Source: Blastomyces gilchristii SLH14081
Taxonomy: Eukaryota; Ascomycota; Eurotiomycetes; Onygenales; Ajellomycetaceae
Assembly: GCF_000003855.2 (NCBI RefSeq)
Contig: NW_003101677.1
Span: 1,120,392 to 1,184,391 of the forward strand
Length of the DNA stretch: 64,000 nucleotides
Direction: 5' to 3'
Positions 1 through 64,000 of the stretch are shown in pieces. The first letter of the stretch is position 1, and each line of letters begins with the position of its first letter. The translations under genes were made by a program, and so were the position numbers. The notes under the pieces are model-generated. The model did no database searches and had not been told where the DNA came from. It saw nothing but the letters and a program-made list of their open reading frames with translations.

Positions 1-1045
1 GATTCCGTGCCCCCATGCGGGTGAGGGTGAGGGTGGGAGGAGGAGGAGGAAGCCTGTTGGCTATAGAGGCTTGGAGGCGGAGAGTGGGCCGACGAGGCCA
101 TGTGGGAGTTCCCGTACGGACGATGTAGGGGGAACTGAGGGGTCGCGGATGTAGAGTGGGCGTGATATGACGGGGAGGTGTCGGGATGGGACACAGACCC
201 GTTTAAGGGCGGGAGAGTGGTATTCATCCTTGGAGAAGGGGGGTGGGCAAAGTGCGGGCTCCGGGCCATGGAGGATGGGGGGTACGCGGGGGGTGTATGA
301 GGAGGGGGTTGGTAGGGGTCATTGTTGGGATAGGAGGACCTGTCTCTCGAAGAAGAGGGAGAGTAGTTTGCGTAGCGAGATTGCTGGGTAGGAGAGTGAA
401 CTGTGTAGGGCGGCCCTCCTGCCATCACGAGCAAGCTTCTTTTTTGTGGCGGAAGCACGCGTTATATAAGAGCGAGCGGGAGGTATGGATCAGATGCGGG
501 TTGAGAGATGGGATGGAACGGCAGTGAGGTAATTATTTTTCTATTGACGAAGAAAATGGGTGGGGGATTTGGGATTAAGGAATAGATGAGATAGCCATGG
601 AGTTTAGGCGTAGGACGGAGAAGGAATGAATAGCTTGACCCAAGAATCCGTGCAAGATGGGGGGCTGTTGGTAAGGACTTGTTAGCCAAAGCCAAACTAG
701 AGGGAGGGAAAAAAAAAACCTTTTTTCTTTTCTTTTTCTTTTTTTCTTTTTTCTTTTTTTTTTTGTATCGCGGGTTGGTATTGGTTAAATTGAAGGCAGA
801 GAGAGAATTTGGGGATGGGGAAAATGGTGGAAGGGAAGAAGAGTAGGATGGAAGAGACAATTCTTTCTACCTGAAGCTGGCGAAAGAAGCGAGTTCTTCT
901 TGTTCTGGCCGTTCAAAAGGACGAGACCAAGGGACGAGAGTTAGTGGATTCGCATGGAGCAGCAGCAAGGTTACAGACAGAGGCGATGATTGGTGGCAAG
1001 GAAGTGGTATACGGTAGACGGTGTGGAGGTTGGAGGTGGAGGAGG

Positions 1046-1076
<31 letters not shown>

Positions 1077-1585
1077 TGGGGATGATGATGATGGATGGGG
1101 ATGGCGAGAGTGAAGAGGATGGAGGATGATGTTGGTGATGTTGGTGATGTTGGTGGTGGTGGTGGTGGTGGATGGCGAGGGCAGCGCCTTCATTATTGTG
1201 GTTTGTTTGGTGGTTGCTGGTAGTTACTGCTGGTGGTGTAGGTGCTGGTGCTGGTGCTGGTGCTGGCGGGCGGCGGGCGGCGGGTGGAAGCAAATCAATC
1301 CCCTGATGCTGCACCCACCGACTTTCTTGCGGCGGGCGGCGGCGGGTGGAAAAAGACCACCAAAAAGACCACCAAAAAGACCAAAAAGAGACCAAAAAGT
1401 CTGTTCTGGGCGATGTGTCAGGCTCCGGCTGTTTGCGGGCTCGCCGGTATTGGCCCGTACGGACAGCCGCCGATACAGGGCCTGGAACTGGCGCCGGCGC
1501 CCGCGGCTACGAAGGTTGGTTACAGGTATGGTATCCGGCTTACCCGTACAGCCCCGTACAAGGCACAATACAACTTCTCCAAAAT
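1..1585. repeat. GC-rich low-complexity region with simple repeats, no supported gene
   Basis: This stretch is rich in G and in short tandem repeats. It has a GAT/GGAT microsatellite at about 1045-1100, GTTGGTGAT units near 1130-1150, GGT runs near 1152-1170, CTGGTG units at about 1240-1265, and about four nine-base units of the type accaaaaag at 1357-1400. Open frames here are translations of these repeats (His-rich on the minus strand, Gly/Val/Met-rich on the plus strand) and carry no recognisable domain. It may be the upstream region of a gene outside the window. Confidence 0.6.
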
Positions 1586-1624
1586 AGGTACCTTTTGTAT
1601 GATTATCCCATATAAAAGGTACCT
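1586..1624. repeat. Near-perfect inverted repeat (hairpin)
   Basis: Two 15-base arms at 1586-1600 and 1610-1624 pair at 14 of 15 positions around a 9-base loop, and each contains GGTACC. The hairpin sits exactly where GC-rich repeats give way to an AT-rich, CpG-poor tract. It could mark the edge of an inserted element, but no target-site duplication was recognised. Confidence 0.6.
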
Positions 1625-2120
1625 GTCAATGCAAATTTTATGAGCAGAACAATAGTAGTAGTAGAGTAGCCTATCAAAGAATTTAAAATCCTAAACCCTT
1701 TTACTAGTAGATTTAAGTTAGTTACTAAGTTACTTAAAATAGTTATGAAATAATAATTTGTTTCTACTACACAACTAAACTTAAAATTTCATCATTACTG
1801 CGTAATGTCCTGTGTTGAAGATATATATATATTTTTTTAATAGGTATCTTTATATGGTGAGCTCATAAATAGTTATAAGTTAAACACTCTCTCACAGTCA
1901 GTAGGATCTAACAAGTTTTGTTGTGATGATGACTCTAGTCTGAATTTAACAACATCATGCTTGCTCTAAGTTAGCCATAATAACTTTGTTCACAGCTTCA
2001 CTTTCATCCTTCATTCTTTAACAACAACACTTCAGAGGAATGGTATTTCTACTTCTGTTTGGGTTTTTTGAGTTTCTCATCTATGACATTCCTCTGAACC
2101 AACTTCAGTACTTACTCCTG
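1625..2120. other. AT-rich, CpG-depleted tract without genes
   Basis: I count only one CpG between about 1640 and 2120, far below expectation for this base composition, and no open frame is supported. In fungi this pattern suggests old repeat DNA in which methylated CpG has decayed. No transposon protein could be recognised. Confidence 0.5.
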
Positions 2121-2129
2121 CTTTTTTGC

Positions 2130-2750
2130 TCGGAGGCTTTGCCTTCAGCGAGACACCTTCGGACCTATCGACTTTTGTCCAAGACTACTCCGTAGATTAG
2201 AGAGATATACGCCGCTCAATCCAAATGACTCGAGAGGTTCTTCAAATTTCTCCCTGAGGACGGGAAATATCAGCTCTCCTCCGAGGATGTGATGCATTGT
2301 GTGACAGATGCCAGTCTACACCAACTTGTTTCGAGCCTCGACACTGATCTTTTACGCCCCATAAAGGTAAGTTAACGGTGCTAAAACTCTCCCTGCTATT
2401 ACTCCTTCCCCTTGTTTTGGCGTGGAGGGCTCGATGGAAGAACTCAACTCTATGGGTTTCAAGTCTATCTCGCGGATCGAACAGAAACGTCTACGGAACC
2501 AGTGTCTTTCAAGGGATGGCCAAATGTGTGTGTGATATCGAAAGCTCACGACGTGGATGCCCATCCATCCCATCCCCTGATTCGTTGTTTTCTCCAATTC
2601 AAAGCGCCCACATTATCCCGTTCTTCCTGGGTAGCTTTTCTAGTGAAGCAGAGCGTCTCAGAACTTCTGCAATATGGTCAAACATATATCGCTACTTCCC
2701 AAGTTTGCGTTCTCGCATGAATTTTACCTTAGAAAATGTTATCGACGAGG

Positions 2751-2753
<3 letters not shown>
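2130..2753 (+). pseudogene. Broken fungal HNH-nuclease-domain gene fragment
   Basis: Several frames together resemble the fungal HNH_2-type endonuclease family. One open stretch (2229-2366) reads FFKFLPEDGKYQLSSED and ends at a GTAAGT donor. A second, after an AG at about 2424, encodes MEELNSMGFKSISRIEQKR and the RDG-x-x-CV motif typical of the HNH start. A third frame (about 2596-2750) encodes SAHIIPFFLGSFSSEAERLR followed by WSNIYRYFPSL, the family's AHIIPF-x-LG block. These pieces lie in different frames, so at least two frameshifts separate them. The match then stops at a 42-base poly-T, and no continuation was found beyond it. There is no start codon and no intact frame, so this is a relic. 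The family name rests on remembered motifs, not on a search. Confidence 0.6.

Positions 2754-2795
<42 letters not shown>
2754..2795. repeat. 42-base poly-T tract
   Basis: An uninterrupted run of T falls just where similarity to the HNH family ends. On the minus strand it is a poly-A, so it could be the tail of a retrotransposed insertion lying to its right. No element body was recognised. Confidence 0.85.
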
Positions 2796-2796
<1 letters not shown>

Positions 2797-5700
2797 GGAT
2801 TTATTTTGCTGCCCACGGTCCCTATATTTTTCTTCTTATCCATCCAAATAACGAGCTCCATCCGGCATAACTGAGAAATGAAGTGTTATATTTTGAAGCC
2901 ATACCCATACAGCTTTCCTGAATACTGCCAAGTATGACTTCAAGCCCAGGGCCAGGTACGTTACAGTTCCTTGTGGAGATAGGGACATGGTATTTTCTCT
3001 TCATTCCACTTCTTCATTTTCTAGCACCTTACATATCTTAAATATTATTCTGGTTATTTATCTCTCTCTGAGAGCGGGCTGATGAACTGACAATTTCTCT
3101 CATCTTTATTCAGATACCTACCAACTTTTGCATTGGCGAAGAACCGCCAGTGGAGTGTCAAAGACGGCTGAGAAATATCCGTCACTTTTTCTCAAAACTT
3201 ACATCAGGGCAGCACTCAGAGATCCTGTGAATTGACTATTTGATTAGCGTTGTCTGGAAACTGCTATTTTGAGTCTTCAACCAGGAGGTGTCTTGCAATA
3301 TTGCTAACATGATTCAGTATCATGACATCAGCTCATCATCTGTTATTGAATGTGCTCTAGTTGATCTGAAGATCAAGCATATTATCTCGTGCGATCACAC
3401 GGTCTCTGTGATGATGTTGCCACTTCTCTGACAAGTATCAAATCAGAGCTGCTGAATATCTAGTTTATGTCACTTCATTATGAAAGCAGAATCTTACATA
3501 TTCTCAAGAATCTAGATGCCATGAAAGCCGGTAGGAGACTTATGGAAATTAACATACAGCATGATGTGCGTGCGCCCTTTAAAAAGAGAATAGTGTTGTG
3601 CCGAGTGCAATTCAGAAGAGCTCAAGCTTCACAGTGTTACATATAATATTACTAGTAAGAGGCTGAATACTAAAGTATCTTGTTATATTGTCAGTTTTCA
3701 GAATTACTGCTCAATCTTCTGTGTCTTCAAATATGATCAGTTCTTCTTAGTTCCCCCGTCAATCTACTCGCCACATCACCAAACTGCCCAATCAAACTTG
3801 CTATGAACTTCACCTTGCGGGTCAAAAAACCACGGGCGTCTAGGGCAGGCGTGGATTTGGTTTGCGTTCAATTTTATTCATAAAATATTCCCCTGTTTTC
3901 ATAGTTTGATTGTTTCTGGGGTTACTTATGAGAAGCTGCCTTGGGTGATGACGATAAGAGGGAGCATGGTACCAGAATAACCAATCTGGTATATTGATCA
4001 TTGACACATTGCCAGGTAGATATGTTGCTTTGCCCTATTCGTAGGGCAATTGGATTGGGTCCATGCCATGGCCTTCCGGGGAGATTTTTTACCACCACCA
4101 CCCCTCCCCCCCCCCACTTCTCAATCCACAGTCTCCATCTTTGCAGAAAGCACGTCCAAGCCTCCTTGAGCCTGTTTCTCTGCCCCCCCATGTGTTCTCG
4201 GGCTATTTAGAGAAACAGCTCAAAGTAGTAGCAGGCCCCAGCCAGCTCTCCCTCGCTTCCCTGGGGTGCGCAGCGCCTGGTATCGTGAGTCACACTCTAA
4301 TTCTTAAGCTGGATAAGCTTCACGTCACCCGCCAGAGGTCCTCTATACTCACATTCACACGGCTGGTCTCATGGCGATGTGTTGATCATATTATTTCACG
4401 GCAAGGAACAATTGTCTCGCATTGAACCAACAACAGCGATGTTGTAACTTGCGATTCAATTTTAGCCCATGTGCTACCCCGATGTGTGGATGGATGTTGG
4501 GGGGGGAAGGGGGACCAAGTGGCTGAGTGTGAATTCTGGCCCCTTGATAAAAACTTGACAGAGGACGCAACCGGGAGTGATTCGTTGGGATAAAGCTGTT
4601 CAACAAAATATCCATATTTCGTGAAAGGGCGGATATGTCTCCACCATTCAGCTATCAATGAGGAATTACACCAGCGAACGGGGCGCAATCCCATTGCGCT
4701 CTGCAGGTCCCTCAGTTCTACGCATGTAGAAGCAATATTAAGCGATAATGACCAAGTCCATCGGCGCCACGGAAAGGTTTCGCTTCCGTAGTATATTTAA
4801 CAGATGTGAATGCGCCTCGATAACATGTTCGGGTTGGCGAGTGAGTATAGCATCGACCCAAAAAAGGAAATGGCAGCATGACGCAGAATGAAAGAATTCA
4901 GACTCATCCTGCCAACCCCTGCGCCCATATCCCATCGTAAGAGCGTTCAGCCAGTTGCATGCAGAGGACATAGGTGCTGAAAGCTGGACGGAGTGGGATC
5001 GAGATCGTCACCAGCTCCGTATATTTGGGCTGGATCTCTGTCGCGTTTCAAAGCGGGAATGTTTTTGCGAGTCCTCAAGGAGCCATTCTGCGCAGCCCAT
5101 TCTATTAAGCCACTTCGCGATTCGGCGGGTAAAGGTTTACTTTTTATCTAGGAAGTGATTTTGTCTGGCAAGCCCCAATGATGGGGTGATTGGCTTTACC
5201 AGTTCGGTTCGGGCTTGTTTGGCCAGCATCACCAAGACTCCACTGTGCAGACTTTTCGTCTCGATTTCAGGTCTGGGAGTTCTCGGTTCCGAGAGAAGAG
5301 GTGCGGCTGTGAATTGTAAACGGCAGTCCTAGCTAGGCCAATACACGTAGAGAGGCAGAAGCTCATAGATATGCCGACATTTTTCGCAAAACCGACGGTG
5401 CTTTTTGACCGCTTGCTTTTCGGCTTTCAGCTTCTGTGATTTCCAGCATCTCGTCTCCTGTTCGGTGTTAGGTCATCGTCGTTCCAAGGCGCGTCATTTC
5501 TGTAAAGATATGCGTTCCGTGGGAGGTCCTAGACATATGGAGTTCCCAAGAAAATAAGGGTAGGCGTCTCTTTCGGTGGTATATGGACATCTCTCATCAT
5601 CCATGCTAGCTGGACCCTTCACCGAGCGCCACTTTTGAGCTTAACCCAGTGGCTGTGCAAGGGAGATATCCGATGAGGATGGCAATCTCCGGTCGTGCAA

Positions 5701-6669
5701 GTATTTTGATGCCTTTAGGCGCCGGCGGTGACGTAGCTGGTTTCAAGAACTTATTGGGAGATATAGCAAGGTCTGATCCACTATTCACCGAACAGCGAAG
5801 GTGGATGGATGGATGTATAGCTCCTTGCTTGCTTCAAGGACCGTGCTTTTGAAGTAACTATTCCAATATGTCAATCAATGCTGTGAATAATCCCGAACTC
5901 CATCGTTGCTGATCATCCCCGCCAACGTCAAGAGAGTAGAAACGGGTGCAATGGAATGGGGCGACACATCTAAGTTTATGCTTAATCGAAGTGCCGAAAC
6001 TTGAGTCTGCATTCAAAGCAAATAACTCTTTCCCCAAGCCTTGAAGTGCCGAGTGGAGGAGCTTTAGCACGCCCGTAAGCGCCCTTCCGATTGGCCATCA
6101 TGAGATATTGGTGTCTTCGCTTAGCCCCAGACAAGCATCAGGTTTGACGGGAGCCGATGCCCAACTCCCCAACGCACCAAGCTAGGGTACCTATTTGGGC
6201 TGCCCCGCAACCATCCGCAACAGCAAGGCAGAGCTGTGAAGATCGATGTTTGGCGCTTGGCTGTGAGAGCGAGCCTGGGAGGACGAGGCCGTGGAGAAAA
6301 CGGTGGAGACAAGGAAAACCACTTTCTCCGCCGCTTCACGGCTCTTTTTGTTCACGAGATTTTTCACGATCGACGGACATAGCAGTTGGCTGGTGGAAGC
6401 CTTTACAGAGGGCTGAGCGGGTGCAGCATCCCAGCCAATTAGTAGCAAGGGTGCGCGCAGTCTTACCCGTTTACCCTGGAGCGAGTTGGCCTGTTTAACA
6501 ACAGCCTTGGGCCAGATGTCTTCCACTTTGACTGTCACTTTTACTGTCACTTTTACCAATAGCCTGGCTTCATCTTGACGGCTCAGGTAGTTAGTTACCT
6601 TCTATACGCTGGATTTTTTGCGAACTTATTCGCAGCATATGAGAACAACAAGGGCTTTCCGAAACCAAA
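2796..6669. other. Gene-poor intergenic region, nothing recognised
   Basis: About 3.9 kb without a supported gene. 3000-3760 is AT-rich. Short open frames, such as 4386-4694 and 4738-4971 on the minus strand and 5649-5852 on the plus strand, show no start context, domain or splice pattern I can defend. A 12-base unit, actgtcactttt, is repeated in tandem near 6530-6555. The last part is the presumed promoter of the P450 gene. Confidence 0.5.
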
Positions 6670-8487
6670 ATGCTGCTTGATACCGAGTTATACTCGTCTA
6701 TACTGAACCCTCTGGGCTTAGCTGGTCTCTTTATTCTGCTACCGACCTTAATTTTCCTATTACCTTCGCTCAAGGCGTCTCGCCTACCGTTAATCAATGG
6801 AAAGAAACCCTTCGAACTCAGGCAAATCCATGCTGGGAGGCGATTTTTGAAGGATGCTCGCTCCTTGATCGAGGAGGGCCTTAGTAAGGTAGGCTGCTCG
6901 TCCAGGGGGCGAAATGATGGTTACGCAGAGATACAGGATTGAATATTTACTCAAATTTTGAACAAATTGATCTAGGCCAGTGCTTTTCGTCTTATGACAG
7001 AGAATGGCCCTAAAACCGTGCTCTCAGCCAACTATGCTGATGAGATTCGCAGCCATCCTTCGCTGAATTTTGGGGCAGCTATCGCGAAGGAGTTTCACGC
7101 CGACATCCCAGGATTTGACACTTTCAAGCAAGGAACAAGAGTTGATGAGATTTTTCAAGATGCCGTCAGGATGAAGCTAACGCATCATCTTGGTGAGTAC
7201 TTTGGACTTTTTTTGTTTCCCTTCTCCCCCTTTTTGACTTGATGGGAGAGTTCCTAATTTGGCTAGGAAATGTCATTGAACCTATATCCGAGGAGATTGG
7301 TATCGTCCTTGAGAGAGATTGGACAAATAATCGTGGTTGGTAGTACCACGCCTTCTATTCCGACATGACATTCCCAACTAATCCACGGGACCCAGACTGG
7401 CATGATATCGCGCTCAAGCAAAATGTCCTCAAATTGGTTGCCCAGATGTCGTCCAGGGTCTTCCTTGGCAAAAGAATATGCCGCAACCCCGACTGGATCC
7501 GAATCACAATTGCCTACACTATTGATTCGTATATAGCTGCGCTGGCTCTCCGCCTATGGCCCGCGACAGTACGTTCGCTGGTTTCCAACTTCATACCCTC
7601 GTGCCGTAAACTCCGACAGGAAATTGAGGAAGCAAGGACTATTATACAGCCAGTGCTGGACGAGAGACGCATGGCCAAGGAGGAGGCCATTCGGGCCGGT
7701 AAAATGCCAGAGCGTTATGTCGATGCGATGGAGTGGCTGGAGGAATCTGCTAAGGGTCGTTATTATGATCCCGTTATAGCACAGTTGTCATTCTCCCACG
7801 CTTCAATCCATACTACATCAGACCTCATCACGCAAACGCTCCTTGATCTCTGTGGGCGCGATGAACTTATTCAAGAAGTCCGTGATGAAATTGTAACCGT
7901 GATGGAGACAGAGGGGTGGAAGAAGTCCACACTTTTCAAACTGAAGCTGATGGACAGCGTATTGAAGGAGACTCAGCGACTGAAGCCGATTGCAGTTGGT
8001 GAGAACATTTGGAATTCTTTACTTTCCCCACCCCTTTTCCATATTACGAAATATCTAACCACCCCTTTCCTTCCCAGCCACAATGAGACGCCTTGCCGAA
8101 GAAGATACGGTCCTGTCTGATAAAACATTCCTGCCAAAGGGGGAACTTATCGTGGTCGCATGTGACAAAATGTGGGATCCAAACATTTACCCAAACCCAA
8201 CCACATATGACCCATACCGATTCCTGAAACTCCGTGAAACGCCTGGCCATGAGACGTCCGCCCAGCTAGTGTCACCCTCTCCAGAACACCTGGGATTCGG
8301 GTTTGGGAAGCACGCCTGTCCTGGTCGGTTCTTCGCGGCCAATGAGGTCAAGATTGCTCTGTGTCATATTCTCTTGAAGTATGATATTAAATTGGCAGAG
8401 GGCTATGAGCCAAGGATCCTACCTAATGGCCTGTCATTAAACTCAGACCATATGGCGAGGATATCCATCAGACGGAGGGAGGAGTAA
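6670..8487 (+). CDS. Cytochrome P450 monooxygenase (microsomal, fungal)
   Basis: Haem-thiolate monooxygenase, likely ER-bound, substrate unknown. Five exons join to 504 aa, normal for the family: 6670-6888, 6976-7192, 7267-7332, 7396-7998 and 8078-8487. A hydrophobic N-terminal anchor spans residues ~8-32. The I-helix region reads [12 protein letters not shown] (Ala/Ser-Thr-Thr), the K-helix ExxR is in LKETQRLKP, and the haem loop [13 protein letters not shown] places the Cys ligand near residue 449. The 63-nt third intron (7333-7395, with an ACTAAT branch-like site) is needed to remove an in-frame TAG and creates [12 protein letters not shown], matching the WHE/D motif seen in relatives. The sequence resembles the fungal CYP68/CYP503-like group used in terpenoid and other secondary metabolism, but no biosynthetic partner lies beside it. 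Exon boundaries are inferred, though all phases agree. Confidence 0.9.
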
Positions 8488-10841
8488 ACTGTTCCCTAGG
8501 TGTTCCCTAGGGTATGAGGTATTTGGCTTTTTCGTTTTATTTCGTCTCAAGTTCATTCGGAACTACGATCAATACGGCAATTTGATTCCTGAAATAAGAT
8601 CAGCAGGGTATTCAATCAAACGCAATCGACTGAGCTAGCTACAGGAAACGTCTTGTGGAGGGTGAACAAACATATTAGGGTCTGCTAGTATGTGATAAAT
8701 TGCTGATGGGGCTCCGTGTTTGGAGTATGGTTCTCTAGGTATGCCGATCAATAGCCAATAACATCTTCGTATACGCTGTAAGTGAATAATGAACGATGTC
8801 CCCTATGCGATCCCTAGAGACGGCGTTATATATATTTATTATTCGTGTGCATAGTAACCGCCTTCCAGCATATATCTATGTATTCCAGTAATCCGTTCCC
8901 TGTAATGGGAAGCTGATCCCTTGGGTGGGAAGATGGAAGATATCGAAGGATCAACTACCTCTAGACGCCACTAGACGCTACACAAGACCAGTGAGCCAAA
9001 CACAAACCACTTTCCTACACTCTCGTTTCCCATTTTCCGGAGATGATGTGCATCGCCTGGGAGAATGTCCCGTTCGACACGCGACGGATCTAATGCGTAT
9101 GGCTTGAGGAGAAAGGCCTCCCCCCTCTCCTCCCCCCAGCATCTTTTCAGCACAATTCCCCGTGAGATTAACGAAGCTATGAATCGCAAGGAGAGAATGA
9201 AAACATTGGTCCTATTACTAGCTTTGATGTTGTGCGGGCTCTGAATGCATGTGGGGAAATCAGGCGTTCACGGACGAGACTCCAAAAGGTCAAAGCAACC
9301 CACATCTTATATTGCTCCTTTTATTAACTGTGATGTGGGAAATAGGATCGCGCCACGATAACTGTTTCTCATGGGCAATTTTGCCAGCGGGGGGGATGTA
9401 TATCGATAGTTATCCGCTGTAACAAATCCACCCTCCGTCGACTGGCGGCGCCGTTATTTGAGAATATAGGATACACACCATGTCTAGAAAGTTACTCGAT
9501 TGATCTGATATAATATCAACTGCATGACTCCCCACTTCCCATCCCAAAAGCACAGTTCTGCGCACGCGCGTTGTTGTGTTTCGATGGATCTACTGGCATG
9601 CTACATAGTACATTTCCATTACGGTCTCACCCTAATATAGTTATCGCTATTTTAGACTTTGGGGCTGCAGAGGATGCGATGATCCGACCATCGAGTTCAC
9701 GCCTTTACGCTTATTTAATTCTGTCAGGCTACGCCGCACACCAAGGGAGTGACTGAGGATGGAATCACCGCTGCTTGATGGACGGGATAGTTCTTATTCT
9801 ATTATTTTGTAGGGATTGCAACCTGAGTAGTGCATGAATCTTGCTTGGTTGAGAAACCTGAGATTTTTTGTGAAATCTATCTTGCTACGGCCCAGAAAGG
9901 ACCCAAAAGAAGTTCCTCAAGATTTGAGAGAGCGATATAAATGTATATATAATCAATTAATAAATATAAGGACATGTGTTTTCAAGCAGAGATCCAAAAA
10001 ATCCGCGCACCAACGATTAACAACAAGAGGGGTTAGTTATACTCTCGCAAATGCAGAAAATTAGTTACCTAAATAGGTAACTAGTTAACTAATGCATAAG
10101 CGCCTTATTGACTCCCTCAAACCCCCGCAATCAAATGCCCGTGGCGTCCACGGGTGGTAGGTAGACTTTCAGGCTTTCCGTCATCACATCAGTTTGATGC
10201 GACCAGGCAAAATTTGAGCAAGTCATGAAACATGCTCCAGAAACCAGATCTAGTCCTCCTCCGTGGGTCCGTCTGATGTAACTCCACCCCACACTAGACA
10301 TATTTATCTTTGTGGATCCGGGATAACCATATCCATATCCATCAATTCATCAATGGAGTATGTATAAGATACGGTTTAACAATATTAAGAATAAAATAGG
10401 AGAGGGGTTATAGCCATAACGAAGGAAGTGAAGCCAGGAACATTTGCCACAATTTGAGCGCGTGATGTACAAGAGTAAAAAATAACACTGTTGATCCAAA
10501 GTACGCATGAATAGGGAGGCGAATATGGAAAGCCGTCCCAAGTTTGTCGATGACATACTATATATCTTAACCGGAGACAGACATATAAGGTCTGGAGATT
10601 CCCTGACGCTCAGCTTCCATTAGTGAACTTGCAAGACCAATTCGTTTTGACAAGCTCCACATAGACCTTTCCTAACATCCCCCTTTAGTTGATATTGCCT
10701 ACTTATATAAAGGTGTGTACACATTTACTTCCAATTTCTCCGGTTCATTCGCTCACTCGATCAGATAGAGCCCATACCTACCTATCCTTACAAAAGCCTT
10801 AACCGCGAAAAGAACCGAAAACAAACCCGACCTAGGAAACC
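8488..10841. other. Intergenic region with a short palindrome and an alcohol dehydrogenase promoter
   Basis: About 2.35 kb with no supported gene between the P450 and the alcohol dehydrogenase. It contains a perfect 10-base inverted repeat (TAGTTACCTA, 2-base spacer) at 10062-10083. The frame at 9834-10064 is basic and AT-rich, without a recognisable domain. Confidence 0.5.
10704..10711 (+). promoter_or_regulatory. Probable TATA box of the alcohol dehydrogenase gene
   Basis: TATATAAA lies 130 bases before the ATG at 10842 and is followed by a pyrimidine-rich leader, a usual arrangement for a strongly expressed fungal gene. No factor site was confirmed. Confidence 0.5.
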
Positions 10842-12225
10842 ATGTCAAAGCCGACTATCCCTACAACCCAATGGGCCCAAGTCGCCGATAAAGTCGGCGG
10901 ACCGTTAGAATACCGAAAAATCCCCGTCCCAAAACCAGGCCACGATGAAGTCCTCGTGAACATAAAATACTCCGGTGTGTGCCACACGGATCTGCACGCG
11001 ATGATGGGCGACTGGCCCTTGCCCGTGAAGATGCCGCTGGTGGGCGGACATGAAGGTGCCGGCGTCGTCGTGGCGCGCGGAGAGCTCGTCACTGGTATAG
11101 AGATCGGTGAGCACGTCGGCGTCAAGTGGCTCAATGGATCATGCCTCTCCTGCGACTTTTGTGAGGGTGCGAATGAGCCGTTGTGTGCAGATGCGATCCT
11201 TTCAGGCTATACGGTTGATGGGACATTCCAGCAGTACTGTCTTGCGAAGTCGGCGCATGTCACCCCAATCCCCAAGGGGGTGAGGCTGGATGCAGTGGCG
11301 CCGATCTTGTGTGCGGGTATCACTGTTTATAAGGGACTAAAAGAGAGCGAAGCCTTGCCAGGACAGGCCGTGGCAATTGTCGGGGCTGGAGGCGGTTTGG
11401 GGTCGCTGGCGCAGCAGTATGCGAAGGCGATGGGGCTGCAGGTTATTGCAATTGATGCAGGAGATGAGAAGAAGGAGTTGTGCGCGAAGCTTGGGGCGAG
11501 GGTGGGTAAAAACTATTTATTTCATTTCTCTACTTCCCCCTCTCCCCTTCCTTTTCCCCACTCCTGGATACCATTCGGAAAACGGGGCGATTAAAAACTA
11601 ACAACCATCTATCATACTTCTTTTGATTGCAGGCATACGTTGATTTCACCAAAACCAAAGACCTCGTCGCGGATGTGAAAGCTGCCTCACCGGATGGGCT
11701 AGGCCCGCACGCCGTGCTCCTCCTCGCTACGGAGGAATTACCCTTCCAGCAAGCGGCAGCGTATGTGCGGTCAAACGGCACCATTGTCGCCATTGGCCTA
11801 CCGGCACATGCGCAGCTCAAGGCACCTGTCTTCGATACAGTAGTGCGCATGATTAAGATCAAGGGTAGTTATGTGGGCAACCGGCTTGATGCGAAGGAGG
11901 CAGTTGATTTCTTCACCAGAGGCTTAATCAATGTTCCGTATAAAGTGGTGCCGTTGTCGGAGTTGTCGACTGTCTTTTCGTTAATGGGTAAGTCTTTTTT
12001 TCTTTTTGGTTTGTATTTTGGTTAACCGTCGTGCTTCTTTTGAAAATACCATTGTAGAGGTGTTTCTTTCCTGCGTATGCCGAAATGGAGGGGGGGTGGT
12101 GGTGGTGGTTGGAGATGAAGCGCGCAAAAGACATTGACGCCGCGAAATGCTAATATATTAAACCCTCCTCTACAGAACAAGGAAAAATCGCTGGTCGCTA
12201 CGTGCTCAAGATGCCAGAGGATTAA
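10842..12225 (+). CDS. Zinc-dependent alcohol dehydrogenase (ADH1-type)
   Basis: Medium-chain NAD-dependent alcohol dehydrogenase interconverting ethanol-type alcohols and aldehydes, probably cytosolic since no targeting peptide is seen. Three exons (10842-11501, 11633-11987, 12176-12225) give 354 aa, the normal length. The catalytic-zinc residues are in CHTDLHA and GGHEGAG. The structural-zinc cysteines are in [15 protein letters not shown]. The Rossmann glycine motif is in [17 protein letters not shown]. The first splice restores LGARAYVDF, and the second leads into the C-terminal [16 protein letters not shown]. The last intron is rather long (188 nt) and AT-rich. The start is the first ATG after a TATA box and leader. 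Substrate preference and the exact ADH paralogue cannot be read from the sequence. Confidence 0.95.
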
Positions 12226-12892
12226 AACGGGAACTTGCTGGAGGCATGGCTGTATTTATCTGTTGCGGGTACCAATGGAGTGGGCTTGGGTCGAGACAAT
12301 AAAGATTTATACAAAATGTAGTACACTACATGACTTGCGGAAACTGACTGAAACGATGTGAGGAGCGCGAGGAGATTGTCTTAAATTTATTCTAAATGTT
12401 ATGAATTTTATTAATGTCACTGCTTAAAAGAATATTGACTATATGCTCTGTATAAAATTTGTGTGAGCAATCTCACAATCAAATAAAATCAAATAAATAT
12501 GCAAGGAGAGAGGGAGAAACTGTCTATGTGGCAAGTGTGTAGATTCCGAATATGAAAATCATTTTCAAGTTTCATAGCAGAAAAGAAGAAGTGAGATAAA
12601 CGCTCTGTTGACATAAATCAGAGGATAGAAGAAGAGTGTCTAAGCCCAATTCAAATTGTATGATCGGACAGTTCTAAGGATCCAGACAGATTGAATATGG
12701 AAAGAAGAGACAGGACAGGATGATCTAATAGAGAAGCAAAACACAGAAGATTGTACAGATAGTTACGTTATTCACTGCCCATGAAAATCACATAAACTAA
12801 GATCACACTAGAGAAACCCCATATGGCTCGGTAAAACCGAAGAGATGCAGATATATATATGTATTGCACATACAAAACCAAGAAGCAATGAC

Positions 12893-12925
<33 letters not shown>

Positions 12926-12942
12926 GAGAGAGAGAGAGAATT
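12226..12942. other. AT-rich intergenic region between convergent genes, with microsatellites
   Basis: This is the 3' flank shared by the alcohol dehydrogenase and the exchanger gene. It holds an A27 run (12897-12923) followed by a GA repeat to about 12940, only a few bases past the exchanger stop codon. No other feature is seen. Confidence 0.6.
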
Positions 12943-15844
12943 CTATACAGCCCCAGGCCCCTTGTGATTTCGATGATGGTGTCCCGACCCTGGATCAAGC
13001 AACAGCTTCGGCTTAATGTAATCCTCATCAAGCTGCCTGAACCAAGCCGCATGATCGACATTCGCACCACCTGAAAACAAGTCCCGGATCACGTCTGTAG
13101 CACCCGGCCTCGGGGAGGAAGAAGATCCTGCCGCACCCCGCGATGCCTCTGCCAGTATGCCAGACGTTCCTATTCCCTCTCCTCCTCCAGGGAACCCCGC
13201 ACCGGCACCCAGAGGAGCAGCACGTGCAGGGGAGACGCGTTGCTGGGCAGATGTCACTGTCGGCGTGCTGCTTGAAGACACCGCCCCTCCTGGCTGTGCC
13301 CTGCCGCTACGCGACGGGGCAGCGGGGGGAAGATCATCGTCCGAGAACGTGTCAAGGTCTAGCTCGAAATCATCGATATCCGCGTCGTTCTCCTGTGTGC
13401 CACCGTTGCGGACACGCGGCCTGGGACGGTTTGGGAAAGGAGAGTTTCTGCTCACGTCTCCATCATCAGCGCTGCTACCGCTGGCACTTCCATTTTTATT
13501 CCCGTTATGGTTTGCAAGTAGATTCTGGGTAGATGCGTGGTCACGGGACAGCTCGCTGCGGCTTTGACCGTAGACTGCTTGTTTCCTGGCGGCTATAGAT
13601 GAGTGAGTCCGCCGTGGTGCGATGCTGCCGTTGTTACCGCTCGAGTAGCCTTCCGCGACGTCTTCGCGGTCTAGGTTCATGGTGTCTAGCGGCACGGTGT
13701 AGCCGTTGCGTCGTGGGATGTGGCCCACGCCAGTTCCGTCGTGTTTATAGTATGTTCCTCCAGTAGTGATTTCAATGTCGAATTCATCATCGGAATCGAT
13801 CTCCTCGACGACACCGGTGCGGATTTCGAGAATTTCAAGCATGCGTGCTGTTGTTCCGCCAAAGATTATAACTGTTAGGACGACGACGACGAGAACTGTT
13901 GCTCGAAGCGCTGGAGCATTAGGTCCCTCAAGGCCGGCCGCGAGCGCAACTCCCACTGCACCGCGAAGCCCTGCCCAGAAAAGCATGCCTTGATAGGCAA
14001 CGGGAAGTTCGTCGGCAACCTCCCTCCCACGGCGCCTAGCTCTATATCTAATAAACCAGTTGATAGCCTTCGAGAGGGGGAAGACCGACATGTATCTTGC
14101 AACACAAATACCAACGACCGCAATCATGATGAAAAGCGGTTTGAACTGCAGATTAGGCTCCGTGAACAAGTCTAGGCCGAGGTAAATAAAAATGAAATTC
14201 TCCGACAGCTGTGCCAGGACTTGGAAGAGATATTTCGTGGTGAGTTGGGTCCTACGGGACATGTTGTAGTACGCATAGTGTTTCAATGTGATACCGCAGA
14301 ACAGCAACGACACGATTCCTATCAGAATATTGCGGTCAGCTTTTTTTTTTTTTTTTTTTTTTAAAGGGGGGAAGGGGAGTTTGACAGAAGTGTTACTCTA
14401 AAAGCGAAAAGAACCAAAAGAAGCACCAAACATACCGGACAAGTGAACTCCTGTTGAGAAGAAGTAACTGGCATAAGCAATCAAAACGATGAGACAACTC
14501 TCGATCTTTGGTTCTCTCCGCACACGGGTGTACTTCAAGCCCAAGGCAGTTAACATCCCAACTGCCACTCCAATCACCAAGCTTCCAAAAAACACAAGCA
14601 AGAATACACCAACAGCCTCAAATAGGCTGATCAACGTCAGGGATCCCGCCGCACGACCTGGCCTATATCTCTGTGCCGTTTCAAAAAGCACAATAGCAAT
14701 CGCATCGTTTAAAATCGACTCCCCGAATATTACAGTATAAAGCTTAGGTTCCACCTTATAGACGTTGAAGATGGCGAGAATGGTAACGGGATCCGTTGCA
14801 GAAAGTGTAGCTCCGACGGAGAATGCTTCGACAAAGGATATCGATAATCCGTCCAGGGGTATCAGAGACCACAAGTATAAGATAAGACCCAGCACCAGCG
14901 CGGAAATAAATGTGCCCGCGAATGCAAATGTGAGGATCGTTCCTATATTTCGGAAGAAATTTGCCTGTTCTTTGTAATTAGCAAAACGTTTCATTTCCTT
15001 TCATGTAGTTGACCTTTAGTCAAAACCTACCTGATGTAATTCATAGCCCGACGCCAGAATAATTGGAGGAAGGAGGAGGTTGAAAAAGAATTGATAATCG
15101 AACGAAACAGAAGATTGTATCAAGGTTCCTGGGCTTAATCGAATGATCAAGCCGACCACCATTCCTAATACCGTGAAGCCAGCAGTTAGTACATATAGTA
15201 TATACAGCACTTGATAAATACAGTGGCCATGAGCCAAAACAATACCAAACAAAACACAAACTTACCAGCAAAAATCGAAATAACGGTCTCGTGTACTGCC
15301 TGAACTTTCCTCTGTTGCAGGATATAGCTCGTAAAAAGGGCCGTTATCAGGAGCATGATCAGAATAAAAAGAGCCCATGATGTGAATAGCTCTTTCTCGC
15401 CGGCTTCCGGGGACTCTACACACAGTTTGAATACCAAATGTTAGAAAGGCAGCCAATTAAATGCTCGAAAAATGTGTATATCATTATCCACCAAATAAAT
15501 GTGTGTCCGTGAGAGAATTTGGAGGGGAGGGGAGAAGAAAGGGCGAGAATAGGTATTGCAAAGTGAGAGCAAGAAACACAGGAGATCGGGAGGGAGGTGT
15601 TATGTATAACGAACCGTCAGGGTCTGTATCATCCTCCGCTCTCTTCCCTACATATGCAAAAGTCAGTTAGCAACCAGTATCCACGTAACCACTGCGGATG
15701 TACGCCAACTCGCCAACTCGCCAAAGCGCAAGAATAAAATAAAGAACAAAGAAAAAAACTGAGGGATATGAACATACGCAAACCATCAACGAGAACATCC
15801 CTAATAAACTCCGCCATCGCGACGACGGATGTCACGATCAACAA
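12943..15844 (-). CDS. nhx1: Endosomal/vacuolar Na+(K+)/H+ exchanger, NHX1-like (CPA1)
   Basis: Cation/proton antiporter that adjusts lumenal pH and ion content of late endosomes or vacuoles. Six exons, in transcript order: 15844-15778, 15647-15615, 15415-15266, 15164-15031, 14964-14436 and 14318-12943, giving 762 aa. A second Met nine codons in (15817) is an equally possible start. The membrane domain carries FFNLLLPPIILASGY (the amiloride-site motif of NHE proteins), TLSATDPVTILAIF, GESILNDAIAIVLF and FWAGLRGAVGVALA, as in intracellular NHX/NHE6-9 proteins. About ten membrane spans are followed by a C-terminal tail of roughly 270 residues, Ser/Gly/Asp-rich and disordered, longer than in yeast NHX1. 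A T22 run lies in the last intron and a microsatellite follows the stop. All splice phases agree. Confidence 0.92.
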
Positions 15845-17277
15845 CTTTACTATCCGTCCCTTACCCTATCCTCAATGATCCGCACGTTATCTCCCGCCCG
15901 CTTGGGGTAATTTCCCACTCAGGCCGGAGGCTATTACTTTATTTCTCCTTTTGTTTTCCCCTTGCCTCAATTCTCCTGTTCAGCTTCCACAGCTTCGGCT
16001 AGTCCGACGAGCAGTGGACTCGGGCAGGATGAAATGGCGATGAAGACAAGCGCGGGGGGCAAGTCGGTTACTGGCGCAGCGGACAGCACTCATAATAATC
16101 ATAAAACAAATGTCAATAAAATGAGAGCGAGTAGCGATGGTCTCAAATGGGGCGGGCGCCGAAGGTTGATGATGGTGTGAATGTGTGGGTGTGAGACAAT
16201 GGTAAAGGGATAGATTCGGTAGGTTTAGGTAAGTTTATAGTGAGAGACACGTCAAGCGGCTCGCAAAGCTGTTTGACAGCTGAGCTGTCTCCGGATCGCT
16301 TTGGGGGAGAGAGCTCTTTGTTTGCGCGAGCGATGAGGTCAGGTTTAACTATGTACCCGAAGAGTTTGGGTGGGCCTTGGGGACTGACTAGCCAGCTCAA
16401 CGCCGATGAAGCTCTTCCTTGTCCGTTCCGATCGTTTCCCTTGGGCATCGGCTGTCAAACAAACTTGGTCTCCGACTATCTTATACCGGTCTGGCGCATC
16501 TGTCTACTATGTACGGAGTATGGAGAATAGAGCGGGAGGTTCAGTTTGATTTAACTACCAAAACCTTATGGGAAATCTTTCCTGTTCAAGTTAGACTTGG
16601 GGGAGCTGTTTTCATCACCGGCATTTCTTTGTTCCGGAAAATCAATATTAGGTGATCATGGCGTGGCTGGAATAACTTTTATCCGGTGTCCTCTCGACCA
16701 AGCGAAAGGAGTCTTGTCTATCCAACATGTATAACGTATATCTATACTACGACTGTACTGAGTCCTAAATAACAGATATTTGTTGGGCTGTGGAAGTGCC
16801 GAAATCTCCAGAGCTGCTGTAAAAATGTTAGAAATCCATACTTCATATTTACCTTGATTGGTTGGGTATCCGTAGGAGCACTGTTCCCTTCACCTCCTGC
16901 TTATAACAAGCCCCCTATGTAAACCAGCTACTGATGTGATCTGGTAAGTGAAATACTTCATGCCTGTCGCAGCTGAGTTCAAATAGGGCTTTTCCAAAAT
17001 GTTTCCATTCTGGCCGTTGCAGGCGGCTGTCTCGGCTGTATGTAGAGTATTGATGTCATACATTTTTGAAATCAACGTCAACGACAGCCTATTCTGTAAG
17101 ACGTCCGAAGCCAACACTAAAACAAATATCATATGTCTCCTCCTCTAAACCCGCTGTCTCCAACAACTACCCCCCTCCACCGTATCCAATTTTGCATCGT
17201 GCTCCTTATTCACCAGACAGGTATCTCTCCGAAACAAGGCCTTCTATTTCTTTAAATACTGACCAATCGATATAGAT
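15845..17277. promoter_or_regulatory. Divergent intergenic region between NHX1-like and F-box genes
   Basis: About 1.4 kb separating two outward-facing genes. It must hold both promoters. No convincing TATA or factor site stands out, and the small frames in it have no recognisable domain. Confidence 0.4.
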
Positions 17278-18396
17278 ATGGGTCGCAATATATTCCGCAA
17301 GGTCATCCAGCTGACCAGAAGCGATGATCTTCATGAAAACAGGAGTCGCTATTCTGTTGAAGCCGCAGCTCATAACGCAAATAATAGCCGCCTCTATAAT
17401 CTCCCCCCAGAGCTTCTGGCCACCATCAACGATTACCTGCCTCTGGCATCAGGTCTCACACTCAGGTTTACCTGCTCAAAATTCTATCAGTCCAGTGTCT
17501 TCAATCACACGCAACGATGCGCGGACCAAACGGACCGCTTTGAAGCGCTATGTCACCTGGAATATGATGGAGTTGTCAAAGGATATTGTTGTAGAGGATG
17601 CCTGAGAAGGCATCTCTATTATACAGCATTTTCCAACGAAGAATTGGCAAAGAAAGCCCACGCACGTTATTGTTTAGCAACCATGAAATGTTTCCGAATC
17701 GGCCTTTTCCGAGAGCTAAGTTTTGCTGAGCTTCAGAAGGCATATCGTGAGCAGGTAAAAGTCCGCGGAAGAATTACCGAAGTTCATGACTGCAATGATC
17801 AGGGCAACTTGGTTGCTCCGGAAGGTTGCATATATTTTTATCATCGTCGCCGGCGCATTTTTACTGGCTTTCACATCGGCAGCAGCTCCCAACTATCTTC
17901 GAGCAGCCGTTGCCATTTTGCCGAATTTTGCAGGAGCCTTAATATTCCATTCTGCCCACATATGACCATGGGGGATGACGATGTTATAGATCTTTTTTTT
18001 AGAGGCGATTTCTGCTGGCACAAATGCAAGAGGTGCAAAACAAAGGTATGCTTTAATAGTAGAAATCCGAGAGCTTTTTTATTTGTGAGTCGATACTTTG
18101 GAAAGCTGTCCTCTCCAAAAGATCGAAAGTGGCTTGCACATACATTCGCCTCGAAAGACTCGCTCTTAGAAACTCACTGCGAAGCTGTTCGCGATTGGCA
18201 AAGCAAGAATCCACTCAACTCCCGAAAGCCTCTGCAGCAGCTACAGCTCCTGCAACACGAAAACTTGCGGACACCAGACTTCGGTAACCTGTTTACGAGC
18301 GTTACTCTTCCCCGGAGCCGCTGGAGGCAATGGTTTCATGGTTTCATAAGGGGCGGCGGGTTAGGCACGCGTTCAACTGCGATTCGAAGTCATTGA
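17278..18396 (+). CDS. F-box domain protein
   Basis: Single-exon gene of 372 aa. Residues ~41-75 (LPPELLATINDYLPLAS...LRFTCSKFYQS) form an F-box, the module that docks substrate receptors onto Skp1 in SCF ubiquitin ligases. It is followed at ~95-115 by a Cys pair in KGYCCRGCLRRH, a pattern common after the F-box in fungal proteins of unknown target. A second Cys/His cluster lies near residues 225-260 (FCPHM, CWHKCKRCKTKVCFN). The Arg-rich C-terminus shows no known domain. Such genes are numerous and fast-evolving in filamentous fungi. The target is unknown. Confidence 0.8.
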   Translation: MGRNIFRKVIQLTRSDDLHENRSRYSVEAAAHNANNSRLYNLPPELLATINDYLPLASGLTLRFTCSKFYQSSVFNHTQRCADQTDRFEALCHLEYDGVVKGYCCRGCLRRHLYYTAFSNEELAKKAHARYCLATMKCFRIGLFRELSFAELQKAYREQVKVRGRITEVHDCNDQGNLVAPEGCIYFYHRRRRIFTGFHIGSSSQLSSSSRCHFAEFCRSLNIPFCPHMTMGDDDVIDLFFRGDFCWHKCKRCKTKVCFNSRNPRAFLFVSRYFGKLSSPKDRKWLAHTFASKDSLLETHCEAVRDWQSKNPLNSRKPLQQLQLLQHENLRTPDFGNLFTSVTLPRSRWRQWFHGFIRGGGLGTRSTAIRSH

Positions 18397-21005
18397 GGAA
18401 CCAAATCAGAAACCAGCCTACCGACCTAATATTATTAGTATTTCTCCAGGCGTGTATACATAGTGTCAGCAGGAAAATGTCCGTTACTACGAAGTACTGC
18501 ATACTAGTCTGTAGTATAGCTCCTACTTAAAAATATACACCAATCTTGCCTTTGCTTTCAATCATCTATTTACACAACGTAATACATGTCCGCAGATTGC
18601 ATTCGAGTTCATCTTGGCTTCTCCAATCCGTCATAAGCTGGAATTGGATACTGGTCACCAGCACTGCGTAGAAGTGTGAACCTCGCTGGTGATAACAATA
18701 CAAAAATAAAGATGCAAGAATAAAATGCGATAATAAAACGCACGATAAGAAATTAAGACAAAAGGAAAGAAACGCTGTCCGCTCGCCTGACCCTGCTGCC
18801 ACTGAACCCCCATCGGGCGCCCATGCCATCTGAGTATCCGACTTACGGTTCTTCCTGTCGTCCCGGGTCCAGATAAACTGCTGGATGTGCATCGGCAGAC
18901 AAACCAGCAAGCTCACCACAAACCCCACCGCGCCCACTCCAGCGGCCACCACTGCCGCCGGCGCTCCGATTGCTCCCCAGATCAACCATCAATTGACAAA
19001 GTGTCAAAAAATCTTTGTTGTACGTTGTTGTCAAGAGTGATGGTTAGGCTTGTTATGATGCCCTTTTGTTTCCAGTACTGTCTTGGGAAAGAAGAGGGAA
19101 AGAAAACAGAATCAAAACAACAAATAGCAAAGTAACAGCCCATGACAGGGCAGATGGAAAGCGCCATCCTTTGTGAGTGCAAGAGCCTGTATTCCCCGTT
19201 CTGGTTCTTGAAAACATCAAGTTGAACTTAGAAGGGTTGGCTGCTCTTGCTGTCAAAATGGGACCTATAGAGCAGCTTAAGGGCCAGTCTCATCCATCAT
19301 TGGGGAGCCACACACTGCTATAGTAAACAGTGCTCCGCCGGCCAGTATAATATTAAATAGTAGTATAGTAAACCAGCCTTCTGCCTTCATTAAGATTGAG
19401 CAATTGTCAATGGAGGCAGGAGGTAGCTTCCCACAAATTTTATGGACATATTTGAATAGAGGTGTCATAAATAAGAGGTTAATGCCCCCTTAGGCCATTT
19501 TATTAGAGCAATAAGACTTGAGGATGCAAGCTTGTTAGTTCATCACACACTGTTAGATCATTACAGTATAGCAATTGATATAACACACAAACTTGCTGAT
19601 AGGAAACTTGATTAGCATGTTAAGGTTTCCATAGTTGCTGCCCTTGAATAGGCAGTCTCCACTCTCCTGTTCTTTGATGTAGGTGTTGCGGCGTTTCATG
19701 GCGCGATGCATGGCATTTCTAGCATTGGCATCGAAGTTGTCACAGGTAAGGATTTTCTCCATCATAGACTAGACTTATTGGCTTGCGTCTTCGTTGTCTT
19801 GGAGGATTGTGTTTCTCAGTATTAAGTAAAACTGAAGCCACCCATGTACAGAATGTTTCGTTGCTCAGGGGCTTTTATGTCGCCTGGTTCACTCCTTTGG
19901 GAAGCAGTGCATATCTCTTAAGACGGAGGACAACACCAATCCCGGTGCTTTGGAAAGCGAATTTGAAAGTTTTGTCATGCTGTATGAGCGTCTCATGGTG
20001 TTGGAGTGGCTCAACTCTGGGAAGATAGAGTAGAATGTATCAAAACTAGGTTGCTTTGCAAGCGCATACCAGCTTGGTAAATGCAAAGATTTGTAGACGA
20101 TCCTTCTGATCAGGCAAATGAATACGAAGTAGTGTTCTTTCTGGCCTGGAAATTTGCGCTCGGGCATATCACCATACATCTCCTTAATATAGATTCACTC
20201 CCATCAGTGGAGGCTCGTTTAACTGGCCCCAGCCGTATAAAGGGCCATCTGCATTTGTGCATTCCTACTCCGCTCGAGGAGGAGTGTTCGTTAAAGTGGT
20301 TTTGAGAAACCTAATCTAATAAATTTATGTTAGTAAAGAAGCGATGACGACAGACAGATTTTTCACCTTTTGATACCCATAATAATGGCCCGCTGGTAAC
20401 GGTCTAATAGGACTTATAGAATGGGATGCTCTTTCGATAGTAGGTGACGTGCCATACGCACGGGTAGGGGTATCCCCCGGATAAGAAGAGTAGCTCTGAG
20501 ACCCCATATATAATAACAGGACAGAGGAAACTCCTACGGCAGTAGCAGAGCAGGGATGCGGTATTTGAAGGTAGAGTTCAAAAGCGATAGTGAAACCGGG
20601 GAGATATCCTAAGGCAATTCACATTAGCAGTGAGTGATCAGGAGTCAAGAAAACGGGAGATGGGAATACCCTCCCCGTCCCAATTCACAGTGGTAATCTC
20701 AGTTAATAATACTGGGTAACCGCAGGTGGTGCAAAGGTCAACTTCTAGCTGCCTACCTGGCTGTCGTCGTCACAAGTTTTGATCAGGGGAAGCTTTGGTC
20801 AGGGGCTAGCCAGAACTGATCACGTGTAGAATTTAAATAATTTGAATTGTTAGTTATCCCTGGATGTGAACTAGTAGAATGTTTCGAGGTGGAATATTAA
20901 TGCATTAATTTGGGGAACCATCCAAAACAACTAGCTTCCATCGCGTACGCTATGTATATTCCACTCTGAGGTATGAGGAGCGCCTCCCATTAATTCCTTA
21001 TTTAC
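18397..21005. other. Intergenic region with unassigned open frames
   Basis: About 2.6 kb with no gene I can defend. The minus-strand frame 18566-18985 begins with a plausible hydrophobic segment (AAVVAAGVGAVGFVVSLLVC) and could be part of a small membrane protein, but has no clear exon structure. Minus-strand frames at 19553-19765 and 19889-20179 have protein-like composition but no recognisable family. They may be relics of a degraded gene. Confidence 0.4.
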
Positions 21006-23126
21006 TTATAGGAGCAAAAGTGCTAGAAGAAGCATAGGAATAGCTAGGCCTCTATCGCCAAGCTTGGTTCGAGTAGCACCGGCCTTCTTCGCTGTGCTAG
21101 TGGGTGTTTTTCCGTTGGATGTCGGCGTGGGGAATTCGACACCGGGGAATAAATGTTTCGTATTTTCATCAACGAGGATGTAATCCAGGATGAGACCGGA
21201 GCCATTTTCGAGGATAGCCACCTGCTCCTCTGTGCAGGTGAAATAGTCAAGGATGTAACATGTAGGTTTCGGCTTGGTGGGGGGCTTATGCTTTATCTGG
21301 AAAGTTGTGGGTGACCCTTTGGTAGAATAAGCTCTATCGATCGCGGTGTTAACCTTGCCGGTAGCAATATCCATGTTGAACATAGTGCGGCGGAAAATTT
21401 CAAATGCCGTTTCGGGTTGATATGCAGGAACCATATGTCCAGCCTGGTATACCCTGCTGAAAGAGAAATTGCCGTACTGACGGACTTGCCCGCCGATATA
21501 GGAAGAGTTTGTTTTGATATCAGCATAACCAGCGGCCCTAAATCGAGAAGCATCCCCGTAGTTCACAGAAAGGCTAGTGTTCTCTCCTCCCACCCAGTTA
21601 CAGGAGAAATCTCTATCCCCATATATCAGTGCCACTTTAACTCCAGAGTCTAACAGATATCCTATGTCATTTGTATATCCATGAGCACCAGGACTGACGT
21701 AATCTCCAGTTGTATTGAACGCGGTGAATACGGCCATAGAACCGCTCGTATAGTTGAGAGGAACGCCGAGGGCAGCTTGTACATGTGGTCTGTTGAGATA
21801 CCCTTGGAAAAATGGAGGCGGGAAAGGATCAGCTTTAGGGTGCGCAATATCATAAAATCCCAAGCCACTGCCATCCATGTACGGTACTTCAACCTTGAGG
21901 CAGGCTTCGGACGCCTGGCGGCAAGCCTCGTTCACCGTGGCGTTGTTGCCATGATGATTTAGGTCGCCTTCATGTGTCAGCCTGCGGCAGTTTTGCGATT
22001 GCTCCATACATCCGCCGGGCTTGAGGTAAGCGTCGAGCATGGCATCGTATGCAGAACTATTGACGGCTTCAATCCCATAGGTGTTGTTGCGCGCGAATTC
22101 AGGATACGTGAAAATTTGGGAAAAAATGTCAATGCAGCCACTGACAATCCCAACAGTGTCAATATGAAGGACCACCTTGCCATCTTTGTTGGCGATGGTA
22201 CCATTCCTGATTCTCTGGTTTTGTTCCAGTAAGAATCGAGCAAAGCTTGGACCAAATTTGCCGCCATATGACTCTGTCCAAATGCTGATTTTGTCATCTT
22301 TTGGCTTATATTCGGGAAATTCTTGAAACCAAACTTGGGCAAAGTGCCAGAAGGAACGGGCAGCGTTCAAAGTATTGTTGACGGTGTTCTGAGGATTCTG
22401 GCTCGGATAAGTCCCCACCCAGAATGTGTTGTTTTGAGATGGCACACTGTTGCTCGAAAAGTCTTTGATCGTGATATCACCCGTAACAAATTCCGCCGTC
22501 ACATTCACGAGCGCGTCGTAACTGTGACCGGTCTGAACAGGTTGATCGATATATAGCATATTAACGTTTCGATTCCAGGACCATGGGTTGAGAGTTGTTG
22601 AATTGGAATCATGATTAACAGTGCAAGGCCCATTTTCCTGGAATAGTCCAAACCTAGATCACAAGAGTTAAGAATTTCTTATAGTAGAATTGATAGAATG
22701 GACTTTATATTGTCTTTTACATGCTAGACGCTCCGGGGCCACCGTTAAAAAATGTGGCTAATGAAGCATTTATGGGATCTTCACGAGCCTCAAAAAACCA
22801 GAAGAAAGTATTGATAGAGTAGTTCTGGTAAACCTCTACGTCTTCGAGAGTCCCAGGAGGTAGGTGAACATATCCAGCGTACGCCCTGACGCCTGGAGTG
22901 GTTTCACAGATACTCGTCTAGTTTAATATCAGCCACAACGTAATTTGGAATGCCGGCTGCGAGCAATGGTAAAGATAAGAGGCGGTCGTACCTGTTTATA
23001 TGATATTGACACCCCGTTGCTAAGCGGGACGGTGCGGACATCCTTAGGGGGCGGAGGGAAGTATTGGCTTAAAACAGGCCGAACGAGTGCGGCCACCGCT
23101 GCAAACACAGCAATGGGGAACTGCAT
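21006..23126 (-). CDS. Secreted, probably GPI-anchored serine carboxypeptidase (S10, ScpA/S1-homologue type)
   Basis: Serine carboxypeptidase acting at the cell surface, trimming C-terminal residues from peptides. Three exons (23126-22992, 22917-22721, 22653-21006) give 659 aa. Features in order: signal peptide at residues 1-20 (ending VRPVLS); [11 protein letters not shown] oxyanion motif at the second splice junction; catalytic Ser ~239 in WTESYGG; Asp ~459 in [10 protein letters not shown]; His ~517 in [10 protein letters not shown]; many N-glycosylation sequons; then a Thr/Pro/Lys-rich stretch and a hydrophobic C-terminus ([13 protein letters not shown]) preceded by small residues, which looks like a GPI signal. 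This architecture matches dermatophyte and Aspergillus carboxypeptidase S1 homologues. All three catalytic residues are present and the frame is intact. The GPI anchor is inference. Confidence 0.93.
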
Positions 23127-24352
23127 TTCAAACGTCGAGAGAGAAGAAATAGAGCCGGCGGTGTTTATGTATATGACCAGCAACAGCACCAGTGGTCAGT
23201 TGGGGATGTCGTCAATTTGTAGGAATCACCAAAACCAGGTCGACGTAAAGACGGTAGAAGAAGAAAGAACACCAAAGGACTTCTCTTCCTTTTAAGCCAC
23301 GCCCTCACGGGCAAAAGCTTCGCATAAAAATACTCCAGCCATTCCCATGTCAACGCCGCCAATTTGGGCAGGGGCTTGGAATTAAAGCCCTTCAACAGCT
23401 CTCGAATCTGCTCAATCCTTTGTTATGTATGCTGTGAACTGTGTACGCCATACATCAGAGGTTCCAATAAACACACGCCATAACCAATCCTTTGGGATTT
23501 CTTTGATTGTATGAAATTGATCTGAGAATTAGCGCCTGGGGTCTCCTGTTTCCTGCAGTCATGGTGATCAGGAAACGTCATATGTGTTAAATATCCGTCG
23601 CGTTTGCCTATCCCACTCCACTGGCAATCTCAGGGCGAGGCCAGATAACCCAGGCCATAATTTCGGGCCCATGCTTACCGTTTGAAAAACGGAGTTCTCG
23701 ATGATCAGTTCTGATATGAAGTCAACCTTTCTGGTCCAATGCTAGCCGTCCTAGTCCTGATGAGGGCCAATAAAACGAATCCCGGTTCGGAAAAACTTCT
23801 TGTGCATTCATTCTTAGGGGACTGCGGCTCTTCCTCGCCAACGTCATGCATGAATGATAATGATACGCAGCAACCATTTAGTCGCACAATCGGCATTGGA
23901 CGCAAATTGCAGCTGGCTCTGAAATGAATCAGTTATTGGAATCTAACTGAGAAAAATCATAGGCAGTAGTTGCCGGATTGGGGATTGGGTCCACGTCGAG
24001 AAAATTTGAGATTAAAGGTTTCAAAAATCCCATTCAGCTAAACAATGTCTGCTAGAAAGGAGAGGGAAAAGAGCCCCCGAATGAAATGCTGCCAATAAAC
24101 TGCTCTCCAACCAACGCTCTTTGGCTTGCTAACGCCAAATCGTCCCCCACCATGCGGCTGAATAAGGTTCTAGCCTGCGGGGTTGAAGGTGATGATATTT
24201 TCTCGGAGCTCAATCGAATCCTCGACCCATACCCATCTGACGAAAGTCGAACGTCTTTATCTCTTTGATTATACCCTTTACGATTCCATACTTACTGGGC
24301 CGACCTTGGATGGGTTGTATCCCAAGAAAAGAGTTCAAAGCTAGCTATAGAA
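23127..24352. other. Intergenic region, no supported gene
   Basis: About 1.2 kb between the carboxypeptidase start and the NLR relic. It should contain the carboxypeptidase promoter. Small frames (for example 23739-23927 and 24086-24268) have no recognisable domain. Confidence 0.5.
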
Positions 24353-27300
24353 ATGGCAGTAATATCCGTCACACCAATGGATCTGACGGAAACCGCTGAT
24401 GACCTTCCTTCAGACGTTTTGCTACTATGGCAGCAGGCGTTGGCTAGGTATCATAAGAGCACAGGCGAAGATCTTCAGAAGGTGCCTCGCTTTACTTCTG
24501 TCGAGTATATCCTCAAAGATGCTGAGCTGCAACAAACCACCTTTAATAGATTCCGACATGATGGCGAACTGATCGACAGGCTTTGATCCTCTACAGGGTG
24601 AAATGTGAATTATCTAGGATCGCTCAGACTCCTCGTAGATAGCCTGCTTTAGTGAGCACCTATTTTATTTGTCTCGAAGAGACTACCAACAGAAAACTTT
24701 CTTCTACTTAACACAATATTTTTCTAACGAAAGTGACCTCATCTATCTGAAGGCTTGTCTTCCCACTGTCGCTATCTCTTCTGCTATGTTTCACTTTCTT
24801 CAGGTATTCATGACCTCCGTGCTGATTTGAATCGCTTTGCTTGTGGTTATAAATGCATTGTTGTATGGAAAATTCATGTCCCTCACCCTTCGGAGTGTGT
24901 AGGTGACCAAAGACGTTTCTTCAGATTGTAATCAACTAGTCGACCTTTTCGATTCGATGAGGGCGTTTCTAGAGCATTTATCAATCATCGAGGGGAAATT
25001 GCCTTCAATTCCCGCATACAGGTCTCATGTTATGCTTGTCTTCTTAGCTTTGTTGAGCGTGTGTGGTATTGCAACCACATACATAAAGAAAGGGCGATGG
25101 AGTAAGCACATTGTCCACCTGCCCTTCGGCGTTTTTAGTACTTATTATATAGGGAAAATGGGCCAAAGCTTTCAGGGATGTGGGAAACGATGAGGATCTG
25201 CAATCGGCCAAATCTACGATGAAGGAGTCACTCGCGCAGCTTGAATCTGCGTCACTCACGGTCATCCTCACTACTACGCAAGATCTGAAGCAGGACACAA
25301 ACACCATTGTTACCCAAACCGAAAGAATCGACTCTAGGACTGAAAGGATCGAAGTCTCTATCCTTGCCCAACGAGAGGAGTTCCACGATATGTCGGCCAA
25401 ATTTTAAAAAATTGCTAAAAAATCAGCAGAAGGAAGCAAGGAGGACTCAATTGCATGATTCGGGGAAAACTGCAGATGCGGCAACACGAAAGCACGCCAC
25501 GTTTAATTCCGTGAAACTTTACTTCGAGAACAACATTGACTCCGCCTGGCAGGCTCTTATTCTTCTGTAACGGGACCAGCTAGATGGGTTTTGGATGAAG
25601 AAGCTTACCAGGTATGGCGTGAAGGAACCACTAATCCATACCTCTGGATCTCCGGTGACACTCGCCTTGGAAAAACCTCCGCTGCATTTTTATTGTCCAA
25701 AGAATTAGAGGAAGCATTTGCCTCCGAGCCGAAGACCTCTATTGCCGCTTTCGACTACCAGGATGATCAAGCCGAATTTATGTCCGTATCAAATGCGTTT
25801 TCTAGCATGATTATCCAAATCGCAGGAGGAAATAGCGGCTATTGTGAGCAAGCATCGTCAGAAGCCGGAAAGGATGGAGGGGTTGACACTGATGACTGGA
25901 CCGACTTATGGGAGCGGCTTCTTCCAATCCAAATTCGGAAGCGGGTCTACATATCGACTTTTCTTAATCATTGACGGACTGGATCAGATAACCGCCGACG
26001 ACAGATCGAAATTTCTTGAATTATTAGCACGAATACGAAAACAGAGTCTGAGCATACACGTGCTTCTCACAAGCCGTGTTGGTATACAGTCCTCCCCTAC
26101 CTTTCTCGAATCACTCAAAGTTGTCGCTACCAAGTAGAAACTGCGGAGGGACATGACTCTTCTGATTGAAGGCAGATTGAGACGCTTCCAAAACCTATAT
26201 GAATTTGGCAGGCGAACGAAAAAGAAAATACTCTCCAAATTACTGGAAAAATCTGATTGTAAGCTTTCCCTATTGCCCTTTTGTTCCATATTTTCCTAAG
26301 TATGTCTATGATTACGTCGCTAATTCTACGTTAGCAATGCTATATGTCGACCATATGCTGCGGCGATACAATTCTATTGGTAGGGAAGGAATGGTGTTGA
26401 AGGACCTCGAAACGAGCTTTCCAGATAGTCTCCAATCTGCTTATAACATTCTGTTGACTGAGGCTCAGCAGCGCAGAACCTCCGAACACCTGCAATATTC
26501 AAGCAGTTGTTATTGTGGCTGGCGTTTGCAAAATGTCTATTGACTGTTGGGGAGGCGGAGGGACTGGCTACTCTTTTGGACCAGGACCGATCATAGAGTG
26601 TTATAAAAGAGGTTGAAGGGAAATCATCAAGGTGTGTATGGTATCTCAATCACCCAACTCTTAGTTCGTACGAAGCCGGTTAGAACAGAAAAGGAAAAAG
26701 ACGAAAGAAAAAGCCTGACCTACTGACCTTTTAGCAATTTGAGAATTACACGATCAAAGAAAACCGAGACAAGGAGAGTGATGATAATGAAAAATTTCCT
26801 TGATGACGGCTCTATTGCCTCGAACATGATAGCCGACGACAACGCTGCAACATTACAATTTCTGGATAGATCTTTAAGGGGCTACTTTCGCTCTGGCGAT
26901 GTGGGCGAAAGTGGTTTACGAAAGCCTTCTTCTGCTCATCTTACAATGTTTGCGACGTCTGTCGATGTGATATGTGACCGCTACAATTCAGCATACGAGG
27001 CCGGGGGAAAAGAGTTAAAAGATTATGCCATTAATTTTTGGGCTGATCACTTTTTGGAGCTTGATCCTGTTTCTGCAACGGAGCTAGATCTCCTGCGAGT
27101 TATTGAATCTCTGTCTCTCGTCCTGAACGATCACAATAATGCCGCAAAAGAGCTCGAATTAGGGCTAGTCTACCGTGAGATTTTTGGGAAGATAGTTAAG
27201 CGCTAGAATAGGTTTTTGAGTCGCTGCCAAATCTCCGCTGAAGATCATGGTTCCGCTAGCACGGGGCCATATCTCGAATTGGTTCCAGCAGATACATGCT

Positions 27301-29215
27301 GAAAGTGAATCCTTTCGTTTCGCATCGGGTGCGCTCCTGATGATAAGCGTCTTGAAACCTTCAAACTCAGCAGCGTCGCCTCTAACTGACAATATTTACT
27401 TCTAGACGGATCTCTGCGCACCTATTTCAGCAAAACATAAAACAGACGCGAAAATATCAAAATGTTTGCGGATGTGTTTTCGGATATTCCAAAAGATGAA
27501 AAGGCATATCGAGCCATTGGACTCATTTTGAAAGACTATGGGCACTATGATGCGGGAATTGTCGCATGTGCTGCATTGGGAATATCTATCTCGGAGGCAG
27601 ATCGTTTTCGCACATTAGTTGTTCTCGTGCAGGTATATGCAAAATTATATGATGACGAAGAAGGCGACGAATCTGACAACGACTCTGGCGATATCTCTGA
27701 TGAGGTCTCTGACGTCGAATCCAACAGTGGGAATGCCGGGAACGATCCCAACCAATACAATGCCATAGCATATAAGACGATCTGCGAAGCTCTTTCCAGT
27801 AGACCTTCTTCCGTGGATGATCCCACTACAGAAGAGGAAGCTCGACTTTTGATTCGAGAAGCGCTACTAATCCAGGGTGACTGCGAGCGTGCTATGGATA
27901 GAGTCGATGAGGCTGTGAAATCTTACGGGGAAGCGAGAATCATTTGCTCCTCCGAGATCCTGGATGGGGTTTCTCTGAACGAAATAAAAGAAATTCTTGG
28001 AGAACAATCGAGATTCGTGGAACTTATGGAGAACGTTGAACAGTGAACTTTTTGGGAGCGGATGGCTTGGCTCACAGAGGATGATGACAATAGGCACGAT
28101 ACGTTTCGCCGGGCTGCAACCAAAACTGGAAAAGAAGACTCTTTGATCAGGACATACGAAGAAATAATAACATATCTAGACCGCTCGAAGTCATCCGCAG
28201 GTATCCTCTGGGAACTTGCGTCGTTTTTATCAGACGATAAAGGGCGATTTTCTCCAATAAGTCCTGGAACTCGAGGGCGCGGCCCATTTTGCGAAGGATA
28301 TTGGCTAAGACTATGGAACCAGATGTTTCATAAACGACTCCGTCACCTACCGCAGCCCTAAGTCGGCGTGTTTGCAGCTTTTTCAGCTCATCCATGGACG
28401 CCATCTTTTTCTCGACGGTTCTGCTCGCCGAAACTCCTCGTAAATAATATCACCAAGGGCCAGCTGGGCTTCAGAAAGGTTTGATAGATCATCATCGTCA
28501 CCGGTGGCGGGGTTGATGAACGAGCCTCCAATGATTTTGTAGAAAAGGGGTTTGGCCTTTTCTAAAACGTTTCAAACGTACATATCCTCATTAACGGATG
28601 ATATGGGCTGGAATGATCAGAACAGCTTATGCCTGCTTGCTAAGGTTCTAGCTTCCGTTGGCGGGTTGGAAAGGGAGGCACAAATTGCATTCTCTGCACG
28701 GTTCTACATTATCGACCCGCGGGTGGAGCATGTTTTGTCTAGCGATGAGGAGTCTGACTGGAGCACTGACAGCGAAGACGGTAGTGATGGAAGCAATGCG
28801 GCTTCAGATGCCGGATCTGGGGCCAGCGGCTCAGCAACTTCCAGCGCCGGCTCCTCGGCATCTGAGATAGGAGAACACCAAGACGAGGATTTCGCACCCA
28901 GTACTGACTATATATGTAACGGAGAGTGTGCGGATGACAATATCGAGTATTGGGATAAGGTTCCCGTCTCTGTGTATGATATGCGCCAAACGCGAACTGT
29001 GCGAGGAGTGTTATCAAAAACGTCAGGCACTTAATGAGGATTCAACTGACAATAACCACTGGCGGTTGTGCTGCGGGGCGAAGCATTGATATATTAAAAG
29101 CCCAGTTGAAGGATGGAAGGGAATCAAGGAAGGTTATATGACCCTTGGAGACGAGAAAATAAAGTTTACGGATTGGTTGGAGGAGATTCGGTCGTCAAAG
29201 TGGAAGAGAGCATAG
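24353..29215 (+). pseudogene. Decayed NLR-like STAND gene (Goodbye-NACHT-TPR-ZZ)
   Basis: A long series of fragments in changing frames follows the layout of a fungal STAND receptor. Pieces in order: a Goodbye-type N-terminus (24353-24583, with LWQQALARYHKSTGEDL and FNRFRHDGELIDRL); its helical continuation (24903-25125, 25168-25406); an intact Walker A, SGDTRLGKTSAAFL, and nucleotide-binding segment (25591-25971); Walker B, RLFLIIDGLDQ (about 25950-26134); a winged-helix-like part (26340-26490); a helical region (26740-27203); TPR-like repeats with an acidic insert (27462-28243, 28564-28870); and a C-terminal ZZ-like zinc finger (CNGEC...CMICAKRELCEECY, about 28915-29075). At least eight frameshifts or stops separate these pieces. 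About 0.3 kb inside is inverted. Intact relatives are thought to act in non-self recognition and programmed cell death; this copy cannot make a full protein. Family naming is from remembered motifs. Confidence 0.85.
28244..28563 (-). other. Inverted segment inside the NLR pseudogene
   Basis: Plus-strand coding similarity stops after SFLSDDKG near 28243 and resumes with KTFQTYISSLTDDMGWND near 28564. Between these points the protein-like reading is on the minus strand: KAKPLFYKIIGGSFINPATG, then SEAQLALGDIIYEEFRR, then, after a one-base shift, MASMDELKKLQTRRLRAAVG and ANILRKMGRALEFQDLLEKI. Read in reverse, this segment supplies the TPR-like residues missing between the flanks. The frame rejoins at the left edge and to within about a base at the right. 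I infer a local inversion after or during decay. Breakpoints are approximate. Confidence 0.75.
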
Positions 29216-30087
29216 GATCAGTATTGGATGACGGAGGAGACCTAAGGGGATATTTTGGGACAATTATCTTGGGACAAGAGTTAGATGAGAGAGCGGATGT
29301 TTTTCGGCCATTCCACCCCTTCATGATCTATATGATAAGAATATATCCTTCTGTATATAGCCTCCTCCCAACACAACGCAGCAGCAAAATGAAATTGTTT
29401 CTGAGAACGTAATTAAAGTCAATTCCAACTTTGGTAGAGGTTAAATCCTGAGCCGGGCATGCATGTAGTAAAGTGTTAAATTGTTCGGACAGCAAACGGA
29501 AGCTAAAATGTTCGTATTGTACAGTGATGCACCCGGAGTTAAAAGAGAGCAGATATAAAATGAGTATATATATCTTGAACAGGCCTAGCTGGCGGATGGG
29601 ATGAGCCACGTGGGATAGACTAATAGAAAAAGCACGAGAACAAAAAATAAAAATGCGGCTATTTGGTATGTTGGAATGAAACGTCCTTCCCTGTTTTCTC
29701 TTACGGTCGCCATCGTTGTCCGTGTGATGCGGATGCGGAGCCAAGTAACTAAAGTAGAAAAATGGATAACGAGCCAAAAAGAAAAAGGGAGCGCAGAAAA
29801 CAAGCGGTCCAACTCTTACCCTGTAAATTGAATTAAATCGCAATAGAAAAAATAAAAGTGCAAAGAAAAGCTTGGCAAAATTCAAAGTGGCAGAGAAGAA
29901 CACCACGCTAATGGGAACTATTGGAAGAAAAGAGGAGGGAAATGGGACAAGAAAAGCACGGCGTAGCATATAACATCGAAAGGGAGAAAAGAAGAGGGGA
30001 GAAATAACAATTAAAAAAGGAATAATAAATTAAAGACGCGAAAGACAACTTAGCCAGTATATACATTTGTTCTAAGTGGGATATCTA
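29216..30087. other. Intergenic region, nothing recognised
   Basis: About 0.87 kb between the end of the NLR relic and the NEM1 stop codon. It is AT-rich in its right half and probably includes the NEM1 3' untranslated region. The 213-codon minus-strand frame at 29328-29969 is Phe/Leu/Ser-rich with no domain and is regarded as chance. Confidence 0.5.
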
Positions 30088-31746
30088 TTATGCTTCTGCT
30101 TCTCCGCGTCGTAGTGCAAGAAGGGCACGGACATCTGTTACGTATTGCAGCGCCTCCAAGATTGGGATGAGATGTAAGAGGTCGTTGTCTGTAGGGTCGT
30201 TGATCCAGCCTTCGATGGGAATGGCGTTATCTGTATGAACCAAGTGGTTCTTTAGCAAATGTGCAATTTACATAGGAGACGGAGCATTCAATCTCTTTGG
30301 GGGCGATTGGAATGATTTTCGTTGACACATACCTTCATGAAAAATATAGCTCATAGGACTATTATCCAAAATCATTACCTTGCTCAAGTCCGGCTCTACA
30401 GAGCTAAGGTCCTTGATATATGCACCATTCCGAAATGTGCAATGTTGCCGATAATATCTACGATGAAAGTACTTTCGCTCCTGCTCGAGCCAGTCGATGA
30501 CTGGGTCTGCATATTCCTGAACACTAGCAGTAAAAACCACCAGTTTATACCATTTGCATACTTTCCGGAGAAAGTCGTCGCAATGCGGGCGTTTATGGAC
30601 GTAGTAAAGGATAGGGTGCTGAGGTCCGATCGTGGTTGTCGGCCCTCCAGGAGTTGAAGTCGTCACTGGAGCTGACAACTTTACTTCTACCATGTGGCCG
30701 CTGGACATTCGGCCACCCTTCGCCAAAGAGTGGATAAGGGTTTCGTCAAGGTCGAGCACCAGGGTTTTTTGGGCCGATGGTCCATACCTGGGGTTTGAAG
30801 GTGAGGTGTATGATGGTTGCCGTGGTGGTATGAGCGGTCGTGGTGGAGACGGGGCATGAGGGTATTTTGTGAGCTTATGAGAAGATGGAGACATTGGCGA
30901 TTTCAAGCTTTCAGCCGCACGAGTTTCGGAATCTTGCCTCGATCCGTCGGATTTCGCTTTCTGCTGCTTTCGTTTCAAATTCCCTTCCGTGTTTAATTTT
31001 ATACGTATTGATCGTCTGGGGGTTCCTTCGTCGGTTGATGACGAACCGCGAGTTGATTTCGTTCTTCGGCCCCCGCCATTGGTGTGCCTCAATCCAGACC
31101 GGTCAGGCTCCGACTCTGAGGTATTGAGAGATATTGACTCTCGGGATGTAGAGCTTCTTAGCCGCCGTACATTACTCCCACCCCGGCCGGAAGTTTTCTC
31201 CGTGGCAGGATAAACATTGCGTCCTGACGCAGGGACGCCAATGCCGTGTGATGCCGTCGTGCCTCTGTTAGGGCCTCCGATGAGCTGCCCTAGCCGCCTT
31301 ACTGGCGTTAAAATAGAGTAACGTCCGTCATCGCCCCGAAAAGCACCCGCAACGTATATACCTGGAGAGGCAAGCGCAGACAATATAACTTTTAATGTTT
31401 CGGCAATGGCATCGAAGAGGCGTTGAGCAATCAATTGTAGTTTACTAGTTGATGGGAGAATGCCGCTTGTTTGTAATCCCTGTAGGAGAGGAGATTTCTC
31501 ATCCACCGTGTCTGGTAGATCTAGGGAATCTTCGTTTTCCTGGACGTCATGGTGACTCTCTCCTAGGAGCTGGGCGTCAACTGACTCCGCAAGGTGCAGC
31601 TTTCCCTCGCTGTACGATCTGCCCGCAGCTAGGTCACTTCGGTGGCTTTCGGAGGACACAGGGCCTTGTGAACGGGAGCGGGGACGGGTATTGGACGTGG
31701 TAGGCTGTCTGATGACTCGAGATGAGAGGATATTGAGCGAGTTCAT
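30088..31746 (-). CDS. NEM1: Nuclear envelope morphology protein 1 (Nem1), lipin phosphatase catalytic subunit
   Basis: Catalytic subunit of the Nem1-Spo7 phosphatase at the nuclear/ER membrane, which dephosphorylates and activates lipin (Pah1) and so balances phospholipid and triacylglycerol synthesis. Two exons (31746-30333, 30230-30088) give 518 aa. The long N-terminal half is basic and Ser-rich with a moderately hydrophobic segment (IAETLKVILSALASPGIYVAG). The C-terminal FCP1/SCP-type HAD domain starts with LVLDLDETLIHS (the DxDxT nucleophile motif) and continues with HKRPHCDDFLRKV, FTASVQEYADPVIDWL and VMILDNSPMSYIFHE, then across the splice DNAIPIEGWINDPTDNDLL. An upstream in-frame TTG is not the start; MNSLNILSSRVIRQ is the first in-frame ATG and looks typical. 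Identity is firm. Confidence 0.95.
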
Positions 31747-32943
31747 GGTTCGTTGCAGGCCATGCAACCGTATCTGGACGCAGTTGTCTACTCATAACTA
31801 GATCAGCAACTAGTACCACGAGGGTTCAGGACAAGGAGCATAGCGTAGGCACAATAAAAATGATCATGAATTGAAAACAGACCAGGGGTTTCAGCTTACC
31901 TCAATGCGCCAGATGCTGCTGACAGCCCCAGCCACTGCCAACTGGCTGCCGGGTGCTGCTGGGCGAGTACAGCAGCCGGGGTGCACCTAGCGGCAGTGCG
32001 GTGTTTTAACTGTACGGGATGCTAATGTCCAAGCAGAAGGAGGAACAAGAGACGGAGTGTCACTGGCAAGAGAATGGAGAGAGACGAGGACAGGAAGCCA
32101 AGCTGAAGTCAGCGCTGTCGTTGCCGTTGTCGTGTTGTTGTGGTAAATAGTCGCAGTTGCTGGTAGTTTGTTGATGTTGGAGGAGGAGAATGAGCGAAGT
32201 GGTTGAAGGTTGAAGGTTGGTGGTGGTGGTGGGGAAGCAGAGCCGCCGCAACGACGGTCTCATTTGTTGGGCCGAACAACGCACGCCAACAAACAGCCGT
32301 TAAGACACAACCCGCTCCAGCTGCATCCCAACCATAACAATGCTCGGGTTTAGGAGCCAAAACGGAGCAGAGATATCTCCTTATTCTACAGGCAGCAATG
32401 CATGGATTTCCGTCTGGTATTGAATCCCTTTCATGCAGGTCCACGCCTCTCAACAGAACTCCCAACCGACGCTCCTCCTCTCCTCCTCTCCTGTTAACTA
32501 GTTACTGTAGCCAATACCCCTAGGCATATCAACCAACACTTAAATAAAAGCGCCTTATTCAGCTCGATAGCAATCATGTGGTCTCCTGAGTTGTAGGCTA
32601 CTGGGGCAAAAGAGCCCAGTCACCACCAGCGCACTGCTGGTAGAAGGGCCGATCAACCCGGGACCCCCAACAAGAGTCTCATGTGCAATTCCCTTCACAA
32701 TCACCACACCGAGAAGGTCCGGTTGTTATCTTACCGCTCGTCCCCTTCTACTCACGGAACAACTACGGAGGACACCCTGCCAATAGAGTAGCAGCCTTGA
32801 ACAAGTCTCAAACTACCAATGATACTCCTGGAGCACTTGTTGCCCGGTTTGTACCCAAGGAGCCTTATATTCATGTGATATATGCTGGCCTACTTTTTAT
32901 CTAACTACCATTCACCAGGACTTTTGGGTTTTGATAGCGTTCT
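31747..32943. other. Intergenic region: NEM1 promoter side and 3' flank of the MFS gene
   Basis: About 1.2 kb between two genes on the minus strand. CT/CA-rich simple stretches occur near 32100-32240 and 32475-32500. The frames seen there (such as 32109-32465 on the minus strand) are simple-sequence artefacts. Confidence 0.5.
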
Positions 32944-34727
32944 CTATCGAGATATTGAATGCTCATGCTTTTTCTCGAAACCTTTTCTCCAGGAGGGTCC
33001 TTTTGCCAGGCTTAAAAGCGCAATTCCTGTACTTGACAGGTCAACAATTGCAAGTCCGGTAAAGCACCAACCAAAACCCTCTACGCCGATGAGCGGATCA
33101 ATCACAGCTGCTCCGATTGCAGCGGCTGGATTGCGCAGGAGTGAAGTCAATGCGACCAGAGTAGCTGCCTGTCCAGGCTGGACGAGCGTTACATATGTCG
33201 TGTTGGTCGAAAGCGTCCATGAGAATGCAAACCCGCCTAGATCATATTAGCTAACGCAGGTGTCTTCTGAAGGGATAATATAAACGGACGAACAGATAGC
33301 CATTGAGACGATTACTCCTGGAACACCTATACCGGAATTTCCCAGCCATCCATATAATAGAACTCCGATCGGAAATAGGGCCGTGCCTATAAATTGAAGG
33401 TGGAGCCTTCGTTCGGGTGCTACGTCTTCGTCCTTTGTATTCTTAAGATACCTCCGGTGGGCCCAGTCGCTTAAGTGTCCGCAAATAACTGATCCGCATG
33501 TCATACTGAGCCCTATTGAGAAGAGGACATGTCAGTGAGATCTACCCAAGCTCTTGGTCAATCCAATATACCTGGTGCGAGATAAGCCGCTCCAATTTCT
33601 GCAGAGTTGAATCCATATCGTTCCTGGAGGACAGTGGGGAAGGTCACTGAAAGACAATAGTAGCTCCCAAAAAGGATGGAGACATTAATGCATGAGAGCA
33701 TTATGATAGGATGTTTCATGAATATGAGTATGTTGCGTCTACTTGGTCGCCGTGGGACCGTCTCTCCAGGCCTGAGCTCGACCCTCTTGCTGAACGATGG
33801 CCACTGAATCCAAGCCTTTCCATCGTAGATGGCACCGTTTCCAACCCTTGACCTAAGAGTCTCCGGAAGTAAGAATAGGGAAACTAGGAGGCAAAAGCTG
33901 CCAAAAATAGCTGACCGAATAGATAAACTGTCAACGCTCTAGGAACACTTGGCCTGCGGTAAAGGAATTAAATTCCTTCATACTCACCTAAAAACCCGAA
34001 GGTCCATCGCCAAGTTGATCTCTGTGCAATCGCACCCCCTATTACCGGACCAAGAATTGGTCCTAACTGCGGTCCAAGACTGTAATATGAGATGGCTCGA
34101 CCACGCTGCTTCGGTTCGAAAATATCTGCGACTGTACCGGCTCCAAGGCTGTAAAGCGCAGAACCACCGAACGCCTGCGCAACCCGCAATGTCATGAAGG
34201 AGGCATAATGCGCAGGTGCGGATGCTAGGGCAATGTTTGCGCCAATGCCGATTAATAGGCCAAGCACATACACTGGCTTTCGCCCTCTTGCGTCTGAGAG
34301 GGTCGCGAAAAATAAGGGCTACAGCCTAACAATTAGACATAGCCAGTATGCAAGTTGCCTTGGAATTTTTTTCTCTATCTCTAAAGCTAGGGAGAGAGGG
34401 ATAATCTGATGAATAGCAAACTGGCGAACAGGGGAGAGTACAAACCGCCACTGCGAACGTGAGCATAAACACCGTAACCGTTAGGTTTATCGACGTTGCA
34501 GACACGTTCAAATCCTCTGCCAGGACAGGAAGCAAAGGCATATAGATACTCGCAGAAACTGGAGCAATGAAGGCCTTTGCGACAACTATTGATAGAATGA
34601 ACTTTTTTCTGGTGGGGGAAAACGTTGAATACGGCGGTTGAGTTTCTGGTTGACTGTCTACCATCCCCTCTTTCGTCGTAGAGATGTCCCCTTCTTCATT
34701 GACGTCTGCTGGAAGGGAAATCGCCAT
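32944..34727 (-). CDS. MFS drug:H+ antiporter (DHA1), candidate exporter of the adjacent isocyanide/dityrosine-type cluster
   Basis: Twelve-span proton antiporter of the major facilitator superfamily, likely in the plasma membrane. Five exons (34727-34446, 34318-33988, 33910-33572, 33512-33294, 33236-32944) give 487 aa with consistent phases. After a charged N-terminus of about 40 residues come the first span, LFFATLSDARGRKPV (motif A, loop 2-3), FEPKQRGRA, and SLGPQLGPILGPVIGG, the motif C glycines of DHA1 antiporters. The last intron (33293-33237, 57 nt) is the least certain; it removes an in-frame stop and restores a transmembrane stretch before NTTYVTLVQPGQAATLV. In yeast the DHA1 protein Dtr1 exports bisformyl-dityrosine made by Dit1 and Dit2. 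The DIT2- and DIT1-like genes next to this one suggest a similar job here, but that is inference. Confidence 0.85.
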
Positions 34728-35754
34728 ATCCAATGGAGGTGCAATGGGATTTTACAGATGGTTGGAAGGAGAGGTTTTGCCTTGTATGGTTGATTCTAAA
34801 GAATTGAAAGGGAAGAAACAGGGTAGGATGGGGACGGAACGAAAGAGCAAGGGAATGGAAGAACGCAAACTACACGGTGGAGGCACAACAATGAATATGT
34901 GGTTAGACCAACTACCAGCCAATTAACAGAGTCAAAATCTCTTGCGGACTCTAACATTGCATTGTCAAAGAAAGGCACCCAAACTCAAGCTGCAGGGAGA
35001 ACATGGATCCAAAGCCCAAAACTTGAAAATGGAACCGTTGCATCCTGTACGACAAAGTCACCATGTCAAGAATATTCTTTTAAGGGCGTCACTATGCTCC
35101 TGTTTGACAAAGGGGCGTGATGGGAATCGCATGCAGGTAGGACGAGGGGCGTTTATGGAACATATGCACACACCCGTGGTTGTTGATCTCCAATGGGCCG
35201 CTCCTCTGCGCCATATATTTCTCGCTCTTCTTCAGAGGAAGCATATTTTTCGCTCTGGTCCTTAGTAATTTCTATTTTATTTTATGTCCTACCCATGCCT
35301 ATGATCGGGCATATCTCCTGGGTGAAGCTCAGCTGGTGTTTGCCTACAAGTCAGAGTGGGGGACATATGCTAAGGTGTGTGAACCCGATAAGCAGTCAGT
35401 GAGTCTCGATATCTGAAAGGCCTCTTGATTTTGTGTGAATCAGCACTTGTGAGATGCGAGGAGCAGAGGAAACCGAAACAAGTGGCATGTAAGTGAGACT
35501 TCTAATGCTGACAGTGAAGCTCCGTCGAATATTCCCGAAGTATACAGACATTTCATTCTTGGTTGCGGACAAACCATTACACATGACAAGTTTGTGTAAG
35601 ACGAGAGACTCTCCGACATGTCTCCATTGCGCCGTGCCCTCCAACGCCCATCCCCGCCACCGCCCCGTTTATTTGCTTATATCCCAATTGCCCAGCCCAC
35701 CCGTGCCGAAATAAAGCGCGGAACGGTTATAGTTACTGCCTGGGAACAAGGAGT
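34728..35754. other. Intergenic region between the MFS gene start and the P450 stop
   Basis: About 1.0 kb, presumably the MFS promoter plus the 3' flank of the P450. No gene, repeat or site could be supported. Confidence 0.5.
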
Positions 35755-37535
35755 TCAGTTCCTTTTGGCTTCTATACCCGGCCGATTTTTGAATATATAC
35801 TTGCAGCCAATTGGCTTCAACAAACCCTGTGGCGAAATAATGGTCAGTTGCATCCGATATGGTAAAGCTGCTCGGCCATGCTAAAATTTACCAAAATAAA
35901 AATAAAAAATAAAAATAAAAATAAAATAAAAGACTTACTCGTGCAAGCTTCATTTTAGACCTAGGATCCAATATCCACTCCACGCTTTTCACCAACTCGA
36001 ACAACATAATCTTCATCTGCAATAAGGCAAACCCCTGGCCAAGGCATTTCCGCGCATGTGCGTTAAACGGAATGTATGCACCCCGGGCATTTTCCCTACG
36101 GAACTTGGCCCGTATTGTGTCAACCGTGGTTCCCCATCTCTCGGGGACAAACTGTTTTGCATCGTCGCCCCACACTGCTTTGCTGGTGTGCACACCAAGT
36201 GCAGTCCAACCAAGGAGTGTGTTTGGTGATATGACGATGTCGTCGCCTATAACTGCTGTTTGACATGCTTTCCGGTTGATGAGCTGTTGAAGTGGGGGGT
36301 AAAGGCGCAGAAGTTCGAATACTATCGCAGCGAGGTATGGCAAGCTGTCAACTATTTCCGGTGTTGGGTCGACGGCCCCTGTATTCAAGACTTCTAATCG
36401 AAGCTTTTCTTGTACGGCCTACAATGGTTTCCTTGTCAGCTTTTCATTTCCAGCCTAGGAGGTGATTAAGGGGCGTGACTATTTGGGGAACCAACCGTTT
36501 TGGTGCCCATTTCATACAAGGCTGAGTCGAGCAGATGCTGCACGTCTTCGTGACCTGCCACGAACACTATTTTCATATTTGCACGGAACTGGGTCTCCGT
36601 GATTTTCCCGCAGACGAGGGCTTCTCGGAGGTCGTCTATAACCTGTCGTTCGCCTGAAGCACTTGAGTCCCGCGAAACGGTCCGTGGTCGAGGGTTCCGA
36701 ACAACTTCGTAAAGTAGGTCCTCGTACTCTTTCACGATTCGGAACGCGCGCTTTCGACTCCGAAATATATAGGGATATTTGTCGAGGATGGGAAAACTGA
36801 AATACAGCGGAGAAAAAACGTTGGCCCTAATGGCTGTCTGGTACTTTGCCAGCCTCACCGCTTCATTCGATTCAAGGCTCTGTCATCTTTTGTTAGAATA
36901 TTTGGGAATCCAAGCCTTTCCGATGCCACGAATTCCAAAATTGGACGTACTTCAAAATCCGTTTGAAAGAAATGTTCTCCCACAACAAAAATCGTATACA
37001 TTTGCACTAATGACTCTATCTCGATGCCCGAACTTTTGCCCGCAGCCTTCTGAGCCTCCAGGAGTCCTCTGATCAACTGCCTTGACCTCCCCAGCAACTT
37101 ACTGGTGTCTGTGATCCGCCTTTGAATACCAGCCTTCATGATCGAGGTGTAAAGCTTCCATGTCTCCCCCTGGGCGCTAATGATGTTGTTGCCGAGGAAA
37201 GTACCAAGAACGCTGAAGGGAATCCTGTTATTATTTCCTGCCTTCGGAAAGACCTGATCTTTCCTGAGGAGGTCGTTGATATACTCTGGCTTTCCAAGAA
37301 GCACAGTCCATTGCGACGAGACCCAGAACTTGACTGCTCCATATTTTTCTAGTGGTTCGCGCAACCAGCGGTCATATATCTGATCTTGACCGAGGTCAAT
37401 GAAATATGCAATGCTGGATACGTAGAATGGAACTGTGGGGATATTTTTGGGCATGTGGGATGGCATGCGAAGATACCACCATAGAGAGATGGTCACTAGG
37501 GCCACTGTCGCGCCTATGCCCGCCAGTAAAGCCAT
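35755..37535 (-). CDS. dit2: DIT2-like cytochrome P450 (CYP56-type)
   Basis: Membrane-anchored haem-thiolate enzyme. In yeast, Dit2 couples two formyl-tyrosines to dityrosine for the spore wall. Four exons (37535-36951, 36879-36496, 36418-35939, 35880-35755) give 524 aa, every phase zero. An N-terminal anchor (ALLAGIGATVALVTISLWWYL) precedes the Dit2-type signature MPKNIPTVPFYVS and the blocks GAVKFWVSSQWTVLL, NNIISAQGETWKLY and IMKAGIQRRI. The I-helix region has VFVAGHEDVQHLL. ExxR is in FELLRLYPPLQQ (~358-361), and the haem loop FNAHARKCLGQGFA places Cys near 448. The last splice (an AAATAA-rich intron) adds a C-terminus containing TIISPQGLLKPIG. The third exon uses a GTTGGT donor, which is unusual. 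It lies between the MFS exporter and the isocyanide synthase. The product may be dityrosine-like or another oxidised isocyanide; the sequence cannot say which. Confidence 0.9.
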
Positions 37536-40500
37536 GTCGCGAGAAAGTTGTCAGTTTCAACTTTTTGTTGATGAATGCGCAGTGTTCTGATCTAGAAGGA
37601 GGGAAGTAAAACAAAATCAATCCTTTTCATCTATCGCAGCAGTGGCGTAAGAGCACTGGAATGGGCTAATATAAAAATACCCAGGCAGGAATGGCCGCGG
37701 AGGTGAGTCTAGAGGCTTCATTCTTGGTGGATTATCACGGGAAGTCCATCATTAGCTACAGGACGTCGGATATTCTTGCTTCAAGTTGAGAATGGGCGGT
37801 TAATGGAAGTGCGTTTGCGTCACATCATGAATTTTCTTAAACCACTCGGTTGTGGTCCTCTAGGATACTCATGTGGAAGGCAGGAATTATGAACCCAGAC
37901 TTCCCGCTCTACCGAATGTGCAGGGAAAAGCATGCCGGCAACAATGCAGCCTCAAAGATCACATTTGTGTAACGCGATAAAAAAAGGAAGCTGAGTGGGC
38001 GAATATATCACATATATAATTGCTAAAAGGTAGGAATCCACCCCAAAATACGATCTCCCAGGCGCCTTGGCATACCTTTATTTTTTTCTATTATGGGATA
38101 GTTAAAATCTTACGCTACACGGGCATAACTACTCTACTTCTATTACCTCTTTTAGGCTCGCTATGGAATAAACAATTGTCCCTCAAATTTCCCAGTCTAG
38201 GGAAGGCCGCCCCCCCATCTCCTGCATGATCACATATATACTTACGGTGCAACATTATCAGAATAGCCAACCATTGTCTTATTGCCCTGGCCTCATGGTG
38301 CAATGTAACGGTAGGCCCCGGGGGCGCAGGGGCCAGCACTTTCAGGATGGGAGCCAGCCGGTTTGTGGTCTCTTTGGCCTACTGGTTAGAGCAAGGAGCC
38401 TGGCAGGCTCTGGCCAAGATATGCAATCAACCATCTATCCCCCAATGAGGAGAAGAATGAATAATAAATGATACCAACTAATGTGCTAGTAATGCGGTTA
38501 TCATCGGGCTCGTGTTGCTCTTGTTGGGAAGCCATGAGGCGCTGATTCTTACAATGTTATATATTACACTTATTGCCAGAACATTTTGCGAATTGGAGTA
38601 AGAGAACAGGATCGGCCACATCGATCGAGTCTGGAAAGAGCTTTGGACCACAGAATCCTGCTTTTACACCTTATAAACAGGTTTGATGGTCTTGCACCTC
38701 AATTAATCAAAATGATGTCAAAAGATTTGCCAATGTCACGAATTATTTCTGATTCATGGACCTAATATTTGTTTCTTGCGTGTCCCATCAATGGCACATG
38801 TGCGTTTTTAATTTTTTAATTTTTAACTGTTCATTTGTTTACTTATTTTCTCTTCGGCGTGCAACCCTAAATTTCTGGTTCCCTCTACCTTCTTATAAAT
38901 AACCGTGGTGGCCTGATATCATTTCCGTTTGGCGTTGAATCGGATATTGAAGATTGTGCATCATCCTTCACGTGCTGCGTGCGCGAAAATGATTGGAGTA
39001 AAAAGTTCCAGGATGTGTAATAGGTCATCGGCACTCATATCACTTTTGAGACATACAAATTATGTCAATTTTTCTTCCTTCCAGAAACGGTGTAGAATCC
39101 CGGAGTGAGGATCAGCTTCGAAGTATGAAAAATAGGATCCCCCAATGCCAAGACGCTCCTCGTAGATCCGCGCTAAATCCAAATAGGAATCCGTTCATTC
39201 CGTTCCATGGTTCAGGTAGGGCCTAGTTTTGAGCTTGTTTGCACCTCAGTTGTCAAAAGACCAAATGAGATTCTGGCTTCACGACGCATGTTGGCTAGAA
39301 AGATATAATGTTCCACTAAATATTACTAGTTGCGGAGAAAAACATGGTAATATATTTTTTGGCACTGCGTCATTTGCATATGCAAACTTCAGCACCCCCC
39401 CCTTTTTTTTTTAACTGGCACGAACAAACCTGGGTGCAAAACACGCTTGAACAAAAGGGGTAATTTTCAGCGTCAGCTACTGACTGGCTTCACTCCCCAT
39501 TCAATCGGGCGTCACCAACTCAAAAAAAGGTTGCCTTGGCGCAAGGGTTCTGGTGATTCAATTATATATATTGCGGAACGAGCGGTGTGAAGGTGAAGCC
39601 GTTGCGGATGAATAAACTGTGGAAACATCTTAACCACTTGACCAAACATCTTCTCCGGATCTCTCAGACCAAAATTTTTATGCACTAGTGCTGGGGACTC
39701 AAAATCCATGCCCTATCCTCGCCAGGGGAAGGTTAGGATGCTGAATCAGCTATTACTGGTGATCTTATGTTCTAATTCCAACCAAAACGATATTTCTCCC
39801 TTCTAAGCTGGAGACGAAACTGCGGAGGCTAGAAGGTAACAATTCCAACAGGTGTGGCAATACCCCTGATACTAGGATATGGACTCTGTGCGCAAGAAAA
39901 AGGATGCGAGCTGTAGAAATCAGAGCCAATGAAAATAATCCGTATGGCACGTAATTCCCAAAAATTTGCGGAAGCACTTATTTCTACAGAAAAGGAACAA
40001 TGCACAACTCATGTGAGCTGGGAAGGAGCTTACTTACCTAACGGGTTGCTGGATTTTATGTAACAATTCTGCCGCAATGATATATGTGATATATATTGAA
40101 TTGTTTGTTTTCCCTGTCGTGCAAGCCTTTCGTGAAGCCTGAAGGCCGGTATCGTCGGCGTTTGACTCGTATTTGAGCTGGAATTATATGAGGACAGCAC
40201 ATGGCAGGCTTTTGTCTCGGACGGGGGATGTGGATGCCTTCATAGAGAATCTTTTCAGTGAGATCGATGTCGGGGTTGCGAGATCTCAATGATTAGAAAT
40301 GCATGCCAAAAACAGTCTCAGCATAGTATTTTAAGGCCAGGGCTCATTTCGTCCTTTGGTCGATGGAGCCAGATGGCGAAAGTTCAAGGCTCAAAAAGTC
40401 AGTAGCTTCCTCCAGAGACATAGTCAAGCTTGCTGTAAGGGAGTCCATCTTCCCGAAATATGGGGGATTTCATCTCTTCAAATGTAGTGGTCAAGAGGAG

Positions 40501-41047
40501 CTCTGGGGCGTACAGCAAATTTTGCTATCACAACAGTAGACCAATCAAGTGAGAACTTCTTGGTAGCCTAAGGGACAGGAGTTCATCACACTTCATCCTT
40601 CCCGATGTAGCAATAGCAGCCTCAAATGTAAGTAGGTCAGCCTTGCCGTCCGTCATGTAAGAAAATACGGTGCTGACAGTCCACAACGCTGAGCGCTTCC
40701 GTGACTTCCAGGTAAAATAGACCAGTTGAGGCGAGCTATGCAACCTTTCGCCATAATTTGCTACCAAAGTTGCACATGCTAGCATGGCAGTCACAGAAGC
40801 TGGGCTCCTCATTCAGCGAGTCATGCGGCTGTAGACCGACTTATCTGTTGACAGCAGTTAGCTGAGAGCCCGTCCCGTAGCCCATCCATATCAACATGGA
40901 AAAGATTATTCGGCATCCAAGTATATATTGATAGGTGGTGTGAACAGAACCTGATCCTTTAAACAATCTTCAATTTGACACCATCAAATAAATTACCTAT
41001 CCACAAGCCAGTTGATTTATAAACTGAATGGCCTCTTCTTTGTCAAA
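37536..41047. other. 3.5-kb intergenic region between the divergent DIT2-like and DIT1-like genes
   Basis: This holds both promoters of a divergent pair. It includes AT-rich stretches near 38700-38900 and no recognised gene. Minus-strand frames at 39512-39709, 39765-39977, 40056-40289 and 40528-40812 look somewhat protein-like but show no known motif; they could be remains of one decayed gene. A tRNA-like string near 38368-38420 lacks a T-arm. Confidence 0.4.
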
Positions 41048-42990
41048 ATGTCTAGCGATGATATCAGCAATAATACGTGCAATACTCGAACCTGCCTGGC
41101 GGCGGAAACGGATCTGGTCGCTATGATCAGAAAGACTTGTACCTTCGACCATTATGAACTATCAAACGCTTGTAGGGGGAATTTATTGCATGTTTTGGAC
41201 ATGCCCTCTACTCAGCAAGCAGTGAAGGAAGGAAACCATAGTATTATGGTCTACCTTGAGAATGGGACAGATATCGTGTTTGAGAATCGACGTCGGCCTG
41301 AAGACATCCCAGCAATTCGTACGGACGGGAAGACACAGGAACCGTGCCCTTTTGGCCCAAAGACATCCGAGGATGTCAGCAATGCCATCGTTTCTATCCT
41401 CGAAACATATCGAATGGCCCCAAAAGAACACGCTCATGAACCATGGGAAGCCAAAACGAAAATCTCAAGTCTCGTTCGGGAATACATAGAGCTAGGAGAG
41501 GTCATACCGATGGTCCTTCCAGCTTTTCCATTCAAGTCACCTAATAAAAAATTTAAGGTCCTCGGCCACCTTCCAGATAAAGGCGAGGAGGTTGCGTTGG
41601 CACACCTAAACGAACTCTGCAAGCTGATCGAGAACGAGTATACGAAAGGCGGGAGGATAGATATTGTTTCTGATGGATTGATGTACAATGGTAGGTAGCC
41701 TAAGCCTACCACAGTATCATGAAAACGCCGCTAACATTAGTACTAGACCTCCTGGGGATTTCCGATAAAGAGGTGTGGGCCTATGGCCAAGCCCTCCGAA
41801 AACTTGCTGTTGACACAGGATGCAGTAATATAAACTTTGTTCGGCTTGTGCATCTGCTTGGGGAGGTCGAGATGGGAGAGCCATTATCAGAAGAAGAGTA
41901 CTTGAAAGATGCTTCGTGGTTTCGGACGCAGCTTCACGAAAGAAATATTCCCGAAAATTTTGATGTCTCTGCGTTTATATCAAGTGATCCTGACACAACA
42001 CTGACCTACCGAGGGTACATAAAATTCCTCGAAAAAGATCTCGACCACGATAACAGTATTGATGATGCGTCTGTCTCAAAACGACAGATTAAAAAGCGCC
42101 ACGAAGCAACGGCTAAAAACATGATAACCCGTGGACGAGCATTCGCAATCGCTATAGCGAGAAGGTTTGATAAATCGATTAGATTATCGATTCACCCATC
42201 CACAGAGTCAACGAAAGTATCCATAGCAATAACCCCACAAAAGGACGGAATGATCATGACGCCATGGCATTCATCTCTTGTCTATGCAGTGGACGGATCC
42301 ATCCGTATGGCACACGCAGGATCAGTACCGGCATTAACACACGAACTAATTTTCGAGCACGGTCGCCCTGTCTATTTCAGGGAGAAATCACCCCTTTACG
42401 ACTGGGGTAGTGTTGACGTCGAATTTCGATACACCTATCCCTCAGGTATCATTATTTCTCCTCGAAACAAGTCCTGCAAATGCCGACTTAACCGAGTTGA
42501 TATGCGGAAGGTGAGAGTGCTGGCGGGGTTCTGTTCCCCTGTGATATTACGGGGCTGGTTGGAAACGGCAAGCCAAGGTTGCTGTTTTGAAACCGACGTT
42601 GCCAGCGGGAAATGCAGACATGGAAACATTGGAATGGCAAAATTCTGTAACGGAATAACTCCGGGAGTAACAACGGGCTGTCCTAGAATGAGGCCGACAC
42701 CAAGTCATTGTGAAGCCGGGGCCTTGAGAGACTTCGATAGCGAGGGGAGTACCATATGCGACCACGTGCCTTGCCAGCAGATTGTATCTTCAATGCATAA
42801 AACGGGCACATCATCTCAGAGCTTGCTCCATATCCCTCCTGATGGATGTGGTCGGTGCCTCGCAGTAGACCAACATCGAGGAAACCCCCAAGCCGAAAAT
42901 CGGCCGCTGAACGAAGTGCCAAATCCACCAAAAAGTTATTCAGCTTGGAAAGTCCTAAAGGATTGGTCTGACATGTGTATCATGAGCTAA
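41048..42990 (+). CDS. dit1: DIT1/PvcA-family isocyanide synthase with an eroded C-terminal dioxygenase-like part
   Basis: Isocyanide synthases convert the amino group of Tyr, Trp or Val to an isonitrile; yeast Dit1 belongs to this family and acts on tyrosine. Two exons (41048-41690, 41747-42990; 56-nt intron with GCTAAC branch site) give 628 aa. Family blocks in order: VIPMVLPAFPFKSPN and LGHLPDKGEEVALAHL (~residues 155-185), RIDIVSDGLMYNDLLGISD spanning the splice, FVRLVHLLGE, ITRGRAFAIAIARRF, IRLSIHPSTESTKVSIA, and TPWHSSLVYAVDGS. From ~440 the text YPSGIIISP...RVLAGFCSPVILRGW looks like the start of the TauD/TfdA-type oxygenase often fused to fungal isocyanide synthases. The last ~145 residues are Cys/Gly/Pro-rich and unlike that domain; a weak relic (TPSHCEAGAL) and a shifted-frame NEA suggest frameshift decay. 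The synthase core itself is intact. It is divergent from the DIT2-like P450. The substrate is unknown. Confidence 0.88.
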
Positions 42991-43762
42991 GTCCGCATTT
43001 CTTCATCTGGGAATCTTGGTTCTGGGCTGATATGGGACAGGGAGGAACGGCGCGGCTCTGGTATTCTTTGCTCCTTTTTCAGATATATCCCCTACTCAGA
43101 CTGGTTTGATAGGGGCTTCTCTTTGAGATTAGCCTGTAAACGGAGGCAGAATAATAGATGTATATATAATCTTCCTATAAAAACATTCAACCAAGGGCGG
43201 CGTTTCAGGCTCTCGCGTGCTGTTAATGCAAGGTGATCTAGACAAAGAACAGTTGATGGCAAGGGGGCCCATTTTAAAAGATACAGCCAGATTCTTGTAA
43301 GATCAAAGGCGATTCCGGTTAAGCCTGGTTTGAGGTGAGGATTGAAGACAAAGACTCAATACCTGACAATACATCATTATACCGCAAATTACAATATCAA
43401 TACCGTTTCCCATACAGTCTGCGTATCGGTGATTCATCCGTCCAATTCAGCCAAAAAAAATACTAAAAAGCTTCAAACCAAGCAAGCTCCAACCGGGCAA
43501 ACACGCAATATATTTCCTTATTTCGGCATATATTCGCAAGCTTAGCACCATTCTGGACTTTTTTTTTTTTCCCTCTGTTATCTCGTGTATCTTTTACTTG
43601 AGGCACCAACGGTGTGATTGCCCCTCCAGTGAGACTACCGCGGGAAATCCTCGTATCGCGAGAATCCTCCTTTCCCGCTGCATATTCGAAAAGCCATTGC
43701 GAAGTAACCTAGAGTTAATCATACACCTGGGAGGATTAAACACTCCAGAACTATAATCAGAA
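42991..43762. other. Intergenic region before the eIF2B beta gene
   Basis: About 0.77 kb containing the 3' flank of the isocyanide synthase gene and the eIF2B beta promoter. A short T run lies near 43560-43570. No other feature is supported. Confidence 0.5.
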
Positions 43763-45428
43763 ATGCCTCCGTCAACAGTAACCCTAACGCCGGGGTTACA
43801 GTCCTTCCTCAAGGTTCTCAAGACGAGTGACGTGGATAGTGCGACAGAAAACTTGATATCGTATGTCTCTTCACTGCACGGCTGCAGGAACTCTTGGAAA
43901 GATCTTTTTTTTTTTTTTTTGGCTAACTAGTCTTATTTAGGCTTTTGAAACGACGCCAGATACGCCCTTCACACTCCTGCGCCGTCGCAACGGCATACCT
44001 CCTCCTCCGCGTCGTCTCAACATCAAAAGGAACAGACCCAGAAAAGCTGATTGACCGTGTACAAAATGTTGGAAGACGGCTCATTGCGGCACAGCCCAGG
44101 GAGATGGTTGTTGGGAATATCGTGCGCCGTGTTTTGGGCCTGATTAGAGAAGAAGCGGAGGATGAGAGGGAGGCTGAATTTTACCTATCCAGTGACGCGG
44201 GGTCCGAAACCAGGCCACATACTCCTCCTGCTGCTGATAGCCAACTTACTACACACTCATCGGGGATTTCTACACTTGGCGCACATGGTGCTACACATGG
44301 CGCAAGCCCATTAAGTCGCTGTGAAGGCACAGATGCTGACTCGGAGCGGGGAACAGAACGATCCTCGTCACGTCCACCGATGCCACTAGCTCCGCATGCC
44401 TCATTTACAACTGCAACCACAGCACCCCCAGTAATATCGATGTTTAGGCTACTTTCACATCCTCAAGTAGTGGGGTCACCGCAAGCTGGATCCCCAGTCA
44501 ATGCATCGCCGTCCGGACGCATACGAGGGCAGTACACCTCGAAAGATTTCAAAGCAGAAGTAATCGACGGCATTGGCGAGATTGTCGACGAATTAAGCCA
44601 AGTGGAAGATCAAATTGCCAGCTACGCCCTGGAACACATCCATTCAGACGAGGTCATACTCACCTACACCTCGTCGATGACGGTGCATAGGTTCCTAGCG
44701 AAAGCTGCAGCGAAGCGAAAATTCACTGTGATTCATGCTGAGTCCTATCCCAACAATCACCGCGACACACATGCTGTTGTAGCCGGGCGGCGACCTGTAG
44801 GAAGTGGAGACGAGGAGAGTTTAAGTGCCGAATCGTTTCAGAAGTCACTCACCGAACTGGGAGTGACGGTGATTCTAATCCCTGACTCGGCAGTCTTTGC
44901 ACTAATGTCACGGGTCAACAAAGTCATCCTTGGCACGCACTCGGTGCTGGCAAACGGAGGACTAGTGGCAGCAGCTGGAACAAGAGTGATTGCGAATGCA
45001 GCCAAAGTACATCAAATCCCCGTCATTGTCGTTAGCGGAATATATAAACTCAGCCCCGTCTACCCCTTCGACTACGAATCGCTGATCGAGTATGGCGATG
45101 CGAGCGCGGTGCTGCCGTATGAAACTGGAGACCTGGAAAAGATTGACGTTGAGAATCCCCTCTATGACTATGTGCCGGCTGAGCTAGTCGATCTATACAT
45201 TACGAATCTGTAAGTTTGCATTCCATGGCATTATTTATTCCCCAATTCGACGACTTGCCTTAGCTCCCTTTCGCACCAACGTTTTGTTCGCTGCGGGGGT
45301 AGTGGATGTTGGAAGTAATACAAACAGAAGTACGTTACTGACCCATCGAGTACAGGGGTGGCCATGCGCCTTCTTATTTGTATCGGATTGTTTCGGATCA
45401 TTACCGAAAAGAGGACATAGCCTTTTAA
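43763..45428 (+). CDS. GCD7: Translation initiation factor eIF2B subunit beta
   Basis: Regulatory subunit of eIF2B, the guanine-nucleotide exchange factor for eIF2 that is inhibited by phosphorylated eIF2. Three exons (43763-43860, 43941-45209, 45356-45428) give 479 aa. The Rossmann-like C-terminal half shows VIDGIGEIVDELSQ, DEVILTYTSSMTVHRFL, FTVIHAESYPNNH, VNKVILGTHSVLANGGLVAA, and the ending NPLYDYVPAELVDLYITNL continued by GGHAPSYLYRIVSDHY in the third exon, which is diagnostic for beta. A Ser/Pro/Thr-rich insert at ~residues 100-200 replaces the shorter loop of yeast. The first intron contains a T-run. Without the third exon the protein would end at a TAA overlapping the GTAAGT donor; the conserved GGH-x-PSY block shows the exon is used. 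Identity is firm. Confidence 0.96.
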
Positions 45429-46240
45429 AGCACGAGGGGAAATAGAGCAGAATAATAACCTCCAACGAAAGGAACAACGGATCAAGGGAGTTGAGTGAGG
45501 GAAATGGGGTTTTAGATAATGAAATGAATCGAAACGAGAATTCTTACGATGGATATGAAGGTCACATCCAAATCAAATTTAAACTCAAGTTCGTTCGAAG
45601 ATGATGAAGGTGATGAAGGTGAAGCAATATACCGGTTCGTTAATAATATTCAGAAGATGAAAGTGAAAGGATGAATTCAAAGGAGGAAGATCAACGTAAT
45701 GACTGCGCAGTGGTGTGCATGCGTAATGGCATCCTCGCTGACTCTCGGTGCTGTTGTCAGAAGGACTAACTGAAGGGCAGCAAGGGGGGCCCCCTCTCTA
45801 TCCCCAAACCTGGTTTTAAATGACTTCAGGGGCGAGTGAGATCAGTAATCACCAAATCCTCATAACAAGGAATAAATCAATTGTCCTCCACGCGTCAACA
45901 GCAATGATGAAGTTAGAAGCAGGCAAAGCAGCCACCATCCTTAACCAGCCAGCCTTTCAGACAACCCGCCACACAATAACAAATCATGCAAGCACGTTTT
46001 TGTAGGTTTTTCGTAGGAAATTTATTTTCAAGATAAGATAAACAAATAAAAAAAAGGAAAAGTGGTTATCTCAAATCATTCCGGGGCATTCATTTCTGGA
46101 GCCGGTACAGACATACACATTCACACGAGTAGAAAAACACACAAAAAGTCGCCTGCAAAGGACACCACCCCACTACCACCACCTACATCGCCACGAAGAT
46201 ATCCACTTTTCCGCCCTCCCCATCTTTTATATTTCTTCGT
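45429..46240. other. Intergenic region between convergent genes
   Basis: About 0.8 kb between the eIF2B beta and RPS23 stop codons, made of 3' flanks. GATGAAGGT repeats occur near 45600-45620. Nothing else was recognised. Confidence 0.5.
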
Positions 46241-46984
46241 TTACGATCTTGGCTTCTCCTTCTTCTCCTTCCAGAGGGCCGAGAGGCCGACACCGGACAC
46301 CTTGACGACCTTGAATCGGACACCGGGAATATCACCCTTGGCCTTGCCCTTGCGACCGAAACCGGCGAGCAGGACTTCGTCGTTCTCGTCGACGAAGTTC
46401 AAGCAACCGTCGTTGGGGACTAGAGAGTACGAATTGCAACTGGTTAGTAGGCAAGCCGCGAAAAAATCGAAAAATCAAGAAATTCCCCAAAAATGCCCGC
46501 AAGTCGTCCTCATTTGGTCTTGCTTTTGTTGAATCACCCGTGTCGTATGGGGCTCCTGCATTTCCTAGCCAAAATATATTTCCCATTGTCTTTTTTCTCT
46601 TCTCTTCGATTTTCTTCTCCATCTTTCATCCATCACGAAGGGAGGACGAAGGAAAAAAAAGGCAGCACAAAACCCCAAAAATCAAGAATGAGGAAAAAAA
46701 AAAAAGAATTTCTGCAAATACGCACCGAAAGCAGTGACCTTCTTTCCGTTCTTGATGAGCTGGACCTTGACACATTTCCGGATAGCGGAGTTGGGCTGCT
46801 TGGCCTCAACACCGACCTTCTCGAGGACAATACCCTTTGCGTGGGAGGAGCCACCGAAGGGCGAGGACTTGAAGGCAGTTCCGAGAAGACGCTTCTTGTA
46901 GGTCAGATCGGCCCATCTGCCCTCACGGCGATGGTTGCGCAGCTTGCGTGCGGCATTGAGACCACGAGGCTGGCCCTTTCCCAT
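46241..46984 (-). CDS. RPS23: Small-subunit ribosomal protein uS12 (Rps23)
   Basis: Cytosolic 40S protein at the decoding centre. Two exons (46984-46726, 46419-46241) give 145 aa, exactly the length in yeast. It begins [20 protein letters not shown] and contains [20 protein letters not shown] and [20 protein letters not shown], the loop carrying the invariant KQPNSA whose Pro is a hydroxylation target in eukaryotes. The 306-nt intron splits VTAF from VPNDGCLNF. The C-terminus ends with KKEKPRS. It is convergent with eIF2B beta. Identity is firm. Confidence 0.98.
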
Positions 46985-47950
46985 GATTGCTGGTGTTTCT
47001 GTTCTTGATTGGGTTCTATTTGTTCAATTAGATTTCTATAGCTCCTTTTTTTCCCTTTTTTTCTAGAGGGGGGGTTGTCTGGCAAGATGTCGACGAGGGA
47101 TTATATATGTAAAATTTCTCTCTGGCGACTGGGCTTGGGGGCATTTATAGACGGAGAATTTTTGCGTTGATGTTTCATGTGAGGAGGGGACTAAGGTGTG
47201 CGTGCAGGGCAGATATCATTAGCTGTAAAATGGAACGTACCGATATCAAGGAAGGCTATTGCCAGAACGCAGCAGGATGGTGGGTGGGAGGAGGAATTGT
47301 CGATGTCGAGGATAAGGAAACCGTCGCCGCTGCCGGTGGTGTGTGTGGTGGGTGTGGTCTTGTCGCTGATTGTGCTGGATGCTGGCTTACTCACCCGCAC
47401 ACACACACACCAATCTGCGCTGCTTGGCCGTGGTATTCAAATTGTCGGTGTGGGTTACGGGGCTGTATTGCCCGCTAAGCGAGTAAATTACCGGAAGACG
47501 GTGTATTGTTCTTCCGCTCGCCCTATCAAACGTCATCCGCTGCGCCTCTGGCAACTGCGGCTCAGTAAAACTAAACAAACCATCGAATCACAACATCCCC
47601 GGCGCGCGGGGAGATATAAAACGTCCAGACGTACCGTACATACTACTACATACAGCCAATGCAGCGCAGGATCAGCCAGTAAGATAGCGCCAATCATGCA
47701 TACCTGATACATAGAACACTCACATCTGTTATCCGCCAAGAACAAGAAAAGTGGCCTGACTCTCAATCCTGCTAACTGTCTCTGTCTTGCGCTGTCCCAA
47801 CGATTGACCACCCCCGTTCATATGCAATCCCAGTCATCGTGCTGGACCATTTAACCAATCAGCCAACCTCCAAGCAAGTGCTAAAAGTAGTGCTAAAATT
47901 CCCCTGTCCAGCGCCTACAAAAGTCAAGAGATTAACCATAAGGGCATGCC
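46985..47950. promoter_or_regulatory. Divergent intergenic region, RPS23 promoter side
   Basis: About 0.97 kb between RPS23 and the next plus-strand gene. It contains T-rich tracts at 47045-47065 near the RPS23 start and a CA repeat at about 47396-47412. Frames in it have no domain support. Confidence 0.45.
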
Positions 47951-49171
47951 ATGGCGACCTCAACAACGGCTTCCAAGCCCGAACCGACACAATCAAACCC
48001 CTCGTCCTCAACCCCCGCCGTACCACCACCGTCTCAACAACGCCTTCCACCTCCATTCCTCTTCCAAGGCCCACCGTCCCTAAACACCTCTAACCTCTCC
48101 CTCCCCCATAGCCTTCTGCCAGGCTCTCACAATTACACTTCACCACCCAACAACGCCACGGCTAAACCTTCCCTGGCAACCTCCGCCGCTCATCACATCC
48201 ATCAACCCCCGCTTCTTCGCCCTCATTCAACCCATACTACCCCTCCCGATATACCTGCCGCTACGACTTCTTTCACCACTAAACTAGCCTCAGCCCCAGG
48301 CTCAACTCCAAGCTCCCCGCTGATGCGTGCATCCCGGTTATCTGCACAGGGACAGGGGCCCGGATTAGGTTATGGACTGGGTTATGGCACGGGAACGGGA
48401 CTAAGAATGGGACTAGGCAATGGAAAGAGCCAACACGGCCATTCCCAGACCCATGGAGATATGGACGGTAGTGCTCGTGGCGACGCAGATGCGCTGTGGC
48501 AGCAAATGCAAAATACGCTCGCCGAGGTGGAGTTGAGCGCCATGAACGGTGATCATGTTTTCGGCACGCAGCACGCTAGGGCGCTGGAGGAGTTGAGGGA
48601 TAAGCAATTGGCGTTGGCCCTGGCGTGGGCGCGGAGTGAGCCTGATGAAGTTGTGGAGAATCCACCCGTTGAAGAGAGTGCTTCTGCCACTCCTGCAACT
48701 GGTCCTACTACGACAGGTAAGGGAGGTGGGACGGGGACAAGCGGGGGAGGTGGAGGAGGAGGTACGGGGGGCGGGGGAGGGGCGGAATCTATGCGCAAAG
48801 ACTCTACTGCTACGGCTATGGATAAAGGAATAAAAGAGAAGTTCATGAGCGAGACAACTGAGAGAGAGATCCTTCTCGCGCGCAAAAGGAGAGAGGCCAA
48901 CGATCGGTATTTCGACCGGGTTAATAGTGGTGTTCTAGATGTGGTTGCGAAGCTTGAGGAGGTTGCATTGGCGATGAGGGTGGTGGAAAGGGAGAGTAAG
49001 GAGATTTGGAATGAGACTGCTGATGATGTTGAAAATGATAACGATGTTGACGGAAGTGACCATGTGGATGAGGATGTGGATGTGGATGGACCTTCTGCTG
49101 CTGGCTCTGCTACCGCTTCAACCACCACCAGCCGTCATCGCCGTCATCGTCGTGGTGCAATATCTGACTGA
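47951..49171 (+). CDS. Conserved fungal protein of unknown function (possibly DUF5315-type)
   Basis: Single-exon gene of 406 aa. The first ~175 residues are Pro/Ser/Thr/Gly-rich and disordered. Two ordered helical blocks follow: LWQQMQNTLAEVELSA...FGTQHARALEELRDKQLALALAWARSE (~176-235), and ILLARKRREANDRYFDRVN followed by VLDVVAKLEEVALAMRVVE (~305-350). They are separated by a Gly/Thr/Ser linker. The C-terminus is Asp/Glu/Val-rich, ending in a basic Arg/His cluster. The ordered blocks resemble a conserved ascomycete family I recall as DUF5315, but I could not check it. No catalytic residues, signal peptide or membrane span are seen. The start is the first ATG of the frame. Confidence 0.75.
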   Translation: MATSTTASKPEPTQSNPSSSTPAVPPPSQQRLPPPFLFQGPPSLNTSNLSLPHSLLPGSHNYTSPPNNATAKPSLATSAAHHIHQPPLLRPHSTHTTPPDIPAATTSFTTKLASAPGSTPSSPLMRASRLSAQGQGPGLGYGLGYGTGTGLRMGLGNGKSQHGHSQTHGDMDGSARGDADALWQQMQNTLAEVELSAMNGDHVFGTQHARALEELRDKQLALALAWARSEPDEVVENPPVEESASATPATGPTTTGKGGGTGTSGGGGGGGTGGGGGAESMRKDSTATAMDKGIKEKFMSETTEREILLARKRREANDRYFDRVNSGVLDVVAKLEEVALAMRVVERESKEIWNETADDVENDNDVDGSDHVDEDVDVDGPSAAGSATASTTTSRHRRHRRGAISD

Positions 49172-50623
49172 GGATGAAAGAGAAAAAGGAAAGGATATCG
49201 GCGAATGAAGAGACGTAATTTTGTTACAAAAAATAAAATCAGACAACCCGGTTAGTCGAACTGGAGAAAGTTTCTCAGTTCTACAGTTCCTCAATCTTCT
49301 CGATCCTTCTCTGTTATCTACCCAATCGCAGATTCTCAGCACTGGCAGCACTTCTCCTCCCATTGCCAATGGGGAAGGACTAACCGTTCATTCCATCACT
49401 CCTTCAGCCGAAGATGTGGCTTTCTCGGCAACACAACGATGTTAAATTACTTTTTATTTCTTATCAGTCGGTAGTGACGGAATCGATCTACGTTAGCAAG
49501 CATCATCCCCTGGCCAGTTTGCAGATCCCCAGGTAATATCGCACATTCTGTGGTATGGAATGAGACCCGGGGGGTACATATAAATGTACAGTACGAGTGA
49601 AACGAAAATAGGATCACGAGGCTTTTCTCGAGTCACAGCCAGCCTGAGGACCCGGTTAGCCCCCCATACATACACGATTTTAGTTCCATTCGACGGCTTT
49701 TAAATGCGCGACCATCGCGGCATCTTGAAAATGATGGTTCCCCAAATTAAAACCAGTCAAGCAAGGGGCAGACCCGCTGCTTACTTTAAGCTCCCAGCAA
49801 AGATGACTGCAACATGGCATCATTTGTTGTCATCATTATTGTCATCAAAAGCCCCGAAGAAAATCGGGAGTCTTATGGTTCTTCTAGTCTTACTTTCGGA
49901 TTGGCTACCCCACCTCGTTTATTAATATTCTGCAGAAGGCTGAATTCGAAAGTAGGGTGCAGCCCTTTTTCCCTTTTTTCATCCCCGTTGTGCCGCCTAC
50001 GTAACATGATTCTTACCTATAATGTCAAATCCTTGACTCGCCTGGGCAAATCTCTCAAGCAACGGATGGCATGTGATGGAATGGGCCGGCCCGTAGGCAT
50101 GCGGGCAAGATACGCAAGGAGTGGTTGGAATAATGCAGGGGAGGAGGTGATCATGGGGCGTCGGGAGAAGGGGAATTGAGGGTGGATGTGAATGAGGGGA
50201 TGTGTTTCGTGCACATCATGCAATGTCCATAGGCTGCACACGGTTGATTAATACTGTATACCACTCGGAAATGTTAGAATGAGGGAACCGTTATAGATAG
50301 TATAATCCGATTTTTTTGACGTTAAAAATGGGCCGGAATGATGAAACGAATTTACATATCCAGATTTATATATAAGCTTCTTTTCGTTGCTGTAAATAAT
50401 TCAATCGAAACAGCACGTCATACACATACAGATTTAAGAGCGACACAAAGGCCGGCCCGGGGGTATCAATTCAACCACCAACGCCGCAACACCAAAACCA
50501 TACCACATACGCAAACGAAGAAAAATAAAAGAAAGCCATCCAGCCCTCACAAAAGCTCTAAATGATCCGTTAAACAAGAACATCCCAATTCCCTACCCCA
50601 ATTCCTCCAATACATCCATCAAA
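49172..50623. other. Intergenic region between convergent genes
   Basis: About 1.45 kb of 3' flanking DNA on both sides. Small frames are present but none carries a domain or splice structure that can be defended. Confidence 0.5.
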
Positions 50624-51197
50624 TCACCCTTCCCTCCCAGTCCCCTGCACCCCCTCCCTCAACCCCCTAACCACCCTAACCCCCTCCTTAACCAACCCTT
50701 CCAATCCCACCTCCTGCACCCTCCTCACCCACCCCTCAAGCTGCCTATTCCACCTCTCCTTCGCCAAATCCATGATCCCAGGCTGTTCGCGCGGGTAATA
50801 TCCCCTCCGCGCCATGACGGCGGCGATGGCGGCAGCGTCCTCCGCAGACGCGGTTCGTAGATTGGTACTGCTGGTGGCGTTGGCCGTGGTGGTGGGCAGC
50901 GCGATGGTGTTTATGAGATCTATCTGCTCGCGGAGGAGGAGGCGTTGGTGGTGCCGGTTGGCGAGGTGGAGGTGGAGGGTTAGGGTTATGGTGGCGGTTG
51001 AGAAGGTTAGGCCGGTGAGCTGTGGGTTTTTGTTGGGGGAATGTTAGTTACTTTGGATGGGTTTGGGTTTGGGTTTGATTGTGATGGTGTCTATATGGTT
51101 TTGCTGGCTGGCGGGAGGAGTAGGTTTTCCCGGATTGGTTGTAGTGAGATGAGATGGAATACGGGAGGGAACTTACGAAGCCTTTGAGGAAAGCCAT
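50624..51197 (-). CDS. MICOS complex subunit Mic12 (Aim5)-like protein
   Basis: Small inner-membrane protein of the MICOS complex that shapes crista junctions. Two exons: a tiny first exon (51197-51177, MAFLKGF) and 51019-50624, joined in phase zero to 138 aa. The N-terminus after splicing (KGFLTGLTFSTATITLTLHLHLANRHHQ) forms one membrane span followed by a basic stretch, as in fungal Mic12. The C-terminus (LAKERWNRQLEGWVRRVQEV and VKEGVRVVRGL) matches the family's amphipathic tail with its conserved RWN. It is divergent from the mitochondrial ribosomal bL17m gene 663 bp away. The assignment rests on layout and the RWN block; the family is poorly conserved, so it is moderate. Confidence 0.65.
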
Positions 51198-51860
51198 TCT
51201 TGTGCTCTTGGGTATTTAAGGTGTCTTGCTATTCTCTGGCTGAAGGGGCTTTCTCCCTTGGTATATGTAAAAGCAGTTTTTCTAGAGCGTAAAGAGCTTG
51301 ATGGAGTTCAAGCAGAAATTACTGGTGTGAGCTCCTTGCTCTTCCCCCACCTGCAGGATATTGTTTCAATAGATATTGAGTGAGAAGCTTTAAAGCAATA
51401 TCGTTCGGTCCAGAGGTGCCAGAAACACACAAAAACCGCACCGAAATGTCATAGAAATAAATATTGCTGCTAAGAATAGTTCAGTATTGTTAAATCATAG
51501 TTTGTTTCTTGTATTTATCAGTTGTCGCTGTCTCTGCTCCGATTGGCTGGATCCCTTCAATGATTCTTCCGGCTTCAAATTTCTCCAACGTCAACTCTCC
51601 AAAACACTCAGACCACACACCAAAGAACAACAAACGCCAATCAACAACAATTCTACCCCCAATTCCTCAGTACAGCTACATTTAATCGATCGGGGATTGG
51701 GAAATATCCTCACCCGCTCCCCAAAAGCCAATTGTCCCGGCTGTGTTTCCACTTCCCCGTTCGTTCGCACCGACGAGCAATCTTCCATCCATCCACTCGC
51801 CGCCTCCCCTCCCCGCTCTCCCACCTCACCTCCATAACCCCATAAACCCCAATAAAAACC
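51198..51860. promoter_or_regulatory. Shared promoter region of two divergent mitochondrial-protein genes
   Basis: A 663-bp gap separates the start codons of the Mic12-like gene (minus) and bL17m (plus). A CCAAT box in reverse orientation (ATTGG) is present near 51541. The region next to bL17m is C-rich. Shared control is inference. Confidence 0.45.
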
Positions 51861-52731
51861 ATGGCAGGCGGCCATATGAAATACCGGCATTTAAGCCGTG
51901 ACTCAGCCCACCGCAAAGCCCTCCTACGAAACCTCGTCACATCGCTCTTCGAGCACGAGGCCATCACGACGACATGGCCCAAGGCCAAAGAGGCACAACG
52001 CATGGCGGAAAAGCTGATCACGTTGAGCAAGAAGAATACGGAGACGAGTCGGCAGAAGGCGCAGGCGGTGTTTTTCGTACGTGCAATATTTTTCTGTTTT
52101 TCTTTCTTGTACTGTACTGGTGTCTGGAGTTGCTGGTATACCTACACATATATCGAGAGTTTCGACTCGGGGGGATGGATACCTAGCTAGCCAGTTGGTG
52201 TATTCAACATGAATTGATAGCATCGGCTTGCGATTATTTTGACTATCTCGCAACATGCGGGAAATTATAACAGGCCCTACCTACACCATCGATTGCCATC
52301 TCCGAATAATATATTACCATGACCCTCCTCCAATTACCACCGGAAGAAGAAAGCTAACACAAAATCCCCGAAACCTCCAGAAACCCGAGCTCATTACAAA
52401 ACTCTTCGGCCCCATCCGGGAACGCTACCTAAACAGGCCGGGTGGCTGCACCCGCGTCCTCCGCATCGAGCCCACCAAGCCCGACCAAGCCCCCTCCGCC
52501 ATCCTCGAACTAGTCGACGGACCCAGGGACATGCGATTTGCCATGACGGCGCGGACGCTAGCCCGCAAGCGCGCGGAGGGCGATGAGAGCATGAATGAGA
52601 TTACGGCGTTGAATATATTGAAGGTTACGAGGTTTAGGCCGGATGGGGAACGGGCGTTGGAGAAGGAGGTTGAGAGGGTTGAGAGGGAGCTGGCGAAGAA
52701 GAAGAGGGAGGCCGGGGGGGAGGTTGATTAG
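51861..52731 (+). CDS. MRPL8: Mitochondrial large-subunit ribosomal protein bL17m
   Basis: Component of the mitochondrial 54S subunit. Two exons (51861-52076, 52381-52731; 304-nt intron) give 188 aa. The bL17 signature is clear: [20 protein letters not shown], then [20 protein letters not shown] and [11 protein letters not shown], and after the splice [22 protein letters not shown]. The C-terminal ~60 residues extend beyond bacterial L17 and end in a Lys/Glu/Arg-rich helix, as in fungal homologues. No separate presequence is evident, as is usual for bL17m. Identity is firm. Confidence 0.95.
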
Positions 52732-53419
52732 TGGGTTTTATTATTTTTTTGTCTGTTAGGTTTTTGCTTTTCTTGTCGATGGTTTGGGCATTTGTTTTTG
52801 GTACTTTTTTACTTTTTCTTGATTTTTAATAGTTGCATGTTATGGCAATCTCTTCCAGTTTTGTATGGGTGAGGCTAGAGAAGGTGTTTTGTCTCTTCTT
52901 CTTGTTTTTTCCATGCTTGCTTTGCTGTTTGACTCTCCCATTTTTTTTTTTAGAAAACTGACTGTTCCACGTATGTATAAAATTGCCCTTGTTTCGCTCG
53001 GGTGGTGTCGTTTTTTATATGTCGACTGCATTTTAACTATGAGATGAGATACATGCCGTATGTATGTAACTACCACTGTACATTATTTTGGGAGGGAAAG
53101 AATAAATAAATATCACATTTTTATTTCAGATTAATGATTTGAACTATTCCAGCTTTAATTTAAAAAGATCTCTTCAGTCAACATTTATCTCTTGGCAGCT
53201 ATTACCTTTCTCAGCTGTTGTGTCCATACATTAAGTTCCTTTCACTATAGCAGTTCATAAAAGAATTGGGTTAATAGCATCGATCATACAAAGTCTGACA
53301 GTGAAAAAACGCAAACTTGGCCATCGGAAAAAGCAAAACCGGGCAGATTGCTGAAAGAATCAAATCCGTGAAGAATTCATCATTGAGTCGGCTATCAAGG
53401 TGCTCTGTTGTATCCAGTT
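52732..53419. other. Intergenic region between convergent genes
   Basis: About 0.69 kb, T-rich after the bL17m stop. This is 3' flanking DNA for both neighbours. No feature was recognised. Confidence 0.5.
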
Positions 53420-55176
53420 CTATACCGCAGCTTTTGATGTTCCAGCTGCATGGCTTCTTGGTGACTCATTCAGAGATGGTGATTCATCATCAGATTCATC
53501 GATATTCATCCACTCGTGGTTACTTATTCCTCGTTCCCGTGGGGGATATCCGTCAATTCGGAGCCAGCCAAATATATTCCGTGTAGCATTTTCTGATGCT
53601 GATTCGTCCTCGAGATTCAGAGCGTCGTATCTGATGGGTGTATTCATTGCCGGGTGCCGTTCCTGTAGATGGGCAGATATAGTGGTTTTAACGCACAATG
53701 GACGTACTAGTTTACCGTTTCGACAAGCCCAATACCAATCCGCATATTGAAGACCGTGACCAGTACACTGTGTATGTAGACGGACATCAATTTCAGTGTC
53801 TTCGAGTGCAGTGGTACCGAAAGGCATCCATGGAGACACTGGGCACTGACTATGCTGTTCTGCTTGGGTCAGATAGAGAAGTCGGCACTCATCTGATCGT
53901 AAAAGCGCCCCGTTAGTTATTAGGGGTTGGGAGACAGGTTCCTGTAAAAATGATTGTGTGACACCACACCATGATGCTGCATGGAGGTCAATCAGCATCA
54001 GGCCGAATCGACCATCCTGGAGGACATCCTTGTGAGTACCCATGATTATGCCACCAAGCCAAAGAAAAGAAACCTGTGGGACTCGGTTCATCAGGATATG
54101 AGCAAGTAGATGGTCGTCCTCTACAGAGTCAAGAACGGAGAACGCAGACTGCAGCCATGGGCTTACAGTGTTGCAAGGGATTCCAGGTTCATAAAATACG
54201 CTTGACAAAAGAGTGCGTAGACCCCGTGTGTTGCAACTCAATGTTAAAAGCTTGTCCAGCTCCGGCACTATCTGCTTTGATATGGAGTCAAGTTGCTTCC
54301 GCTCAGTTGGCTCTGATATGGCTGGCTTGAGTCTTTGCCTCCTGTGAGAATTGGGTTTCGGGAGTGAGATCGGGTTTTTCTTTGTATGCAATGAAGGAAA
54401 AAACAATGCTGAAGATAGCGCCGCCAGGGTCTGGTCAACAATGTTGTGTAGATAGCAATATTCTGTGAGAAAATGAACTGCAGTGGTGAATGAAGCTGCG
54501 GTAGTTGACATATGACAGAGGGGTTTGCGGCAGGCAAGGGTAAATTTCGCCCTTGTTTCCAAAACAGTCGACCACGGCGATCGGAATTTCGCTCCCTCCC
54601 ATGTAAGGTAAGCCTGCCATCCCTCACCGGAAGACAAAACAGCGGCCCACCATCTGGCTGCTTCATCGTCGACATTTCCTATATCCACCATGACTTGGGT
54701 TTGCTCATCTCCCTTGTTGTCATATTCCACGTGCTTCTCAGTATAGGTCAGATGGGCTCCGGGCATGAGCTCAACCCATCGCGCTGAGAATATGTAGCTC
54801 CATGCCAATATTAGCACAGAGAGGTGACTTTCTTCGCGCTTAAACCATTTCCGATAGGTCGGATCCAGGTTTTCAGAGAGAGTAAGTCGTGTCGGGTGGT
54901 TGATAGAAACTGGTAGCTCAAGTCTTTTTTCCACAGGAGGCAGCTTGCATTGGTCCCGCGAGGTTTCCCAAATCGATGTTCCGGTCGCATAGAGGCATTC
55001 ATACTCACATTTCAGATCCAGGTCATGGACCAAGGGAGGTACCTGCCGAACTGCGGGCTGGATGTGGAAACAAGTCTGAGGCAGGCTGGGTTCCTGTCGA
55101 GCACGCGTGTGAAGCCTTGTTCATACACGGTTCGGCTCTTTGCAGTACTTGGGCGTATAACATCTTCACGCTCCAT
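53420..55176 (-). CDS. Uncharacterised fungal protein (567 aa if a 53-nt intron is accepted)
   Basis: A long open frame runs from about 55100 to the stop at 53420, but has no ATG near its beginning; its first conserved-looking block is PPLVHDLDLKCEYECLYATG. An upstream ATG at 55176 lies in another frame (MEREDVIRPSTAKSRT). Removing a 53-nt GT-AG segment (55128-55076) joins the two in phase and gives 567 aa. This candidate intron lacks a good branch site, so a frameshift is the alternative. Other visible blocks are YRKWFKREESHLSVLILAWS, FSARWVELMPGA, AHILMNRVPQVSFLWLGGII and a Trp/Cys-rich segment with LQYADWYWACRNGK. The C-terminus is acidic and Ser-rich. It resembles a family of unknown function seen repeatedly in Eurotiomycetes. 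No catalytic motif, signal peptide or membrane span was identified. Confidence 0.65.
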
Positions 55177-56069
55177 GGCGGATAGTGTTTATTGCAAAGG
55201 GTCTGAGAGGTAGTATACCGAAGATGATAGAATATATTTGGATGCCTTTGTAGGAGAAATCAATACCTGAGATTTGGTCCAGCTATTCCAGAAATGATGG
55301 AAGCATGGAGAGGAGAGGGTGCACAGCAAGAGCTTGTTCATGTCTATCCATCTAGATCAGTCGATTATTCAACATCTCCAGCTAGCATATTTCCATCTAG
55401 GGGATATCAATCTACTGCTCAGCGGTTACGACTGTCTCTGGTGAAGGGCTCACAAAGAAATCTGCAAACGGCAGAATGGTGGGACAATTTTGATCAGAAA
55501 TTGGAGGATCTTGGATATCTGTCCCAGTCAATGTCATTCCATAATGGATTTAGTGAGCTGGCACTATAATAAGTTATTTATTTACTTAGAGCCTCTCCTG
55601 GCCTGATGGATGTCCACTTCCCCCCCTTAGGACTACCGACGATCGATCAACCCCCTTTGATTAACACCGTTAATTTTACTATGCGCAATAGAGTGATTAT
55701 TAGATAGTTATTACTTCCTACACAAATAGATCCAAAATATCACACGGGCCGTCGTTGTTCCGCCAGGCCTCGAAAAAAATGACTGAGCCAGTTGCTTCCA
55801 AGAGCCCTGAATAAGACATTGCTCGTCTCTTACGACACCGTCATTGCTCACTGTGGACGCGCTTTCAAGAGGCTCACCCATAGAACTATCATCAAATATG
55901 GGTAGAGTTTCACAGCAGATGAAACTGCAAATAAGAAACATGCCTGTCTTCATTCAAGGACCAAAATCACCGTTCCGAAGGTCTACCGATATTGCACCAA
56001 ACAAAGTCCAGTATAGGATAAAGGATATCTCCTGGACTGGAATATGTCAGCTTTTACCCTAGACCATCC
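55177..56069. other. Intergenic region with unassigned short frames
   Basis: Contains the promoter of the preceding minus-strand gene. Plus-strand frames at 55294-55569 and 55844-56062 have mixed composition, no recognised domain and no splice partner. They are left unannotated. Confidence 0.4.
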
Positions 56070-57300
56070 TATTTATAGGACAGAAGGAGGACTACAACTT
56101 CACAAATGATCTTACAATATGCACTTGACTCTGTATATAAAAAGAGGGTATGAAAGCTGAAGATGAATCCATACTTGAATTTTTGAATTGAGTTTACTGA
56201 AACAATTTGAAATACAATTTGTATTTCTACTCAGAATGCAATTATGAGTCTATGACTCTCTTGAACTTACTAAATCAACAAGTTCCAATCCATCAGAGAT
56301 AGACTGGGAATCAGTGAAACAGTTTTGATTTGCTTGTTTGATATAAACATGTGTCAAGTAAGTTATACTGTTATACATCAGCAATCAAAATGCCTCTGAT
56401 AAAATTCATTAATTTTTCATTGAATTCAGAAGCTGGTATCACTTTTGTATGTGTTGTGTGAACTTATTCATCTCATTCTCAGAGAGCAGAATATATCTCT
56501 GATGTGTCAAATTCAAGATCTCTGTTCTTCTATAAAATATGTTAGATGAAAAGAGCTCTGAAAAAGATTCTGCTAAGTCTGACTTACGCTCAATGATGAC
56601 AGCCATTTCCAGAATCTGTCATTTGATACCTTGTGTGTCCCTTTGCCTGGAAAATTGGATGCAGTGCTCTACTTTGAGATCATGCAAGTGTTGTAATTGA
56701 AGTATGCAAGTCTTGAGTTTGATAGAGCATAGAGATGTGAGGTTGTGCTGAAAGTCTCAGCTTCATCTTCATCATTTGCAAGAGACATGCTCAAGTGAAC
56801 AGATGATGTTTCACTCTGAAGAATCAATCAATGATTTCTGCTTTTATTCCAGTCAGTCAGATTCATGATGTGAACAATTCTGACCTTGATGACAATCTGG
56901 TTGTTGACATTCATTTTTGATGGTTCAAAGAACAGTGTGGTGTAAAGGACTAAATAAAGTGAAGCGTGATACTCTCTTTCCTCTTTGACAAACTGTCCCT
57001 CTGGCATATCTTCCAGGTCCCTCTCTTACATGTATTATACAACAACTCTCAGTTCATGGTATAGTTCATTATCATGAATTGAACTCTAGAAACATTGGTG
57101 GTAATCTAGCTTGATTCAGTAAGTATCTTGACACGGGTCCACGGGTTCAGGGTGGTGTTTAAAAGAAAACTCAATTGACTGCTATATCTAATATGAAGAG
57201 ACTTTCTCATTTGCAATTAAACTCAATGTGAATAACTCATTCATTGAACCCACTCTTAGAAAAAAATATATATAAACTGAATATTATTAAAAGAAAAGGG
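56070..57300. other. CpG-depleted AT-rich tract
   Basis: I count only about four CpG dinucleotides in roughly 1.2 kb (near 56587, 56965, 57134 and 57143), while TG, CA and TCTGA-like words are abundant. No open frame is supported. This is the signature of CpG loss in methylated or repeat DNA, known in Onygenales repeats. The underlying element could not be identified. Confidence 0.6.
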
Positions 57301-57860
57301 TGGGGGAGAATGAGAAAAAAGTGAGTCTATAATATTTTGTCTTTGCTTGTTTTCCTTGCTGTCATCAGTCAGCGCCAGAGGGACTCTGAAATAAACAATG
57401 ACAAACACCTTCTGCTTTCTCACCCTCCCCTACTTTTGTGTGAAATCGAAGCACTAATAATCTCAAATTGACTGCTCCAACCTACGCGGTGCTACCGACT
57501 GAAGAGCCGGGAGGTAAACAACACCTCGAAGAAAAGCGTAAGAGTGACCCAGATCGCGCCAAATTAGCGCAACGCCTCGCGTGGAAGTGCTTGCCCACCC
57601 ATTTTTTTTCTTTCTTCTGTAGCTCATCAATAGCCAGAAGCTATCCAGATACACCGCCTCTCACCACCACGAAACCACAGCACACTCCTGCCCAAACTCC
57701 AAACCACCCAATTCTCATCTCGACATGATACAATGAAATCCGGTTCACCCCAAATATGTCCACCTACCCCATCACATTCAATCCGATGCCATGCCGTGCC
57801 GTGCCACGCAAATTATGTAGGCAAGAAAATAGTATTAAGAGATATATGTAGATGGGATGT
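57301..57860. other. 3' flank of the R3H-SUZ gene
   Basis: About 0.56 kb between the CpG-poor tract and the stop codon of the next minus-strand gene. CpG content becomes normal again from about 57450. No gene is seen. Confidence 0.5.
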
Positions 57861-60537
57861 TTACAAACCCGCGGCCATATTACCCCGAGGTCTCTGATGT
57901 CCCATTCCGCCCGATACAACTAGAGGGCCGCTCTGCTTAGGGAGAGGTGCGGGTGGCGTGCTTGGAAACGATTGAGGTGGAGATATCGCTGGAGCGGTCT
58001 TATTTTTGAGATCGTAATCATACGGCACTTGCGATGGGGGCGGTTTAGGGGGCAGATGGGCAGGAGTACCCCATTTAGCTATTGAGTCGCGGGTCATCAT
58101 TGGAGAAGGCCCATGATGACCAGGTGTCGAATGATTCATGGAAGAAGTAGGTCCGAGTATTTTGGCATTAGTTTGAGGGTTTGGTTGATTTGAATGGTGG
58201 TGGTTCGAGGGGTCCTGGTTGGCCCCTGCCCACGGTGTCGGAGTGGGATATTGAGGCGAGTGTACGCCAGCTGGATTTATGCCTGGCTGTTGAGGTGGGT
58301 TCCCTAGAAATCGAGTTTGAGGGCTGCTTCCAGGAACGAAAGATCTTGTTTGAGGGTTAAAGGGTGGACGGGAAAAACTTCCGGGAAGAGGATGTTGTCC
58401 TGAGTTGTTCTGATGACTTGGTGCGAACGGCGGCTGGTTAGGAATCTGACCGTAAGGGTAAGTCGCCTGACTCGGATTCATTGAGTGTTGAGGGTAGTTT
58501 GGCCAGTGTGTATTAGACGGATTACGCTGGGTAGGCGATGGAGAGTAAGCGGTTGGGTATTGTGGTTGATTCCAGTTTGAAGAGCTCTGTTGCTGGAACG
58601 GGACTGTGTTGGGATGGGAGGGATATGAACTCATTCCAGGCGAGGATCTGGTTGAAGGCTGTTGAGGCACCATTGGCGGGATCTGGTTGACCGGAGAAAA
58701 TCCGGAGTATGGAGGGGATTGCTGCAAATGCCCCGGCTGCCAATTAGGTTGATTCATACGAGGCGGGATAGCAACAGGGTACTGTGGTGGTGCAGAAGTC
58801 AGGTTGCCCTGGGCTTGATATACCGCGTTTACATGGTTTCCATGCGGGAAATTAGCCGGCGGTGGTGAAGAAGTCGAGACGTAATAATGGGCTGGAGTAC
58901 CAAACGACCCTTCAGCCATCATGCCACTGTATGGAAGCGGAGCGCTAGAGTATGGAGCCCCTGGATAATATGCATTGAACTGGGACCGTGCCTCGAAACT
59001 GTCGTCACGTGGCGTTCTCTGCTTGTGTCCTTTTCGTTTGCCATTCCCGGAGTTGGACCGTGACATGTTTGCACTTTGATCCCCGCTATTTGAATGGTCC
59101 GAAGTCTTGGATTCAGGAAAATCCCTAAATATCCGCTCTCGAGCTTCCTGATATTTTGCTTCCCGCTCCTCTCGACTCAGGGTCGCCCGATCCTTTGCCG
59201 GAGTGGCTCCGGCCGATGATCCAAATCCTTCCTCATTAGTGCCGTCAGCACCGGCTTCCGATGTAGCTTTTGAAGGGGCTGAAGAACTAGGTGCCGTGCT
59301 TCCTGCACCCGACACCCTTTCTCCTGGCTGACCAGACCGACGCATAATTTTCATCGCTGGTGCATTTGGAGGCGGAGTTTTGTTTGCATTAGGAGGTTGG
59401 AGCATGCTTAAAGGGGTTGGCCTAAATCTCGAGTTTAGTGGACTACATTGTTTATACTCAAAAATTAAGACTATCAGAACTCACACTCTGCACCAAGGGG
59501 TTCGGTGAAGTCGAACGGATGTCACATTATTATCAACAAAGTGAGTTAGATGATAATAATCGCCGAGCTTATGTGCAAGCAGCCGTCCAAACGCGTTGCA
59601 CGGAGGCAATTCCAAAGACTGTTCACTATACGTGGGTTAGCACTGCATAGAGAGAGCTTCCGTTGGTAAATCAGACCTGCATACCTAGAACCTTTGATGA
59701 ATGCAATGATTTTCTCTTCAAGTTGAAGTATCAATAACCGATCCTTTGGTGAACTCATCGCTTCAAGCAGTTTCTCATCTGGCTCATCGGGGAAACTATG
59801 GAGGCTCAGTTCACTTTGGCCGTTCGGAGATACGATTCCCGGGAGGCACGAGTTATTAACTCGGGGTCTATTGGGAATGCGTTCGGATAAAGTTCCCTGG
59901 TCAGTTATCCGATACAAGCGTCCACCCGCCTCTGAGCCGACTTGGGAGCTCGGGGCCCCAGAAGCGGGTCCTGAGAAAGAGTCATCTTCTTCTGCGGCTT
60001 GGACGCTAGCACTATCATCTGGGCGCAACGATTCCTTTTCATCCATAGCAAAAGTCGTCACAGAAGCCATGCTCTTAGAGTCAAAGCTCGTTGGTTTAGT
60101 GGAAGAATTTGAAAGATGCGTTTGGTCGTCTTCAAAGGCTCCCTCAGGCTTAGCCACCCCATCATCACGGCTGTCTCCAGTGTCCGAATTGACTTCATGG
60201 CCCTTCTGCATGTTTATGTGGAAATCTTGCACCGACCTATTTAAATTCTCTATGGTATCGTGCGACTTCTGGTTTAGATTCTGAGGCGACTCATGAGCGG
60301 CGCTCTTCGAGTCATTTGAGGCTTCATCAATCCTCATCGGAGTACGGCTGTCAGGGCCAGTTTCAATCTGCGCAGAGTGGGTTTGCTGTGTTGGCGGAAG
60401 GCGCATTGCAGCAACCTAAGGCGAAGTATATTAGTTACATTATCCAGCAATATATTAATAAATCGAAAACTTGCAGTGCATACCGTTGCAAAGGAAGGGC
60501 GCTCCAGTTCTTGTTGAGAACGGTTGGAGGCCATCAT
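57861..60537 (-). CDS. R3H and SUZ domain RNA-binding protein
   Basis: Probable mRNA-binding protein of the R3H-SUZ group. Four exons (60537-60484, 60415-59685, 59625-59485, 59421-57861) give 828 aa with agreeing phases. A Ser/Asp-rich N-terminal region (~1-225) leads to a helix (LILQLEEKIIAFIKGS) and the R3H domain, ELPPCNAFGRLLAHKLGDYYHL (the R-x3-H core is RLLAH) with DNNVTSVRLHRTP, at ~240-305. The next splice links it to PTPLSMLQPPNAN and MKIMRR, then the SUZ motif SREEREAKYQEARERIFRDF (~400). The last ~400 residues are low-complexity Pro/Gln/Asn/Ser/Tyr, as in proteins of RNA granules. The R3H domain is split from the rest by short introns and only appears after splicing. Two adjacent ATGs (60537, 60534) are possible starts. 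Its targets are unknown. Confidence 0.88.
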
Positions 60538-61385
60538 GCTGAGCTAACGAATAGCTAGGCCAACGGACAATACCAACAAATAATGTCAAGATATTAACGC
60601 AGCTTAATAGAGCATCGAGAGAGCAAGGATCAAATGGAGTCAATGTCGCAAGGAAATCCCACTTCACACAAGTCTATATCGTTGGGCGACATATCTCTGG
60701 GTAAGGAAATTCGCCGTATAACTTTTAAATGGATTAAGCGAGAGTCAACAAAGAAAGCAAGGGCGTGGATCAGGAAGCAGAGAACATGACGGAGCGCCCA
60801 GAGATTCGATGGGTGTGTTCGGCGGGTGATTGATGCGTATATCACATTCACTGTAGAAAAAGCGAGACAAGGCTACTCCAAGCTGTCAGCACAGAAGTTT
60901 CATGCTGCAGGATCAAAATCCTGTGAGCAGCTGAAAAGACACGCGGTCCTCCAAAGAATGCAGGGCGATACTGGCGGGCAAAGAAGACGGGCTCACAGGC
61001 TGATCGGAGAATGTGTGCAGAGTTCAACCGGAATGGGCTGGGCGATGAGGTTGCTTTGGGCAGTGAGCGGGTTTGTCGCTGGTGGGGATTTGTCGTTTGC
61101 AGGGAGAATGCGGTGTCTTTGTCAGCTCGTTGCCGCGCGGCTGCGCTAATCTAGCGCTCCCTTCAGATGCGGTAACACTACATTGACGATAAGGAAGGCA
61201 ACGACAGGCTGCTAGAGGGTAGAGAAAATCTCAACACCTCCAGGTTTCTGCGCTCTATATATATATGCTCAGCTGGTTCGAAGTACGATATATTAGGGGC
61301 AACAACCCGCAGGAGAACACTGCAACACGCAACTCCGAGTCCAGTTCCTTCAATTAACTCTGCCCTATCTCACCTCAGGGATCCA
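60538..61385. promoter_or_regulatory. Divergent promoter region between the R3H-SUZ and zinc-knuckle genes
   Basis: About 0.85 kb between two outward-facing genes for RNA-binding proteins. A TATATATATA string lies at about 61255-61265, 120 bases before the zinc-knuckle ATG. The frame 60826-61149 has no domain support. Confidence 0.45.
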
Positions 61386-62433
61386 ATGAATCGATATCGA
61401 AATATCCCTGGCCTAAGGCCAACTTCCAAGGCAACAGCCACTACCTTGTGCCAAAAGTGTTTGAAAAGAGATAAGTTTTCTACCGTTCATTTCATCCCAA
61501 TGACGTCTTCGACTAACTGAACAATACGACACTATAGCTATGAGTGTAAAGCATCGGCTCAGGAACGGCCGTATATATCCCGTCCCTCCAGGACACAGCA
61601 GCTGGCAAACCCGAAGCTTGTCCCAGAACTAATGAGCGATGTTCCAAATGATTTGTTGCGAACGTACGTCTGCATTCCAAGTCCTGTTACCAAATGCACC
61701 AGCTAACGGTTTTCACAGCAAAGGTGTGGCTGATGAACAACTAGCACTGAATGAGGGTGCACGGGGTCGTAATATGGGGGACTTAGAAGATGATAGAGAC
61801 CATGATGGTATTCGAGGGCATCCTAGAAAACGGGTGCGATCTGTCTCTCCAGCGTACTCAGAACACTCCGTTTCTACAATCTCAACAAACCGCTCTTGGT
61901 CCCGATCTCCACGGCGAAAACGAGCTACCTCGCCCTCCCGTTCTAGATCAAACGAACGCAGAAGCACGAGAAACAGAAATGTTTCACGAGACTCACATAT
62001 TTCTTCTTCTTCTTTTGAAAGAAACGCAAGCACATTAAAAGGGAAAGAACGGGATTCAAGGCGAATAAGGAGATCACGGAGCCCAGTTGAACGAGGGCGA
62101 CAGTATGACTCAGGCAGACGCGGCAGTTGGAGAAACAGATCGCGAAGCCAGAGTATGGATAGAAGCTCAATTGCAAAGCACCGGCGATCATTAACTCCTT
62201 ACTCTCCCGAACGAAGCGGTCGGCATACAGAGTCTGGTCGCGCCCGGCGCCAACGCACCCCCAAGGAATCCCAGAATATTTCACGGAGTCCTTCAAGGGA
62301 ACGGGGTTACCAACCTCCTTATGATAGGGGTAGAGGAATACCCCAAAAGCCACCACCGCGCAAGGAACGAAGCTTAAGCCCCTTCAGCAAACGCTTGGCG
62401 TTAACTCAGGCGATGAATATGATGAATAGGTAA
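61386..62433 (+). CDS. ZCCHC10-like zinc-knuckle protein with RS-rich tail
   Basis: Predicted nuclear RNA-binding protein. Three exons (61386-61470, 61528-61663, 61719-62433) give 311 aa. Residues ~22-35 form a CCHC zinc knuckle, CQKCLKRGHYSYEC, followed by RPYISRPSRTQQLANPKLVP, as in ZCCHC10 (CQKC-x4-H-x4-C, then SRPSRT). The knuckle is interrupted by the first intron. No GT-AG choice gives the His and the correct spacing; an intron with AT...AC ends (61471-61527, starting ATAAGT, with CTAAC 12 bases before the end) restores it exactly. The second intron (61664-61718) is ordinary GT-AG. The last ~200 residues are rich in RS, SR and SP dipeptides, typical of splicing-related proteins. It is convergent with Cwf18. 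Confidence 0.85.
61471..61527 (+). other. Candidate U2-type AT-AC intron
   Basis: 57 nt, beginning ATAAGT and ending AC, with an ACTAAC branch-like site at 61512-61517. Splicing gives KRGHYSYEC in frame, completing the CCHC knuckle. The best GT-AG alternative (donor GTTTTC at 61474, acceptor AG at 61536) gives KRDNYEC and loses the zinc-binding His. Confidence 0.7.
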
Positions 62434-62777
62434 TGGACTTGTTGTGTATGTTAGCTAGAGAAATACTTTTGACTGAAAAAGCATATCGCTTTTTATTTAT
62501 TTCGTTCTGTTTGTCATACCCAGTTTTGATTTTCCAGCCCCGACTGCTATGGCCTATTGCGAGCTTCTGTTCCTTCGAAGCAAGGGTCATAAATTGGATC
62601 ACAGATATTCCCAAATACTAAATTACAACATTCTTTAATTTATGTCAAAAGTTCAATACTTCGCTAATGTTCCATGCCCCAAACCGTAATGCCGTTCCTA
62701 ACCCTCGTACAAACTCCCTTGCATGCTATCCAGAATAATGAAACAAATATAGAAAACGAAATACCGCAACTCCTGCA
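62434..62777. other. Intergenic region between convergent genes
   Basis: 344 bp of 3' flanking DNA shared by the zinc-knuckle and Cwf18 genes. No feature was recognised. Confidence 0.6.
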
Positions 62778-63416
62778 TCAACCCATCTCTGCGTCCTCCT
62801 CCCTTTGCCTCCTCTCTTCTTCAGCTTCATCCCTCTCCCTCAGGTGTATTCCCTCAACGAGGGCCCCTCCGTCAATGCCGACTTCCTGGCCATCCCCATC
62901 TAGGTCACCATCTTCAGAAGCCATATTTTTCTTCTTCCCTTCCGCTTCCCTTTGCGCATTCTGTATCCTCTCCCGAACCAATCTAGCGATCGCATTCTGA
63001 GTTCTCACATTTACGATCTTCATCTTCTCGTCTAGATCTCGTTTTAAATCCCAGTTTGGCTTTTTAGGTTGTAGCTTAAACAGGTCGATCGGCTTATCGG
63101 CTTCCTCGTCCTCCTTTGCAGCTTGTTCGGTGGATATCGCGATTCTTGAAGCTTGTTCTTCCAGAGTGGTTTGCCCTTTTATTGGGTCATATTCGAAACC
63201 AAGCTTTGGTCCCCGAGTCTCGGGATCGTAGTTTCTTCCGGACAAATATCGTGTAGACACATCTGTCGGTGTTCCTTCCTTTGAGCTATCTTGCTTCGAG
63301 GTATCCTGTCCAGCGGAATCTTGTTCGGGCTGTTTGCGTTTAAGAGAAGCGAGCTTTGCCAGGCGGGCTTTTCGGTCCGTCGCCGCAGCGTCAAGGGTAG
63401 AATGCGAAGAGGACAT
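62778..63416 (-). CDS. cwf18: Splicing factor Cwf18 (CCDC12 family)
   Basis: Component of the activated spliceosome linked to the Prp19/NineTeen complex. Single exon of 212 aa from MSSSHSTLDAAATDRKARL. Family blocks: RKARLAKLASLKRKQPE near the start, STRYLSGRNYDPETRGPKLG (~55-75), and PIDLFKLQPKKPNWDLKRDL with DEKMKIVNVRTQNAIARLVRERI (~110-155), which is the diagnostic PKK-x-x-WDLKRD...L..RT-x-x-AI pattern. The acidic C-terminal tail is low complexity. The frame runs upstream to 63815 without a stop, but the conserved start is the ATG at 63416. Identity is firm. Confidence 0.94.
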   Translation of the reverse strand: MSSSHSTLDAAATDRKARLAKLASLKRKQPEQDSAGQDTSKQDSSKEGTPTDVSTRYLSGRNYDPETRGPKLGFEYDPIKGQTTLEEQASRIAISTEQAAKEDEEADKPIDLFKLQPKKPNWDLKRDLDEKMKIVNVRTQNAIARLVRERIQNAQREAEGKKKNMASEDGDLDGDGQEVGIDGGALVEGIHLRERDEAEEERRQREEDAEMG

Positions 63417-64000
63417 GCTTAAATTGTGTAGCGAGGAAGAAATAAGAAAGGCAGGCGTGGAGAAAAAGGCTGTGATGTCTATATGTTTGGAAAATGGTCT
63501 GGCAGCGCCGAAGCCCGCGACGAAAACATCATTAAGGTTTAGCCACATCTCAGCCACACATCTGGTCAGCCACACCTCAAAAAAGAAAAGGTGAGTTCGA
63601 ATTTCTCGGCTGCAGCGATTTCGAGATACGAAAATCCACTCGCGCCCTTGAATTCTCGTCTCAATTATCCCAGGTTTACAAGCTATGTGAGTGGCATATA
63701 CAGATTGGATACCTTCAGTTGCGCTCTCTATGCTTGCGTCCCTGCATGCTCGCTCGCCCATGCAGTGTTTACCACTGCGAGCATCGGTGCTCGCAAGCCA
63801 GCAAGCGCTTGTCAATTAGACACCATGCTTTCCGCCGCGAAGTCACTTTGCCTAGATATGTAACTAGATATTATCATAATCGAGCCCGGCCCCGCTACGA
63901 AAATGTCCAGGACCAGGATGTTTTATGGCCCATGTCTGCTGAACAGGGACTCCTCTCTTCCCTCTTCTCCGTCCGCAGGTTGCAATTCCGGAACCCAGCG
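63417..64000. other. Upstream region of Cwf18, window end
   Basis: About 0.58 kb, including the Cwf18 promoter. The open frame that continues upstream of Cwf18 has no conserved content. No other gene is seen before the window ends. Confidence 0.5.

What the first reader, a model, noticed from the sequence alone, without database searches (positions are those of the whole stretch)
32944..42990. A compact isocyanide-synthase cluster: MFS exporter, DIT2-like P450 and DIT1/PvcA-type synthase
Seen: three genes within 10 kb encode a DHA1 transporter, a P450 with the Dit2-type MPKNIPTVPFYVS signature, and a protein with PvcA/DIT1 blocks (LPDKGEEVALAHL, SDGLMYN, IRLSIHPS, TPWHSS). Known: yeast Dit1, Dit2 and the DHA1 transporter Dtr1 make and export the dityrosine precursor, and fungal isocyanide synthases make isonitriles often tied to copper. 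Inference: this locus makes and exports a tyrosine-derived dityrosine-like or isonitrile compound. The gene order (P450 and synthase divergent, separated by 3.5 kb) and the lack of other tailoring enzymes make its product an open question.
Basis: partly seen in the sequence, partly recalled or inferred. Interest (0 to 1): 0.8.

Follow-up and report, generated by a model that had tools for sequence, protein, structure and literature searches.

The report
Isocyanide synthase with lipid-anchor-like tail
Three neighbouring genes in a Blastomyces fungus form a small isocyanide-type cluster whose synthase comes from a two-domain family like that of the xanthocillin pathway, has lost its second enzyme domain, and ends instead in a short motif that normally attaches proteins to membranes, so its product and its place in the cell are open but testable.

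Summary
The three genes are real: DHA1 MFS transporter (32944-34727, -), P450 (35755-37535, -) and isocyanide synthase, ICS (41048-42990, +; PF05141 E=2.9e-93). Spliced, the ICS equals the Blastomyces gilchristii SLH14081 protein. It descends from two-domain ICS-TauD proteins (the XanB architecture; 93 of its 120 listed hits) but has lost the TauD dioxygenase: homology stops near 42576. In its place is a disordered, fast-evolving tail ending in a CaaX-like box (CIMS). In a tree of all 120 listed relatives its clade has 14 members (support 100); 10 end with Cys at -4, against 1 of 346 other fetched proteins; 7 fit a canonical CaaX pattern. The P450 lies outside the sampled CYP56/Dit2 clade (100/100) and has the XanG-type heme motif, but the tree cannot decide whether it is nearer to XanG or to the stem of Dit2. 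It is the only PF05141 gene found in this genome. Best reading: a synthase stripped of its desaturase, possibly prenylated, makes a carboxylate-retaining tyrosine isonitrile; the P450 dimerises it to a dityrosine-like product; the MFS exports it. Anatomy is shown; chemistry and prenylation are inferred. The cluster type is known; this is a new variant.

The parts
32944..34727 (-). DHA1-type MFS transporter, 5 exons (34446-34727, 33988-34318, 33572-33910, 33294-33512, 32944-33236), 487 aa
   Evidence: GT..AG introns; PF07690 E=1.7e-56; 88% identical over 100% to an Emmonsia crescens protein of equal length; many relatives annotated 'dityrosine transporter'
35755..37535 (-). Cytochrome P450, XanG-like by identity and heme motif, 4 exons (36951-37535, 36496-36879, 35939-36418, 35755-35826), 506 aa
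   Evidence: 505/506 identical to B. dermatitidis P0121; PF00067; heme motif FNAHARKCLG; outside the sampled CYP56/Dit2 clade at 100/100, sister relation to it neither shown nor rejected
37536..41047 (.). 3.5-kb divergent intergenic region; no gene recognised (a 94-aa frame at 40528-40812, - strand, has no Pfam hit)
41048..42990 (+). Isocyanide synthase gene, exons 41048-41690 and 41747-42990, 628 aa
   Evidence: identical to B. gilchristii SLH14081 protein; PF05141 residues 143-415, E=2.9e-93; AlphaFold2/Foldseek match to PvcA/PIsnA; the only PF05141 gene found in the genome
42535..42576 (+). Breakpoint: the last stretch with homology to the start of the TauD domain of two-domain relatives (CSPVILRGW..)
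   Evidence: tblastn of ICS-TauD proteins and of their TauD parts
42577..42978 (+). TauD-replacing, cysteine-rich, predicted disordered tail
   Evidence: no PF02668 match listed even at max_evalue 10; pLDDT <50 for residues 488-625; tail residues 485-608 32-58% identical to P0003, P0004, P0005 and P0007 while the ICS domain is 82-91%
42976..42990 (+). CaaX-like box CIMS plus stop TAA
43927..45213 (+). Flanking eIF2B-family gene (PF01008), right boundary of the cluster
   Evidence: in Onygenales sp. PD_10 the synthase model is fused to this same neighbour (P0009)
30268..31791 (-). Flanking NIF-type phosphatase gene (PF03031), left boundary

Best explanation
The locus is an Onygenales-specific, reduced isocyanide cluster. 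The synthase descends from a two-domain ICS-TauD enzyme (the XanB architecture), keeps a PvcA-type isonitrile-synthase domain, has lost the Fe/2OG dioxygenase domain and ends in a disordered tail with a CaaX-like box that would be farnesylated (geranylgeranylated where X is Ile), tethering the soluble synthase to the membrane that holds the P450 and the exporter. Inferred chemistry: L-tyrosine + ribulose-5-phosphate -> tyrosine isonitrile with its carboxylate kept (no desaturation or decarboxylation) -> oxidative phenol dimerisation by the XanG/Dit2-like P450 -> bis-isocyano dityrosine, or N,N'-bisformyl dityrosine after hydration by an unlinked hydratase -> export by the MFS. Shown: gene anatomy, ICS-TauD ancestry, loss of TauD, recurrent Cys-x-x-x end. 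Inferred: prenylation, substrate, product, export, and a role (for example in spore or cell wall).
For: ICS-TauD ancestry: 93 of the 120 listed synthase hits carry PF02668; in a tree of all 120 the 14 tail-bearing rows form one clade (100) whose nearest rows P0017, P0032 and P0093 are ICS-TauD (87); a 57-row tree agrees. Two-domain relatives align through the ICS domain, the linker and the first 11-14 TauD residues, then stop. TauD lost: none listed at max_evalue 10 in the six tail-bearing proteins scanned, present in Trapelia P0014 scanned alongside. Tail end: Cys at -4 in 10 of 14 tail-bearing rows versus 1 of 346 others; tails vary from 75 to 154 aa, so the Cys keeps its distance to the stop, not to the domain; a short helix is drawn before it, at pLDDT 29-42. 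Fold like PvcA and tyrosine-bound PIsnA. P450: 40-50% identity to proteins named xanG; heme motif with His at position 4 in 66 of 71 XanG-type rows and 5 of 7 Onygenales rows, versus Gly/Arg in 7 of 7 CYP56-clade rows. The genome has three loci of the prenyltransferase-beta family PF00432 and two unlinked hydratase-like frames at 35% and 30%. In print: Fe/2OG partners of bacterial synthases do the desaturation, with or without decarboxylation (PMC9467999, passages); a Dit1-like fungal ICS was credited with a stable isonitrile whose standard was made from tyrosine methyl ester (PMC13005658, passages); XanG is proposed to dimerise (PMC5974471, passages).
Against: No chemistry, expression or localisation data. 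Four of 14 tail-bearing models do not end in Cys-x-x-x: P0006 and P0010 (Emergomyces) end early, P0008 (H. mississippiense) reads on past the box, P0009 is fused to its neighbour; some may be annotation errors, but that could not be checked. CNVG and CGTS are not canonical boxes; the rows are related, so 10 is not 10 events. The last 20 residues are clearly better kept than the rest of the tail only against Helicocarpus (p=0.0007) and weakly against E. crescens (p=0.035); not significant against B. parvus, Histoplasma or Paracoccidioides. The P450 tree does not support a XanG-plus-Onygenales clade: 9% of 200 bootstrap trees, not rejected either (p-AU 0.4), and the best tree joins Onygenales with CYP56/Dit2 at 76/79. 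Proteins named xanB (P0087, P0108) sit in the other half of the midpoint-rooted ICS tree, so this synthase is not shown to be a XanB orthologue. A separate TauD enzyme could act in trans: PF02668 is at five other loci, though a lichen ICS-TauD query found none even at E 10 (no positive control). The MFS is not tied to xan clusters, and A. fumigatus xan has no predicted transporter (PMC5974471). A survey places Onygenales ICS clusters with an MFS in the dit superfamily (PMC10153163).
Confidence: 0.5

Rival explanations
1. A dit-type cluster: DIT1-DIT2-DTR1 counterparts making N,N'-bisformyl dityrosine for a spore or cell-wall layer, as in yeast and as proposed for Coccidioides.
For: Same kinds and order of genes as the Coccidioides DTR1-DIT2-DIT1 cluster, whose removal thins arthroconidial walls (PMC12077801, one section read); Nickles et al. 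place Onygenales clusters with an MFS in the dit superfamily (PMC10153163, passages); the best P450 tree puts the Onygenales P450s beside the CYP56/Dit2 clade, weakly (76/79); MFS relatives are often annotated as dityrosine transporters.
Against: The P450 is outside the sampled CYP56/Dit2 clade (100/100) and has the XanG heme motif; the synthase derives from ICS-TauD proteins. By the organism names printed (some rows have none), no Coccidioides or Saccharomycotina protein is among the 120 listed synthase hits, and no Coccidioides protein among the 120 listed P450 or MFS hits. No Dit1 sequence could be fetched for a direct test.
Confidence: 0.28
2. Functionally still xanthocillin-type: the TauD step is supplied in trans by a separate dioxygenase and the product is a vinyl isonitrile dimer, possibly copper-linked.
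For: The synthase is of ICS-TauD descent and the P450 is XanG-like; PF02668 proteins exist at five other loci.
Against: The TauD part of a lichen ICS-TauD protein finds no match in the genome even at E 10 (no positive control); XanC, Mac1-like and Wor1-like motifs are not enriched in the window.
Confidence: 0.12
3. A decaying cluster: loss of TauD is the start of degeneration and the tail with its Cys is meaningless.
For: The tail evolves fast (32-34% to Paracoccidioides/Helicocarpus); two Emergomyces models end early and one Histoplasma model reads through.
Against: ICS domain 82-96% identical to the five Onygenales models P0002-P0005 and P0007, open frames, P450 intact, Cys at -4 in 10 of 14 against 1 of 346, genes kept on one contig in several genera.
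Confidence: 0.08

Closest known systems
xan BGC (XanB ICS-TauD + XanG P450), Aspergillus/Penicillium
   Same: ICS domain of ICS-TauD descent and XanG-like P450, clustered
   Different: no TauD domain; no hydratase in the cluster; methyltransferase and xan transcription factor not noticed, but the window was not exhaustively annotated; an MFS gene is present, while A. fumigatus xan has no predicted transporter (PMC5974471)
dit superfamily (Dit1 + Dit2/CYP56, sometimes MFS)
   Same: divergent P450 and PF05141 protein without TauD, DTR1-like MFS; clusters with MFS reported in Onygenales (PMC10153163)
   Different: P450 outside the sampled CYP56/Dit2 clade with another heme motif, though a sister relation is not rejected; synthase of ICS-TauD descent
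Coccidioides DIT1/DIT2/DTR1 six-gene cluster
   Same: the same three kinds of gene in the same order (PMC12077801)
   Different: no Coccidioides protein named among the listed 120 hits for each of the three proteins; Coccidioides has three further genes, here the immediate neighbours are an eIF2B and a NIF-type gene
PvcA / PIsnA, bacterial tyrosine isonitrile synthases
   Same: fold and motifs of the ICS domain
   Different: 26-30% identity in the Foldseek alignments; they work with a separate Fe/2OG partner (PMC9467999); the solved chains end with the domain

Membership tests
DIT1_PvcA / isocyanide synthase | PF05141 over cut-off and PvcA-like fold | tested here: met
   312.8 bits against cut-off 26.4; Foldseek E 8e-20 to PIsnA, 4e-19 to PvcA
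dit cluster (Dit1/Dit2) | P450 inside the CYP56/Dit2 clade | tested here: inconclusive
   outside the 7 sampled dit2/CYP56 rows at 100/100 and with another heme motif, but next to them in the best tree at 76/79
dit cluster (Dit1/Dit2) | synthase belongs to the Dit1 clade | tested here: inconclusive
   no Dit1 sequence among the 120 retrieved; nearest relatives are ICS-TauD proteins
dit cluster (Dit1/Dit2) | divergent ICS and P450 | tested here: met
   37535 (-) and 41048 (+) starts
xan cluster | XanG-type heme motif FNAHxRKCLG and identity to XanG | tested here: met
   FNAHARKCLG; 40-50% to proteins named xanG
xan cluster | P450 in one clade with XanG | tested here: inconclusive
   9% of 200 bootstrap trees; p-AU 0.4
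xan cluster | two-domain ICS-TauD synthase | tested here: not met
xan cluster | isocyanide hydratase (XanA) in the cluster | tested here: not met
   the two hydratase-like frames found are on contigs C2 and C11; the window is on C6
xan cluster | copper-responsive expression / XanC control | not testable with these tools
   only motif scans, no enrichment
CaaX protein | Cys-aliphatic-aliphatic-X at the very C-terminus, kept in orthologues | tested here: met
   my canonical pattern in 7 of 14 tail-bearing models, Cys at -4 in 10 of 14; 4 of 14 lack it
CaaX protein | exposed, flexible C-terminus | tested here: inconclusive
   pLDDT under 50 for residues 488-625; this also fits a shallow 21-row alignment
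CaaX protein | prenylation in vivo | not testable with these tools
   needs experiment
DTR1 dityrosine exporters | orthology to yeast DTR1 | tested here: inconclusive
   39-47% to the yeast relatives listed, but the six yeast rows form their own clade (100*) and the Onygenales rows another

The most novel reading that the evidence does not exclude
An ICS-TauD (xanthocillin-type) pathway was converted into a dityrosine-type wall pathway by losing the dioxygenase domain and gaining a prenyl anchor: a membrane-tethered isocyanide synthase hands a carboxylate-bearing tyrosine isonitrile to a membrane P450 and exporter, giving Blastomyces, Histoplasma, Paracoccidioides and kin a convergent replacement for a missing DIT1.
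Probability: 0.25. Interest if true: 0.8.

Novelty: new variant of a known kind. Interest (0 to 1): 0.5.

Why it matters
It corrects a label that leads to the wrong metabolite prediction: several XanG-like P450s and ICS-TauD synthases in the hit tables carry 'DIT' names (for example P0132, P0174, P0114, P0120). It points to a natural domain-loss experiment on isocyanide chemistry and to a possibly lipid-anchored isocyanide synthase. In the 5.39 million open papers held, 'isocyanide synthase' with 'prenylation' gave 2 papers and with 'Histoplasma' 2; judged by title and start of abstract only, none is on this subject. If the product feeds the wall of dimorphic fungi, it would explain how a fungus with no other PF05141 gene (searched in this one genome) could still make dityrosine-like polymers.

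Tried and rejected
Rejected: (1) that the synthase C-terminus is a broken TauD domain, an early suspicion: relatives keep the same open frame and TauD homology simply stops. (2) A missed intron in the tail: the annotated B. gilchristii protein is identical to my reading. (3) My first P450 3' splice site (524 aa), replaced by the 506-aa model; searches used the 524-aa version. (4) Regulatory motifs: AGTCAGCA (XanC, from PMC8406171, passages), TTTGCTCA (Mac1-like, recalled) and TTAAAGTTT with one mismatch (Wor1/Ryp1-like, recalled) are not above chance in the window. (5) Rfam: no match. (6) MFS lineage: the tree ties the exporter neither to dit nor to xan clusters. (7) NCBIfam: PvcA model hit far below its cut-off, uninformative for P450s.

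Not done: a tree with genuine Dit1 proteins (none could be retrieved; all 3 protein searches used; each lists only the best 120 of 562, 344 and 514 hits); DNA of relatives, so no dN/dS and no check of the four odd gene models. Trees: ICS 57 of 120 and all 120 by FastTree; P450 44 and 32 of 120; MFS 38 of 120 plus the window. The heme-motif count used 7 Onygenales rows, rows P0130-P0200 (71) as the XanG-type set, chosen by rank and not by tree, and 7 CYP56-clade rows. P0012 and P0027 count as 'noTauD' but look like truncated models; one search also listed no TauD in P0012 and P0076.
Full report
What is there. The window is contig C6:1120392-1184391 of a 74.8-Mb, 75-contig genome. Its synthase is identical over its whole length to the Blastomyces gilchristii SLH14081 protein and its P450 model matches a B. 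dermatitidis protein at 505 of 506 residues, so the organism is Blastomyces (Ajellomycetaceae, Onygenales). Three genes are confirmed: an MFS transporter and a P450 on the minus strand and a PF05141 synthase on the plus strand, flanked by a NIF-type phosphatase and an eIF2B-family gene. PF05141 has a single gene (two exon matches) in the genome.

The synthase: ICS-TauD descent and loss of the TauD domain. Of its 120 listed hits 93 carry PF02668 beside PF05141; the best beyond Onygenales are from lichens, 56% over 62-64% of the query. In a FastTree of all 120 the tail-bearing rows P0001-P0011, P0034, P0045 and P0057 form one clade of 14 (100), next to the ICS-TauD proteins P0017, P0032 and P0093 (87). 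A 57-row tree (quick method, midpoint root) gives the same group (13 rows, 100*) in a fork with lichen, Xylariales and other proteins (94); the two rows named xanB lie in the other half, so XanB orthology in the strict sense is not claimed. tblastn of two-domain relatives against the locus aligns the ICS domain, the linker and the first 11-14 residues of the TauD domain, and then stops at 42567-42576. Pfam lists no TauD in six tail-bearing proteins at max_evalue 10 while Trapelia P0014 in the same call has it at 3e-20; Lasallia P0012 and Nannizzia P0076 also show none. The HxD and distal histidine motifs of the relatives are absent from the six tails checked (one HxE in P0001). AlphaFold2 folds the ICS domain and linker but not residues 488-625 (mean pLDDT 59, 21-row alignment), and Foldseek finds PvcA and PIsnA.

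The tail. It is 75-154 residues after the SPVILRG motif, Cys-rich in six models from Blastomyces to Paracoccidioides (6-12 Cys), and fast-evolving: against Histoplasma 58% identity versus 90% for the ICS domain, against Paracoccidioides 32% versus 82%. It ends in CIMS, CIVS, CTVI or CVIA in seven Onygenales models, and in CNVG, CNVG and CGTS in three metagenomic relatives. Cys at -4 occurs in 10 of these 14 rows and in 1 of 346 other proteins fetched here; of the 27 listed synthases without PF02668, only these 10 have it. The rows are related, so this is not 10 independent events. The exceptions are P0006, P0008, P0009 and P0010. In the window the reading is GAC ATG TGT ATC ATG AGC TAA, D-M-C-I-M-S-stop. 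Three prenyltransferase-beta loci are present. That X=Ser favours farnesylation and X=Ile geranylgeranylation is recalled knowledge.

The P450. Its best relatives outside Onygenales are lichen, Leotiomycete and Dothideomycete proteins and proteins named xanG (40-50% identity), while CYP56D2 of Danielia and the DIT2 of Zygosaccharomyces rouxii score 34% and 31%. In a careful tree of 32 rows the seven CYP56/dit2 rows are one side of a branch with 100/100 support and the window's family is outside it. The heme motif is FNAHxRKCLG or a close variant in the XanG-type set (His at position 4 in 66 of 71) and FNAHARKCLG in the window (5 of 7 Onygenales rows have His), against FHGG/FHGR in 7 of 7 CYP56 rows. 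Against a simple XanG label: the best tree joins Onygenales with CYP56/dit2 at 76/79, a XanG-plus-Onygenales clade is in 9% of 200 bootstrap trees and is not rejected (p-AU 0.4). The motif may be ancestral. An earlier quick tree of 44 rows warned of long branches. The MPKNIPTVPFYVS signature is shared by XanG.

Synteny. Read by eye from the hit tables, using equal contig length and organism: P450 and synthase share a contig in E. crescens, H. capsulatum H88, Helicocarpus, Emergomyces pasteurianus and Onygenales sp. PD_10, with adjacent locus tags in the four where tags are printed, and in ten more pairs outside Onygenales. MFS with synthase or P450 on one contig, adjacency not shown: Onygenales PD_10/12, Emmonsiellopsis, Delitschia, Plenodomus, Geoglossum and Zopfia. 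In Emergomyces africanus synthase and MFS are on different contigs, perhaps by fragmentation.

How it would work. Bacterial PvcA/IsnA enzymes make the isonitrile from tyrosine, and Fe/2OG partners then desaturate it with or without decarboxylation (PMC9467999, passages). XanB is proposed to do both in one protein and XanG to dimerise (PMC5974471, passages). Without the second domain the expected intermediate keeps its carboxylate, the same intermediate proposed for Dit1; a Dit1-like fungal enzyme has lately been credited with a stable isonitrile (PMC13005658, passages), against an earlier report that yeast Dit1 is not an isocyanide synthase (PMC7345447, abstract). Dimerised by the P450 it would give a dityrosine-type product. 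This is inference.

Relation to print. Nickles et al. (PMC10153163, passages of the preprint) describe the dit superfamily, single-domain synthases probably arising from ICS-TauD ancestors several times, and Onygenales clusters with an MFS nested near Dothideomycetes. Whether that Onygenales set includes this locus I cannot tell; Blastomyces is not named in the held text. The Coccidioides DIT1/DIT2/DTR1 cluster, whose deletion thins arthroconidial walls (PMC12077801, one section read), is the closest functional precedent, but no Coccidioides protein is named among the listed relatives of any of the three genes. So the cluster type is known; the TauD loss in this family and the CaaX-like end are the new points as far as the searches show, most hits being seen as listings only.

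Noticed in passing
G000 contigs C1, C3, C11, C13, C21: TauD (PF02668) domains occur at five loci without PF05141, although Lim et al. 2018 (passage) state that all fungal PF02668 proteins they saw were fused to an ICS.
   Followed up: partly
P0046, P0076, P0103: A second group without TauD (Xanthoria, Nannizzia gypsea, Pseudogymnoascus) forms its own fork (99*) among ICS-TauD proteins: another possible loss, or truncated models.
   Followed up: no
P0008, Histoplasma mississippiense: The annotated protein continues past WSNMCIM where H88 stops after CIVS: stop lost or annotation error.
   Followed up: no
P0204/P0279 and P0134/P0066, Caeruleum heppii: By equal contig lengths, one fungus seems to carry a CYP56/Dit2-clade P450 with a DTR1-like MFS on one contig and a XanG-like P450 with an ICS-TauD on another.
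   Followed up: no
window 40528-40812 (-): A 94-aa open frame in the 3.5-kb divergent gap, no Pfam hit.
   Followed up: partly
window 1-2000: GC skew 0.37, about twice the next highest 2-kb block of the window.
   Followed up: no
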